This document shows, piece after piece, positions 1-49,973 of a stretch of 49,973 nt of DNA. Source of the stretch: Paracoccus sp. (in: a-proteobacteria) (GTDB lineage Bacteria; Pseudomonadota; Alphaproteobacteria; Rhodobacterales; Rhodobacteraceae); contig NZ_JAUNPC010000006.1 in the NCBI RefSeq assembly GCF_030536915.1, forward strand, positions 8,180 to 58,152. Direction: 5' to 3'. A model generated the notes under the pieces. That model was not told the origin of the DNA. It saw nothing but the letters and a program-made list of their open reading frames with translations, and ran no database searches. Both the position numbers and the translations under genes were made by a program. How positions within the stretch are numbered: the stretch's first letter is position 1; each line of letters begins with the position of its first letter.

Positions 1-379
1 CGGGCCTGAATGACGCCCCCGATAGCCGGACCAGACGCCCATCGAGGAAGCCGGGACGGGCGGGGCGCTGGCAAAACTGGTCGAGGCCGCAATCAACCGG
101 CAGGCCGCGCCCCGATTGCCGCGGCGTTTTCAGGGGCGGCAACCCTCGGTCCTTGACTTTTCCCGCAAACTGGCCATGTTGCCCCGGTCGCCACCCGCTG
201 CCGCGTGAGCAGCCGCAGGGCATCTTGTTCCCGCCAGGGCCGACGATCAGACTGGTTCCCCATGTCACGCAGGGTTGCCGGCGGGTTTCGTATCTGACCC
301 GCGCCCCCTTGCCTGCCGCAGCCCCGCGCCGCGGCCTTCCGCGCGTTCCGGTACGAGGGGCGGCGACCAAGGACATGAG
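1..379. other. Stretch without a recognisable gene; leader of the helicase gene
   Basis: I read all frames and found no convincing gene. The short open frames here have no family resemblance and look like GC-rich chance frames. The only signals are a weak promoter-like pair at 153-180 and the helicase ribosome binding site at 369-373. The stretch may be an intergenic region plus a long 5' leader, or the end of an RNA or gene outside the window. Confidence 0.5.
153..180 (+). promoter_or_regulatory. Possible promoter of the DEAD-box helicase gene
   Basis: TTGACT at 153-158 and CATGTT at 175-180 are 16 bases apart and resemble a sigma70 -35/-10 pair. The -10 element is poor. If real, the helicase mRNA has a leader of about 190 bases, as is known for some cold-inducible helicase genes. 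Confidence 0.25.
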
Positions 380-1798
380 ATGACCGACACCACCACCCGC
401 CCGGCCCGCGCCCGGACCGACCGCAACCAGCACGACCACGAAAAGCCGCGCTCGGCCGGCTTCGACGCCCGTCGCGGTCCCGGCCGCGCCAAGAAGGCCC
501 GTACCGAACCCGAGCCCTTCATCCGCCGCGCCATCCCGGACATGGACACGCCCTTCACCCGCATGGGCATCGACCCGCGGGTGGCGGTCAACCTGCCGGA
601 ACTCGGCCTGAACGAACCCACCCCGATCCAGACCGAGGCGATCCCGGCACTGGTCGCGGGCCGCGACCTGCTGGGCCTCGCCCAGACCGGCACCGGCAAG
701 ACGGCGGCCTTCAGCCTGCCCATGCTGTCCCGCCTTGTCATCAAGGGCGAGCGGGCCGAGCCGCACAGCTGCAAGGCGCTGATCCTGGCCCCCACGCGGG
801 AACTCGCGACCCAGATCGCCCAGAACGTCGAGGGCTTTGCCCGCGGCACCGGCATCCGCAGCTTCCGCGTGGTCGGGGGCGCCTCGATCAACGTGCAGAT
901 CGACCGCCTGTCACGCGGCGTCGACGTGCTGATCGCCACGCCCGGCCGCCTGATCGACCTGATCGAGCGCAAGGCCGTCCGCTTCGACCAGACCCGCTAT
1001 CTGGTGCTGGACGAGGCTGACCAGATGCTGGACATCGGCTTCATCCACGCGCTGCGCAGGATCGCCAAGCTGCTGCCGCGCGACCGCCAGACGATGCTGT
1101 TTTCCGCCACCATGCCCAAGCTGATGGAGGAACTGGCCGAAAGCTACCTGACCGACCCGGTCCGCGTGGCGGTGAACCCGCCCGGCAAGCCCGCCGAAAA
1201 GATCGACCAGGGCGTGCATTTCGTGAACCAGGGCGACAAGGCGGCGCTGCTGGCCGAGTATCTGGCGAAGCATCCGGGCGAGCTTGCCATCGTCTTCGGC
1301 CGCACCAAGCACGGGTCCGAAAAGCTGGCCAAGCTGCTGGAGAAATGGGGCTTCAAGGTCGCCGCGATCCACGGCAACAAGTCGCAGGGCCAGCGGGAAC
1401 GCGCGCTTGCCTCGTTCCGGGCCGGCGACACGCAAGTGCTGGTGGCGACCGACGTGGCGGCGCGCGGGCTCGACATCCCGCAGGTGGCGCATATCTACAA
1501 CTACGATCTGCCGAACGTGCCGGAAAACTACGTCCACCGCATCGGCCGCACCGCGCGGGCGGGACGCGATGGCCGTGCGGTGGCCTTCTGCGCCCCGGCC
1601 GAGGCGGGGGAACTGCGGGCGATCGAAAAGGCGATGAAGGCCGCAATCCCGGTGATCGGGGGCGAGCCGCCGGTCGGCATCCCCGCCGCGCCGCGCCCTT
1701 CGGGCCGCCCTGCCAGGCCGGGCCGCCCCGAGGGCCAGCACAAGCGTCCCGCCCGCCGCCCCTCTCGCGCGCCGAAATCGCAGCAGCGCGACGGCTGA
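380..1798 (+). CDS. DEAD-box ATP-dependent RNA helicase (RhlE-like)
   Basis: The 472-residue protein would unwind RNA duplexes using ATP, in ribosome assembly or mRNA turnover. An N-terminal basic, low-complexity tail (about 1-50) precedes the helicase core. Visible motifs are the Q motif near residue 83, Walker A AQTGTGKT (101-108), PTRELA (138-143), TPGR (187-190), DEAD (211-214) and SAT (242-244). Domain 2 carries ATDVAARGLDIP and HRIGRTARAG, and the tail is rich in Arg and Pro. I chose the ATG at 380 because AAGGA lies 6 bases upstream and the extra 35 codons upstream look non-coding. It is a single gene, closed by a strong terminator at 1822-1845. RhlE is the most likely subfamily, but this cannot be settled by eye. 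Confidence 0.95.
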   Translation: MTDTTTRPARARTDRNQHDHEKPRSAGFDARRGPGRAKKARTEPEPFIRRAIPDMDTPFTRMGIDPRVAVNLPELGLNEPTPIQTEAIPALVAGRDLLGLAQTGTGKTAAFSLPMLSRLVIKGERAEPHSCKALILAPTRELATQIAQNVEGFARGTGIRSFRVVGGASINVQIDRLSRGVDVLIATPGRLIDLIERKAVRFDQTRYLVLDEADQMLDIGFIHALRRIAKLLPRDRQTMLFSATMPKLMEELAESYLTDPVRVAVNPPGKPAEKIDQGVHFVNQGDKAALLAEYLAKHPGELAIVFGRTKHGSEKLAKLLEKWGFKVAAIHGNKSQGQRERALASFRAGDTQVLVATDVAARGLDIPQVAHIYNYDLPNVPENYVHRIGRTARAGRDGRAVAFCAPAEAGELRAIEKAMKAAIPVIGGEPPVGIPAAPRPSGRPARPGRPEGQHKRPARRPSRAPKSQQRDG

Positions 1799-1821
1799 TT
1801 ACGGCTCTGAGAACCATCTGG

Positions 1822-1845
1822 AAAACGCGCCACCGGCGCGTTTTT
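1822..1845 (+). terminator. Rho-independent terminator after the helicase gene
   Basis: AAAACGCGCC and GGCGCGTTTT form a 10-bp stem around a 3-base loop and run directly into a T tract. It lies 24 bases after the helicase stop codon. Confidence 0.85.
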
Positions 1846-2048
1846 CACATTGAGGCCTCGTCGCAGGCCGCTGGCGAACATTCCGTCGACCCAGAGAGTG
1901 GCGGTCGGGCTGCCTTATCCCTGCGCTTCCCGCGAGAACGGCATTCAGCGAATCTTTACCTCCGGATGCAATGACTGTGGGGATGGGCAGCGTTGCGGGG
2001 CGGAACCGGCTGGGCTAACGCTGGGCCGAAACTGGGAAAGGAAACCTC

Positions 2049-3215
2049 ATGCGCGCGCTCTGGTCCCGTGTTCTCGCCGGAATCGTTGCTGTGGTCGCCC
2101 TCGGCCCGCTCGGGGTGGCGGCGCAATCCTTTGACACCAATGCCCAGTCGGCCTGGGTCTATGACGTCGCGACCGGCAGCGTGCTGATGGAAAAGAACGC
2201 GCATGAGCCCATGCCGCCCGCCTCGATGTCCAAGCTGATGACCGTCTACATGCTGTTCGAGGCGGTGGATCAGGGCCGCGTGACGCTGGACACGCGCTTT
2301 CCCGTATCCACCAAGGCGCGGCAGATGGGCGGCTCGACGATGTTCCTGAACGAACTCGACCGGCCCACGGTGGATGAACTCATCAAGGGCATCATCGTGC
2401 TGTCGGGCAACGACGCCTGCGTCGTGGTGGCCGAAGGGCTGGCGGGAACCGAGGAAGCATTCGCCCGCGAGATGAACGCCCGCGCGCAGGAACTCGGCCT
2501 CGAGGACACGCATCTTGTCAATTCCTCGGGCTGGCCCGCACCGGGCCATGTCATGTCGGCCAGCGACCTGGGCAAGCTCGCCCAGCATCTGGTCGAGGAT
2601 TTCCCCGAGCTTTACAGGAACTTCGCCCTGAACAGCTTTGAGTATGACGGCCGCGCCCCGGCCAATACCCGCAACCGCAACCCGATCCTCGGGCTTGGCA
2701 TCGGGGCGGACGGGCTGAAGACCGGGCACACGCAAGAGGCGGGCTACGGTCTTGTCGGCTCGGCGGTGCAGGACGGGCGGCGGGTGATCTTCGTGGTCAA
2801 CGGCCTGCCCTCGGAACGCGCGCGGGCCGAGGAATCGGAACGGATCGTCAACTGGGCCTTCCGCCAGTTCACCATGAAGACCGTCATCCCCAAGGGCGAG
2901 ACGGTCGCCTGGGCGCCGGTCTGGCTGGGCCAGTCGCGCCGCGTCGCCCTGACGGCGCCCGAGGGCGTGAACGTGCTGATCCCCGCCGGCGCCGCATCCG
3001 GCGTGACTGCCGAAGCGGTCTTCGACGGTCCCATCGAGGCCCCGATCGCCGCCGGGCAGCGGGTGGGCGATCTGGTCGTCTCGGTCCCTGGCTCGGTCGA
3101 ATCCCGCCTGCCGCTGGTCGCCGCGACCGAGGTGCCCCGCGCGGGCTTTGTCGGGCGGCTGCAGAACGCCGCCTTCCGGCTGGGCGAGCGCGCCGTGGCC
3201 GCTGTCGGCGGCTGA
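2049..3215 (+). CDS. Serine-type D-alanyl-D-alanine carboxypeptidase (penicillin-binding protein, S11 family)
   Basis: This enzyme trims the terminal D-Ala from peptidoglycan pentapeptides in the periplasm. The 388-residue protein starts with a signal peptide (about 1-25, cut likely after VAA). It shows the three active-site motifs of the family: SMSK with Ser59 and Lys62, SGN at 119-121, and KTG at 224-226. A C-terminal region of about 100 residues matches the usual PBP5-type beta domain. The ATG at 2049 has an AAGGAA ribosome site at the right distance. It heads a six-gene run; tmk begins 12 bases after its stop codon. DacF/DacC-type naming is possible, but the exact paralogue is unclear. 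Confidence 0.95.
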   Translation: MRALWSRVLAGIVAVVALGPLGVAAQSFDTNAQSAWVYDVATGSVLMEKNAHEPMPPASMSKLMTVYMLFEAVDQGRVTLDTRFPVSTKARQMGGSTMFLNELDRPTVDELIKGIIVLSGNDACVVVAEGLAGTEEAFAREMNARAQELGLEDTHLVNSSGWPAPGHVMSASDLGKLAQHLVEDFPELYRNFALNSFEYDGRAPANTRNRNPILGLGIGADGLKTGHTQEAGYGLVGSAVQDGRRVIFVVNGLPSERARAEESERIVNWAFRQFTMKTVIPKGETVAWAPVWLGQSRRVALTAPEGVNVLIPAGAASGVTAEAVFDGPIEAPIAAGQRVGDLVVSVPGSVESRLPLVAATEVPRAGFVGRLQNAAFRLGERAVAAVGG

Positions 3216-3227
3216 GACGGCGCCACG

Positions 3228-3977
3228 GTGTTCATCAGCTTCGAAGGCATCGACGGGTCGGGCAAGTCCACGCAGGCGCGGCTGCTGGCCGAAAGCCTGC
3301 GGGCCGAGGGCCGCGAGGTCGTTCTGACCCGCGAGCCGGGCGGCTCGCCGGGGGCGGAACAGATCCGCCGCCTGCTGGTCGAGGGCCGTGCCGACCGCTG
3401 GTCCCCGGAAACCGAGCTTCTGCTGTTCACCGCCGCCCGCCGCGACCACCTGGAACGCACCATCCTTCCCGCGCTGGATCGCGGCGCCTGGGTGGTGACC
3501 GACCGCTTCGCGGATTCCACCCGGGTCTATCAGGGCGTCGCCCGCGCCGATCTGGCGCAAGCCGTCGAGGACCTGCATCGCCTGCTGATCGGGATCGAGC
3601 CGGACCGGACCTTCGTGATCGACCTCGACCCCGCCGAGGCGCTTGCAAGGGCGACAGGCCGGATGCCCGCCTCACCCTCCCCCGTTGCGCATGATTCCGC
3701 CGGGGCCTCGCTGCCCCCTTTGGCCGAGGGTGTCGCATCGCCGGTTTCCGTCGGGACTGTCACGCCTGCGGATGCAGACCAGCAACCTGATCCCTCACTC
3801 CCTCGGGCCATGGATCTTGCCGCCGAAGACCGCTTCGAGGCGATGGGCCTCGGCTTCCAGACCGCGCTGCGCCACGGCTTCCGCGATCTCGCCCGCGCCC
3901 ATCTCACCCGCTTCCGGCTGATCGACGGCAGCGGCCCAGCCGAAGCCGTGGCCGCCCGCGTCAGGGCCGCGATATGA
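3228..3977 (+). CDS. tmk: Thymidylate kinase with an unusual LID-region insert
   Basis: Tmk phosphorylates dTMP to dTDP with ATP. The P-loop GIDGSGKST lies at residues 7-15, and the DRF and YQG nucleotide-site motifs at 92-103. The start codon is GTG. The protein is 249 residues, whereas family members are usually about 205-215. The excess sits at about residues 146-197, between ATGR (142-145) and EDRFEAMG (from 200), which is the mobile LID. The insert is rich in Pro, Ala and Ser and looks disordered. The reading frame is intact across it, and the family C-terminus follows normally. Its stop codon overlaps the holB start (ATGA at 3974-3977), so the two are probably translationally coupled. 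Confidence 0.93.
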   Translation: MFISFEGIDGSGKSTQARLLAESLRAEGREVVLTREPGGSPGAEQIRRLLVEGRADRWSPETELLLFTAARRDHLERTILPALDRGAWVVTDRFADSTRVYQGVARADLAQAVEDLHRLLIGIEPDRTFVIDLDPAEALARATGRMPASPSPVAHDSAGASLPPLAEGVASPVSVGTVTPADADQQPDPSLPRAMDLAAEDRFEAMGLGFQTALRHGFRDLARAHLTRFRLIDGSGPAEAVAARVRAAI

Positions 3978-5077
3978 GCGACGATCCCGATCTTCCGGTC
4001 GAATCCGACCGCGTTCCCGGCGCGCCGCACCCGCGCGAGACGCGCCGGCTGGTCGGTCAGGACCCAGCCCTTGCCGCCTTCCGGACCGCCGCCGCCTCGG
4101 GCCGGATGCATCACGGCTGGCTCATCACCGGCCCCCGCGGCACTGGCAAGGCGACGCTGGCCTGGGTCATCGCCCGCTGGCTTCTGGCCGAAACAGGCTC
4201 GCCCGACCTGTCGGTGCCCGAGGATCACCCCGTCGCCCGCCGCCTGCGCGCCATGTCCGAGCCGCGCCTGCATCTGGTCCGCCGTTCGCTTGACGACAAG
4301 GGCCGCCTGCGGGCCGAGATCGTGGTCGAGGACATCCGCAAGCTGCTGTCCTTCTTCCACATGAGCGCGGCCGAGGGCGGCCGCCGCATCGCCATCATCG
4401 ACGCCGCCGACGACATGAACACCGCCGCCGCCAATGCCGTGCTGAAGATGCTGGAGGAACCGCCCGAGGGCGCGGTCCTGCTGCTGGTCGCGCACCAGCC
4501 CGCGCGGCTTCTGCCGACGATCCGCTCGCGCTGCCGCGAGCTGCGACTGATGCCCTTGTCGCCCGAGGACATGGCGACGGCGCTCGCGCCGCTTGAGGTG
4601 GGGGGCGATCCGGCGCGACTGGCGGCGCTTGCCGGCGGTTCGGTGGGCGAGGCGCTGCGGCTTTCGGGCCAGGACGGGCTGGACCGCTATGCCGATCTCG
4701 TCGCGCTGTTTGCCCGGCCCGAGATGGACCGGCAGGCCGCCGCTGCCTTCGCGCAGGACGCGGCGGGCCGTCCGGGGGCCGGGGGCGATCCCTTCGACCT
4801 GACCATGACGCTGCTTGACCGCTTTCTGTCCCGCGCCGCGCGCACCGGGCTGATGGGCGCGCCGCTGCCCGAGGCAGCAGACGGCGAAAGCGCCGTGCTG
4901 GCCCGCATCTCGCCCGACGACCGCGCCGCCCGGCACTGGGCCTCTGCGCAGGCCGAACTCTCGGCGCGCGCCCGCGCCGGGCGGGCGGTCAACCTTGACC
5001 CTGTGGCGCTGGTGATGGATATGCTCCTGACCCTGGCGCAGGCCCCCGGTGCCACCGAGGCGCGGGGCCGAGGATGA
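3974..5077 (+). CDS. holB: DNA polymerase III delta' subunit
   Basis: Delta' is the rigid stator subunit of the clamp-loader complex that loads the beta clamp for replication. The 367-residue protein has a P-loop-like GPRGTGKAT at about 53-61. It also has an AAA+ core with a Walker-B-like acidic stretch (IIDAADDMN), the EEPP segment, and the SRC motif (IRSRC) that supplies the arginine finger. The cysteine-rich zinc module of the E. coli subunit is not visible here. It overlaps tmk by ATGA and is followed at once by the TatD gene. The tmk-holB-tatD order is common in alphaproteobacteria. Confidence 0.93.
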   Translation: MSDDPDLPVESDRVPGAPHPRETRRLVGQDPALAAFRTAAASGRMHHGWLITGPRGTGKATLAWVIARWLLAETGSPDLSVPEDHPVARRLRAMSEPRLHLVRRSLDDKGRLRAEIVVEDIRKLLSFFHMSAAEGGRRIAIIDAADDMNTAAANAVLKMLEEPPEGAVLLLVAHQPARLLPTIRSRCRELRLMPLSPEDMATALAPLEVGGDPARLAALAGGSVGEALRLSGQDGLDRYADLVALFARPEMDRQAAAAFAQDAAGRPGAGGDPFDLTMTLLDRFLSRAARTGLMGAPLPEAADGESAVLARISPDDRAARHWASAQAELSARARAGRAVNLDPVALVMDMLLTLAQAPGATEARGRG

Positions 5078-5081
5078 CGCG

Positions 5082-5885
5082 ATGACCCCGACCGACAATC
5101 TTGCGCCGGCATTGGTTGACAGCCACTGCCACCTGGACTTTCCCGATTTCGACGGGCAGCAGGCCGATCTGGTCGCCCGCGCCCGTGCCGCCGGCGTCAC
5201 CCGCATGGTCACGATCTGCACCCGCCTGCGGCTGGAACCGCAGGTCCGCGCCATCGCCGAGGCGCATGAGGGCGTCTTCTACGCCGCCGGCACCCACCCG
5301 ATGCAGGCGGCCGAGGAGCCGCTGGCGACGGTGGACGAACTGGTTACCCTGTCAGCGCATCCCAAGTGCGTCGGTATCGGCGAAACCGGGCTGGATTACC
5401 ACTATACCGCCGAGAGCGCCGCCACTCAGGCCGAGAGCCTCGTGATCCACATCCAGGCCGCGCGGCAGACCGGGCTGCCACTGATCATCCATTCGCGCGA
5501 TGCCGACGGTGACATGGCCGCGATCCTGACGCGCGAACATGCCGCGGGGCCGTTCTCGGCGGTTATGCACTGCTATACCTCGGGGCCGCAACTGGCGCGC
5601 ACGGCGCTGGACCTCGGCTTCTACCTGTCCATGTCGGGGATCGCGGCCTTCCCGCGTTCCACCGAGATCCGCGAGATCTTCGCGGCCGCCCCGCGCGACC
5701 GGGTTCTGGTGGAAACCGACGCGCCTTTTCTTGCGCCCCCGCCCCATCGCGGCAAGCGCAACGAGCCGGCCTATGTCGCCCATACCGCCCGTGTCGGCGC
5801 CGAGCTTTTCGGCATGACCTTCCCTGAGTTCGCGGCGCTGACCAGCGCCAATTTCGACCGCCTGTTCTCCAAGGCCGCCGCATGA
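5082..5885 (+). CDS. TatD-family metal-dependent deoxyribonuclease
   Basis: TatD proteins are metal-dependent nucleases with a TIM-barrel amidohydrolase fold, linked to DNA repair or degradation. The 267-residue product has the N-terminal metal motif DSHCHLD (His15, His17), a central GETGLDYH, HCYT, and the C-terminal ETDAPFLAP plus HRGKRNEP block. I prefer the ATG at 5082, with GAGG 8-9 bases upstream, over an upstream in-frame ATG at 5049 that would overlap holB by 29 bases. Its stop overlaps the next gene by ATGA (5882-5885). Confidence 0.93.
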   Translation: MTPTDNLAPALVDSHCHLDFPDFDGQQADLVARARAAGVTRMVTICTRLRLEPQVRAIAEAHEGVFYAAGTHPMQAAEEPLATVDELVTLSAHPKCVGIGETGLDYHYTAESAATQAESLVIHIQAARQTGLPLIIHSRDADGDMAAILTREHAAGPFSAVMHCYTSGPQLARTALDLGFYLSMSGIAAFPRSTEIREIFAAAPRDRVLVETDAPFLAPPPHRGKRNEPAYVAHTARVGAELFGMTFPEFAALTSANFDRLFSKAAA

Positions 5886-6682
5886 TCCGCGCGACGATCC
5901 TCGGCTGCGGGTCGTCGGGGGGTGTGCCGCGGCTGGGCGGGAACTGGGGTGCCTGCGATCCGGCGAACCCCAGGAACCGGCGCCGGCGCTGCTCGCTGCT
6001 GGTCGAACGGCGGGGCGCCGGGGGGACGACCCGCATGCTGATCGACACCGGGCCGGACATGGTGCCGCAACTACTGGATGCGGGCGTGGGGCTGCTGGAC
6101 GGCGTGGTCTGGACCCATCCGCATGCCGACCATATCCACGGCATCGACGACCTGCGCCAGATCGTCCATAACCGGCGATCCATCCTGCCGGGCTGGGCCG
6201 ACCGGCCCACCACTGCGGCGCTGATGAGCCGCTTCGGCTATGCCTTCGAGACGCCGCCCGGATCGCCCTACCCTCCGATCCTTGAACTGCATCTGATCGG
6301 CGGCCCCTTCACGATCCAGGGCGAGGGCGGCGCGATCCATGTCACCCCCTTCACCGTGGACCACGGCATTCCCGCGCTGGGACTGCGCATTTCCGAGGGT
6401 GAGGACGCCCCGGCGCTGGTCTATCTGCCCGACGTGCTGGCGATCCCCGATGACGCCTGGCCCGCGATCATGGACGCAGAGGTCTTCATCTGCGACGCCC
6501 TGCGCCGCACGCCGCACCCGAGCCACGCGCATCTGGCGCTGGCGCTGGACTGGATCGAACGGTCCAGGACCAAGCGCGGCATCCTGACCAACATGCACAT
6601 CGACCTCGACCACGACGCGGTGATGGCAGAGACGCCCGACCACGTCATCCCGGCCCATGACGGGATGGTCGTCGAGCTTTGA
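5882..6682 (+). CDS. MBL-fold metallo-hydrolase, PhnP-like
   Basis: The 266-residue protein belongs to the metallo-beta-lactamase fold. It has an LGCGSSGGVPRLG start typical of PhnP-like phosphodiesterases and the metal motif THPHADHIHGID (His79, His81, Asp83, His84). A second His lies in the FTVDHG segment and a final His in PAHDGM. PhnP proper hydrolyses cyclic phosphodiesters in phosphonate use, but no phn genes are nearby, so the substrate is unknown. It is coupled to the TatD gene upstream by ATGA and to the transporter downstream by a TTGA overlap. Confidence 0.9.
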   Translation: MIRATILGCGSSGGVPRLGGNWGACDPANPRNRRRRCSLLVERRGAGGTTRMLIDTGPDMVPQLLDAGVGLLDGVVWTHPHADHIHGIDDLRQIVHNRRSILPGWADRPTTAALMSRFGYAFETPPGSPYPPILELHLIGGPFTIQGEGGAIHVTPFTVDHGIPALGLRISEGEDAPALVYLPDVLAIPDDAWPAIMDAEVFICDALRRTPHPSHAHLALALDWIERSRTKRGILTNMHIDLDHDAVMAETPDHVIPAHDGMVVEL

Positions 6683-7623
6683 GCGCCCTTTTCGACGTCA
6701 TCCTGCCGGTTTTCCTGGTGATCGGCGCGGGCTATCTCGTCTCCTGGCGCGGCTGGTTCAGCCCGGCGGGGGTGGACGGGCTGCAGCGCTATGCGCAGAA
6801 CTTCGCGGTTCCGGTGCTGCTGTTCAGTTCGATGGCGGCGCTGGACCTGTCGGCCGACTTCGATCCCTGGCTGCTTCTGGCCTTCTACATCGGCGCGCTG
6901 AGTTCCTTCCTCGTCGGCTGGATCGTCTCGCGGCGGGTGATCGGGCGGTCGCCCGAGGACGCCGTCGCCATCGGCTTCGCCTGCCTCTTCTCGAACTCGC
7001 TGCTGCTTGGCGTGCCGATCATGGAACGGGCCTACGGGCCGCAGTCGCTGGCGGGCAACTTCACCATCATCGCCCTGCATTCGCCCCTGCTCTACACGCT
7101 GGGGATCACGGTGATGGAGTTCACGCGCGCCCATGGCACCGGCGTCTCGCCCGGCCGGGTCGCGGTGCGGGCGCTGAACGGGGTGCTAAGGACACCGCTG
7201 GTCATCGGCATCCTTGCCGGGCTGGCGATGAACCTGCTGACGCAAGGCGGGCTGGTCCTGCCGGAAGGCTTCTGGGCGGCGGTCGAGATGATCGCGCGCT
7301 CGGCCCTGCCCGCCGCGCTGTTCGCGCTGGGGGGCGTCCTGCTGCGCTACAAGCCCCAGGGTGACGCGGCGTCCATCGCGCTGATCTGCGGCTGCTCGCT
7401 GATCCTGCATCCCAGCCTGACCTATGGGCTGGGGCTGGCCTTCGGGCTGGACACGGGCGGGCTGCGCTCGGCAGTGGTGACGGCGGCGATGGCGCCGGGG
7501 GTGAATGCCTATCTCTTTGCCAATCTTTACGGCGCGGCCATCCGCAGCGCGGCCTCGGCGGTGCTGATCGCCACGGCGCTGTCGATCCTGACCGTCTGGG
7601 GCTGGCTCGAGATCCTGCCCTAG
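6679..7623 (+). CDS. AEC-family (auxin efflux carrier-like) membrane transporter
   Basis: The 314-residue inner-membrane protein shows about 10 hydrophobic segments. It has the AEC pattern of two five-helix halves, each beginning with a small-residue-rich helix (VILPVFLVIGAGYL near the start; LVIGILAGLAMNLL near 175). Family members export or import organic acids and similar anions; the substrate cannot be read from sequence. The start is TTG at 6679, overlapping the previous stop as TTGA. Its TAG stop (7621-7623) interlocks with the stop of the convergent hemerythrin gene in a shared CTAG. Confidence 0.85.
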   Translation: MSALFDVILPVFLVIGAGYLVSWRGWFSPAGVDGLQRYAQNFAVPVLLFSSMAALDLSADFDPWLLLAFYIGALSSFLVGWIVSRRVIGRSPEDAVAIGFACLFSNSLLLGVPIMERAYGPQSLAGNFTIIALHSPLLYTLGITVMEFTRAHGTGVSPGRVAVRALNGVLRTPLVIGILAGLAMNLLTQGGLVLPEGFWAAVEMIARSALPAALFALGGVLLRYKPQGDAASIALICGCSLILHPSLTYGLGLAFGLDTGGLRSAVVTAAMAPGVNAYLFANLYGAAIRSAASAVLIATALSILTVWGWLEILP

Positions 7624-8177
7624 ACCCGCACCTCGTAATAGCCGAGGGCGGGGCCGATCTCGTCTTCCTCATAGCGGAAATGCGACCGCACGGCGCGGTC
7701 GAGGGCTGCGAAACCCTCGGCGCAGGCATCGAACTGGGCCGGTTCCGGGGCCAAGGCCAGTTCATCGGCAGCCTCGGCCAGAACCTCGATCAGATGCTCG
7801 AGTCCGCGATGCTCCTGCCGCAGCCGGAACAGCACGGCGTTCAGGGCCGTGTTCCCCTGCACCTCAAGCTGGGGATACAGGTGGAAATCCTCGATCTGGT
7901 GATGCGTGGTGATTGCCCGGCAGGAAGCCCCGCAGGCCGTCCCGAACAGCCGCAGGTTCTGCGCCATCGGCATCCCGCGCACGGCGGGCGCAAGTTCGCC
8001 CGGCTGCGCCAGCCCCGCCCGGATGTCGCCCATCAGCGCGGCGATGGCGGACAGGTCGCGCAGATAAAGACGGTGGATCGCCGCCAGTCCCCGGCCGTTC
8101 AGTTCCTGAAACGGTGTCAGGGTGAAGGCGGGCGCCTTGGGACGCGCCGCCTCGTCGTCGATCTCCTCGGGCGTCAT
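7620..8177 (-). CDS. Hemerythrin-like (HHE) domain protein
   Basis: The 185-residue protein has the spaced His/Glu pattern of hemerythrin-like four-helix bundles: His92/His93, His99, a Glu in YPQLE (104-105), His123, His128, His166 and Glu170/171. Such proteins bind a di-iron centre and sense or handle O2, NO or iron. No signal peptide is visible, so it is probably cytoplasmic. Its ATG overlaps the permease stop (ATGA at 8174-8177), making it the last gene of the ABC importer operon. A polyamine-type importer has no obvious need for this partner. Its TAG stop shares CTAG (7620-7623) with the convergent AEC gene. Confidence 0.85.
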   Translation of the reverse strand: MTPEEIDDEAARPKAPAFTLTPFQELNGRGLAAIHRLYLRDLSAIAALMGDIRAGLAQPGELAPAVRGMPMAQNLRLFGTACGASCRAITTHHQIEDFHLYPQLEVQGNTALNAVLFRLRQEHRGLEHLIEVLAEAADELALAPEPAQFDACAEGFAALDRAVRSHFRYEEDEIGPALGYYEVRV

Positions 8178-9145
8178 GAGGGGGTCAGCCCGCGCAGCCG
8201 CTCGCCCCGGCGGCGCAGCAGTTCCACGGTCGCCAGCAGTGCGATCGAGAAGATCACCAGCAGCGTGGCGACGGCGAGGATCGCGGGGCTGATCTGTTCG
8301 CGGATGCCGTTCCACATCTGGCGCGGGATTGTCTGCTGGTCGGGACCGGCGATGAACAGCACCGCCACCACCTCGTCGAAGGAGGTCACGAAGGCGAACA
8401 GCGCCCCCGAGATCACGCCGGGCAGGATCAGCGGCATCGTGACCTTGAAGAAGGTCGTCCTCGGGTTCGCCCCTAGGGACGCCGCCGCTCGGTTCAGCGA
8501 CTGGTCGAAGCCGATCAGCGTCGCGGTCACCGTGATGATGACAAAGGGGATCCCCAGCGTCGCATGGGCGAGGATCACGCCCAGATAGGTGTTCGCCAAG
8601 CATCCCGAGTTCGACAGCACCGGCGCCAGCAGCTGCCCGAAGGCCGAGGTCGTGTCCACGCAGGCGGACGAATAGAAGAAGAACATCCCCGTCGCCGTGA
8701 TGATGATCGGCACAATCATGGGCGAGATCAGCACCGCCATGATGATCCGGCGAAACGGCATCTCTTTCCGCGCCAGCCCCAGCGCCGCCAGCGTTCCCAG
8801 CACGGTGGCAAGGATCGTCGAGAAGATCCCGATGATGATCGAGTTCTTGGCCGCGTTGATCCAGCGCGCGTTGTTCCACGCATCCGCCCACCAGCTCGTA
8901 CTGCGCGGTGCATCCGGGTTCGCCATGCCGAAGGTCAGCAGCGTGTCATACCAGCGCAGCGAATAGCCCTCGGCGTCGAAGGAACGCATCTTGTCAGTAA
9001 AGGTGAAATAGGGCTCGGCGTTGAAGCTGAGGGGGATCACCACCACGATCGGCGCGATCAGGAAGAAAAAGATCGCCACGCAGATCGCGATGTAGATCCA
9101 GTGCCAGATCCGTTCCAGCGGCGAGGCATAGGTTGGCAGCGCCAT
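8174..9145 (-). CDS. ABC transporter permease, PotC-like
   Basis: The second membrane subunit of the importer, 323 residues. It has about six transmembrane helices and the EAA-type cytoplasmic loop (NRAAASLGANPRTTFFKVTMP) that contacts the ATPase. The fold and order match spermidine/putrescine (PotC/PotI) permeases. I chose the ATG at 9145 because a GGGGTGA stretch lies just upstream. A GTG at 9154 would overlap the preceding permease stop as GTGA and is also possible. An internal segment with cysteines (SSACVDT, SGCLANT) suggests a periplasmic loop that may be disulfide-bonded. Confidence 0.92.
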   Translation of the reverse strand: MALPTYASPLERIWHWIYIAICVAIFFFLIAPIVVVIPLSFNAEPYFTFTDKMRSFDAEGYSLRWYDTLLTFGMANPDAPRSTSWWADAWNNARWINAAKNSIIIGIFSTILATVLGTLAALGLARKEMPFRRIIMAVLISPMIVPIIITATGMFFFYSSACVDTTSAFGQLLAPVLSNSGCLANTYLGVILAHATLGIPFVIITVTATLIGFDQSLNRAAASLGANPRTTFFKVTMPLILPGVISGALFAFVTSFDEVVAVLFIAGPDQQTIPRQMWNGIREQISPAILAVATLLVIFSIALLATVELLRRRGERLRGLTPS

Positions 9146-9150
9146 TCGGT

Positions 9151-10446
9151 TCACCCCAGCTTGAGATTGTCGATCCCGACCATGCGGTCGTAGACCCAGT
9201 AGAGGATGAGGACGCCCGCCAGCAGCAGCGCGGCCAGCGCCGCGGCCATGGACCAGTTCAGCGTTTCCGTCATGTGCATGGCGATCATGTTGGAAATCAG
9301 CTGCCCCGACGAGCCGCCCACCAGCGCCGGCGTGATGTAGTAGCCGACCGCGAGGATGAACACGAGCAGCGCCCCCGCCCCCAGACCCGGCAGCGTCTGC
9401 GGGAAATAGACCCGGCGGAACGCCGTCCAGCTTGTCGCCCCCAAAGACCGGGCGGCGCGCACATAGCTGGGGTTGATCGTCCGCATCACCGAATACAGCG
9501 GCAGGATCATGAAGGGCAGCAGGATATGCGTCATGGCAATGATCGTGCCGGTGCGGTTGTAGATCATCTGCAGCCGGCCGTCCTGCCCGATCACCCCCAG
9601 CCAGACGAGAATGTCGTTCACGACGCCCTGCTGCTGCAGCAGCACCATCCAAGCGGTGGTCCGCACCAGCAGCGAGGTCCAGAAGGGCAGCAGCACCAGG
9701 ATCATCAGCAGGTTCGACCGCCGCGTCGGCAGCGTCGCCAGCAGATGCGCGATGGGGAAACCCAGCACAAAGGTCAGCCCGGTGATCAGCAGCGACAGCC
9801 AGAAGGTCCGCATGAACAGCATGCCATAGACCTGCTGGCGCTCGGGGACGCTGACGATCTCGTTCTGGTCGTTGCGGGTCCGGTCCATCGCGGCGAGATA
9901 GAAGTTCGCCGTATAGGCCGTCGAGGCCGAACGCATGGCCCGCCACAGGGTCGGGTCCTGCCAGCGCGCATCGACCCCGGTCAGCGCCTCGCGGTAAGGC
10001 GGCTCGAACCCGCCGCGCGCCTGCCTGCCGGTCGAGGTGAACAGCGACCGCGTCCCCGGCACGTCATAGTTCATCCGGGTGCCCACGATGCCGATGGTGC
10101 GGGCCTCGGCCGCCGCCGTCAGGTCGGCGGCCAGCGCGGCGAAGGCCGTCTCGTCCGGCTGCGTTCCGGGCGCGTTCTCGGCGAACCATGCGGAGATCTG
10201 CGGCATGTTGGCCGCAAAGCCGTCGTTGTACATCGAGCGGTGCAGCATCTGCCCGATCGGGATCACAAAGGTCACGACCACGAACAGCAAAAGCGGCGCG
10301 ACCAGCAGAAAGGCCCGCCGGCGCGCGCGGGCCGAACTGCGGGCCAAGGCGCGGGCCAGCGGCCGCCCGTCGGCGGTCGTCAGCGCGCCGGGAGCGCCGC
10401 CGGCCTTGGCGACGATGGCTGCATGGGGATCAAGAGCAGTTGCCAT
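9151..10446 (-). CDS. ABC transporter permease, PotB-like, with large periplasmic domain
   Basis: First permease subunit, 431 residues. After a basic cytoplasmic N-terminus of about 45 residues comes one helix (LLVAPLLLFVVVTFVIP). A periplasmic region of about 150 residues follows, then about five helices with the EAA loop (RAARSLGATSWTAFRRVYFP). The long first periplasmic stretch is a known feature of a PotB subgroup. It lies 34 bases after the nearest binding-protein gene and 6 bases before the other permease ATG. Polyamine or a related cationic amine is the likely cargo, by family only. Confidence 0.92.
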   Translation of the reverse strand: MATALDPHAAIVAKAGGAPGALTTADGRPLARALARSSARARRRAFLLVAPLLLFVVVTFVIPIGQMLHRSMYNDGFAANMPQISAWFAENAPGTQPDETAFAALAADLTAAAEARTIGIVGTRMNYDVPGTRSLFTSTGRQARGGFEPPYREALTGVDARWQDPTLWRAMRSASTAYTANFYLAAMDRTRNDQNEIVSVPERQQVYGMLFMRTFWLSLLITGLTFVLGFPIAHLLATLPTRRSNLLMILVLLPFWTSLLVRTTAWMVLLQQQGVVNDILVWLGVIGQDGRLQMIYNRTGTIIAMTHILLPFMILPLYSVMRTINPSYVRAARSLGATSWTAFRRVYFPQTLPGLGAGALLVFILAVGYYITPALVGGSSGQLISNMIAMHMTETLNWSMAAALAALLLAGVLILYWVYDRMVGIDNLKLG

Positions 10447-10479
10447 GTCGGTCCTATGAGCTTGGCCAGGGGCCGGTCG

Positions 10480-11553
10480 TCATTCGCTGCCCAGCCACGC
10501 GGTAAAGCGGGCGCGCAACTCGGTCTCGTGGTCGGCCCAGAAGGACGGGTCCACGAACAGGGCGTTGGTCATGTTGTCGGGCGCGGTCGGCAGGTGCGGG
10601 CCCATCGGCGTGGTGCCGTCGCCCGTGAAATTGCCCACCATCGCCTGCGCCGACCGGCGCGGCGGGCCATAGGGCAGGATCTCGGCGGCATGAGCCAGAA
10701 CCTCGGGCGAAGTCGAGAAGGCGACGAAATCCCGCGCGGCATCCGGGTTGGGCGCACCCTTGGGGATCACCCAGCCCTCGACCTCCAGCATCTGGGCGTC
10801 CCAGAGGATCGCCAGCGGCAGCCCGTCCACCTGCGCGGCCTTGAAGACGCGGCCGTTATAGGCATGGGCCAGCGCGACCTCGCCATCGGCAAGAAGCTGG
10901 ATCGGCTGCGCCCCGGCTTCCCACCAGACGATCTGGTCGCGGATCGTGTCCAGCTTGGCCAGGGCGCGATCCACCCCTTCGGGTGTGGCGAGCACGTCAT
11001 AAACCTGATCCAGCGGCACGCCGTCGCCGACCAGCGCAAGTTCCATCGTGAACTGGGGCGTGCGGCCCAGACCCCGGCGGCCGGGAAAGCGCTGCAGGTC
11101 GAAGAAGTCGGCGGCCGTGGCGGGGGGCGTCTCAAGCCGCCCTGCGTCATAGGCGATCACGGTCGAATAGATGTCTGTGGCGACGAAGCACTCGGTCAGG
11201 GTGCCGGGCAGGAAATCCTCGGCCACCGAGCCGCCCGGCGCGGGCGCGAGGCGGGAGGGATCGATCGGTTCGGCGTCGCCTTCCTCGCAGAGCCGCATCC
11301 CCGCCCCTTGCCCGACGCTGGCGACATCGGCGGAAACGTTGCCGGCCTCGACCTGCGCCTTGACCATGCCCGCGGGGTCATCGGTATCGACGAAGCGCAC
11401 CGGACGACCGGTCCGCTCGGTAAAGGGACGGGCCATCGCGGCATCCTGCAGCGCCGCGAAGTCGCCGCCCCACGAGACGATCACCAAAGGCGTCTGCTGC
11501 GCCCAGGCAGGCGCGGCAAGCATCATGGCGGCAAGGATCAGCGGTCTGTGCAT
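10480..11553 (-). CDS. ABC transporter periplasmic substrate-binding protein, copy 1 of 3
   Basis: A 357-residue PotD/PotF-type binding protein with a signal peptide cut after AWA. It shares with the next two genes an almost invariant core (YDVLATPEGVDRA, then WWEAGAQ and QLLAD). It also shares two conserved cysteines (RLCEEG and TECFVATD) that may form a disulfide. By eye it is closer to copy 3 (12750-13832), sharing CFVATDxYS and EGWVIPKGAPN, than to copy 2. The ligand-contacting residues differ among copies, which suggests different ligands or affinities. It is the copy next to the permeases. Confidence 0.93.
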   Translation of the reverse strand: MHRPLILAAMMLAAPAWAQQTPLVIVSWGGDFAALQDAAMARPFTERTGRPVRFVDTDDPAGMVKAQVEAGNVSADVASVGQGAGMRLCEEGDAEPIDPSRLAPAPGGSVAEDFLPGTLTECFVATDIYSTVIAYDAGRLETPPATAADFFDLQRFPGRRGLGRTPQFTMELALVGDGVPLDQVYDVLATPEGVDRALAKLDTIRDQIVWWEAGAQPIQLLADGEVALAHAYNGRVFKAAQVDGLPLAILWDAQMLEVEGWVIPKGAPNPDAARDFVAFSTSPEVLAHAAEILPYGPPRRSAQAMVGNFTGDGTTPMGPHLPTAPDNMTNALFVDPSFWADHETELRARFTAWLGSE

Positions 11554-11607
11554 CGGACTGTCCGGGTTGCAGGGGGCAGCCGGGGCGCGGACGCCCCCGC
11601 CATCATC

Positions 11608-12687
11608 TCAGCCGGCAAGCCAGGCGTTGAAACGTTCGGTCAGTTCGGTGCCGTGGTCGGCCCAGAAGCCGGCATCGTTGACCAGCGCGCTTTCGGCATT
11701 CTCGGGCGTGGTCGGCAGATAGGGCGCCATCCCGGTCGTCCCGTCCTTGTAGGTGCCGACGCTGGCCGCCGCCGATTTCCGCGGCGGACCATAGGCGATG
11801 TATTTCGACAGGTCCGCCTGTCGCGTCGGGTCCGAGGCGAAGGCGATGAACTGCATCGACTTCTCGACATCGGGCGCGCCCCTTGGCACCACCCAGTAGT
11901 CCATGTCGAGGTTCGCGCCGTCCCAGACGAAGGCGAAGGGCTTTCCTTCCTCGACAATGGCGTCGAAGATCCGACCGTTATAGGCCAGGGTCATCGAGAC
12001 CTCCTTGTCGGCAAGCAGTTGCGGGGCCTGGGCGCCCGCTTCCCACCAGACCACCTGGTCCTTGATGCTGTCCAGCTTGGCAAAGGCGCGGTCCACGCCC
12101 TCGGGCGTCGCCAGCACGTCATAGACCTGGTCGGCCGGCACCCCGTCGCCCAGCAGGGCGAATTCCAGCGCGTATTTCGGGCGCTTGATGATGCCGCGCT
12201 TGCCGGGGAACTGCGCCGTGTCGAAGAAATCCGCGACCGTCGTCGGAGCCCCGTCCGGGAAGGCCGAGGTGTCATAGGCGATCACCGTGGACCAGACCAT
12301 GATGGCGGTCGCACAGTCATGCAGCGCCTGCGGCAGATAGTCGTCGGCAGCCGGGGTCCCGTCCGCCGCGGCAGGCAGCGTCGCGGGGTCGATCGGCTCG
12401 ATCAGCCCCTCGTCGCACAGGCGGATCACGTCCGACTGCTCGACATCATAAACGTCGCTGGTGACGTTGCCGGCCTCGACCTCGGCCTTCAGCTTGGCCG
12501 GGGGGTCCGAGTTGTCGACCATGTTGGCCTGGATGCCCGTCGCCTCGGAAAAGGGCCGGGCGAAGGCCTGGTTCACCGCCTCGCCGAAGGCGCCGCCATA
12601 GGTGGTGATGTTGATCGAATCCTGCGCCTGCGCCGCACCTGCGACGGCAAGCGCCAAAGCTGTTCCCGCGATCAGCTGTCGTGCCAT
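11608..12687 (-). CDS. ABC transporter periplasmic substrate-binding protein, copy 2 of 3
   Basis: A 359-residue paralogue with signal peptide (cut after AQA) and mature start QDSINITTYGGAFG. It keeps the shared YDVLATPEGVDRAFAKLD core and WWEAGAQ. It diverges in the middle: it has DCATAIMVWS instead of CFVATDxYS, and MDYWVVPRGAPD instead of EGWVIPKGAPN. It is therefore the outlier of the three. It sits 62 bases from copy 3 and 54 bases from copy 1 in the same orientation, with no terminator seen between them. I chose the ATG at 12687 because the signal peptide begins there. Confidence 0.93.
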   Translation of the reverse strand: MARQLIAGTALALAVAGAAQAQDSINITTYGGAFGEAVNQAFARPFSEATGIQANMVDNSDPPAKLKAEVEAGNVTSDVYDVEQSDVIRLCDEGLIEPIDPATLPAAADGTPAADDYLPQALHDCATAIMVWSTVIAYDTSAFPDGAPTTVADFFDTAQFPGKRGIIKRPKYALEFALLGDGVPADQVYDVLATPEGVDRAFAKLDSIKDQVVWWEAGAQAPQLLADKEVSMTLAYNGRIFDAIVEEGKPFAFVWDGANLDMDYWVVPRGAPDVEKSMQFIAFASDPTRQADLSKYIAYGPPRKSAAASVGTYKDGTTGMAPYLPTTPENAESALVNDAGFWADHGTELTERFNAWLAG

Positions 12688-12749
12688 GTCCGCTCTTTCG
12701 CAACCATAAGGGTGAAGGCGGCGCCACGCCGGGCGCCGCCGCCGGACCG

Positions 12750-13832
12750 TCAGCCGGCCAGCCAGGCGTTGAAACGCTCGCTCAGCTCGCCGTCGTGATC
12801 GACCCAGAAATCGAGGTTCGAGGCGATCCCCTGTTCGAGGTTCTCGGGCGAGGTCGGCAGATGCGGCGACATCGGGGTTTCGGTGCCCGCGACATTGCCG
12901 ACCAGCGACGACGACGACCGGCGCGGAGGGCCGTAGCTGATGTGCTCGGCCGCCTTGGCAAGCTGCTCGGGGCGGGTCGAGAACTCGATGTATTTCAGCG
13001 CGTTTTCCATGTTGGGCGCGCCCTTGGGGATGACCCAGCCTTCCATCTCGTAGATCTGTCCGTTCCAGATGATGTTGAAGGGCTTGTTCTCGCCGATGGC
13101 GGCGTTGAATATCCGGCCGTTGAAGGCAAAGGCCATCGTGACCTCGCCATCCGCCAGCAGTTGCGGCGGCTGGGCGCCGGCTTCCCACCAGATCACGTCG
13201 TTCTTGATCGTGTCCAGCTTGGCAAAGGCGCGATCCACGCCCTCGGGCGTCGCCAGCACGTCATAGACCTCGGCCGGCACCACGCCATCGGCCATCAGCG
13301 CCAGTTCCAGGTTGAACTTGGCCCCTTTCCGCATGGTGCGCTTGCCGGGGAAGGCGGCGGTGTCGAAGAAATCGGCCGGGGATGCCGGCTTGGCGTCGGG
13401 GAACTTGCTGTCGTCATAGGCCAGCACCATCGAGTAGACGTCGGTCGCCACAAAGCAATCCGTCAGCGCGCCCTCGATGAAGTCATCCTCGGCCGAGGTG
13501 CCATCCGCCGCCGCGCTGAGGATCGACGGATCGATCTCTTCCAGCGCACCCTCGTCGCAGAGCCGCACGGCATCCGCATACTCGACCGAGGCCACGTCGG
13601 CGGTGACATTGCCCGCCTCGACCATCGCCTTGATCGGGGTCGCCGGGTTGTCGGCGTCGGCCACGGTGATGCGGATGCCGGTCTCGGCCTCGAAGGGCGC
13701 GTTATAGGCGATGGCGTGCGACTGGCCGTAGGCCCCGCCCCAGTCCAGAACGTTCAGCACCCCGCCGCCTTGGGCGAAGGCTGCCGAGCCGAATCCGACC
13801 AGCGCCGTGGTCGCGATCAGAAATTTCTTCAT
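12750..13832 (-). CDS. ABC transporter periplasmic substrate-binding protein, copy 3 of 3
   Basis: A 360-residue binding protein with a clear signal peptide (cut after AFA). It is the first binding protein of the operon, 27 bases after the ATPase, with a strong GGGAGGAAAG ribosome site. It has the same core and cysteine pair as copies 1 and 2. The GGVLNVLDWGGAYG start and EGWVIPKGAPN segment are typical of polyamine/opine-type binding proteins. The strong ribosome site and position suggest it may be the most highly made copy (inference). Confidence 0.93.
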   Translation of the reverse strand: MKKFLIATTALVGFGSAAFAQGGGVLNVLDWGGAYGQSHAIAYNAPFEAETGIRITVADADNPATPIKAMVEAGNVTADVASVEYADAVRLCDEGALEEIDPSILSAAADGTSAEDDFIEGALTDCFVATDVYSMVLAYDDSKFPDAKPASPADFFDTAAFPGKRTMRKGAKFNLELALMADGVVPAEVYDVLATPEGVDRAFAKLDTIKNDVIWWEAGAQPPQLLADGEVTMAFAFNGRIFNAAIGENKPFNIIWNGQIYEMEGWVIPKGAPNMENALKYIEFSTRPEQLAKAAEHISYGPPRRSSSSLVGNVAGTETPMSPHLPTSPENLEQGIASNLDFWVDHDGELSERFNAWLAG

Positions 13833-13859
13833 GTCTTTCCTCCCTTTATCGTTGATTTC

Positions 13860-14960
13860 TCAGACCGGGTCGAGCGCCCGTGCGTCCTGCGGGTTCCAGC
13901 CGATCCGGATATGCTGGCCGGGCTGCAGGCGCGTCTGGCCCAGCGTGTTGCGGAACTTCATCACGAAGTCCTCGCTGCCTGCGACCTTCATCCGCGCCCG
14001 CAGGATGTCGCCCATGTAGATCACGTCGCGCACCTCGGCGTCGATCGTATGGGTGCCCGCGGGCATCAGGTCGGGCTTGAACTCGACCCGTTCGGGGCGG
14101 ATCGAGACCAGCGTCTGCTGCCCCACCTCGCGGATGTTGACGGCGGTGGCGTCGATCAGCTCGCCATTCGCCAAGCGCACTTCGGCGCGGGTGCCATCCA
14201 GCTTCTCGATGGTGCCGGACAGCTTGTTGTTCTCGCCGATGAAACCCGCGACAAAGCTGTTTTCCGGCTGCTCATACAGAACCGCGGGCGGCGCAAGCTG
14301 CTGGATGCGCCCGTCGTTGAAGACGGCGATGCGGTCCGACATCGTCAGCGCCTCGCCCTGGTCATGGGTCACATAGACGACCGTAATCCCGAGATTGTCG
14401 TGCAGCGACTTGATCTCATACTGCATATGCTCGCGAAGCTGCTTGTCCAGCGCGCCCAAAGGTTCATCCATCAGCACAAGCTGCGGGTCGAAGACCAGCG
14501 CACGGGCCAGCGCGATCCGCTGCTGCTGGCCGCCCGAAAGCTGCGCCGGGCGGCGGTTGCGGAAGCGGCCCATCTGCACCATGTCCAGTGCCCGGATGAT
14601 CCGGCTTTCGCGTTCAGCCTTGCCCATGCCGCGCACTTCCAGCGGAAAGGACAGGTTCTCGCCCACCGTCATGTGCGGAAACAGCGCGTAGTTCTGGAAC
14701 ACCATGCCGATGCCGCGCTTGTGCGGCGGCACGTCGTTGATGTTGCGATCCCCCAGCCTGATCTCGCCATGGGTCGCCGTCTCGAAGCCCGCCAGCATCA
14801 TCAGGCAGGTGGTCTTGCCGGACCCCGACGGCCCCAGCATCGTCAGGAACTCGCCCTTGCCGATCGACAGATTGAGGTCCTTCACCACAAGCGTCTGGCC
14901 GTCGTAACTTTTCTGGACGTGGTCGAAGACGACGAATCCGTCATTGCCGGTCGGGGTCAA
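13860..14960 (-). CDS. ABC transporter ATP-binding protein, PotA-like
   Basis: The 366-residue ATPase energises the importer from the cytoplasmic face. Walker A GPSGSGKTT, the Q-loop region (FQNYALFPHMTV), signature LSGGQQQR, Walker B (LVLMDEPLGALD) and the switch His (VTHDQGEA) are all present. They are followed by a C-terminal TOBE regulatory domain of about 120 residues. I chose the TTG at 14960: AGGGAG lies 8 bases upstream, and upstream codons in the same frame look non-coding. It heads the operon ATPase, three binding proteins, PotB, PotC, hemerythrin. Confidence 0.94.
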   Translation of the reverse strand: MTPTGNDGFVVFDHVQKSYDGQTLVVKDLNLSIGKGEFLTMLGPSGSGKTTCLMMLAGFETATHGEIRLGDRNINDVPPHKRGIGMVFQNYALFPHMTVGENLSFPLEVRGMGKAERESRIIRALDMVQMGRFRNRRPAQLSGGQQQRIALARALVFDPQLVLMDEPLGALDKQLREHMQYEIKSLHDNLGITVVYVTHDQGEALTMSDRIAVFNDGRIQQLAPPAVLYEQPENSFVAGFIGENNKLSGTIEKLDGTRAEVRLANGELIDATAVNIREVGQQTLVSIRPERVEFKPDLMPAGTHTIDAEVRDVIYMGDILRARMKVAGSEDFVMKFRNTLGQTRLQPGQHIRIGWNPQDARALDPV

Positions 14961-14989
14961 GGCGTCTGCTCCCTGTCTTCCTGTTCTTT

Positions 14990-15029
14990 GTTGCGTCACT
15001 CTATGCAACGGAAACGCAAAGCTGCAACG
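14990..15029. promoter_or_regulatory. Operator-like repeats upstream of the ABC importer operon
   Basis: Within 40 bases upstream of the ATPase start, TTGCGT (14991-14996) and ACGCAA (15014-15019) form a spaced inverted repeat. TGCAACG also occurs twice (15004-15010 and 15023-15029), 19 bases apart. This is an AT-richer pocket in GC-rich DNA and looks like the binding region of a repressor or activator. The protein is unknown. Confidence 0.4.
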
Positions 15030-15129
15030 TGATAATGCGGCAGGTTTTACGGGGCGCGGCACGGACCGGGAACTTGCTGGATGCAAGGGCATCCTGCCGG
15101 ACAGCACGGCATTCCATGCTCGCGACATG

Positions 15130-15152
15130 AAAAAGGCGCCCCGAGGGGCGCC
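15130..15152 (-). terminator. Rho-independent terminator after tRNA-Leu
   Basis: On the minus strand GGCGCCC and GGGCGCC pair around CTCG, followed by five T. It starts 8 bases past the encoded CCA end of the tRNA. Confidence 0.85.
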
Positions 15153-15159
15153 CTTGTCT

Positions 15160-15246
15160 TGGTGCGGTCGAAAAGACTCGAACTTTCACTCCGGTTAAGG
15201 AACAGCGACCTCAACGCTGCGCGTCTACCAATTCCGCCACGACCGC
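15160..15246 (-). tRNA. tRNA-Leu (anticodon GAG)
   Basis: The 87-base gene folds as a long-variable-arm tRNA. The acceptor stem is GCGGTCG/CGACCGC with an encoded CCA end. The anticodon stem is CAGCG/CGCTG around loop TTGAGGT, giving anticodon GAG, and a GTTCGAGT T loop follows. It lies between metH and its own terminator. Confidence 0.95.
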
Positions 15247-15295
15247 ATTCCGTGGTGGGCGTGACATAGCCGCGCCCGCCGCGTTTGAAAAGGGG

Positions 15296-19027
<3,732 letters not shown>

Positions 19028-19085
19028 GACGGACCTCGGGCAATTACCGGTCCGGTATAGCGGGCAAAGAAGGAAAGGTGAAACT

Positions 19086-19107
19086 CATGTCTTGCAGATA
19101 AGACATG
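19086..19107. promoter_or_regulatory. Perfect inverted repeat upstream of metH
   Basis: CATGTCTT and AAGACATG flank GCAGAT, about 60-80 bases upstream of the metH start. A second small repeat, ATGAT AA ATCAT, lies at about 19118-19129. No long T tract follows on the minus strand, so an operator seems more likely than a terminator, although it also lies 3' of the RTX gene. Confidence 0.4.
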
Positions 19108-19160
19108 AAATCAGCTCATGATAAATCATTGTGCCAGACCAGCCTTCCCGCGTCGCGGGC

Positions 19161-21755
19161 CTATGCGAAATCAAGCGGATCGTGGTTCTTGAAGACATAA
19201 ACGTCGTCGCCGACCTTCATCACCGTGTCGGGACCGGCAGCATGAAGACCCCCGAATACCCGCATCTCCATGATCGCCTTCATCCCGACGTTGCCGCCGA
19301 TGCTGATACTGTCCACGCCGATCTCGAAATCGGTAAAGGTCGCCCTGCTCTGCCCCGAGGAATGGATATTGAGAAAGACGAAGTGATCGGCCCCCGCGCC
19401 CCCGGTCAGGAAACTGGTGCTGGTGCCGTTCATGTTGCAGACGAACTGGTCGTTTCCGTTGCCGCCATCCAGGTAGTCGGTCCCCGCGCCACCGTCGAGA
19501 TAGTCGTCGCCGTCCCCGCCGTTCAGCACATCATTGCCGTTGTTGCCGTAAAGCGTGTCATCGCCCGACTGGCCATGCAGGGTGTCGTTGCCCTCGCCGC
19601 CATGCAGCGTGTCGGCATGATTGCCGCCAAGCAGCAGGTCGTGACCGCCATTGCCGATCAGCCGGTCGTCGCCGTCGCCGCCGGTGATCGTGTCGTTATC
19701 GGCGTTTCCGTCGATCACATCCGCGCCGTCGCCACCATCCAAGCTGTCATGCCCGCCGCCGCCGAGCAGTTCGTCATCGCCAGCGTCGCCATGAATGGTG
19801 TCGTTCCCGACCGCGCCCAGAAGCCGGTCGTTCCCCGTCCCTCCGCGGATCAGGTCGTTGCCGTTGCCGCCGTCAAGCGTATCCGCGCCGTCATTCCCCC
19901 AGAGCGTATCGTTGCCGGCGCCCGCGGCGATGCTGTCATCGCCTGCGCCGCCTTCCAGCCAGTCGTTGCCGGTGCCGCCGGTGATGGTGTCGTCGCCCCC
20001 GAGGCCATGCACGCGCCCGCCGTCGCGGGTGAAACGCTCGCCTTGGATGTCCTGGTAGCCGACCGCGATGCTGTCCGCGTCCTCTGTGCCCTGGATGATC
20101 CCGTCCGGCCGGCGGTGGTTCATCAGGATCACCTGCCCGGCGCCCCAGTCCAGCATCATGTCATCGACGACGCCATCGCCGTCATGGTCCAGGTATTGCC
20201 CTGCTTCCATGATGCGGTCGGTGCCCCAGAGCTGCCCGCCCAGCGTCAGCCGGTCCCCCTGGTCATGGCGCATATCGGTGATCACGGCCTTGCCGGCCGA
20301 CAGGATGAAATGATCGGCCCCGCGTCCGCCGGTCAGGATGTCGCTGCCCGCGCCATCGTGCAGCACGTCGTCGCCGTCGCCGCCCGACAGCACGTCATCC
20401 CCCGCGCCGCCATGCAGCGTGTCGTCATCGCCCTGCCCGAACAGGTAGTCGCGGCCAGAGGTGCCGGTCAGGACATCGTTCCCCTGCCCCCCGTAAAGCA
20501 TGTTCATCGCGTGATCGATGGCCGTCAGCGTGTCGTTGCCGCCATGGCCGGCGGCATAGCCAAGGCCGTCCAGGTTCAGCCAGGTCCCATCCTCGGCATA
20601 GACGTTGCCCGGCAGCAGCGCGGCGGTGATCCGGTCGTTGCCGGCGCGGGCCGGATCATTCTCATCCAGCAGAAAGCCGTTCATCCCGTGGGCATAGCTG
20701 TCGGGATGCTGGAAGTTGATGAAGCGGCCGTTGTTGATGGTGACAAAGGACGAGCCGCCGGTCTCGGCGCCGGGGAACCAGCCGAGGCCGATCCCGGCAT
20801 CGGCGAACACCTCATAGGCGCGCGCCATCCAGAAAGACACGTCACCCGAGCGGGCATCGTTGACGGCCGAGCCGAGCGCGTTCGTCTCGGTCAGGATCAC
20901 GTCATCATCGCCCAGGGCCGCATACTGCTGACGGATGAAGGACTCGAAGCCCTCGATCTCCTGCCCGGCCGAGCGGGTCCAGTGGGGATAGAGATGCGCC
21001 GACCAGACCAGATCCCCGCCTGCCGCCTGCCGGATCTGGTCAAGGACGCTGCGCCCGCCTTCGCTGGAGGCGGTTCCGGCCAGAACGTCGAACTGGGCGG
21101 AATACATCCACCCGCCGATCATGATCTTCGCGTCGGAATGCGCCCCGACCAAGGCGGCGAACTCGGCCATGTGGTCGCCGTAAAGGCGGACGAACTCGCC
21201 GCTGCCCCCGGCGAGGTTTTCCGCGCGCCCGTAGGCGGCGGGCTCGTTCGCGGCCTCAAGCGCGTAGATGGCCGCGTCCACGACGGGGTGGCGGTCCAGC
21301 CAGGCGAGCATCCTTTCCCATGTCCCGATCATCCGGTCATGGACCGATCCGCCCAACGCGTCGCGCATCTGCGCCAGATCGGCGCTGTTATTCTCGCCCA
21401 GTTGCTGCGTCCCGCCGTCGGCATAGACCATGACGATCCCGAACCCCTGCCGCGCGGCTTCGACAAGGAAGCGTTCATACATGGGTTCAAGGCTGCCATC
21501 GGCGTTGAACGAATAGGCGTTGAAGGGAAGCCGCAGGGTGTTCACGTCCGGAAGGCTCTGCCGCAGCAGCCGGGCATAGGCCTCGGGCTGGTTTTCCATC
21601 CCCATGGGCCGGGTCTGGAACTGCGACTGCCAGATATAGTATTTTTCGTTGCTGGCGATATTGCCCGCGTATGTGCCGTCGGCCCTGTCCGCCCACATGA
21701 CCTCTTCGGCCATGACCTGCAGGTTGATCATGTTGATATGGGCAGTAGCTGACAT
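19161..21755 (-). CDS. RTX-repeat protein with N-terminal glycoside-hydrolase-like (clan GH-A) domain
   Basis: An 864-residue acidic protein without a signal peptide, as expected for type I secretion. Residues 1-400 resemble a TIM-barrel glycoside hydrolase of clan GH-A (GH5-like). The acid/base motif ANEP is at 169-172 (Glu171), the HxYP strand at 254-257, a candidate nucleophile in ILTETN (Glu290), and a late Trp at 327. Two arrays of calcium-binding GGxGxDxLx nonapeptides follow (about 403-482 and 582-772), separated by a calcium-loop-containing segment (DHDGDGVVDD). The tail of about 90 residues has the FTDFEIGVDSI pattern common before type I signals. No secretion ATPase or outer-membrane gene is in the window. 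A full CtrA-type box sits upstream. The substrate is unknown, and the enzyme call rests on motifs. Confidence 0.85.
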   Translation of the reverse strand: MSATAHINMINLQVMAEEVMWADRADGTYAGNIASNEKYYIWQSQFQTRPMGMENQPEAYARLLRQSLPDVNTLRLPFNAYSFNADGSLEPMYERFLVEAARQGFGIVMVYADGGTQQLGENNSADLAQMRDALGGSVHDRMIGTWERMLAWLDRHPVVDAAIYALEAANEPAAYGRAENLAGGSGEFVRLYGDHMAEFAALVGAHSDAKIMIGGWMYSAQFDVLAGTASSEGGRSVLDQIRQAAGGDLVWSAHLYPHWTRSAGQEIEGFESFIRQQYAALGDDDVILTETNALGSAVNDARSGDVSFWMARAYEVFADAGIGLGWFPGAETGGSSFVTINNGRFINFQHPDSYAHGMNGFLLDENDPARAGNDRITAALLPGNVYAEDGTWLNLDGLGYAAGHGGNDTLTAIDHAMNMLYGGQGNDVLTGTSGRDYLFGQGDDDTLHGGAGDDVLSGGDGDDVLHDGAGSDILTGGRGADHFILSAGKAVITDMRHDQGDRLTLGGQLWGTDRIMEAGQYLDHDGDGVVDDMMLDWGAGQVILMNHRRPDGIIQGTEDADSIAVGYQDIQGERFTRDGGRVHGLGGDDTITGGTGNDWLEGGAGDDSIAAGAGNDTLWGNDGADTLDGGNGNDLIRGGTGNDRLLGAVGNDTIHGDAGDDELLGGGGHDSLDGGDGADVIDGNADNDTITGGDGDDRLIGNGGHDLLLGGNHADTLHGGEGNDTLHGQSGDDTLYGNNGNDVLNGGDGDDYLDGGAGTDYLDGGNGNDQFVCNMNGTSTSFLTGGAGADHFVFLNIHSSGQSRATFTDFEIGVDSISIGGNVGMKAIMEMRVFGGLHAAGPDTVMKVGDDVYVFKNHDPLDFA

Positions 21756-21832
21756 GGACAGCCTCTTTTCTACTTCAGGTTGATTGGTCCGACTCTCTCG
21801 TTCTTATAGTTGTTGAGACTGGATAGAACACG

Positions 21833-21847
21833 TTAATGGATAGTTAA
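21833..21847 (-). promoter_or_regulatory. Full CtrA-type binding site upstream of the RTX gene
   Basis: On the minus strand the sequence reads TTAA-CTATCCA-TTAAC, an exact match to the alphaproteobacterial CtrA consensus TTAA-N7-TTAAC. It lies 78-92 bases upstream of the RTX start codon, in promoter position. The match is direct; binding is inferred. Confidence 0.65.
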
Positions 21848-21858
21848 AACTCCAATAA

Positions 21859-21873
21859 ACAACTTTAAGTTGT
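21859..21873. promoter_or_regulatory. 15-base perfect palindrome ACAACTTTAAGTTGT
   Basis: Seven-base arms around a single central T, 12 bases from the CtrA-type box and about 110 bases upstream of the RTX gene. It is a likely site for a dimeric regulator, identity unknown. Confidence 0.4.
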
Positions 21874-21942
21874 ATAGACCGAGCAAGCTGCTGTATGCCG
21901 CCGCAGAGGCGGTTCCGAATGCAGGTATCCGGCCTCAAATCA

Positions 21943-21956
21943 TTGATGTATCTCAA
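21943..21956. promoter_or_regulatory. FNR-like site (one mismatch)
   Basis: TTGAT-GTAT-CTCAA differs at one base from the FNR/FnrL consensus TTGAT-N4-ATCAA. It is about 190 bases upstream of the RTX gene, far for direct control. Confidence 0.2.
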
Positions 21957-22089
21957 TCATTCCTGCAGCCATGCGCAGGAGGAACGATGGCCTGCCCCGC
22001 GGCGCCAGACGAAGCCGGACAGAAGTGCATGGGATTTTAGGCAGAACAATGCCGCGCCGTTCAGCGGCAGGCTGGCCGGGAACCGCGCC

Positions 22090-26544
<4,455 letters not shown>

Positions 26545-26602
26545 GGGACTGGTGGCGCAAACAGCGCGCTCGCGGCTTTCGCCGCGCGGCTTCCGGGGCT
26601 AG

Positions 26603-27919
<1,317 letters not shown>

Positions 27920-27999
27920 ACTCCCGGACCGCCGGAGCCGACTGCCTCTGTCTCGGCGGCCTACCTTGCTGAAAACGGCCCCTCAGGCCCCATGCGACG

Positions 28000-28026
28000 G
28001 GAAAGCAGCCGTGACGGCTGTTTTCC
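28000..28026 (+). terminator. Terminator-like hairpin after eno
   Basis: GGAAAGCAGCC and GGCTGTTTTCC pair (one G-T) around GTGAC, about 80 bases after the eno stop codon. The T tract is inside the stem, so efficiency is uncertain. Confidence 0.6.
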
Positions 28027-28197
28027 GCACGGATATTGGAAATCCCAGGCCTTCCATCACCCGCGGCCCAGCGTCAGCCCGATCCCCTGGCACGGCCGCC
28101 GGGCCTTGGTTGGTTGACGGGCGGAATCTTGCCCGCCATGGTGGCATTCGCGCCGGCCAGCCCCTATCTTCCGACGAAAGACATTCCAAGGATCGAC

Positions 28198-28611
28198 ATG
28201 ACTCTGAGGACCGAACATGCACCCGCGGAACGCGTCCTGGGCGAGGCGGTGCGGCGTGGCGCGCTCGGGCGCTGTCCCAACTGCGGGCAGGCGCGGATCT
28301 TCACCGGCTACCTGCGGGTCAAGGACCACTGCCCCAACTGCAACGAGGAACTGCACCACCACCGGGCCGACGACGGCCCGGCCTATGTGACGATCCTCAT
28401 CGTCGGGCATGTGGCGACCGTCCTGCTGCTGTCGGTCTACCTGCTCTACCGTCCCTCGTCCGAGGTGCTGATGGCGGTGTTCCTCGGCGGCTCTCTGGTG
28501 GCCTCGCTGATCCTGCTGCCGATCATCAAGGGCGCATGGGTCGGGATGCAATGGGCCAAGCGGATGCATGGCTTTGACGGCGTCGCCGAGGATCGGCCCC
28601 CGCAGCCGTGA
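28198..28611 (+). CDS. DUF983 family zinc-ribbon membrane protein
   Basis: The 137-residue protein begins with a four-cysteine zinc ribbon (RCPNCG, then HCPNC 17 residues on), followed by two transmembrane helices (about 65-87 and 92-112). This matches DUF983 proteins, common in alphaproteobacteria and of unknown function. The ATG at 28198 has AAGGA about 6 bases upstream. Its stop overlaps the Nudix gene start as GTGA (28608-28611). Confidence 0.85.
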   Translation: MTLRTEHAPAERVLGEAVRRGALGRCPNCGQARIFTGYLRVKDHCPNCNEELHHHRADDGPAYVTILIVGHVATVLLLSVYLLYRPSSEVLMAVFLGGSLVASLILLPIIKGAWVGMQWAKRMHGFDGVAEDRPPQP

Positions 28612-29288
28612 CCACCCCTTCGCCCCTTGCCCCCGATCCCGCGTCCTCCGGCAAGCCGGCGGCGGACCGCATCCGCGACGCGGCGACGGTGATCCTGATC
28701 GACCGGGACCGGGCCGGCGGACCTTCCGTCCTGATGGGGATGCGGGGGGCGGGCGCGGCCTTCATGCCCTCGAAATACGTCTTTCCCGGCGGTGCGGTGG
28801 ATGCCGAGGATGACACGCCCTGCCCCGACGCGCTGTCCGACCAGTGCCGTGCCCGGCTTGCCGCCGAGCCGCTGGCGGGGGCCGGCGTCACGCCCGACGC
28901 TCTTGCCTGCGCGGCCCTGCGCGAGATGGTCGAGGAAACCGGCCTGACCCTTGCGCCCTCGGCCGACGACCCGCTGCTGTTCGTGTTCCGCGCGATCACG
29001 CCGCCCGGCCGGCCGCGCCGCTTCGACGCCCGCTTCTTCCTGATCGACGCGCGCAATATCGTCGGCGACCGCGACGACTTTTCCGGCGCCTGCGACGAGT
29101 TGAGCCATCTGCACTGGGTCCCGCTGACCGAGGCCCGCGCCCTTGACCTGCCCTTCATCACCGAGGTCGTGCTGGCCGAGGTCGAGGCGCTGGTCCGCGC
29201 AGCGGCGGACGGCCCGCTGCATGTGCCTAGGACCGTGCCCTTCTTTGACAATCGCGGGTCCGAGCCGCGTTTTCTTCAGCTTTCCTGA
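28608..29288 (+). CDS. Nudix hydrolase (NUDT19/RPP-like)
   Basis: The 226-residue protein starts with GTG overlapping the DUF983 stop. It contains a Nudix box in which REMVEETGL is clear, but the upstream conserved Glu is replaced by Asp. Following PGRPRRFDARFF resembles the NUDT19/CoA-diphosphatase-like subgroup. Such enzymes hydrolyse nucleoside diphosphates linked to another moiety; the substrate here is unknown. Its end overlaps the convergent ccmH end by 13 bases. Confidence 0.88.
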   Translation: MTTPSPLAPDPASSGKPAADRIRDAATVILIDRDRAGGPSVLMGMRGAGAAFMPSKYVFPGGAVDAEDDTPCPDALSDQCRARLAAEPLAGAGVTPDALACAALREMVEETGLTLAPSADDPLLFVFRAITPPGRPRRFDARFFLIDARNIVGDRDDFSGACDELSHLHWVPLTEARALDLPFITEVVLAEVEALVRAAADGPLHVPRTVPFFDNRGSEPRFLQLS

Positions 29289-29749
29289 TCGCGCATCAGC
29301 GCGTCGAGCCGCGCCCGTTCCTCGGCCGTAAGCCCCGCAGGCGCAGGCGCCGCATCAGGCCGGCGTCCGCGCAGGAACAGGAATGCGCCCACGGCGGCGA
29401 CCAGCGCCATCAGCGGCCCGGCCCAGTAGAGGATCAGGTTCCCGCCCTCGGCCCGCGGCTGGAACAGGACGAACTCGCCGAAGCGGTCGGTCACGGCGTC
29501 GATCACAGCCGCATCGCTGTCGCCCGCTACCAGCCGCTCGCGCACATACAGCCGCAGGTCGCGGCTGATGGGGGCGTTCGATTCGTCGATGTTCTCGCCC
29601 TGGCAGACGGGGCAGCGCAGCATCTGCCCGATCTCTCGCGCGCGGGATTCCAGCGCCGAATCGGCCAGCACCTCGTCCGGCTGCACCGCCCAAGCCGCCT
29701 GCGCCGCAACCAGCGCCAGCACGGCGGCGATCGCCCGCAGCCCCCTCAT
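29276..29749 (-). CDS. ccmH: Cytochrome c maturation protein CcmH
   Basis: CcmH is part of the haem-lyase module that reduces and presents apocytochrome c in the periplasm. The 157-residue protein has a signal peptide (cut after AWA), the redox motif RCPVCQG, and a C-terminal membrane anchor (LILYWAGPLMALVAAVGAFLFL). The ATG at 29749 overlaps the ccmF stop (ATGA), so it is coupled to ccmF. Confidence 0.95.
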   Translation of the reverse strand: MRGLRAIAAVLALVAAQAAWAVQPDEVLADSALESRAREIGQMLRCPVCQGENIDESNAPISRDLRLYVRERLVAGDSDAAVIDAVTDRFGEFVLFQPRAEGGNLILYWAGPLMALVAAVGAFLFLRGRRPDAAPAPAGLTAEERARLDALMRDQES

Positions 29750-31707
29750 TCCGCGGCCACCGGACGGGGTGCGACCTTCCGCGGCGCGGTCGCGGCCACC
29801 CGCCAGCGCCGGTCGGTCAGGCTGATGAGGCCCCCCAGCGCCATCAGCCCCGATCCCATCCAGATCCAGAAGGCGAAGGGCTTGATATAGCTGCGGACGG
29901 CCCATCCCCCGCCGGCCTGGGGATCGCCGATGACAAGGTAGATGTCACCGACGAAGGAGGTGCGGATCGCGGCCTCGGTGGTCGGCATCGCCTGCACCGG
30001 ATAGACGCGCTTTTCGGGATGCAGCACGCCGATCTCGCGCCCGTCGCGCATCACCCGCAAGGCGGCGGTGGTCGAGACGTAGTTCGGACCCTCGACCTCG
30101 GACACGTCCTCAAGGGTGATCTGGTAGCCCGCGACCTCGAAGGTTTCGCCCTCGCGGGCGACGCGGATATCCTCGACCGACCAGGCCATCAGCAGGCTGA
30201 TCCCGACAAAGGTGACGCCCAGGCCCGCATGGGCCACGACCCGGCCCCAGTCGGCGCGCGGCAGCCGCAGCAGGCGCCCTGCCTGTCCGCCCGCGCGCTG
30301 CCAGATGTCCAGGCCCGCGCCCGCGATGATCCAGGTGCCCAGCGCCGTGCCGATCACGGCAAGCCCGCTGTTGCCGGTGGATACCGCATAGACCAGCGCG
30401 GCGACCGCCAGCGTCAGGATCGCGGCGGGCATCAGCGTGCGGTTGGCGCGGGTGATCCGCCCCCGCTTCCATGGCAGGATGGACCCGATGGGCAGCGCCA
30501 CGGCCAGCGCGATCATGAAGGGCGTGAAGGCCTTTTCGAAGAACGGCGCGCCCACCGACAGGCGGCGGTCCCACAGCATCTCGGCCACCAGCGGCCAGAT
30601 CGTGCCGATGAAGACCACGAAGCAGGCGACCGCCAGCAGCAGGTTGTTGAGCAGCAAGGCCCCTTCCCGCGACACGGGGGCAAAGACCCCGCGCGCCGTC
30701 ATGGCCCCTGCCCTTGCTGCGTAAAGCGTCAGCGCCCCGCCCACGAAGAAGGCGGTGATCCCGAGGATGAAGACCCCCCGGGCCGGGTCACTGGCGAAGC
30801 TGTGGACCGAGGTGATGACGCCCGAGCGCACGATGAAGGTCCCGACCAGCGAGAAGCCGAAGGCGAGGATCGCCAAGAGGATCGTCCAGCTTTTCAGCGC
30901 CTCGCGCTTTTCGACGACGATGGCGGAATGCAGCAGCGCGGCGGCGATCAGCCAGGGCATGAAGCTGGCGTTTTCCACCGGGTCCCAGAACCAGAAGCCG
31001 CCCCAGCCGAGTTCGTAGTAAGCCCACCAGGACCCCAGCGCGATGCCGACGGTCAGGAACATCCAGGCGGCTAGCGTCCAGGGCCGCACCCAGCGCGCCC
31101 AGGCGGCGTCCACCCGCCCCTCGATCAGGGCGGCGACGGCGAAGCTGAAGGACATCGAAAGCCCGACATAGCCGAGGTAGAGGAACGGCGGATGGAAGGC
31201 AAGGCCCGGATCCTGCAGCAGCGGGTTGAGGTCGCGGCCGTCGAAGGCGGGCGGGCTCATCCGCGCAAAGGGGTTCGAGGTGAAGATGATGAAGGCCAGG
31301 AACGAGGCCCCGATCGCGCCTTGCACCGACAGCACGCGGGCGCGCAATCCGGGCGGCAGATGCTCGCCGAAGCTGGCGGCGGCGGCGCCGAACAGGGCGA
31401 GGATCAGCACCCACATCAGCATGGACCCTTCGTGGTTCCCCCAGACGCCGGTGATCTTGTAGATCATCGGCTTGGCCGAGTGGCTGTTCTCGTAGACCAG
31501 CGCCACGCTGAAATCCGAGGTGATGAAGGACACCGTCAGCGCCGCGAAGGCGATGCCCAGAAGCCCGAACTGCGCCACCGCGGCGGGACGGGCGCTGTCC
31601 ATCCAGGCGGGCCAGCCGCGCGCGGCGCCGGCCATCGGCACGACCGCCTGGAACAGCGCGACGCCGAAGGCGAGGATCAGCGCGAAATGCCCAAGCTCGG
31701 CAATCAT
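29746..31707 (-). CDS. ccmF: Cytochrome c haem lyase subunit CcmF
   Basis: CcmF is the large inner-membrane haem lyase that attaches haem to apocytochrome c. The 653-residue polytopic protein has the tryptophan-rich WWD region (GGFWFWDPVENASFMPWL) and a large C-terminal periplasmic domain before the last helix. The start at 31707 is fixed by the conserved MIAELGHFAL beginning. There is no ordinary ribosome site; a terminator-like hairpin ends 3 bases before the ATG. A GTA-type lysis pair separates it from ccmE. Confidence 0.96.
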   Translation of the reverse strand: MIAELGHFALILAFGVALFQAVVPMAGAARGWPAWMDSARPAAVAQFGLLGIAFAALTVSFITSDFSVALVYENSHSAKPMIYKITGVWGNHEGSMLMWVLILALFGAAAASFGEHLPPGLRARVLSVQGAIGASFLAFIIFTSNPFARMSPPAFDGRDLNPLLQDPGLAFHPPFLYLGYVGLSMSFSFAVAALIEGRVDAAWARWVRPWTLAAWMFLTVGIALGSWWAYYELGWGGFWFWDPVENASFMPWLIAAALLHSAIVVEKREALKSWTILLAILAFGFSLVGTFIVRSGVITSVHSFASDPARGVFILGITAFFVGGALTLYAARAGAMTARGVFAPVSREGALLLNNLLLAVACFVVFIGTIWPLVAEMLWDRRLSVGAPFFEKAFTPFMIALAVALPIGSILPWKRGRITRANRTLMPAAILTLAVAALVYAVSTGNSGLAVIGTALGTWIIAGAGLDIWQRAGGQAGRLLRLPRADWGRVVAHAGLGVTFVGISLLMAWSVEDIRVAREGETFEVAGYQITLEDVSEVEGPNYVSTTAALRVMRDGREIGVLHPEKRVYPVQAMPTTEAAIRTSFVGDIYLVIGDPQAGGGWAVRSYIKPFAFWIWMGSGLMALGGLISLTDRRWRVAATAPRKVAPRPVAAE

Positions 31708-31709
31708 GG

Positions 31710-31737
31710 AAAAACCCCCGGATGAAGCCCGGGGGTT
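31710..31737 (-). terminator. Terminator/attenuator hairpin directly before ccmF
   Basis: On the minus strand AACCCCCGG and CCGGGGGTT form a 9-bp stem around GCTTCAT, followed by TTTTT whose end lies 2 bases before the ccmF ATG. It can end the upstream holin transcript and would also hide or replace the ccmF ribosome site. Confidence 0.75.
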
Positions 31738-31799
31738 ACAGTAAGGTCTGACGCGCCCCGCCACCAGCCCCAAGGCCGCGCCGGGTTGTCACAGGGCTG

Positions 31800-32411
31800 T
31801 CAGCCCCGCAGCGACCGCGCCCAGTCCCGCAGCGCCGCGTTGTCGGCGAAGTCATCCTCGGGCAGCCTGAAGGACGCGGCCGGGGATGCCTCCGCCGCCG
31901 CGTCCGGGGCGGTCGGGACGACGGGCGCGCGCCAGCCCTCGTCCACGGGAACCTGCGGCGCGACCCAACCCGCATCGCCCGCGACCGTGGCGCGGATCTT
32001 GGCCGAGGGCCAGACTCGGCGGCGGAAATAATGCGCCTCGCGCGCACCGAAATAGAAGCTGACGATGGCGCCCATCAGCCACCACAGGGGTTCCGGCACC
32101 AGCGCCAGTCCCTCCATCCGCATCGAGAAGCCGGGCGGATCGACCATCGCATAGGCAAACAGCCCGATGGTCCCCAGCGTCAGCAAGGGCCGCGGCAGGC
32201 GGTTCAGCCCGTTCATCAGGCTGTCCCACCATGTATGCGGAGCTTGGGCGAACTCGGCCTGCGCCTGGCCGATGGCGCGGGCATAGGCCTCCTCGTCCAG
32301 CTCCATCCGCCGGGTGACGTTGGGGGTGAAGATCTCGGCCACGCTGCCGGCGGCCTCGGCGGCGGCGGCGAACCCGCCGGAACGGGTCAGAAGGCGGTCG
32401 ATCATGCCCAT
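31800..32411 (-). CDS. GTA-type holin (3-TM holin family)
   Basis: A 203-residue membrane protein resembling the three-helix holins linked to gene transfer agents. It has an N-terminal amphipathic region, a hydrophobic helix at LLTLGTIGLFAYAMV and another at LWWLMGAIVSFYFGA, then a long Pro/Ala-rich tail. Holins open the inner membrane so the endolysin can reach the wall. The ATG at 32411 has AAAGGA 7 bases upstream. A second ATG at 32405 forms ATGA with the endolysin stop, and either would overlap it. Two genes of this type are known as the R. capsulatus GTA lysis pair. Confidence 0.8.
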   Translation of the reverse strand: MGMIDRLLTRSGGFAAAAEAAGSVAEIFTPNVTRRMELDEEAYARAIGQAQAEFAQAPHTWWDSLMNGLNRLPRPLLTLGTIGLFAYAMVDPPGFSMRMEGLALVPEPLWWLMGAIVSFYFGAREAHYFRRRVWPSAKIRATVAGDAGWVAPQVPVDEGWRAPVVPTAPDAAAEASPAASFRLPEDDFADNAALRDWARSLRG

Positions 32412-33013
32412 CGGGCGGTCCTTTCCCGGTGCTGCGCGTCGGTCAGGTGATGGCGGGGGGCGATGAATTCCTCGGCCCGGATGATCCAGCCGCCCTTGCC
32501 GCCGTCCTTGCGGCGCGCGAACTTGCGGCTGGCCGGGCGGCCATCGGCCAGCGCATAGTAGTAATTGCGCCGCGCGATGCCGTAGGCGTCGGTCAGATGC
32601 GCCGGAGCCGCAGCAGCAGCGGCCCGGACGGCGGCCTCGGTCCTTGGCCCGACAAGCCCGTCATCCGCGCAGGGAAATCCCATGCGCGACACCAGGCGCT
32701 GCAGGATCTTCACCGCATTGGCGCCCGCGTTCACCTGCATGTCGAAGACGCTGGCCTGCAGCGCTTGCGGCAGGCGGTCCAGGCGCGGGCGGCGGAAGTA
32801 ATGCTCGACATAGATGCGGGCCGCCTGCGCGGGGTCCAGCCTGCGGACATCCGCCTTGTCCACCCGGCCATTGCCGTCGAGGTCCAGCCCCAGGGACCGC
32901 ATGGTTGCGATGGTGACGCCGTGGTTCGTCGCCCCGCCGGGGTCGTCGGGGTCGTCCACGTAACCCCCTTCGCGCGCCACGATGGCCGCGGCGATCTGTT
33001 CCACTGTCTGCAT
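32402..33013 (-). CDS. GTA-type endolysin (glycoside hydrolase 108 family muramidase)
   Basis: The 203-residue protein has the GH108 signature AREGGYVDDPDDPGG with the expected catalytic Glu15 and TNHGVT. A central VFDMQVNAGA and a C-terminal peptidoglycan-binding-like region (DGLVGPRTEAAV) follow. It would cut peptidoglycan glycan strands once the holin lets it through; no signal peptide is visible. It overlaps the holin gene and lies between ccmE and ccmF. A full CtrA-type box is 44-58 bases upstream of its ATG. Confidence 0.85.
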   Translation of the reverse strand: MQTVEQIAAAIVAREGGYVDDPDDPGGATNHGVTIATMRSLGLDLDGNGRVDKADVRRLDPAQAARIYVEHYFRRPRLDRLPQALQASVFDMQVNAGANAVKILQRLVSRMGFPCADDGLVGPRTEAAVRAAAAAAPAHLTDAYGIARRNYYYALADGRPASRKFARRKDGGKGGWIIRAEEFIAPRHHLTDAQHRERTARWA

Positions 33014-33056
33014 CCCTGCCCCCTTTTTCCAAGGCAGGCAGGGTGGCGCGGCGGCG

Positions 33057-33071
33057 TTAACCTTGCGTTAA
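33057..33071 (-). promoter_or_regulatory. Full CtrA-type binding site upstream of the endolysin gene
   Basis: On the minus strand the sequence reads TTAA-CGCAAGG-TTAAC, an exact match to the CtrA consensus. It sits in the 75-base gap between ccmE and the endolysin gene, 44-58 bases from the ATG. In R. capsulatus GTA lysis genes are known to depend on CtrA; here binding is inferred. Confidence 0.7.
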
Positions 33072-33088
33072 CCCACCGCGCGCTGCGC

Positions 33089-33532
33089 TCAGGAAGTCGG
33101 TTCCTTGTAGACGCCCTGCTCCTTCAGTGAATCGGCGACCTCGCGGGGCATGTAGTTCTCGTCATGCTTGGCCAGGATCTCGTCGGCGACAAAGACGCCA
33201 TCGACCATCTGCCCGGTCCCGATCATGCCGGCATTCTCGGCGAACAGGTCCGGCAGCACGCCGCGGAAGCTGACCGGCACGACCTCTCCCCCGTCGGTGA
33301 CGGCAAAGGTGACGGTCTCGCCCTCGCCCCGCGTGATCGAGCCTTCCTCGACCAGCCCGCCCAGGCGGAAGACCTCGCCCGCGGGCGGCGGCGCCTCGGC
33401 CAGCTGGCTGGGCGAGCGGTAAAGGTTGATGCCGTCGCGGAAGCCGTAGCCGATCAGCACGGTCGCCATGACCAGCGCGACAGCCGCCGCGATCAGGACC
33501 TGGATGCGCCGCTTCTTCTTGAGAGATTTCAT
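33089..33532 (-). CDS. ccmE: Cytochrome c maturation haem chaperone CcmE
   Basis: CcmE carries haem covalently on a histidine and passes it to the CcmF/H lyase in the periplasm. The 147-residue protein has a basic N-terminus, one membrane anchor (about 11-30), a beta-barrel domain and the haem-binding motif KHDENYMP with His123 and Tyr127. It lies 18 bases after murI. The other lyase genes are displaced by the lysis pair. Confidence 0.96.
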   Translation of the reverse strand: MKSLKKKRRIQVLIAAAVALVMATVLIGYGFRDGINLYRSPSQLAEAPPPAGEVFRLGGLVEEGSITRGEGETVTFAVTDGGEVVPVSFRGVLPDLFAENAGMIGTGQMVDGVFVADEILAKHDENYMPREVADSLKEQGVYKEPTS

Positions 33533-33550
33533 GATACTGCCCTTGCTTAC

Positions 33551-34363
33551 TCAGGCCGCTTCAAAGCGGATCGGATGGCGCAGGAATTGCGTGGCCTTGT
33601 TGCCGACCCGGTCCGGGTCGCCGGTGGTCAGATAGCGGGAACGGGTGCCCGACCCCAGGAACTCGGGCCTGCGGCGCAGGTAGTCTTCCAGGCTTTCAGC
33701 GACCAGCCCGGCTTGCGAATAGACATCGACATCCGACCCCAGCGCCTCGCGGAAGGCCTTTTCCATCAGCGGATAATGGGTGCAGCCGAGGATCGCGGCC
33801 TCGGGATGCGGCATCCGGCGCTTGAGCGCCTCGACATGGCTGCGCACGAGGGCCTCGGCCAGCATCTCGTCGCCGTCCTCGATGGCGTCCACGACCCCGC
33901 CGCAGGGCTGCGCCTCGACATCGACGCCGATGGCGCGGAAGGCCAGTTCCCGCTGAAAGGCGCGGCTGACGACGGTGGCGGGGGTGGCGAACAGGGCGAC
34001 GTGCTTGACCGCGACCTCGCGCGGGGGGCTGTTGTCGCCCCAATGACGTTCGGTCAGCGCCTCGATCAGCGGGACGAAGACGCCGAGGACGCGCTTGTCC
34101 TGGGGCAGCCAGCTTTCCTGCATCCGCTTCAGCGCGGCGGCGCTGGCGGTGTTGCAGGCGAGGATCACGAGGTCGCAGCCCTCGGCCCACAGCCGTTCCA
34201 CCCCTTTGCAGGTCAGGTCGAAGATGTCGTCATGGGTGCGGACCCCGTAAGGCGTATGGGCGTTGTCGCCCAAGTAGACCAGCGGCAGGTCCGGCATCCG
34301 GTTGGCGATCGCCTGATGGACGGTCAGGCCGCCCAGACCCGAATCGAAGACGCCGACTGCCAT
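33551..34363 (-). CDS. murI: Glutamate racemase
   Basis: MurI makes D-glutamate for peptidoglycan. The 270-residue protein shows [12 protein letters not shown] at its start, the catalytic cysteines in ACNTASA and GCTHYPLM, and the [11 protein letters not shown] segment. The ATG at 34363 has an excellent GGAGG ribosome site 5 bases upstream. It precedes ccmE in the same orientation. Confidence 0.96.
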
Positions 34364-34445
34364 CCGAACCTCCGTGAAGCGTGGGTCACATCTAGGCCCC
34401 GCAAGGGGCAAGTTCCATGACCTTGGTCATCTTGTCGCGTCCGAC

Positions 34446-35252
34446 TTACCGCGCACGCCCCGAGGACACGTCCGCCACCGCCTGCGCCACCCGCGCCTGC
34501 CGCTGGGCGCGGGACGGATGCGTGCCCAGGATCTTGTCGCCCGGATCGGGGATGCGGGTGAAGAACTCGGCCCCGCGCACCGGGTCGTAGCCCGCGTTCA
34601 GGGCGATGATGGCGCCGAGGTAATCGGCCTGCAGTTCCCAATCGCGGGAATAATAGCGCGCGCCCACATTGGCCCCCATCTGCTGCGCCGCCCGGATCGT
34701 CGCAGGGTCCGCGCCCGAGGCCGCGACGATCCCCGACAGGATCACCGCCCCCGCCGTCGCCGCCCCCGTGCGCTGGTCGATGTGGTTGAGGATGTGATGC
34801 GAGGCCTCGTGCCCGACCACGAAGGCCAGCTCATCGGCGTTCCGCGCCTCGGCGATCAGCGACAATGTGAAGCCGATGATCGGGCGCCCGGTGTTGTCCA
34901 GCGTCTGGAAGGCGTTGGGTTCCAGCCCCGGCCGGTCGTCCACGACGAACTGGAAGTCGCAGTTGATCTGGGCCTGGCGGCGCTGGATGCATTCACGCTC
35001 GACCACGGGTTCCATCGAGCGGATCACCGCCGTGAAGCTCATCGCCGTGCCCTGCGGAGTGCGCGGGATGTCGGGGCTGACATTCCGGACGACGGGGGCG
35101 GAGATAACGGGATCGGAGGGCAGCGGCATCCCCTCCTGCACCGCGCAGCCGGCCAGCGCGGCGGCGATGACTGCCAGCGCCATCCACTTCACGGTCCGCG
35201 CACCGCCACAAGGGTGAAGGCGGCAGGCCCGGGGCGTCGGCAGTGTCGTCAT
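34446..35252 (-). CDS. M48-family metalloprotease, probable lipoprotein
   Basis: The 268-residue product has the zinc motif HEASH followed by NH, and the third-ligand region WELQADYLG, as in M48 proteases (BepA/LoiP type) that act on envelope proteins. A lipobox LAGC lies after a hydrophobic stretch, suggesting a lipid-anchored periplasmic enzyme. The ATG at 35252 (AGGAA 5-6 bases upstream) gives a long positively charged n-region. A GTG at 35192 just before the hydrophobic stretch would give a more typical signal peptide. Confidence 0.85.
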   Translation of the reverse strand: MTTLPTPRACRLHPCGGARTVKWMALAVIAAALAGCAVQEGMPLPSDPVISAPVVRNVSPDIPRTPQGTAMSFTAVIRSMEPVVERECIQRRQAQINCDFQFVVDDRPGLEPNAFQTLDNTGRPIIGFTLSLIAEARNADELAFVVGHEASHHILNHIDQRTGAATAGAVILSGIVAASGADPATIRAAQQMGANVGARYYSRDWELQADYLGAIIALNAGYDPVRGAEFFTRIPDPGDKILGTHPSRAQRQARVAQAVADVSSGRAR

Positions 35253-35390
35253 GTCGTTCCTGCTGTATCGAGGCATCGCTGTCGCGCGCCAACCTACAGG
35301 CTAATCCCGGCTGCTGCAAAGCGGCGGGGTTGCCCCTGCCGCGCTCTCACGCGAATGTTGCCCTTCTGCTTCATCCGCGCGGGGCCGGCC

Positions 35391-35633
35391 ATGTTCACTA
35401 TCGAGCACGATTTCGATTCGACCGTCATCACCCTGGTCGACGAGGCCGATCCCGGCGCCCGGCCGCTGAACGAGGACGTGGTAATCCGGTCCTTTGACGA
35501 CCAGGTGGTGATCGAGCAGATGGAGCGTGAAGGCTCGGGCGTGTCCCGCATCGTCCTGTCGATGGAGCAGTTGAACGAATTGCGCGCCGCCCTGAACCTG
35601 CCCGAGGGCAACTATCGCCTGGCGCGCGGCTGA
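35391..35633 (+). CDS. Small conserved hypothetical protein
   Basis: An 80-residue acidic protein beginning MFTIEHDFDSTVITLVDE. It has no membrane segment, signal peptide or known motif. The regular alternation of hydrophobic and polar residues suggests a folded alpha/beta domain. It ends two bases before the end of the convergent DUF167 gene. No clear ribosome site is visible. I do not recognise a function. Confidence 0.65.
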   Translation: MFTIEHDFDSTVITLVDEADPGARPLNEDVVIRSFDDQVVIEQMEREGSGVSRIVLSMEQLNELRAALNLPEGNYRLARG

Positions 35634-35635
35634 GG

Positions 35636-35896
35636 TCAGTCGATCCGGAAGACCTTGTCGCGCGAGGTGGCCCCGCCGGTCAGCGTCAGCCGCGAGGGCG
35701 CGATCCCCAGCGCGCGGGCCAGCAGCTTGCGGGTGGCGGCATTGGCCTTGCCGTTTTCAGGCGGTGCGGTCACGCGGACATGGATGCCGCCTGCCTCATC
35801 CAGCGTCACCGCGTCGCGCCCGCCGCGCGGGGTCACGCGCACCGCGATCCGGGCGCCCGGAACGGCAAGCGGGGAAAGGTCGGGCAGCCGGGCCAT
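35636..35896 (-). CDS. DUF167/YggU family protein
   Basis: The 86-residue protein matches the small UPF0235 family: RVTPRGGRDAV near the start, then VRVTAPPENGKANAA and a final SRDKVFRI. The family has a conserved fold and no settled function. It converges with the 80-residue gene next to it. Confidence 0.88.
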   Translation of the reverse strand: MARLPDLSPLAVPGARIAVRVTPRGGRDAVTLDEAGGIHVRVTAPPENGKANAATRKLLARALGIAPSRLTLTGGATSRDKVFRID

Positions 35897-36004
35897 GCCC
35901 GTCCTTGCAGCGCCGGCGGGCCGCGCGTCAACCCGGCCGCATGGCTTTCAAAACCGGGCCTGCGCCGCTATGGCTCGGGCCAGGGCAGCACAGGAGGCAT
36001 CGCG

Positions 36005-36571
36005 ATGCAGCATCAGAACCCCCAGGCTCTTGAATTCCTTGGCCGCCGCCGTTCGCACCCGCCGAAGACGCTGGCTGCGCCGGGACCGGACCGCGCGCAA
36101 CTGATGGATCTGCTGACCATCGCCGCGCGGGTGCCCGACCACGGCAAGCTGGAACCCTGGCGCTTCGTCGTGCTGGAACGCGGGACGCTGGACCGGCTCG
36201 CGCCCACGCTCGCCGCCTATGTCCGCGACAAGGGCGGCGACGCGGCGGCGGCGGACAAGGCCGCCAGCGCCTTTGCCTCTCCGGTCATCGTGGCGGTGGT
36301 ATCCTGCCCGGCCGAGAGCCCGAAGATCCCGCAATGGGAACAGGAGATGTCGGCCGGCGCGGTCTGCCTGTCGCTGCTGAACGCGGCGCTCGCCGCCGGC
36401 TGGGGCGCCGCCTGGCTGTCCGGCCCCGCGACCGACGCGGATTTCGCGGCCGCGCATCTGGGCGTCCGGGCGCCCGAACGCATCGTCGGGCTGGTCCATA
36501 TCGGCAGCCGCACGGGCGAGGTGCCGGACCGGCCCCGTCCCGACGTGGCCGCGCGGACGAGCTTTCTGTGA
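36005..36571 (+). CDS. Nitroreductase family protein
   Basis: The 188-residue flavoprotein has the family's FMN-binding start (RRSHPPKTL, then ARVPDHGKLEPWRF), a central AGAVCLSLLNAALAAGWGAAWLSGP block and the terminal RPRPD region. Enzymes of this type reduce nitro groups or quinones with NAD(P)H. A strong AGGAGG site precedes the ATG. Its stop overlaps the next gene as GTGA. Confidence 0.93.
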   Translation: MQHQNPQALEFLGRRRSHPPKTLAAPGPDRAQLMDLLTIAARVPDHGKLEPWRFVVLERGTLDRLAPTLAAYVRDKGGDAAAADKAASAFASPVIVAVVSCPAESPKIPQWEQEMSAGAVCLSLLNAALAAGWGAAWLSGPATDADFAAAHLGVRAPERIVGLVHIGSRTGEVPDRPRPDVAARTSFL

Positions 36572-37260
36572 TCCCGGCCCTGCGCGCGCTGGCGCTTGGC
36601 GTGGCGGACCTGTTCCGCCCGCGCGTCTTTGCCGTGCTGGCCATGGGCGTGGCGCTGACGCTGGGGCTGTTCATCCTGCTTCAGGCGCTGGCCTTCTGGG
36701 CGCTGCGCGCCTGGGGTCCTGAATCCATCGCCCTGCCCTGGATCGGCAGCCTTCCCATCGGCGAGGCGCTGTCCTGGGGCTCGCTGGCGCTGTTCCCGCT
36801 CATGAGCCTGTTTCTCGCCGCGCCGGTCGCGGCAGGCTTTGCGGGGCTCTTTTCGGAACAGGTGTCGGAAACCGTCGAAGCCGCCCATGGCTATCCCCGC
36901 GGGACCAGCCTCGGGCTGCTGGACGGGCTGGCGGAATCGCTGCTGGTGATCGGCGCCGTGGTGGTCGTCAGCATCGCCGTGCTGATCCTGACACCCTTTG
37001 TCGGTCCCCTGGCGCCGATCCTGTTCTACGCCGCGAACGGCTGGCTGCTGGGGCGCGAGTTCTTCCAGATGGTCGCCCGCCGCCACCTGCCGGCCGAGCA
37101 GGCGGACCGGCTGCGCAAGCGCCGCCCGGGCGCGGTGGTCACGCTTGGGATCGGCGTCGCCCTGCTGCTGACGGTGCCGCTGCTGAACATCCTGGTGCCG
37201 GTGCTGGCCGCCGCGGCCTATACGCACCTGTTCCACATCGTCAGCGCGAGACGCGGTTGA
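36568..37260 (+). CDS. EI24/CysZ-like membrane protein
   Basis: The 230-residue protein begins with GTG overlapping the nitroreductase stop. It has four to six hydrophobic helices and the conserved ANGWLLGREFF segment of the EI24/CysZ family. CysZ imports sulfate in enterobacteria; a sulfate role here is unproven because no cys genes are near. It overlaps the convergent DUF1467 gene by 20 bases. Confidence 0.85.
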   Translation: MIPALRALALGVADLFRPRVFAVLAMGVALTLGLFILLQALAFWALRAWGPESIALPWIGSLPIGEALSWGSLALFPLMSLFLAAPVAAGFAGLFSEQVSETVEAAHGYPRGTSLGLLDGLAESLLVIGAVVVVSIAVLILTPFVGPLAPILFYAANGWLLGREFFQMVARRHLPAEQADRLRKRRPGAVVTLGIGVALLLTVPLLNILVPVLAAAAYTHLFHIVSARRG

Positions 37261-37510
37261 AATCCATCATGTCCTGCCGGGTGATGATGCCCGCGTCGAG
37301 GAAAAGCCAGATCCCGCCCACCAGCAGCGCCGAGATCGCCAGCGCCCAAAGCGCCTTTTTCCCCAGCATCGGCCGCATCGGCGCCCCTTCCGGCGTGCCG
37401 GGGACTATGTGGCCTGCCTCGGCCTGGCTCTGGTGCCCGATCGGCAGCAGCAGGAACATGACCACGAAAAACAGCGAGGCGAACAGGACAAGGCCCCCGG
37501 TGATCGTCAT
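37241..37510 (-). CDS. DUF1467 family small membrane protein
   Basis: An 89-residue protein with two transmembrane helices (GLVLFASLFFVVMFLLLP and ALWALAISALLVGGIWLFL) and a short loop ending MRPMLGKK. It matches DUF1467, found next to methylmalonyl-CoA epimerase in many alphaproteobacteria. Its ATG shares one base with the mce stop (TGATG), implying translational coupling. The function is unknown. Confidence 0.85.
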   Translation of the reverse strand: MTITGGLVLFASLFFVVMFLLLPIGHQSQAEAGHIVPGTPEGAPMRPMLGKKALWALAISALLVGGIWLFLDAGIITRQDMMDFNRVSR

Positions 37511-37914
37511 CAGACCTGCTCCAGCTCGATCAGGCAGCCGTTGAAGTCCTTGGGATGCAGGAACAGCACCGGCTTGCCATGGGCGCCGATCTTCGGTTCC
37601 CCGTCGCCCAGAACGCGGGCGCCCTGCGCCTTCAGCGTGTCGCGGGCGGACAGGATGTCCTCGACCTCGAAGCACATGTGATGGATGCCGCCCGAGGGGT
37701 TCTTGTCGAGGAAGCCCTTGATCGGGCTGTTCTCGCCCAGCGGATAGAGCAGCTCGATCTTGGTGTTCGGCAGCTCGATGAAGACGACGGTCACGCCATG
37801 ATCGGGTTCGTCCTGCGGCGGGCCGACGGTCGCGCCCAGCGTGTCACGATACTGCGCCGATGCCGCCTCAAGGTCGGGGACGGCGATGGCGACATGGTTC
37901 AGACGTCCGATCAT
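37510..37914 (-). CDS. mce: Methylmalonyl-CoA epimerase
   Basis: The enzyme interconverts (R)- and (S)-methylmalonyl-CoA in propionate and ethylmalonyl-CoA metabolism. The 134-residue glyoxalase-fold protein has metal ligands in NHVAIAVPDL (His), the IELLYP strand, GGIHHMCFEVED and FLHPKDFNGCLIELEQ. The ATG at 37914 has GGAGG 5 bases upstream. A CtrA-like sequence lies 64 bases upstream, shared with the divergent response regulator gene. Confidence 0.94.
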   Translation of the reverse strand: MIGRLNHVAIAVPDLEAASAQYRDTLGATVGPPQDEPDHGVTVVFIELPNTKIELLYPLGENSPIKGFLDKNPSGGIHHMCFEVEDILSARDTLKAQGARVLGDGEPKIGAHGKPVLFLHPKDFNGCLIELEQV

Positions 37915-37977
37915 GGGGGCCTCCGGCTGTTTCGCCTTCATTAGTCGCTGGTCCCCGCAAGGGAAAGACCCTTGGGG

Positions 37978-37992
37978 TTAACCATGCGTTAG
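37978..37992. promoter_or_regulatory. CtrA-like site (one mismatch) before the response regulator gene
   Basis: The sequence is TTAA-CCATGCG-TTAG; on the minus strand it reads CTAA-CGCATGG-TTAAC. One base differs from the full CtrA consensus. It is 49-63 bases upstream of the response regulator start, a spacing close to that of the endolysin site. Confidence 0.4.
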
Positions 37993-38040
37993 GGACAGGG
38001 GGCTAGCCTTCGATCATGCGCGATTCGAAAGGACGACGCC

Positions 38041-38775
38041 ATGGAACGACAGGTTGCCGCTGTTCACGACGAGTCCACTCCGCTGTGGCGGGGTGCGCCG
38101 CCGGGCCGCCCGCTGACCGGCTTGACCGTGCTGGTGGTCGAGGATTCGCGCTTCGCGTCCGAGGCAGTGCGGCTGCTCTGCCTGCGTTCGGGCGCGCGCA
38201 TCCGCCGGGCCGACTGCCTGCGGACGGCCGCACGGCATCTGCAGATGTATCGTCCGGCGGTGGTGATCGTGGATCTCGGGCTGCCGGACGGAAACGGGGC
38301 GCAACTAATTGCGCAGATGGCCGCGATGGCGCCGCGGGTGCCGGTCGTGCTGGGGATGTCGGGCGATCCCGACAACGGACCCGTGGCGCTTGCCGCCGGC
38401 GCGGACGGATTCATGTCGAAGCCGATCGAAAGTCTTGCGCTGTTCCAGCACGCGATCCTGTCGGTGCTGCCGCCTGGGGCGCGGCCGACCGGGCTGAGGG
38501 TTGTCAGCGACGAGATGGTGTCCCCCGACCAGGGCGCGCTGCGCGACGACCTGGCCCATGTGGCCGAGGTGCTGGCCTCGTCAGCCGACACCGGCGCCAT
38601 CGATTATATTGCGCGCTTCCTTGCGGGCGTGGCGCGATCCGCCCGCGACGAGCCGCTGGAACAGGCGGCGGCGGCGCTGGCCCGCGACCATTCGGCGGGA
38701 CGAGCGGTCGCGGCGGATCTGGCCCGGATCAGCGGGCTGGTGCAGGACCGGCTTTCGGCCGCGAAGGGCGCCTGA
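38041..38775 (+). CDS. Response regulator with receiver domain and helical C-terminal region
   Basis: The 244-residue protein has a receiver domain at about 27-135: acidic pair VVEDS (Glu34, Asp35), phospho-acceptor Asp78 in VIVDLGLPDG, Ser107 in GMSGD and Lys127 in MSKP. The remaining 110 residues are helical and Ala/Asp-rich, with no DNA-binding or enzymatic motif that I recognise. It may act by protein contact or phosphotransfer. There is no adjacent kinase. GGA lies just upstream of the ATG, and a CtrA-like site precedes it. Confidence 0.85.
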   Translation: MERQVAAVHDESTPLWRGAPPGRPLTGLTVLVVEDSRFASEAVRLLCLRSGARIRRADCLRTAARHLQMYRPAVVIVDLGLPDGNGAQLIAQMAAMAPRVPVVLGMSGDPDNGPVALAAGADGFMSKPIESLALFQHAILSVLPPGARPTGLRVVSDEMVSPDQGALRDDLAHVAEVLASSADTGAIDYIARFLAGVARSARDEPLEQAAAALARDHSAGRAVAADLARISGLVQDRLSAAKGA

Positions 38776-38784
38776 GCCCCGCCG

Positions 38785-39054
38785 TTACTTGAGCAGGCTG
38801 TCCTTGGACGCGCGGCGGTTCATCCCGCCGGACGGACGCCGGGCGCGGTCGGCCTCGGACTGGCAGGCGACGCAAAGGGTCACGCCGGGCTGGGCGCGGC
38901 GGCGCGCCTCGGGGATCGGCTCGCCGCAGTCGGCGCATTCCGCCAGGCTCTCGCCGCCCTTGCGGTTGCGCAGCCGCATCCGCGCCAGCGCCTCGGCGGT
39001 GCTGACCTCGATCTGCTGATTGACTGCGTCATCCGTTGCCCAGCCGCCTGCCAT
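38785..39054 (-). CDS. DksA/TraR-type C4 zinc finger protein
   Basis: The 89-residue protein has a four-cysteine zinc finger (CADCG, 17 residues later CVACQ) after a short helical arm. This matches small DksA/TraR-like regulators that bind RNA polymerase. The start at 39054 gives the compact family length; an ATG at 39081 would add nine residues but has no ribosome site. It is divergent from ihfA. Confidence 0.85.
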
Positions 39055-39214
39055 CGCGCACGGTCCATCCCCTGTTTTCATGGATGATAGGCAGGCGGGG
39101 CATGTGGGGCAAGGCAGCAGCGCATTGGCCCGCGCCGGCCGGAACGAAGCGCCCTTGTGGTCGTTGACTTCGATTACATGCGACAACAGTGTGTTAGAAA
39201 CGAAAGGTCCCGGC

Positions 39215-39514
39215 ATGAGCGACAAGACGCTGACCCGAATGGATCTGGCCGAAGCGGTTTTCCGCGAGGTCGGCCTGTCCCGCCATGAAAGCGCGCAGCT
39301 TGTCGAAAGCGTGCTGGGCCATGTCTCGGACGCGCTGGTGCGCGGCGAGCAGGTCAAGATCTCGTCTTTCGGCACCTTTTCGGTGCGCGACAAGAACGAA
39401 CGCGTCGGCCGCAACCCCAAGACCGGGGAAGAGGTGCCGATCACGCCCCGCCGCGTCCTGTCGTTCCGCCCGTCGCACCTGATGAAGGAACGCGTCGCGG
39501 CGGGCAACAGATAG
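39215..39514 (+). CDS. ihfA: Integration host factor subunit alpha
   Basis: IHF alpha pairs with IHF beta to bend DNA at promoters, origins and recombination sites. The 99-residue protein has the family layout with [11 protein letters not shown] and the DNA-arm motif [19 protein letters not shown] -35-like element lies at 39164-39169, but I could not assign a good -10. The gene is 7 bases before a MerR regulator, a pairing common in this bacterial group. Confidence 0.95.
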
Positions 39515-39521
39515 GCCGCCC

Positions 39522-40091
39522 ATGAAATCGCCGCAGGCCTTCCGCAGCATCGGCGAGGTGGCGGGGCTGGTTGGCGTGGCGACCCATGTCCTGCGCTACT
39601 GGGAAACGCAGTTCCCCGCGCTTGCCCCGGTCCGCCGCCCCGACGGGCGGCGCTATTACCGGCCGGACGACCTGTTCTTGGCCGCAGGTCTTTGCGAGGT
39701 CATGCGCGAGGATGGCCTGACCATCCGGGGCGCGCGGCGACTGATCGAGAGGGACAAGGGCGCCGCCATCCGCCAGCGCGGACGCCAGCGCCTGCAGGGC
39801 GTGCTGTCCCCGGATATGGAAGACCGCAGCCAGCACGGGACGAACGGCGGGAAACCGCACTCATCGCCGCAACAGGAGCCTTCCGATGCCACCCATCCCC
39901 AGGAAAAAGGCTTGCCGACAACGGCGGACGGGACTGGCGATGCGCAGGACCATGTCGCCATGCACGCCGGCTGGCTTGCGCGGCTGAACGCCACTGCCGC
40001 GGTGCTGCGCGGCGGGACCATCGCCCTGCCCGACGCGGCCCGCGATCTCGCGCAGGCGCTGCATGCGGGCCGGACGGAGAGGCAATCCTGA
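39522..40091 (+). CDS. MerR family transcriptional regulator
   Basis: The 189-residue protein has an N-terminal MerR helix-turn-helix (FRSIGEVAGLVGVATHVLRYWE) and the wing with RRPDGRRYYRPDD. A low-complexity polar linker of about 50 residues and a short C-terminal helix follow. It lacks the cysteines of metal-sensing members, so the effector is unknown. It is probably cotranscribed with ihfA. Confidence 0.9.
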   Translation: MKSPQAFRSIGEVAGLVGVATHVLRYWETQFPALAPVRRPDGRRYYRPDDLFLAAGLCEVMREDGLTIRGARRLIERDKGAAIRQRGRQRLQGVLSPDMEDRSQHGTNGGKPHSSPQQEPSDATHPQEKGLPTTADGTGDAQDHVAMHAGWLARLNATAAVLRGGTIALPDAARDLAQALHAGRTERQS

Positions 40092-40120
40092 CGGCAGCGC
40101 GGAAATCGCCCGGCGGCCCC

Positions 40121-40150
40121 TTGTGCAGCCCCGCGGCTTCGATCTATACG
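40121..40150 (+). promoter_or_regulatory. Promoter of tRNA-Pro
   Basis: TTGTGC (40121-40126) and TATACG (40145-40150) are 18 bases apart, with the -10 element ending 8 bases before the mature tRNA. Confidence 0.5.
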
Positions 40151-40158
40151 GCTCGCGT

Positions 40159-40236
40159 CGGGCCGTGGCGCAGTCTGGTTAGCGCGTCCGTCTGGGGGGC
40201 GGAAGGCCGCGAGTTCGAATCTCGCCGGCCCGACCA
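40159..40236 (+). tRNA. tRNA-Pro (anticodon GGG)
   Basis: Acceptor stem CGGGCCG/CGGCCCG with an encoded CCA end. The anticodon stem is TCCGT/GCGGA around CTGGGGG, giving anticodon GGG, and the T loop is GTTCGAAT. The gene is 78 bases and is followed by a strong terminator. Confidence 0.95.
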
Positions 40237-40240
40237 TCAC

Positions 40241-40270
40241 GAAACGCCCACCCTTCGGGGTGGGCGTTCG
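40241..40270 (+). terminator. Terminator after tRNA-Pro
   Basis: AACGCCCACCC and GGGTGGGCGTT form an 11-bp stem around a TTCG tetraloop, just after the tRNA. The T run is short. Confidence 0.75.
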
Positions 40271-40303
40271 ACAATCAGGAAACCGGCCTAAGGACTTGTT
40301 GAG

Positions 40304-41371
40304 ATGAACGGCGTTCTTCCCGACAGCGCCCTGCGCCGCCTGATCGACGAAGGCGCGATCCGCGCCGCTACCGACATCACCCCGGACCAAATCCAGCCCG
40401 CCAGCCTCGACCTGCGGCTGGGTACCGCCGCCTGGCGGCTGCGGGCCTCGTTCCTTGCGGGCCGGGGGTGCAGCGTCGCGGACCGGCTGGCCGATTTCGA
40501 GATGCACCGCATGGACCTGACCCAAGGCGCGGTGCTGGAAAAGGGCTGCGTCTATCTGGTCCCGCTGCTCGAACGCATCACCCTGCCCGACGGGATCGAG
40601 GCCGTGGCGAACGCCAAGTCCTCGACCGGCCGCCTCGACCTGCTGACCCGGCTCGTCACCGATGACGGGACCGAGTTCGACCGGCTTCCACCCGGCTACG
40701 ACGGCCCGCTTTACGCCGAGATCTGCCCGCGCAGCTTTTCGGTTCTGGTCCGGCCGGGGATGCGGCTGAACCAGTTGCGCCTGCGCCGGGGCCACACGGT
40801 TCTGGACGACGACGCCCTCGCCGCGCTGCATGCCGCCGAGCCGCTGGTCGGCGGCGAGCCGCTGATCGACGGGGGCCTGGGCTTCTCGGTCGACCTGCGC
40901 CCCGCCACAAGCGAACTTGTGGGCTATCGCGCCCGGCCCCATACCGGCGTCATCGACCTCGACCGCATCGGCGGCTACGAGGCGCGCAATTTCTGGGACG
41001 AGCTGCGCGCCGAGCAGGGGCGCCTGATCCTCGATCCCGGCGCCTTCTACATCCTCGTCAGCCGCGAGGCGGTGTCGATCCCGCCCGACCACGCGGCCGA
41101 GATGTCACCCTATCTGGCCATGGTCGGCGAGTTCCGGGTCCATTACGCGGGCTTCTTCGACCCCGGCTTCGGTCACGGGCCGGCTGGCAGCGGCGCCCGC
41201 GGCGTGCTGGAGGTGCGCTGCCACGAGGCGCCCTTTGCGCTGGAACACGGGCAGGTCGTCGGCCGGCTGGTCTATGAACGCATGGCCGAACCGCCCGAGC
41301 GGCTTTACGGCAGCGGCATCGCCTCGAACTACCAGGGGCAGGGGCTGAAGCTGGCCAAGCAGTTCCGCTGA
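40304..41371 (+). CDS. dcd: 2'-deoxycytidine 5'-triphosphate deaminase, double-domain type
   Basis: Deaminates dCTP to dUTP for thymidylate synthesis. At 355 residues it is the double-length alphaproteobacterial form, with two dUTPase/Dcd-fold halves. The N-terminal half has QPASLDLRLG and NAKSSTGRLDLLTRLV with the conserved active-site Ser and Arg. The C-terminal half ends with ASNYQGQGLKLAKQF, the nucleotide-closing tail. It is not adjacent to other nucleotide genes here. Confidence 0.93.
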   Translation: MNGVLPDSALRRLIDEGAIRAATDITPDQIQPASLDLRLGTAAWRLRASFLAGRGCSVADRLADFEMHRMDLTQGAVLEKGCVYLVPLLERITLPDGIEAVANAKSSTGRLDLLTRLVTDDGTEFDRLPPGYDGPLYAEICPRSFSVLVRPGMRLNQLRLRRGHTVLDDDALAALHAAEPLVGGEPLIDGGLGFSVDLRPATSELVGYRARPHTGVIDLDRIGGYEARNFWDELRAEQGRLILDPGAFYILVSREAVSIPPDHAAEMSPYLAMVGEFRVHYAGFFDPGFGHGPAGSGARGVLEVRCHEAPFALEHGQVVGRLVYERMAEPPERLYGSGIASNYQGQGLKLAKQFR

Positions 41372-41374
41372 GGC

Positions 41375-41596
41375 TCAGCGCAGCCGGCGGGTGATCCGGG
41401 CCGCCTGGCGGGCGCGCTTGACCGCCTCACGCGCGGTTTTAGCCTGCTTGGAGGCCGCGGCCGAGGGCTTGCCGTCCGCCGTGGTGCCGCCCGTCCGGCG
41501 GGTCGCGACGTCGATGCCCTTGTTCATCCCCCAGCTCATCAGGCGGCGGGTCAGCATCCGGCCCAGCGGGCCGTTCAGCAGCGAATTCCAGTTCAT
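41375..41596 (-). CDS. Small basic conserved hypothetical protein
   Basis: A 73-residue protein, rich in Arg, Lys and Ala, starting MNWNSLLNGPLGRMLTRRLM. The C-terminal half is a likely long basic helix. No signal peptide or known motif is seen. It lies 9 bases after scpB in the same orientation, so it may be cotranscribed with the condensin accessory genes. Nucleic-acid binding is possible from charge only. Confidence 0.6.
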   Translation of the reverse strand: MNWNSLLNGPLGRMLTRRLMSWGMNKGIDVATRRTGGTTADGKPSAAASKQAKTAREAVKRARQAARITRRLR

Positions 41597-41605
41597 GCAC
41601 GTCCC

Positions 41606-42235
41606 TCAGTCGCCGAAAAGATCATCCCCCGGCTCGTCGCTGCGAATATCGGCATCGCGGCCGGATCCCGCAAGCCCCGGATGCAGGGGGCGGCTGTCCA
41701 GCAGCCCGGCCGCCCGCAGTTCCGCCAGCCCCGGCAGGTCGCGGGTACCGGCAAGGCCGAAATGATCCAGAAACGCCTCGGTCACCACAAAGGTGACGGG
41801 GCGGCCGGGCGTCTCGCGGCGGCGGCCGAGCCGCACCCAGCCCATCCCGATCAACTGGTCCAGCGTGCCGCGGCTGACGGCGACGCCGCGGATCTCCTCG
41901 ATCTCGGCGCGGGTGACGGGCTGGTGATAGGCGACGATCGCCAGCGTCTCGGTCGCGGCGCGCGACAGGCGGCGGGTTTCGACCACCTGCTCCTGCATCA
42001 GAAAGGACAGGTCGGCGGCGGTGCGGAAGGCCCAGGCATCGCCCAGGCGTTCAAGCTGGACGCCCCGGCCCTCATAGCGCGTCCGCAGGCGCCGGACCGC
42101 CTCGGCCGGGTCGCAGCCGGCAGGCAGCCGCGCCGAAAGGTCCCGCAGGCTCAGCGGCCCGGCCGAGGCGAACAGCAGCGCCTCGACCATCCGCTCCTGC
42201 TCGTCCAGCGAAGGCGGCGCAAAGACCGGCCTCAT
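41606..42235 (-). CDS. scpB: Segregation and condensation protein B
   Basis: ScpB dimers bind ScpA and regulate the SMC chromosome-compaction complex. The 209-residue protein has the two winged-helix pattern (VEALLFASAGPLSLRDLSARL, then TLAIVAYHQPVTRAEIEEIRGV and RRETPGRPVTF). It overlaps scpA by ATGA (42232-42235). Confidence 0.95.
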   Translation of the reverse strand: MRPVFAPPSLDEQERMVEALLFASAGPLSLRDLSARLPAGCDPAEAVRRLRTRYEGRGVQLERLGDAWAFRTAADLSFLMQEQVVETRRLSRAATETLAIVAYHQPVTRAEIEEIRGVAVSRGTLDQLIGMGWVRLGRRRETPGRPVTFVVTEAFLDHFGLAGTRDLPGLAELRAAGLLDSRPLHPGLAGSGRDADIRSDEPGDDLFGD

Positions 42236-42996
42236 CGCAGGCGCACCGCGAGGGGGGCGAAGCTGCCGTCCTGCCGCAACTCGACACGCCCCTGCCGCGC
42301 CAGTTCCAGCGAGGCGGCGAAGGTGGCCGCCGTGGCCGAGCGGCGGCGAGCAGAGGTTGCCGACCAGCCCTCGGGCAGAAAGCGCATCAGGTCGGTCCAG
42401 CTTCCGGCATGGCCGATCAGCCCGCGCATCCGTTCCAGCGCCTCCTCCAGCGTGAAGACGTCGCGGCGGTCATAGGCGTAGGGCCGGAACTCGTCGCGGG
42501 TCCGCAGCCGGGCATAGGCCTGCAGCAGATCGATCAGTTCCGCCCGCCACTGGACCGAGCGCGACCGCGCCACCATCTCGGGTGCGCCGCGGGCAAAGCG
42601 GTCCTGACCCAGCCGCGCCCGCCCCATCAGCCGCGACGCGGCCTGGCGCATGGCGTTCAGCCGTTCAAGTTGGAAGGCCAAGTGCGCCGCAAGCTCGTCG
42701 GCGGGCGGACCTTCGGCCTGCGGGTCGGGGGGCAGCAGCAGCCGCGACTTGAGATAGGCAAGCCAGGCGGCCATCACGAGGTAATCGGCGGCAAGCTCGA
42801 TCCGCAGGCCGGGGGCGCGGTCGATGAAGTCCAGGTATTGCTCGGCCAGCGCCAGCACGCTGATCTGCAGCAGATCGACCTTCTGCGTCCGCGCCAGCGT
42901 CAGCAGCAGGTCCAGCGGGCCATCATAGCCCGGCACGTCCACGATCAGCGCCTCGTCGGGATGAGAGGGAACGGAAATCTGTGCACTGTCCTTCAT
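42232..42996 (-). CDS. scpA: Segregation and condensation protein A
   Basis: ScpA is the kleisin that bridges the SMC heads. The 254-residue protein has the family start YDGPLDLLLTLARTQKVDLLQISV and AADYLVMAAWLAYLKSRLLLP, with a helical C-terminal winged-helix end. The start is uncertain: ATGs at 42996, 43017 and 43032 are in frame and none has a clear ribosome site; I use the one closest to the conserved domain. It is coupled to scpB. Confidence 0.92.
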   Translation of the reverse strand: MKDSAQISVPSHPDEALIVDVPGYDGPLDLLLTLARTQKVDLLQISVLALAEQYLDFIDRAPGLRIELAADYLVMAAWLAYLKSRLLLPPDPQAEGPPADELAAHLAFQLERLNAMRQAASRLMGRARLGQDRFARGAPEMVARSRSVQWRAELIDLLQAYARLRTRDEFRPYAYDRRDVFTLEEALERMRGLIGHAGSWTDLMRFLPEGWSATSARRRSATAATFAASLELARQGRVELRQDGSFAPLAVRLR

Positions 42997-43051
42997 GGCG
43001 TCACAGTCGGCACCCATGGCCAGCGGTGTCAACTATCCTGTCTTTCGGCCT

Positions 43052-43081
43052 CAAATATCCCGGGGTCCGGGGCAGCGCCCC
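43052..43081. repeat. Dispersed intergenic repeat, copy 2
   Basis: CAAATATCCCGGGGT and GGGGCAGCGCCCC are the same two blocks as in copy 1 (24309-24353), but without the middle hairpin. It lies between the rpsD terminator and scpA. Confidence 0.6.
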
Positions 43082-43099
43082 GGTTCGGCAGCCCAGAAA

Positions 43100-43130
43100 G
43101 AAAAAGGCCGCCCCGACAGGACGGCCTTCC
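43100..43130 (-). terminator. Rho-independent terminator after rpsD
   Basis: On the minus strand AAGGCCG and CGGCCTT pair, extended by imperfect inner pairs, and are followed by a T-rich tract. It lies about 20 bases after the rpsD stop codon. Confidence 0.8.
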
Positions 43131-43149
43131 AAGGTCGGGAAAACCCGGA

Positions 43150-43767
43150 TCAGCGCGAATAGAATTCGACCACCAGGTTCGGTTCCATCTGCACCGGATA
43201 GGGCACATCGCCCAGCGCCGGGCTGCGGACGAAGGTGGCGGTCATCTTGTTGTGGTCCACGTCCAGGTAGTCGGGGACGTCACGCTCGGCCAGGCCCACG
43301 GCTTCCAGCACGATGGCCAGCTGGCGCGAACGCTCGCGGACGGCGATCACGTCGCCTTCCTTGACGCGGTAGGAGGCGATGTTCACGCGCTGGCCGTTCA
43401 CGGTGACATGGCCGTGATTCACGAACTGGCGGGCGGCCCAGATGGTCGGCACGAACTTGGCGCGGTAGACGACCGCGTCCAGACGGCGCTCCAGCAGGCC
43501 GATCAGCATCTCGCCGGTGTCGCCGCGCAGGCGGACGGCCTCGGCATAGATGCGCTTGAACTGCTTTTCGGTCAGGTCGCCGTAGTAGCCCTTGAGCTTC
43601 TGCTTGGCGCGCAGCTGGGTGCCAAAGTCCGACAGCTTGTTCTTGCGGCGCTGGCCGTGCTGGCCGGGGCCGTATTCCCGCTTGTTCACCGGGGACTTGG
43701 CGCGGCCCCAGATGTTTTCGCCCATGCGGCGGTCGATCTTGTACTTGGCAGAGGTGCGTTTCGTCAC
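43150..43767 (-). CDS. rpsD: 30S ribosomal protein S4
   Basis: S4 nucleates assembly of the small ribosomal subunit. The 205-residue protein has the S4 start [38 protein letters not shown] and the S4 RNA-binding domain ([28 protein letters not shown]). The start codon is GTG with GGAG upstream. It is a single gene, with its own promoter at 43868-43895 and terminator. Confidence 0.98.
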
Positions 43768-43867
43768 CGCTGATCTCCTTCGTGCGTGTATGAAGGGCGT
43801 TGTCCTTTGCCCGGATGGGCCGACAGGCTTCCCCTTGCGGGGTCCACCAACACCAATGGAAGCGGCG

Positions 43868-43895
43868 CTTATAGCCGCCGCGGCGCCGAAGTCAA
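43868..43895 (-). promoter_or_regulatory. Promoter of rpsD
   Basis: On the minus strand TTGACT (43890-43895) and TATAAG (43868-43873) are separated by 16 bases, close to the sigma70 consensus. It overlaps the stop of the upstream MFS gene and leaves a leader of about 95 bases, which contains a CCCC-GCAA-GGGG hairpin. Confidence 0.7.
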
Positions 43896-45130
43896 CGCGG
43901 CGCTTGCTTCTGCCGGCCGGGATCGCGCATCCAGCCCATGATGACCCAGGCGAGGATCGAGCAGATCACCGCCGCGCTGGCCACCGGCACCGCCGTGCCG
44001 TCATAGGCCAGCCCCACCGGCGCCGCGATCACCACCGACCCCACGGTGGAAATCGCTGCCACGACCGAGGCCGTCAGCCCCGCGATATGCCCCATCCCCT
44101 GCAGCGCCAGCGCGTTGAGGTTCCCGAAGGTCAGCCCCGCCATCATGTAGATGCCGACGGCCCACAGGAAGAAGGCTGGGAAGCGCAGGCTTTCCGGCAG
44201 GGCGCCCGTCACGAGCGCCAGCAGGAAGGCACCCGAGACGAAGATCTGCGCCGCATAAGCCGCGCGCGCGATCCGCCGCATCCCGATCCGCATGACCAGC
44301 CAGGTGTTGATGAGGGTGCCCGCCCCCGCCAGCGTCGCCATTGCCGCGAACCACAGGGCAAACTGCTCGCCCTTGCCATAGGCATCGCCGAAAAGCTGCT
44401 GGGCCGAGGACATCAGCGCGAACATCTGCCCGAAGCCCAGCGTCATCGTGACCGTGCTCAGCATGACCTGGCGGTCGCCCAGCACCTCGCGCGTCCCTGA
44501 CAGCAGCGTCGCAACCTGCAGCGGGCGGCGCGCCGCCGGGGCAAGGGTCTCGGGCTGGCGCAGGGACAGCCATAGCCAGCCCGCCGCGGCGAAGATGATG
44601 CAGCCGATGAAGACCCCGTGCCAGTCCATGGCGATGATGAAGCCTTGCCCGATCAGCGGCGCAAGCGCCGGGACGATCGTGAAGACCATCATGATGAAGC
44701 TGGTGATCCGCGCCATCTCGCGCCCGGAATAAAGGTCGCGCACCAGCGCGGTGCCGACGATCCGCGGCGCGGCCGCGCCAAGGCCCTGCGCAAACCGCGC
44801 CAGCAGCAGCAGTTCCAGCGAGTTCACGAACAGCGCCACCGCCGAGGCCGCAAGATAGACCGCAAAGCCGATCCCCATGGCGGGCTTGCGCCCGATCGCG
44901 TCCGAGATCGGCCCCGCGAACAGCGTCCCGATCCCCATGCCCGCCATGAAGCTCGTCAGGATCAGCTGCGCCCGGTTCACATCGTCCGGCGTCAGTTCCG
45001 CCGCGATCTGCGGCAGCGCCGGCAGCATCGAGCCGATCGAGAAGGCAACGGTGGCGAACAGGAAGGCCAGCATGGCGATCAGTTCGCCCTGCGGCATCCG
45101 GCGGGGTGCCGTGACGGTTTCTGTGGTCAT
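43892..45130 (-). CDS. MFS drug exporter, Bcr/CflA type
   Basis: The 412-residue inner-membrane protein has 12 hydrophobic helices. It carries the Bcr/CflA-type motif [16 protein letters not shown] in the first cytoplasmic loop and [14 protein letters not shown]. Such proton antiporters export drugs or small metabolites; the substrate is unknown. The ATG at 45130 has an AAAGGAAG site. It is divergent from the DUF1489 gene. Confidence 0.92.
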
Positions 45131-45230
45131 GGAGGCTTCCTTTCCCCAGCCTGCTACGCCCTCGCCCCGGCCCCTGCAAGACGGCGCCGGCCCCCTGTTA
45201 ACCTTTCGGCCGCTCGCCTATATGGCCGCC

Positions 45231-45656
45231 ATGACGGCCCCATCCCTACACATGATGAAGCTTTGCGTCGGCGCGCCCGCGCCCGAAGCGCTGGAACGCT
45301 GGCAGGCCGAACGCTTCGGCGACGGCCCGGCCGAGCATGTCACCCGCATGTGGCCCAAGCGGGCCGGGGAACTGCTGGCGGGCGGCTCGATCTTCTGGGT
45401 CTTCAAGGGCACCATGCTGGCCCGCCAGCGCCTGCTGGACCTGCAGCAGCGGGTCGGGGCCGACGGCATAACCCGCTGCGCCCTGATCCTCGACCGCGAG
45501 GTCGTGCGCGTCTCGGCCGTCCCCCGCCGCGCCTTCCAGGGCTGGCGCTACCTTGCCCCCGCCGACGCGCCCCCCGACCTGCCCGCCGGCCGCGCGGCCG
45601 AGTCCCCCCTGCCTCCTAGGCTCGCCCGCGAACTGGCAGAGATGGGGCTGCTCTAG
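45231..45656 (+). CDS. DUF1489 family protein
   Basis: A 141-residue protein with the family start MKLCVGAxxxEALERW and the segments HVTRMWPKRAGELLAGGSIFWVFKG and CALILDREVVRVSAVPRRAFQGWRYL. DUF1489 is conserved in alphaproteobacteria with no known function. ATGs at 45222, 45231 and 45252 are in frame and none has a good ribosome site, so the start is uncertain. Confidence 0.8.
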   Translation: MTAPSLHMMKLCVGAPAPEALERWQAERFGDGPAEHVTRMWPKRAGELLAGGSIFWVFKGTMLARQRLLDLQQRVGADGITRCALILDREVVRVSAVPRRAFQGWRYLAPADAPPDLPAGRAAESPLPPRLARELAEMGLL

Positions 45657-45658
45657 CC

Positions 45659-45687
45659 TTGACCGTCGGCGCGGCCCGCGCTATCGG
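45659..45687 (+). promoter_or_regulatory. Promoter of tRNA-Gly
   Basis: TTGACC (45659-45664) and TATCGG (45682-45687) are 17 bases apart, with the -10 element ending 9 bases before the mature tRNA. Confidence 0.6.
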
Positions 45688-45696
45688 AAACGCGTC

Positions 45697-45770
45697 GCGG
45701 GTGTAGCTCAATGGTAGAGCAGAAGCTTCCCAAGCTTACGACGAGGGTTCGATTCCCTTCACCCGCTCCA
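45697..45770 (+). tRNA. tRNA-Gly (anticodon CCC)
   Basis: Acceptor stem GCGGGTG/CACCCGC with an encoded CCA end. The anticodon loop TTCCCAA gives CCC, and the T loop is GTTCGATT. The gene is 74 bases. The anticodon stem has one mismatch at its outer pair. Confidence 0.94.
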
Positions 45771-45809
45771 ATCCCCTTCTTCCCGGTCGCTGCAGGCTGT
45801 TGAACCGAC

Positions 45810-46706
45810 TTACCCCAGCGCGCCCTTCAGTTCCCGCGCCGCGAAGTCGATGAAGAGCCGCACCTTGGGATCCTGCAACTCGCGGTGGGGCGTCAGCACG
45901 CCGAACTCGGCGGCAACTGGCGGCGTTTCAGGCAGCACCTCGGCCAGCCGCCCGTCAGCCAGCGCCCCGGCCACCTCGTAGCGGGGCCGGTTGGCGATCC
46001 CTGTCCCGTCCAGCGCCCAGTTCAGCAGCACCTCGCCATCATCGGAATCGAAGGCTCCGGCGACGGCCAGCTTTCTCGGCCCCTCGGGAGTCGTGAGCAT
46101 CCAGAAATACTCGGGCGAGCGCGGAAAGCGCAGCAGCAGGCAGTTATGACGCTTGAGGTCCTCGGGCGCCTCGGGCGTGCCGTGCTGCGCCAGATAGGCG
46201 GGCGCGGCCACCAGCACGCGCGGGCAATCCGCGATCTTGCGGCGGATCAGCGTCGAGTCCTCGGGCTGGCCCAGATAGAAGGCCAGGTCGATCCCGTCCT
46301 CGACGATGTTCACCGCGCGGTCGGACAGGCGCAGGCGCACCTGAACCTCGGGGTTCCCAGCCACGAAGCGAGGCACCAGCGGCGCGACCAGCCGCCGTCC
46401 CGCGCCCAGGGGGGCCGCCACGCGAAGCGCCCCCTGCGGCGTGCCCGACAGGCTCGCCACCGCGGCCTCGGCCTCGTCCAGCGTCGCCAGCACCCGACGG
46501 GCGTTCTCGTAAAGCACCTGCCCGATCTCGGTCGGCGTCAGCGTCCGGGTGGTGCGGTTCAGAAGCCGCGCGCCGAACTTCGCTTCCAGGTCGCGGATGC
46601 GGGTCGAGGCAGCGGCGGGCGACAGCCGCATGTCGCGCCCTCCGGCCGTGATCGAGCCCAGCTCGACCACGCGCACGAAGACCCTGAGGCTTTCCAGATA
46701 GGACAT
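45810..46706 (-). CDS. LysR family transcriptional regulator
   Basis: The 298-residue protein has the LysR helix-turn-helix (about 1-60: LRVFVRVVELGSITAGG, then LSPAAASTRIRDLEAKFGARLLNRTTR) and a periplasmic-binding-type effector domain. It is divergent from xdhA with 108 bases between the starts, so it probably controls xanthine dehydrogenase. The ATG at 46706 is chosen; a GTG directly before it is also possible. Confidence 0.92.
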   Translation of the reverse strand: MSYLESLRVFVRVVELGSITAGGRDMRLSPAAASTRIRDLEAKFGARLLNRTTRTLTPTEIGQVLYENARRVLATLDEAEAAVASLSGTPQGALRVAAPLGAGRRLVAPLVPRFVAGNPEVQVRLRLSDRAVNIVEDGIDLAFYLGQPEDSTLIRRKIADCPRVLVAAPAYLAQHGTPEAPEDLKRHNCLLLRFPRSPEYFWMLTTPEGPRKLAVAGAFDSDDGEVLLNWALDGTGIANRPRYEVAGALADGRLAEVLPETPPVAAEFGVLTPHRELQDPKVRLFIDFAARELKGALG

Positions 46707-46707
46707 C

Positions 46708-46761
46708 ACGGCGTATTCTTCACAAACGGCGTAAACTGTTCACGCGCCACGGCGTTTTGTG
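46708..46761. promoter_or_regulatory. Shared LysR-xdhA control region with repeated ACGGCGT
   Basis: ACGGCGT occurs three times (46708, 46726 and 46749). CACAAA (46721-46726) faces TTTGTG near 46756-46761. This is the expected place for LysR operator sites between divergent genes. Confidence 0.45.
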
Positions 46762-46814
46762 CAAGCGCGAAGTTGCGTCATGCTGCGGGCCACCCAGGCG
46801 AGGGCGTCACCCCC

Positions 46815-48254
46815 ATGATCCGTTTCCTTCTCAACGACACCGAAATCCGGCTGACCGAGGCCGGACCCGGCGACACGCTGCTGGACTTTTTGCGCCTCGG
46901 CCGGGGCCTCACCGGCACGAAGGAAGGCTGCGCCGAGGGCGACTGCGGCGCCTGCACGGTGCTGGTCGGCCGGTTGCACGACGGCGCGCTGGTCTATGAG
47001 CCGGTGAACGCCTGCATCCGCTTCCTCGCCGCCTGCCACCGCTGCCATGTCGTCACCATCGAGCATCTGCGCGGCCCGGACGGCGGGCTGCACCCCCTCC
47101 AGGCGGCGATGGTGGACCACCACGGCAGCCAGTGCGGCTTCTGCACGCCGGGCTTCGTCATGGCGCTTTACGGGCTGTGGATGACGCACGAAAATCCCGA
47201 TGTGGTGCAGATCGAGACCGCGCTGCAGGGGAACCTCTGCCGCTGCACGGGCTATGAGCCGATCGTCAAGGCGGCGTTGGCCGCGGGCCGCGCGGGCGGG
47301 CAGTTGCAGGACTTCCTGACCCTCGAACGCGCCGAGGTGGTGGCGAAGCTTGCCGCCATGCCCGCAGGCGCCGAGGTCAGCCGGGACGACGAACGCACCA
47401 TCCTGCCCGCCGACACGGACGAACTGGCCCGCGTGCTGGTCCAGCATCCCCAAGCCACCATCGTCGCAGGGGCCACCGACGTGGGGCTGTGGGTGACGAA
47501 ACAATTACGCCCGATCTCGCCCGGCGTGTTCATCGGCCACCTGATGAAAGGGATCGAGGTCGGCGCGGAGGAAATCCGCATCGGCGCGGGCGTGACATAT
47601 TCCGAGTTCGCCCCCGTGATCGACGACCATTTCCCCGAGGTCGAGGACTATTTCCTCCGCATCGGCGGCTGGCAGATCAGGAACGCCGGCACCCTCGGCG
47701 GCAACATCGCCAACGGCTCGCCCATCGGGGAAACGCCGCCCCTGCTGATCGCGCTGGGCGCGCACATCGTCCTGCGCTTGGGCGACAAACGGCGCGAACT
47801 GCCGCTGGAGCAGTTCTTCCTCGACTACGGCCGCCAGGACCGCCGCCCGGGCGAGTTCGTGGAAACCGTGATCATCCCCCGGAAAGGGGACGCGATGATC
47901 GCCGCCTACAAGATGTCCAAGCGCCAGTCCGCCGACATCTCGGCCATCTCGGCAGGCTTCCGTATCGAGGTCGAGAACGGCACCGTCACAAGCGCCCGCG
48001 TCGCCTTCGGCGGCATGGCCGGCATACCCGCCCGTGCCCGCAAGGCCGAGGCCGCGCTGCAAGGCCAGCCCTTCACCGCCGCAAGCTTCGAGACTGCGGC
48101 CCGTGCCGTGAAGAACGACTTCACCCCGCTCACCGATTTCCGGGCGAGTGCCGACTATCGCCATGCGGTCGCCGCCAACTTCTTCCGCCGGTTCTGGCTG
48201 GAAAACTCGGGGACCGACGTTCCCGTCCGCCTGAACCGCGCCGTTGGGGAATAA
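46815..48254 (+). CDS. xdhA: Xanthine dehydrogenase small subunit (iron-sulfur and FAD)
   Basis: XdhA carries electrons from the molybdenum site to NAD in purine catabolism. The 479-residue protein has a plant-type 2Fe-2S domain (Cys39, Cys44, Cys47, Cys67) and a second 2Fe-2S domain (Cys107, Cys110, Cys142, Cys144 in QCGFC and LCRC). The FAD domain follows (VAGATDVGLW, NAGTLGGNIANGSPIGE), then a CO-dehydrogenase-type flavoprotein C-terminus. The gene lies 3 bases before xdhB. Confidence 0.96.
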   Translation: MIRFLLNDTEIRLTEAGPGDTLLDFLRLGRGLTGTKEGCAEGDCGACTVLVGRLHDGALVYEPVNACIRFLAACHRCHVVTIEHLRGPDGGLHPLQAAMVDHHGSQCGFCTPGFVMALYGLWMTHENPDVVQIETALQGNLCRCTGYEPIVKAALAAGRAGGQLQDFLTLERAEVVAKLAAMPAGAEVSRDDERTILPADTDELARVLVQHPQATIVAGATDVGLWVTKQLRPISPGVFIGHLMKGIEVGAEEIRIGAGVTYSEFAPVIDDHFPEVEDYFLRIGGWQIRNAGTLGGNIANGSPIGETPPLLIALGAHIVLRLGDKRRELPLEQFFLDYGRQDRRPGEFVETVIIPRKGDAMIAAYKMSKRQSADISAISAGFRIEVENGTVTSARVAFGGMAGIPARARKAEAALQGQPFTAASFETAARAVKNDFTPLTDFRASADYRHAVAANFFRRFWLENSGTDVPVRLNRAVGE

Positions 48255-48257
48255 GCC

Positions 48258-49973
48258 ATGAAGCACGAAACGCTCGCCCCACCCGTCACGCCCGAGACGC
48301 CGCATGAATCGGCGGAAAAGCATGTCACCGGCCGGGCGGATTACACCGACGATCTGGTTCTGCCGCAGGGGGCTCTGCACGCCTATCTTGGCCTCTCCAC
48401 CGTCGCGCACGGGCGTATCCGGTCGATGGACCTCGACGCAGTGCGCGCCGCGCCGGGCGTGATTGACGTGCTGACCGCCGCCGACATTCCCGGCAAGAAC
48501 GACGTGAGTCCCATAAGCAGGAACGACGACCCGATCCTCGCGGACGGCAAGGTAATGTTTCATGGCCAGCCGGTCTTTGCGGTGATCGCCGAGACGCGCG
48601 AACACGCCCGCCGCGCCGCAAGGCTGGCGAGGATCGACTATGAGCCCCTGCCCCATGTGCTGGACCCAGTTGCCGCGCTGGACGCAGGCGGCGCGCTTGC
48701 CGTCCCCGGCATGACCCTGCGCCGGGGCGACCCTCAGGCGGCGCTGCCGAAGGCGCCGCGCCGGATCGACGGCCGCTTCACCATCGGCGGGCAGGACCAT
48801 TTCTATCTTGAGGGCCAGATCGCGCTGGCGATCCCGGGCGAGGATGATGAGGTGGTGATCTTCACCTCGACCCAGCACCCGACCGAGGTGCAGCACATGG
48901 TCGCCCATGCGCTGGGTGTGCCCGCGAACGCGGTCGTCGTGAACGTGCGCCGCATAGGCGGCGGCTTCGGCGGCAAGGAAACGCAGATGAACCTCTTCTG
49001 CTGCGTGGCCGCCATCGCCGCCAAGAAATGGAACCGCGCCGTCAAGCTGCGCCCCGACCGCGACGACGACATGATCGCCACCGGCAAGCGCCATGACTTC
49101 GTCGTGGACTACAGCGTCGGCTTCGACGACGCGGGCCGCATCCTCGCCGTTCAGGGCGACTGGTATGCCCGCTGCGGCTTTTCGGCCGACCTCAGCATGG
49201 CCGTGACCGACCGGGCACTGTTCCATGCCGACAACGCCTATTTCTACCCCGATGTCGAGGTCCGCTCGCATCCCCTTCGGACGAACACGGTGTCGAACAC
49301 CGCCTTCCGGGGCTTCGGCGGCCCGCAGGGCGTGATCGTGGCCGAGCGGATCATCGAGGAGATCGCCTATGCCACCGGCCAAGACACGCTCGCCGTCCGC
49401 AAGGCGAACCTTTACCGGAATGGGCAACTCACCCCCTATCACCAGCCGGTCGAGGACATGATCCTGCCGCGCATCTTCGCGGAGCTGGAGGAGTCCTGCG
49501 ACTATGCCCGGCGCCGGCAGGCGGTGCTGGACTGGAACGCGCGGATGCAGGCGGCGGGCGGGCCGATCCGCAAGGGCGTCGCCCTGACCCCGGTCAAGTT
49601 CGGCATCAGCTTCACCGCCACGCATTTCAACCAGGCAGGCGCGCTGGTACATATCTACACCGACGGCTCGATCCAGCTGAACCACGGCGGCTGCGAGATG
49701 GGCCAGGGCCTGCACACCAAGATCGCCCAGATCGTGGCCGAGGCCTTCAACGTGGGGCTGGACCGGATCAAGGTCACCAAGACCACGACCGAGAAGGTGC
49801 CGAACACCTCGGCTACGGCGGCCTCGTCCGGGACCGACCTCAACGGCATGGCGGCCTTGGACGCCGCCAACCAGATCAAGGCGCGGCTGGTCGATTTCCT
49901 CTGCACGGCCAAGGACGCCGCGCCCGAGGAAATCCGCTTCGTCCCCGACCATGTGGTCGTGCGCGACGAGACG
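48258..49973 (+). CDS. xdhB: Xanthine dehydrogenase large subunit (molybdopterin-binding), partial
   Basis: XdhB binds the molybdenum cofactor and hydroxylates xanthine or hypoxanthine. The first 572 residues are present and the frame is open to the window edge; full proteins are about 770-790 residues, so the C-terminus lies outside. Visible features are the N-terminal a/b hammerhead (HVTGRADYTDDL) and GGQDHFYLEGQ, with the substrate-site Glu at YLE. Also seen are GGGFGGKET and FRGFGGPQG, with the Arg and Phe of the purine-binding pocket. An xdhC gene, if present, would lie beyond the window. Confidence 0.94.
   Translation, partial: MKHETLAPPVTPETPHESAEKHVTGRADYTDDLVLPQGALHAYLGLSTVAHGRIRSMDLDAVRAAPGVIDVLTAADIPGKNDVSPISRNDDPILADGKVMFHGQPVFAVIAETREHARRAARLARIDYEPLPHVLDPVAALDAGGALAVPGMTLRRGDPQAALPKAPRRIDGRFTIGGQDHFYLEGQIALAIPGEDDEVVIFTSTQHPTEVQHMVAHALGVPANAVVVNVRRIGGGFGGKETQMNLFCCVAAIAAKKWNRAVKLRPDRDDDMIATGKRHDFVVDYSVGFDDAGRILAVQGDWYARCGFSADLSMAVTDRALFHADNAYFYPDVEVRSHPLRTNTVSNTAFRGFGGPQGVIVAERIIEEIAYATGQDTLAVRKANLYRNGQLTPYHQPVEDMILPRIFAELEESCDYARRRQAVLDWNARMQAAGGPIRKGVALTPVKFGISFTATHFNQAGALVHIYTDGSIQLNHGGCEMGQGLHTKIAQIVAEAFNVGLDRIKVTKTTTEKVPNTSATAASSGTDLNGMAALDAANQIKARLVDFLCTAKDAAPEEIRFVPDHVVVRDET

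Follow-up and report, generated by a model that had tools for sequence, protein, structure and literature searches.

A probable gene transfer agent lysis cassette beside ccmE in Paracoccus, and its retention in genomes lacking gene transfer agent markers

An endolysin gene and a holin gene, preceded by a CtrA-type box, lie among cytochrome c maturation (ccm) genes in the window, the name used here for the whole stretch of 49,973 nucleotides of Paracoccus DNA that was analysed. This arrangement raises the question of whether the pair is the lysis cassette of a gene transfer agent (GTA), whether its place inside a ccm cluster is exceptional, and whether it serves GTA release only. On the minus strand the gene order is murI, ccmE, endolysin, holin, ccmF and ccmH. 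A profile search identified ccmE, murI and ccmF as the immediate neighbours of the lysis pair, while the ccmH label follows from position and from the initial annotation of the window. The features of the locus are as follows.

29746-31707, minus strand: ccmF, the downstream neighbour (PF16327, 3.9e-114; PF01578, 2.6e-51)
31710-31737, minus strand: GC hairpin (31713-31737) followed by T5, which probably terminates the lysis transcript; the element stops 2 bases short of the ccmF ATG
31800-32411, minus strand: holin, 203 aa, PF11351 "Holin of 3TMs, for gene-transfer release"
32402-33013, minus strand: endolysin, 203 aa, GH108 N-acetylmuramidase with PG_binding_3, of the same kind as rcc00555
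33056-33071, minus strand: full CtrA-type box TTAACGCAAGGTTAAC before the endolysin, position 33056 being the C that follows TTAA-N7-TTAA
33089-33532, minus strand: ccmE, upstream of the lysis pair, with 75 bases between it and the endolysin ATG (PF03100, 2.3e-30)

The endolysin matches PF05838 (2.2e-27), PF09374 (2e-18) and phrog_315, an endolysin family (6.7e-34), and passes the NCBIfam model NF040573 "holin-associated N-acetylmuramidase" with 343.7 bits against a cut-off of 240. Seven PDB sequences match it at E <=0.01, led by 7dnp_A (2.8e-19). The holin, whose reading frame shares 10 bases with that of the endolysin, matches PF11351 at 1e-26 (94.3 bits, cut-off 24.8), and PHROG and NCBIfam searches with it gave no match. 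The initial annotation had called a GTA-type endolysin/holin pair between ccmE and ccmF, and this call holds, with NF040573 and PF11351 both above cut-off and the coordinates unchanged. It had described a three-helix holin, but the hydropathy scan found two clear hydrophobic (membrane) segments, not three.

The insertion of the pair inside a ccm cluster had been considered unusual. Neighbouring genes were read by tblastn and then counted by distance, the named loci compared being the best 80 of 220 found. ccmE ends at most 400 bp before the endolysin in 54/64 Paracoccus loci and in 53/58 other named Rhodobacterales loci with enough sequence, while ccmF starts at most 1.1 kb after the holin in 59/65 and 44/63 loci, respectively. 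In an extra GTA-positive set, chosen by endolysin score, ccmE lies within 400 bp in only 5/10 loci and ccmF was found in 7/9; ccmE is equally close in 8/9 loci from the genomes lacking GTA markers that are treated below. An unusual insertion site was therefore ruled out, since ccmE precedes the endolysin in most loci read. At L070, the sole locus tested in this respect, argC (TIGR01850) is located between murI and ccmE.

The endolysin family is present in 379 of the 390 genomes in an even sample of the order (375 above the cut-off) and in 136 of 139 sampled genera, all labelled as one family. The holin was found in 59/61 genomes of the genus sample, including the window's own, and in 0/40 genomes of other families. 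The 16 best named matches all carry a Paracoccus label, and these relatives place the window's genome in this genus. Because the endolysin occurs so widely and its ccm neighbours are conserved, the pair was most likely in place before the family diversified, with neighbours moved or lost in some lines.

A full CtrA-type box 44-58 bases before the endolysin had also been proposed, and it is confirmed. TTAA-N7-TTAA lies at 33057-33071, the 44-58 bases being counted from the A of the endolysin ATG, and with its following C reads TTAA-CGCAAGG-TTAAC. With at most one mismatch, TTAA-N7-TTAAC is expected 0.22 times in the window, against 6 matches in 3 regions (both strands counted). Among 64 distinct Paracoccus loci, 57 have the full TTAA-N7-TTAA within 150 bp upstream of the endolysin, compared with a mean of 0.04 and a maximum of 2 in first-order Markov resamples, and 7 lack it; the remaining 565,930 bp of the same loci contain zero copies with spacer 7. 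For this count, 10 of 75 Paracoccus loci were dropped (nine exact duplicates, one too short), as was L046, which has a run of N. The bases of the spacer vary, while its length stays 7. Where no ccmE was found upstream, the box is nevertheless present before the endolysin in 8 of 9 Paracoccus loci, indicating that it belongs to the endolysin.

The loci of other genera differ in this respect. After L074 was dropped from 64 such loci (no upstream sequence), the full box was found before the endolysin in 0/63, and one TTAAC half-site 20-80 bases before the endolysin in 48/63 (resample mean 1.5); three full boxes occur in the remaining 705,057 bp. Paracoccus haematequi (L089), with a holin 49% identical, was counted among the others, since L047-L110 were taken as one block. 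Half-sites in other genera and full boxes in Paracoccus suggest that the half-site is general and the full box an elaboration, so that the full CtrA box, as judged from these loci, is a Paracoccus trait and not an order-wide one. According to the available parts of a previous study, CtrA half-sites were reported for the lysis genes of R. capsulatus (PMC9638019), in agreement with the TTAAC half-sites of other genera, whereas most Paracoccus carry the full TTAA-N7-TTAA; the R. capsulatus side of this comparison is taken from the literature.

The window's own assembly (G000; 3.16 Mb, 86% complete) contains 11 TTAA-N7-TTAA sites. Spacer 7 accounts for 11 of the 18 TTAA pairs with spacers 3-12 (p 1.6e-7 against equal spacers), while the reversed pattern, used as a control, gave 2 for spacer 7 and 15 for all spacers. 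Ten of the 11 boxes precede a gene start or coincide with one, and the eleventh (contig C40) is located between converging gene ends. The genes with a box are the lysis pair, dprA, radC (where the box overlaps the first possible start codon), a cckA-like kinase, a fliG-type gene, and genes for a PAS protein, a GT2/MshEN glycosyltransferase, a Hint_2 protein and the window's RTX protein, together with an ORF on C67. A link of dprA and of GTA recipient genes to CtrA is reported for R. capsulatus. CtrA itself is encoded in the genome (NF045991, 410.5 bits, cut-off 350), and the cckA-like hybrid kinase, at 487.9, falls below the NCBIfam CckA cut-off of 1000. A search for GafA through its DnaA-like domain (PF08299) gave one strong match, which is DnaA-type.

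The GTA capsid cluster that had been proposed as a check was sought in the same genome and found on contig C223, which carries GTA terminase, portal, protease, capsid, adaptor and tail genes, including TIGR02217, the GTA distal tail protein, which carries the label Rcc01695. Genes of this cluster are referred to by the names gp12 to gp15, which we take to apply here. The initial annotation had regarded absence of GTA structural genes and of ctrA as refuting its reading; with both present in the genome, these two absences are excluded. No full box was found in the 40 kb read around the genome's own GTA cluster, and among the Paracoccus GTA promoters 1/17 read has one. This scarcity agrees with the lack of CtrA binding to the RcGTA promoter reported, in the accessible part of the article, for R. 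capsulatus (PMC6363796).

The gene identities, the gene order, the conserved full box, CtrA, the CckA-like kinase and the GTA structural genes together argue that the locus is very probably a Rhodobacterales GTA lysis cassette, of the kind of rcc00555/rcc00556, at its ancestral position just after ccmE. Counted against this assignment, which is made from sequence comparison, are the 7/64 loci without the box, the persistence of the endolysin in GTA-less genomes, the cckA-like kinase below its cut-off, the GafA search that gave a DnaA-type match only, and the set in which ccmE is near in just 5/10 loci. The initial reading is thus partly supported, being apparently right on the kind of the locus and on its control, and wrong on the oddity of its place.

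Several known systems resemble the cassette. The R. capsulatus pair rcc00555/rcc00556 likewise consists of a lysozyme/endolysin and a holin outside the main GTA cluster, and according to the sections available of previous studies depends on CtrA and GafA (PMC3423380, PMC6363796, PMC9638019). In one of them, GafA was reported to induce the endolysin only with ctrA present and to bind the lysis promoter (PMC6363796, available in part); because GafA is needed there alongside CtrA, the earlier description of a "self-contained" CtrA-driven unit was too strong. In Dinoroseobacter shibae, the endolysin/holin pair Dshi_1756/1757 was implicated in GTA release and, in the part of that article at hand, studied within the quorum-sensing regulon, and its likeness to the Paracoccus pair leaves the promoter aside (PMC6473078). 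Host lysis also frees a related GTA in Caulobacter, where LypABC differs in being a CARD-NLR-like system, canonical holin/endolysin genes not having been found there according to the available text (PMC13236601). Host CtrA has further been proposed to time lysis in alphaproteobacterial phages with CtrA sites ("lytic deferment"); as described in the portion accessible, these are free phages, whereas the Paracoccus pair would be a host-resident GTA cassette (PMC9437464).

By analogy with R. capsulatus, phosphorylated CtrA and a GafA-type activator would act at the box, and the endolysin and holin transcript would be switched on in a few cells in stationary phase. The holin would then open the inner membrane and the muramidase cut the wall, releasing particles as the cell bursts. 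The hairpin would halt the transcript ahead of ccmF, which would restart from its own promoter.

Regarding this hairpin, the initial annotation stated that a terminator closes the pair. The structure at 31713-31737 folds at -17.9 kcal/mol (z -4.1) and is followed by T5, in keeping with that statement, but it was not among the calls of the generic terminator scan. By a crude criterion, a hairpin with a T-run occurs in the 110 bp before ccmF in only 24/61 Paracoccus loci. In the window (31705-31745) and its relatives, the closing hairpin directly precedes the ccmF ATG, and its G-run is the nearest ribosome-site-like stretch to that ATG; in some other Paracoccus, the hairpin and T-run sit 41-53 bases before ccmF. 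ccmF may restart within or past the terminator.

The cassette thus belongs to a known kind and occupies a known place, and the lead that it offers is its persistence in genomes where GTA structural genes are missing. TIGR02217 is missing from 42 of the 390 genomes of the order (20 listed directly and 22 obtained by subtracting positives from the sample, the count agreeing), and the endolysin is kept in 38 of these 42, with all matches at E <=3.9e-97, far above the family cut-off. When the capsid of the window's own genome was used as the query, these 42 genomes showed an intact capsid in one (G195), fragments in G124, G249 and G349, matches of <=38% identity in G182, G214, G414 and G461, and nothing in 34; as controls, 6/6 GTA-positive genomes of other genera matched at 445-493 bits. 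Consequently, among genomes with neither tail marker nor intact capsid, a GTA absence judged by two markers only and with a capsid query from Paracoccus, the endolysin occurs in 37/41, spanning 26 genus labels. Nine of these 37 loci, the best-scoring ones, were read; in each, the endolysin has 203 aa and shares bases with a holin ORF of 164-193 aa, and ccmF is nearby in 6/9.

Within Paracoccus, TIGR02217 is missing from 3/66 genomes of the genus sample (G002, G018 and G021). The damage to the GTA cluster is different in each of the three, while the endolysin, holin and full box are all kept. In G002 (L212), the capsid is cut at about residue 126 and continues in one frame into a presumed gp15-type gene from residue 347, which is an internal deletion; the holin of this genome is diverged, with a partial PF11351 match only. 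In G267, a fourth such Paracoccus, tail marker and capsid are both missing and the endolysin is present. The presence of the endolysin in genomes without GTA structural genes is not predicted by a purely GTA role. Recurrent GTA loss has been reported, the endolysin and holin being unnamed in the part of that article available (PMC10883770), and a partial literature search found no mention of lysis-gene retention without GTA.

One explanation, which falls somewhat short of an even chance, is that retention reflects a lag only, the genes being silent after loss of the GTA or its activator and slowly decaying. The endolysin is indeed lost more frequently where the tail marker is missing (4/42 against 7/348, p 0.02), and the G002 holin has diverged. 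However, the uniformly strong endolysin matches in the 38 genomes and the 26 genus labels of the GTA-less carriers argue against slow decay, as does a pairwise endolysin omega of 0.076 for the GTA-less pair G206/G215, although dS is near saturation there (1.78).

Alternatively, the cassette could be a CtrA-driven programmed lysis module that serves a purpose besides GTA release. Sharing a regulon with dprA, it would let out DNA or other goods, be borrowed by GTAs and be kept for its own benefit; we regard this as possible but on balance doubtful. It is favoured by the 37/41 genomes that keep the endolysin, by the full-length pair in all nine GTA-less loci read, with ccmE in its usual place in 8/9, and by the three Paracoccus with differently damaged clusters that retain pair and box. 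The more frequent loss of the endolysin without the tail marker speaks against it, and the GTA losses may be recent, the two-marker test with a Paracoccus capsid also bearing on this count. The holin is likewise unfavourable: besides the partial match in G002, its omega reaches 0.335 in the pair G002/G054 and 0.40 in G178/G234, compared with 0.090-0.162 in four GTA-positive pairs; the mixed pairs span 0.098-0.400. For the endolysin, the four GTA-positive pairs give omega values of 0.038-0.080 and five mixed pairs values of 0.094-0.200, and for ccmE, murI and ccmF omega is 0.046-0.188 in readable pairs and 0.029-0.050 in G206/G215, for which holin dS was not computable. Such sequence-derived values do not settle the choice between an independent role and a lag.

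A more specific proposal, which we consider unlikely at present, is that the pair is an old host-owned, CtrA-gated lysis module of the Rhodobacterales that outlived the GTA cluster after repeated losses; in Paracoccus its control would have been strengthened to the full box, tying lysis to the small dprA/radC/cckA-like regulon. That the pair entered the ccm operon recently, as a prophage remnant or as cargo, is highly improbable. The endolysin and holin are phage-type genes, but most of the Paracoccus and other Rhodobacterales loci read have the pair at this position, the endolysin family is present in 136/139 genera and the immediate neighbours are ccmE, murI and ccmF; the conserved gene order refutes a recent insertion.

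Returning to the GTA lysis cassette, a lysis gene kills the cell that uses it, yet it is kept in 37/41 genomes of the order in which no complete GTA head and tail is apparent. If the pair were expressed there, GTA-less Rhodobacterales would own programmed lysis without particles, which, if true, bears on why costly GTA lysis persisted. The reverse situation was also observed: seven genomes (G117, G185, G245, G253, G327, G345 and G479) have the GTA tail marker with the endolysin-family match absent, and another lysis route may exist in them.

Finally, some minor sequence elements were observed. GCAACG is found in the 150 bp before the endolysin in 61/64 Paracoccus loci, the window itself having GCAGCG, and GTTGCG within 420 bp upstream of the GTA cluster in 16/17 Paracoccus promoters, own included (L214-L230 without L220, plus L194, read upstream of GTA gene 1), occurring twice, 22-25 bp apart, in 8 of them. 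It is possible that endolysin and GTA promoters share an activator element with the core GYGTTGC. Around the CtrA box (33025-33092), a strong RNA hairpin is possible in a transcript coming from ccmE (-34.4 kcal/mol, z -2.8). Elsewhere in the window, a second full CtrA-type box is located at 21832-21847, about 78 bases before the gene for an 864-aa RTX-repeat protein, and a CtrA-type site with one mismatch, CTAACGCATGGTTAAC, at 37977-37992.
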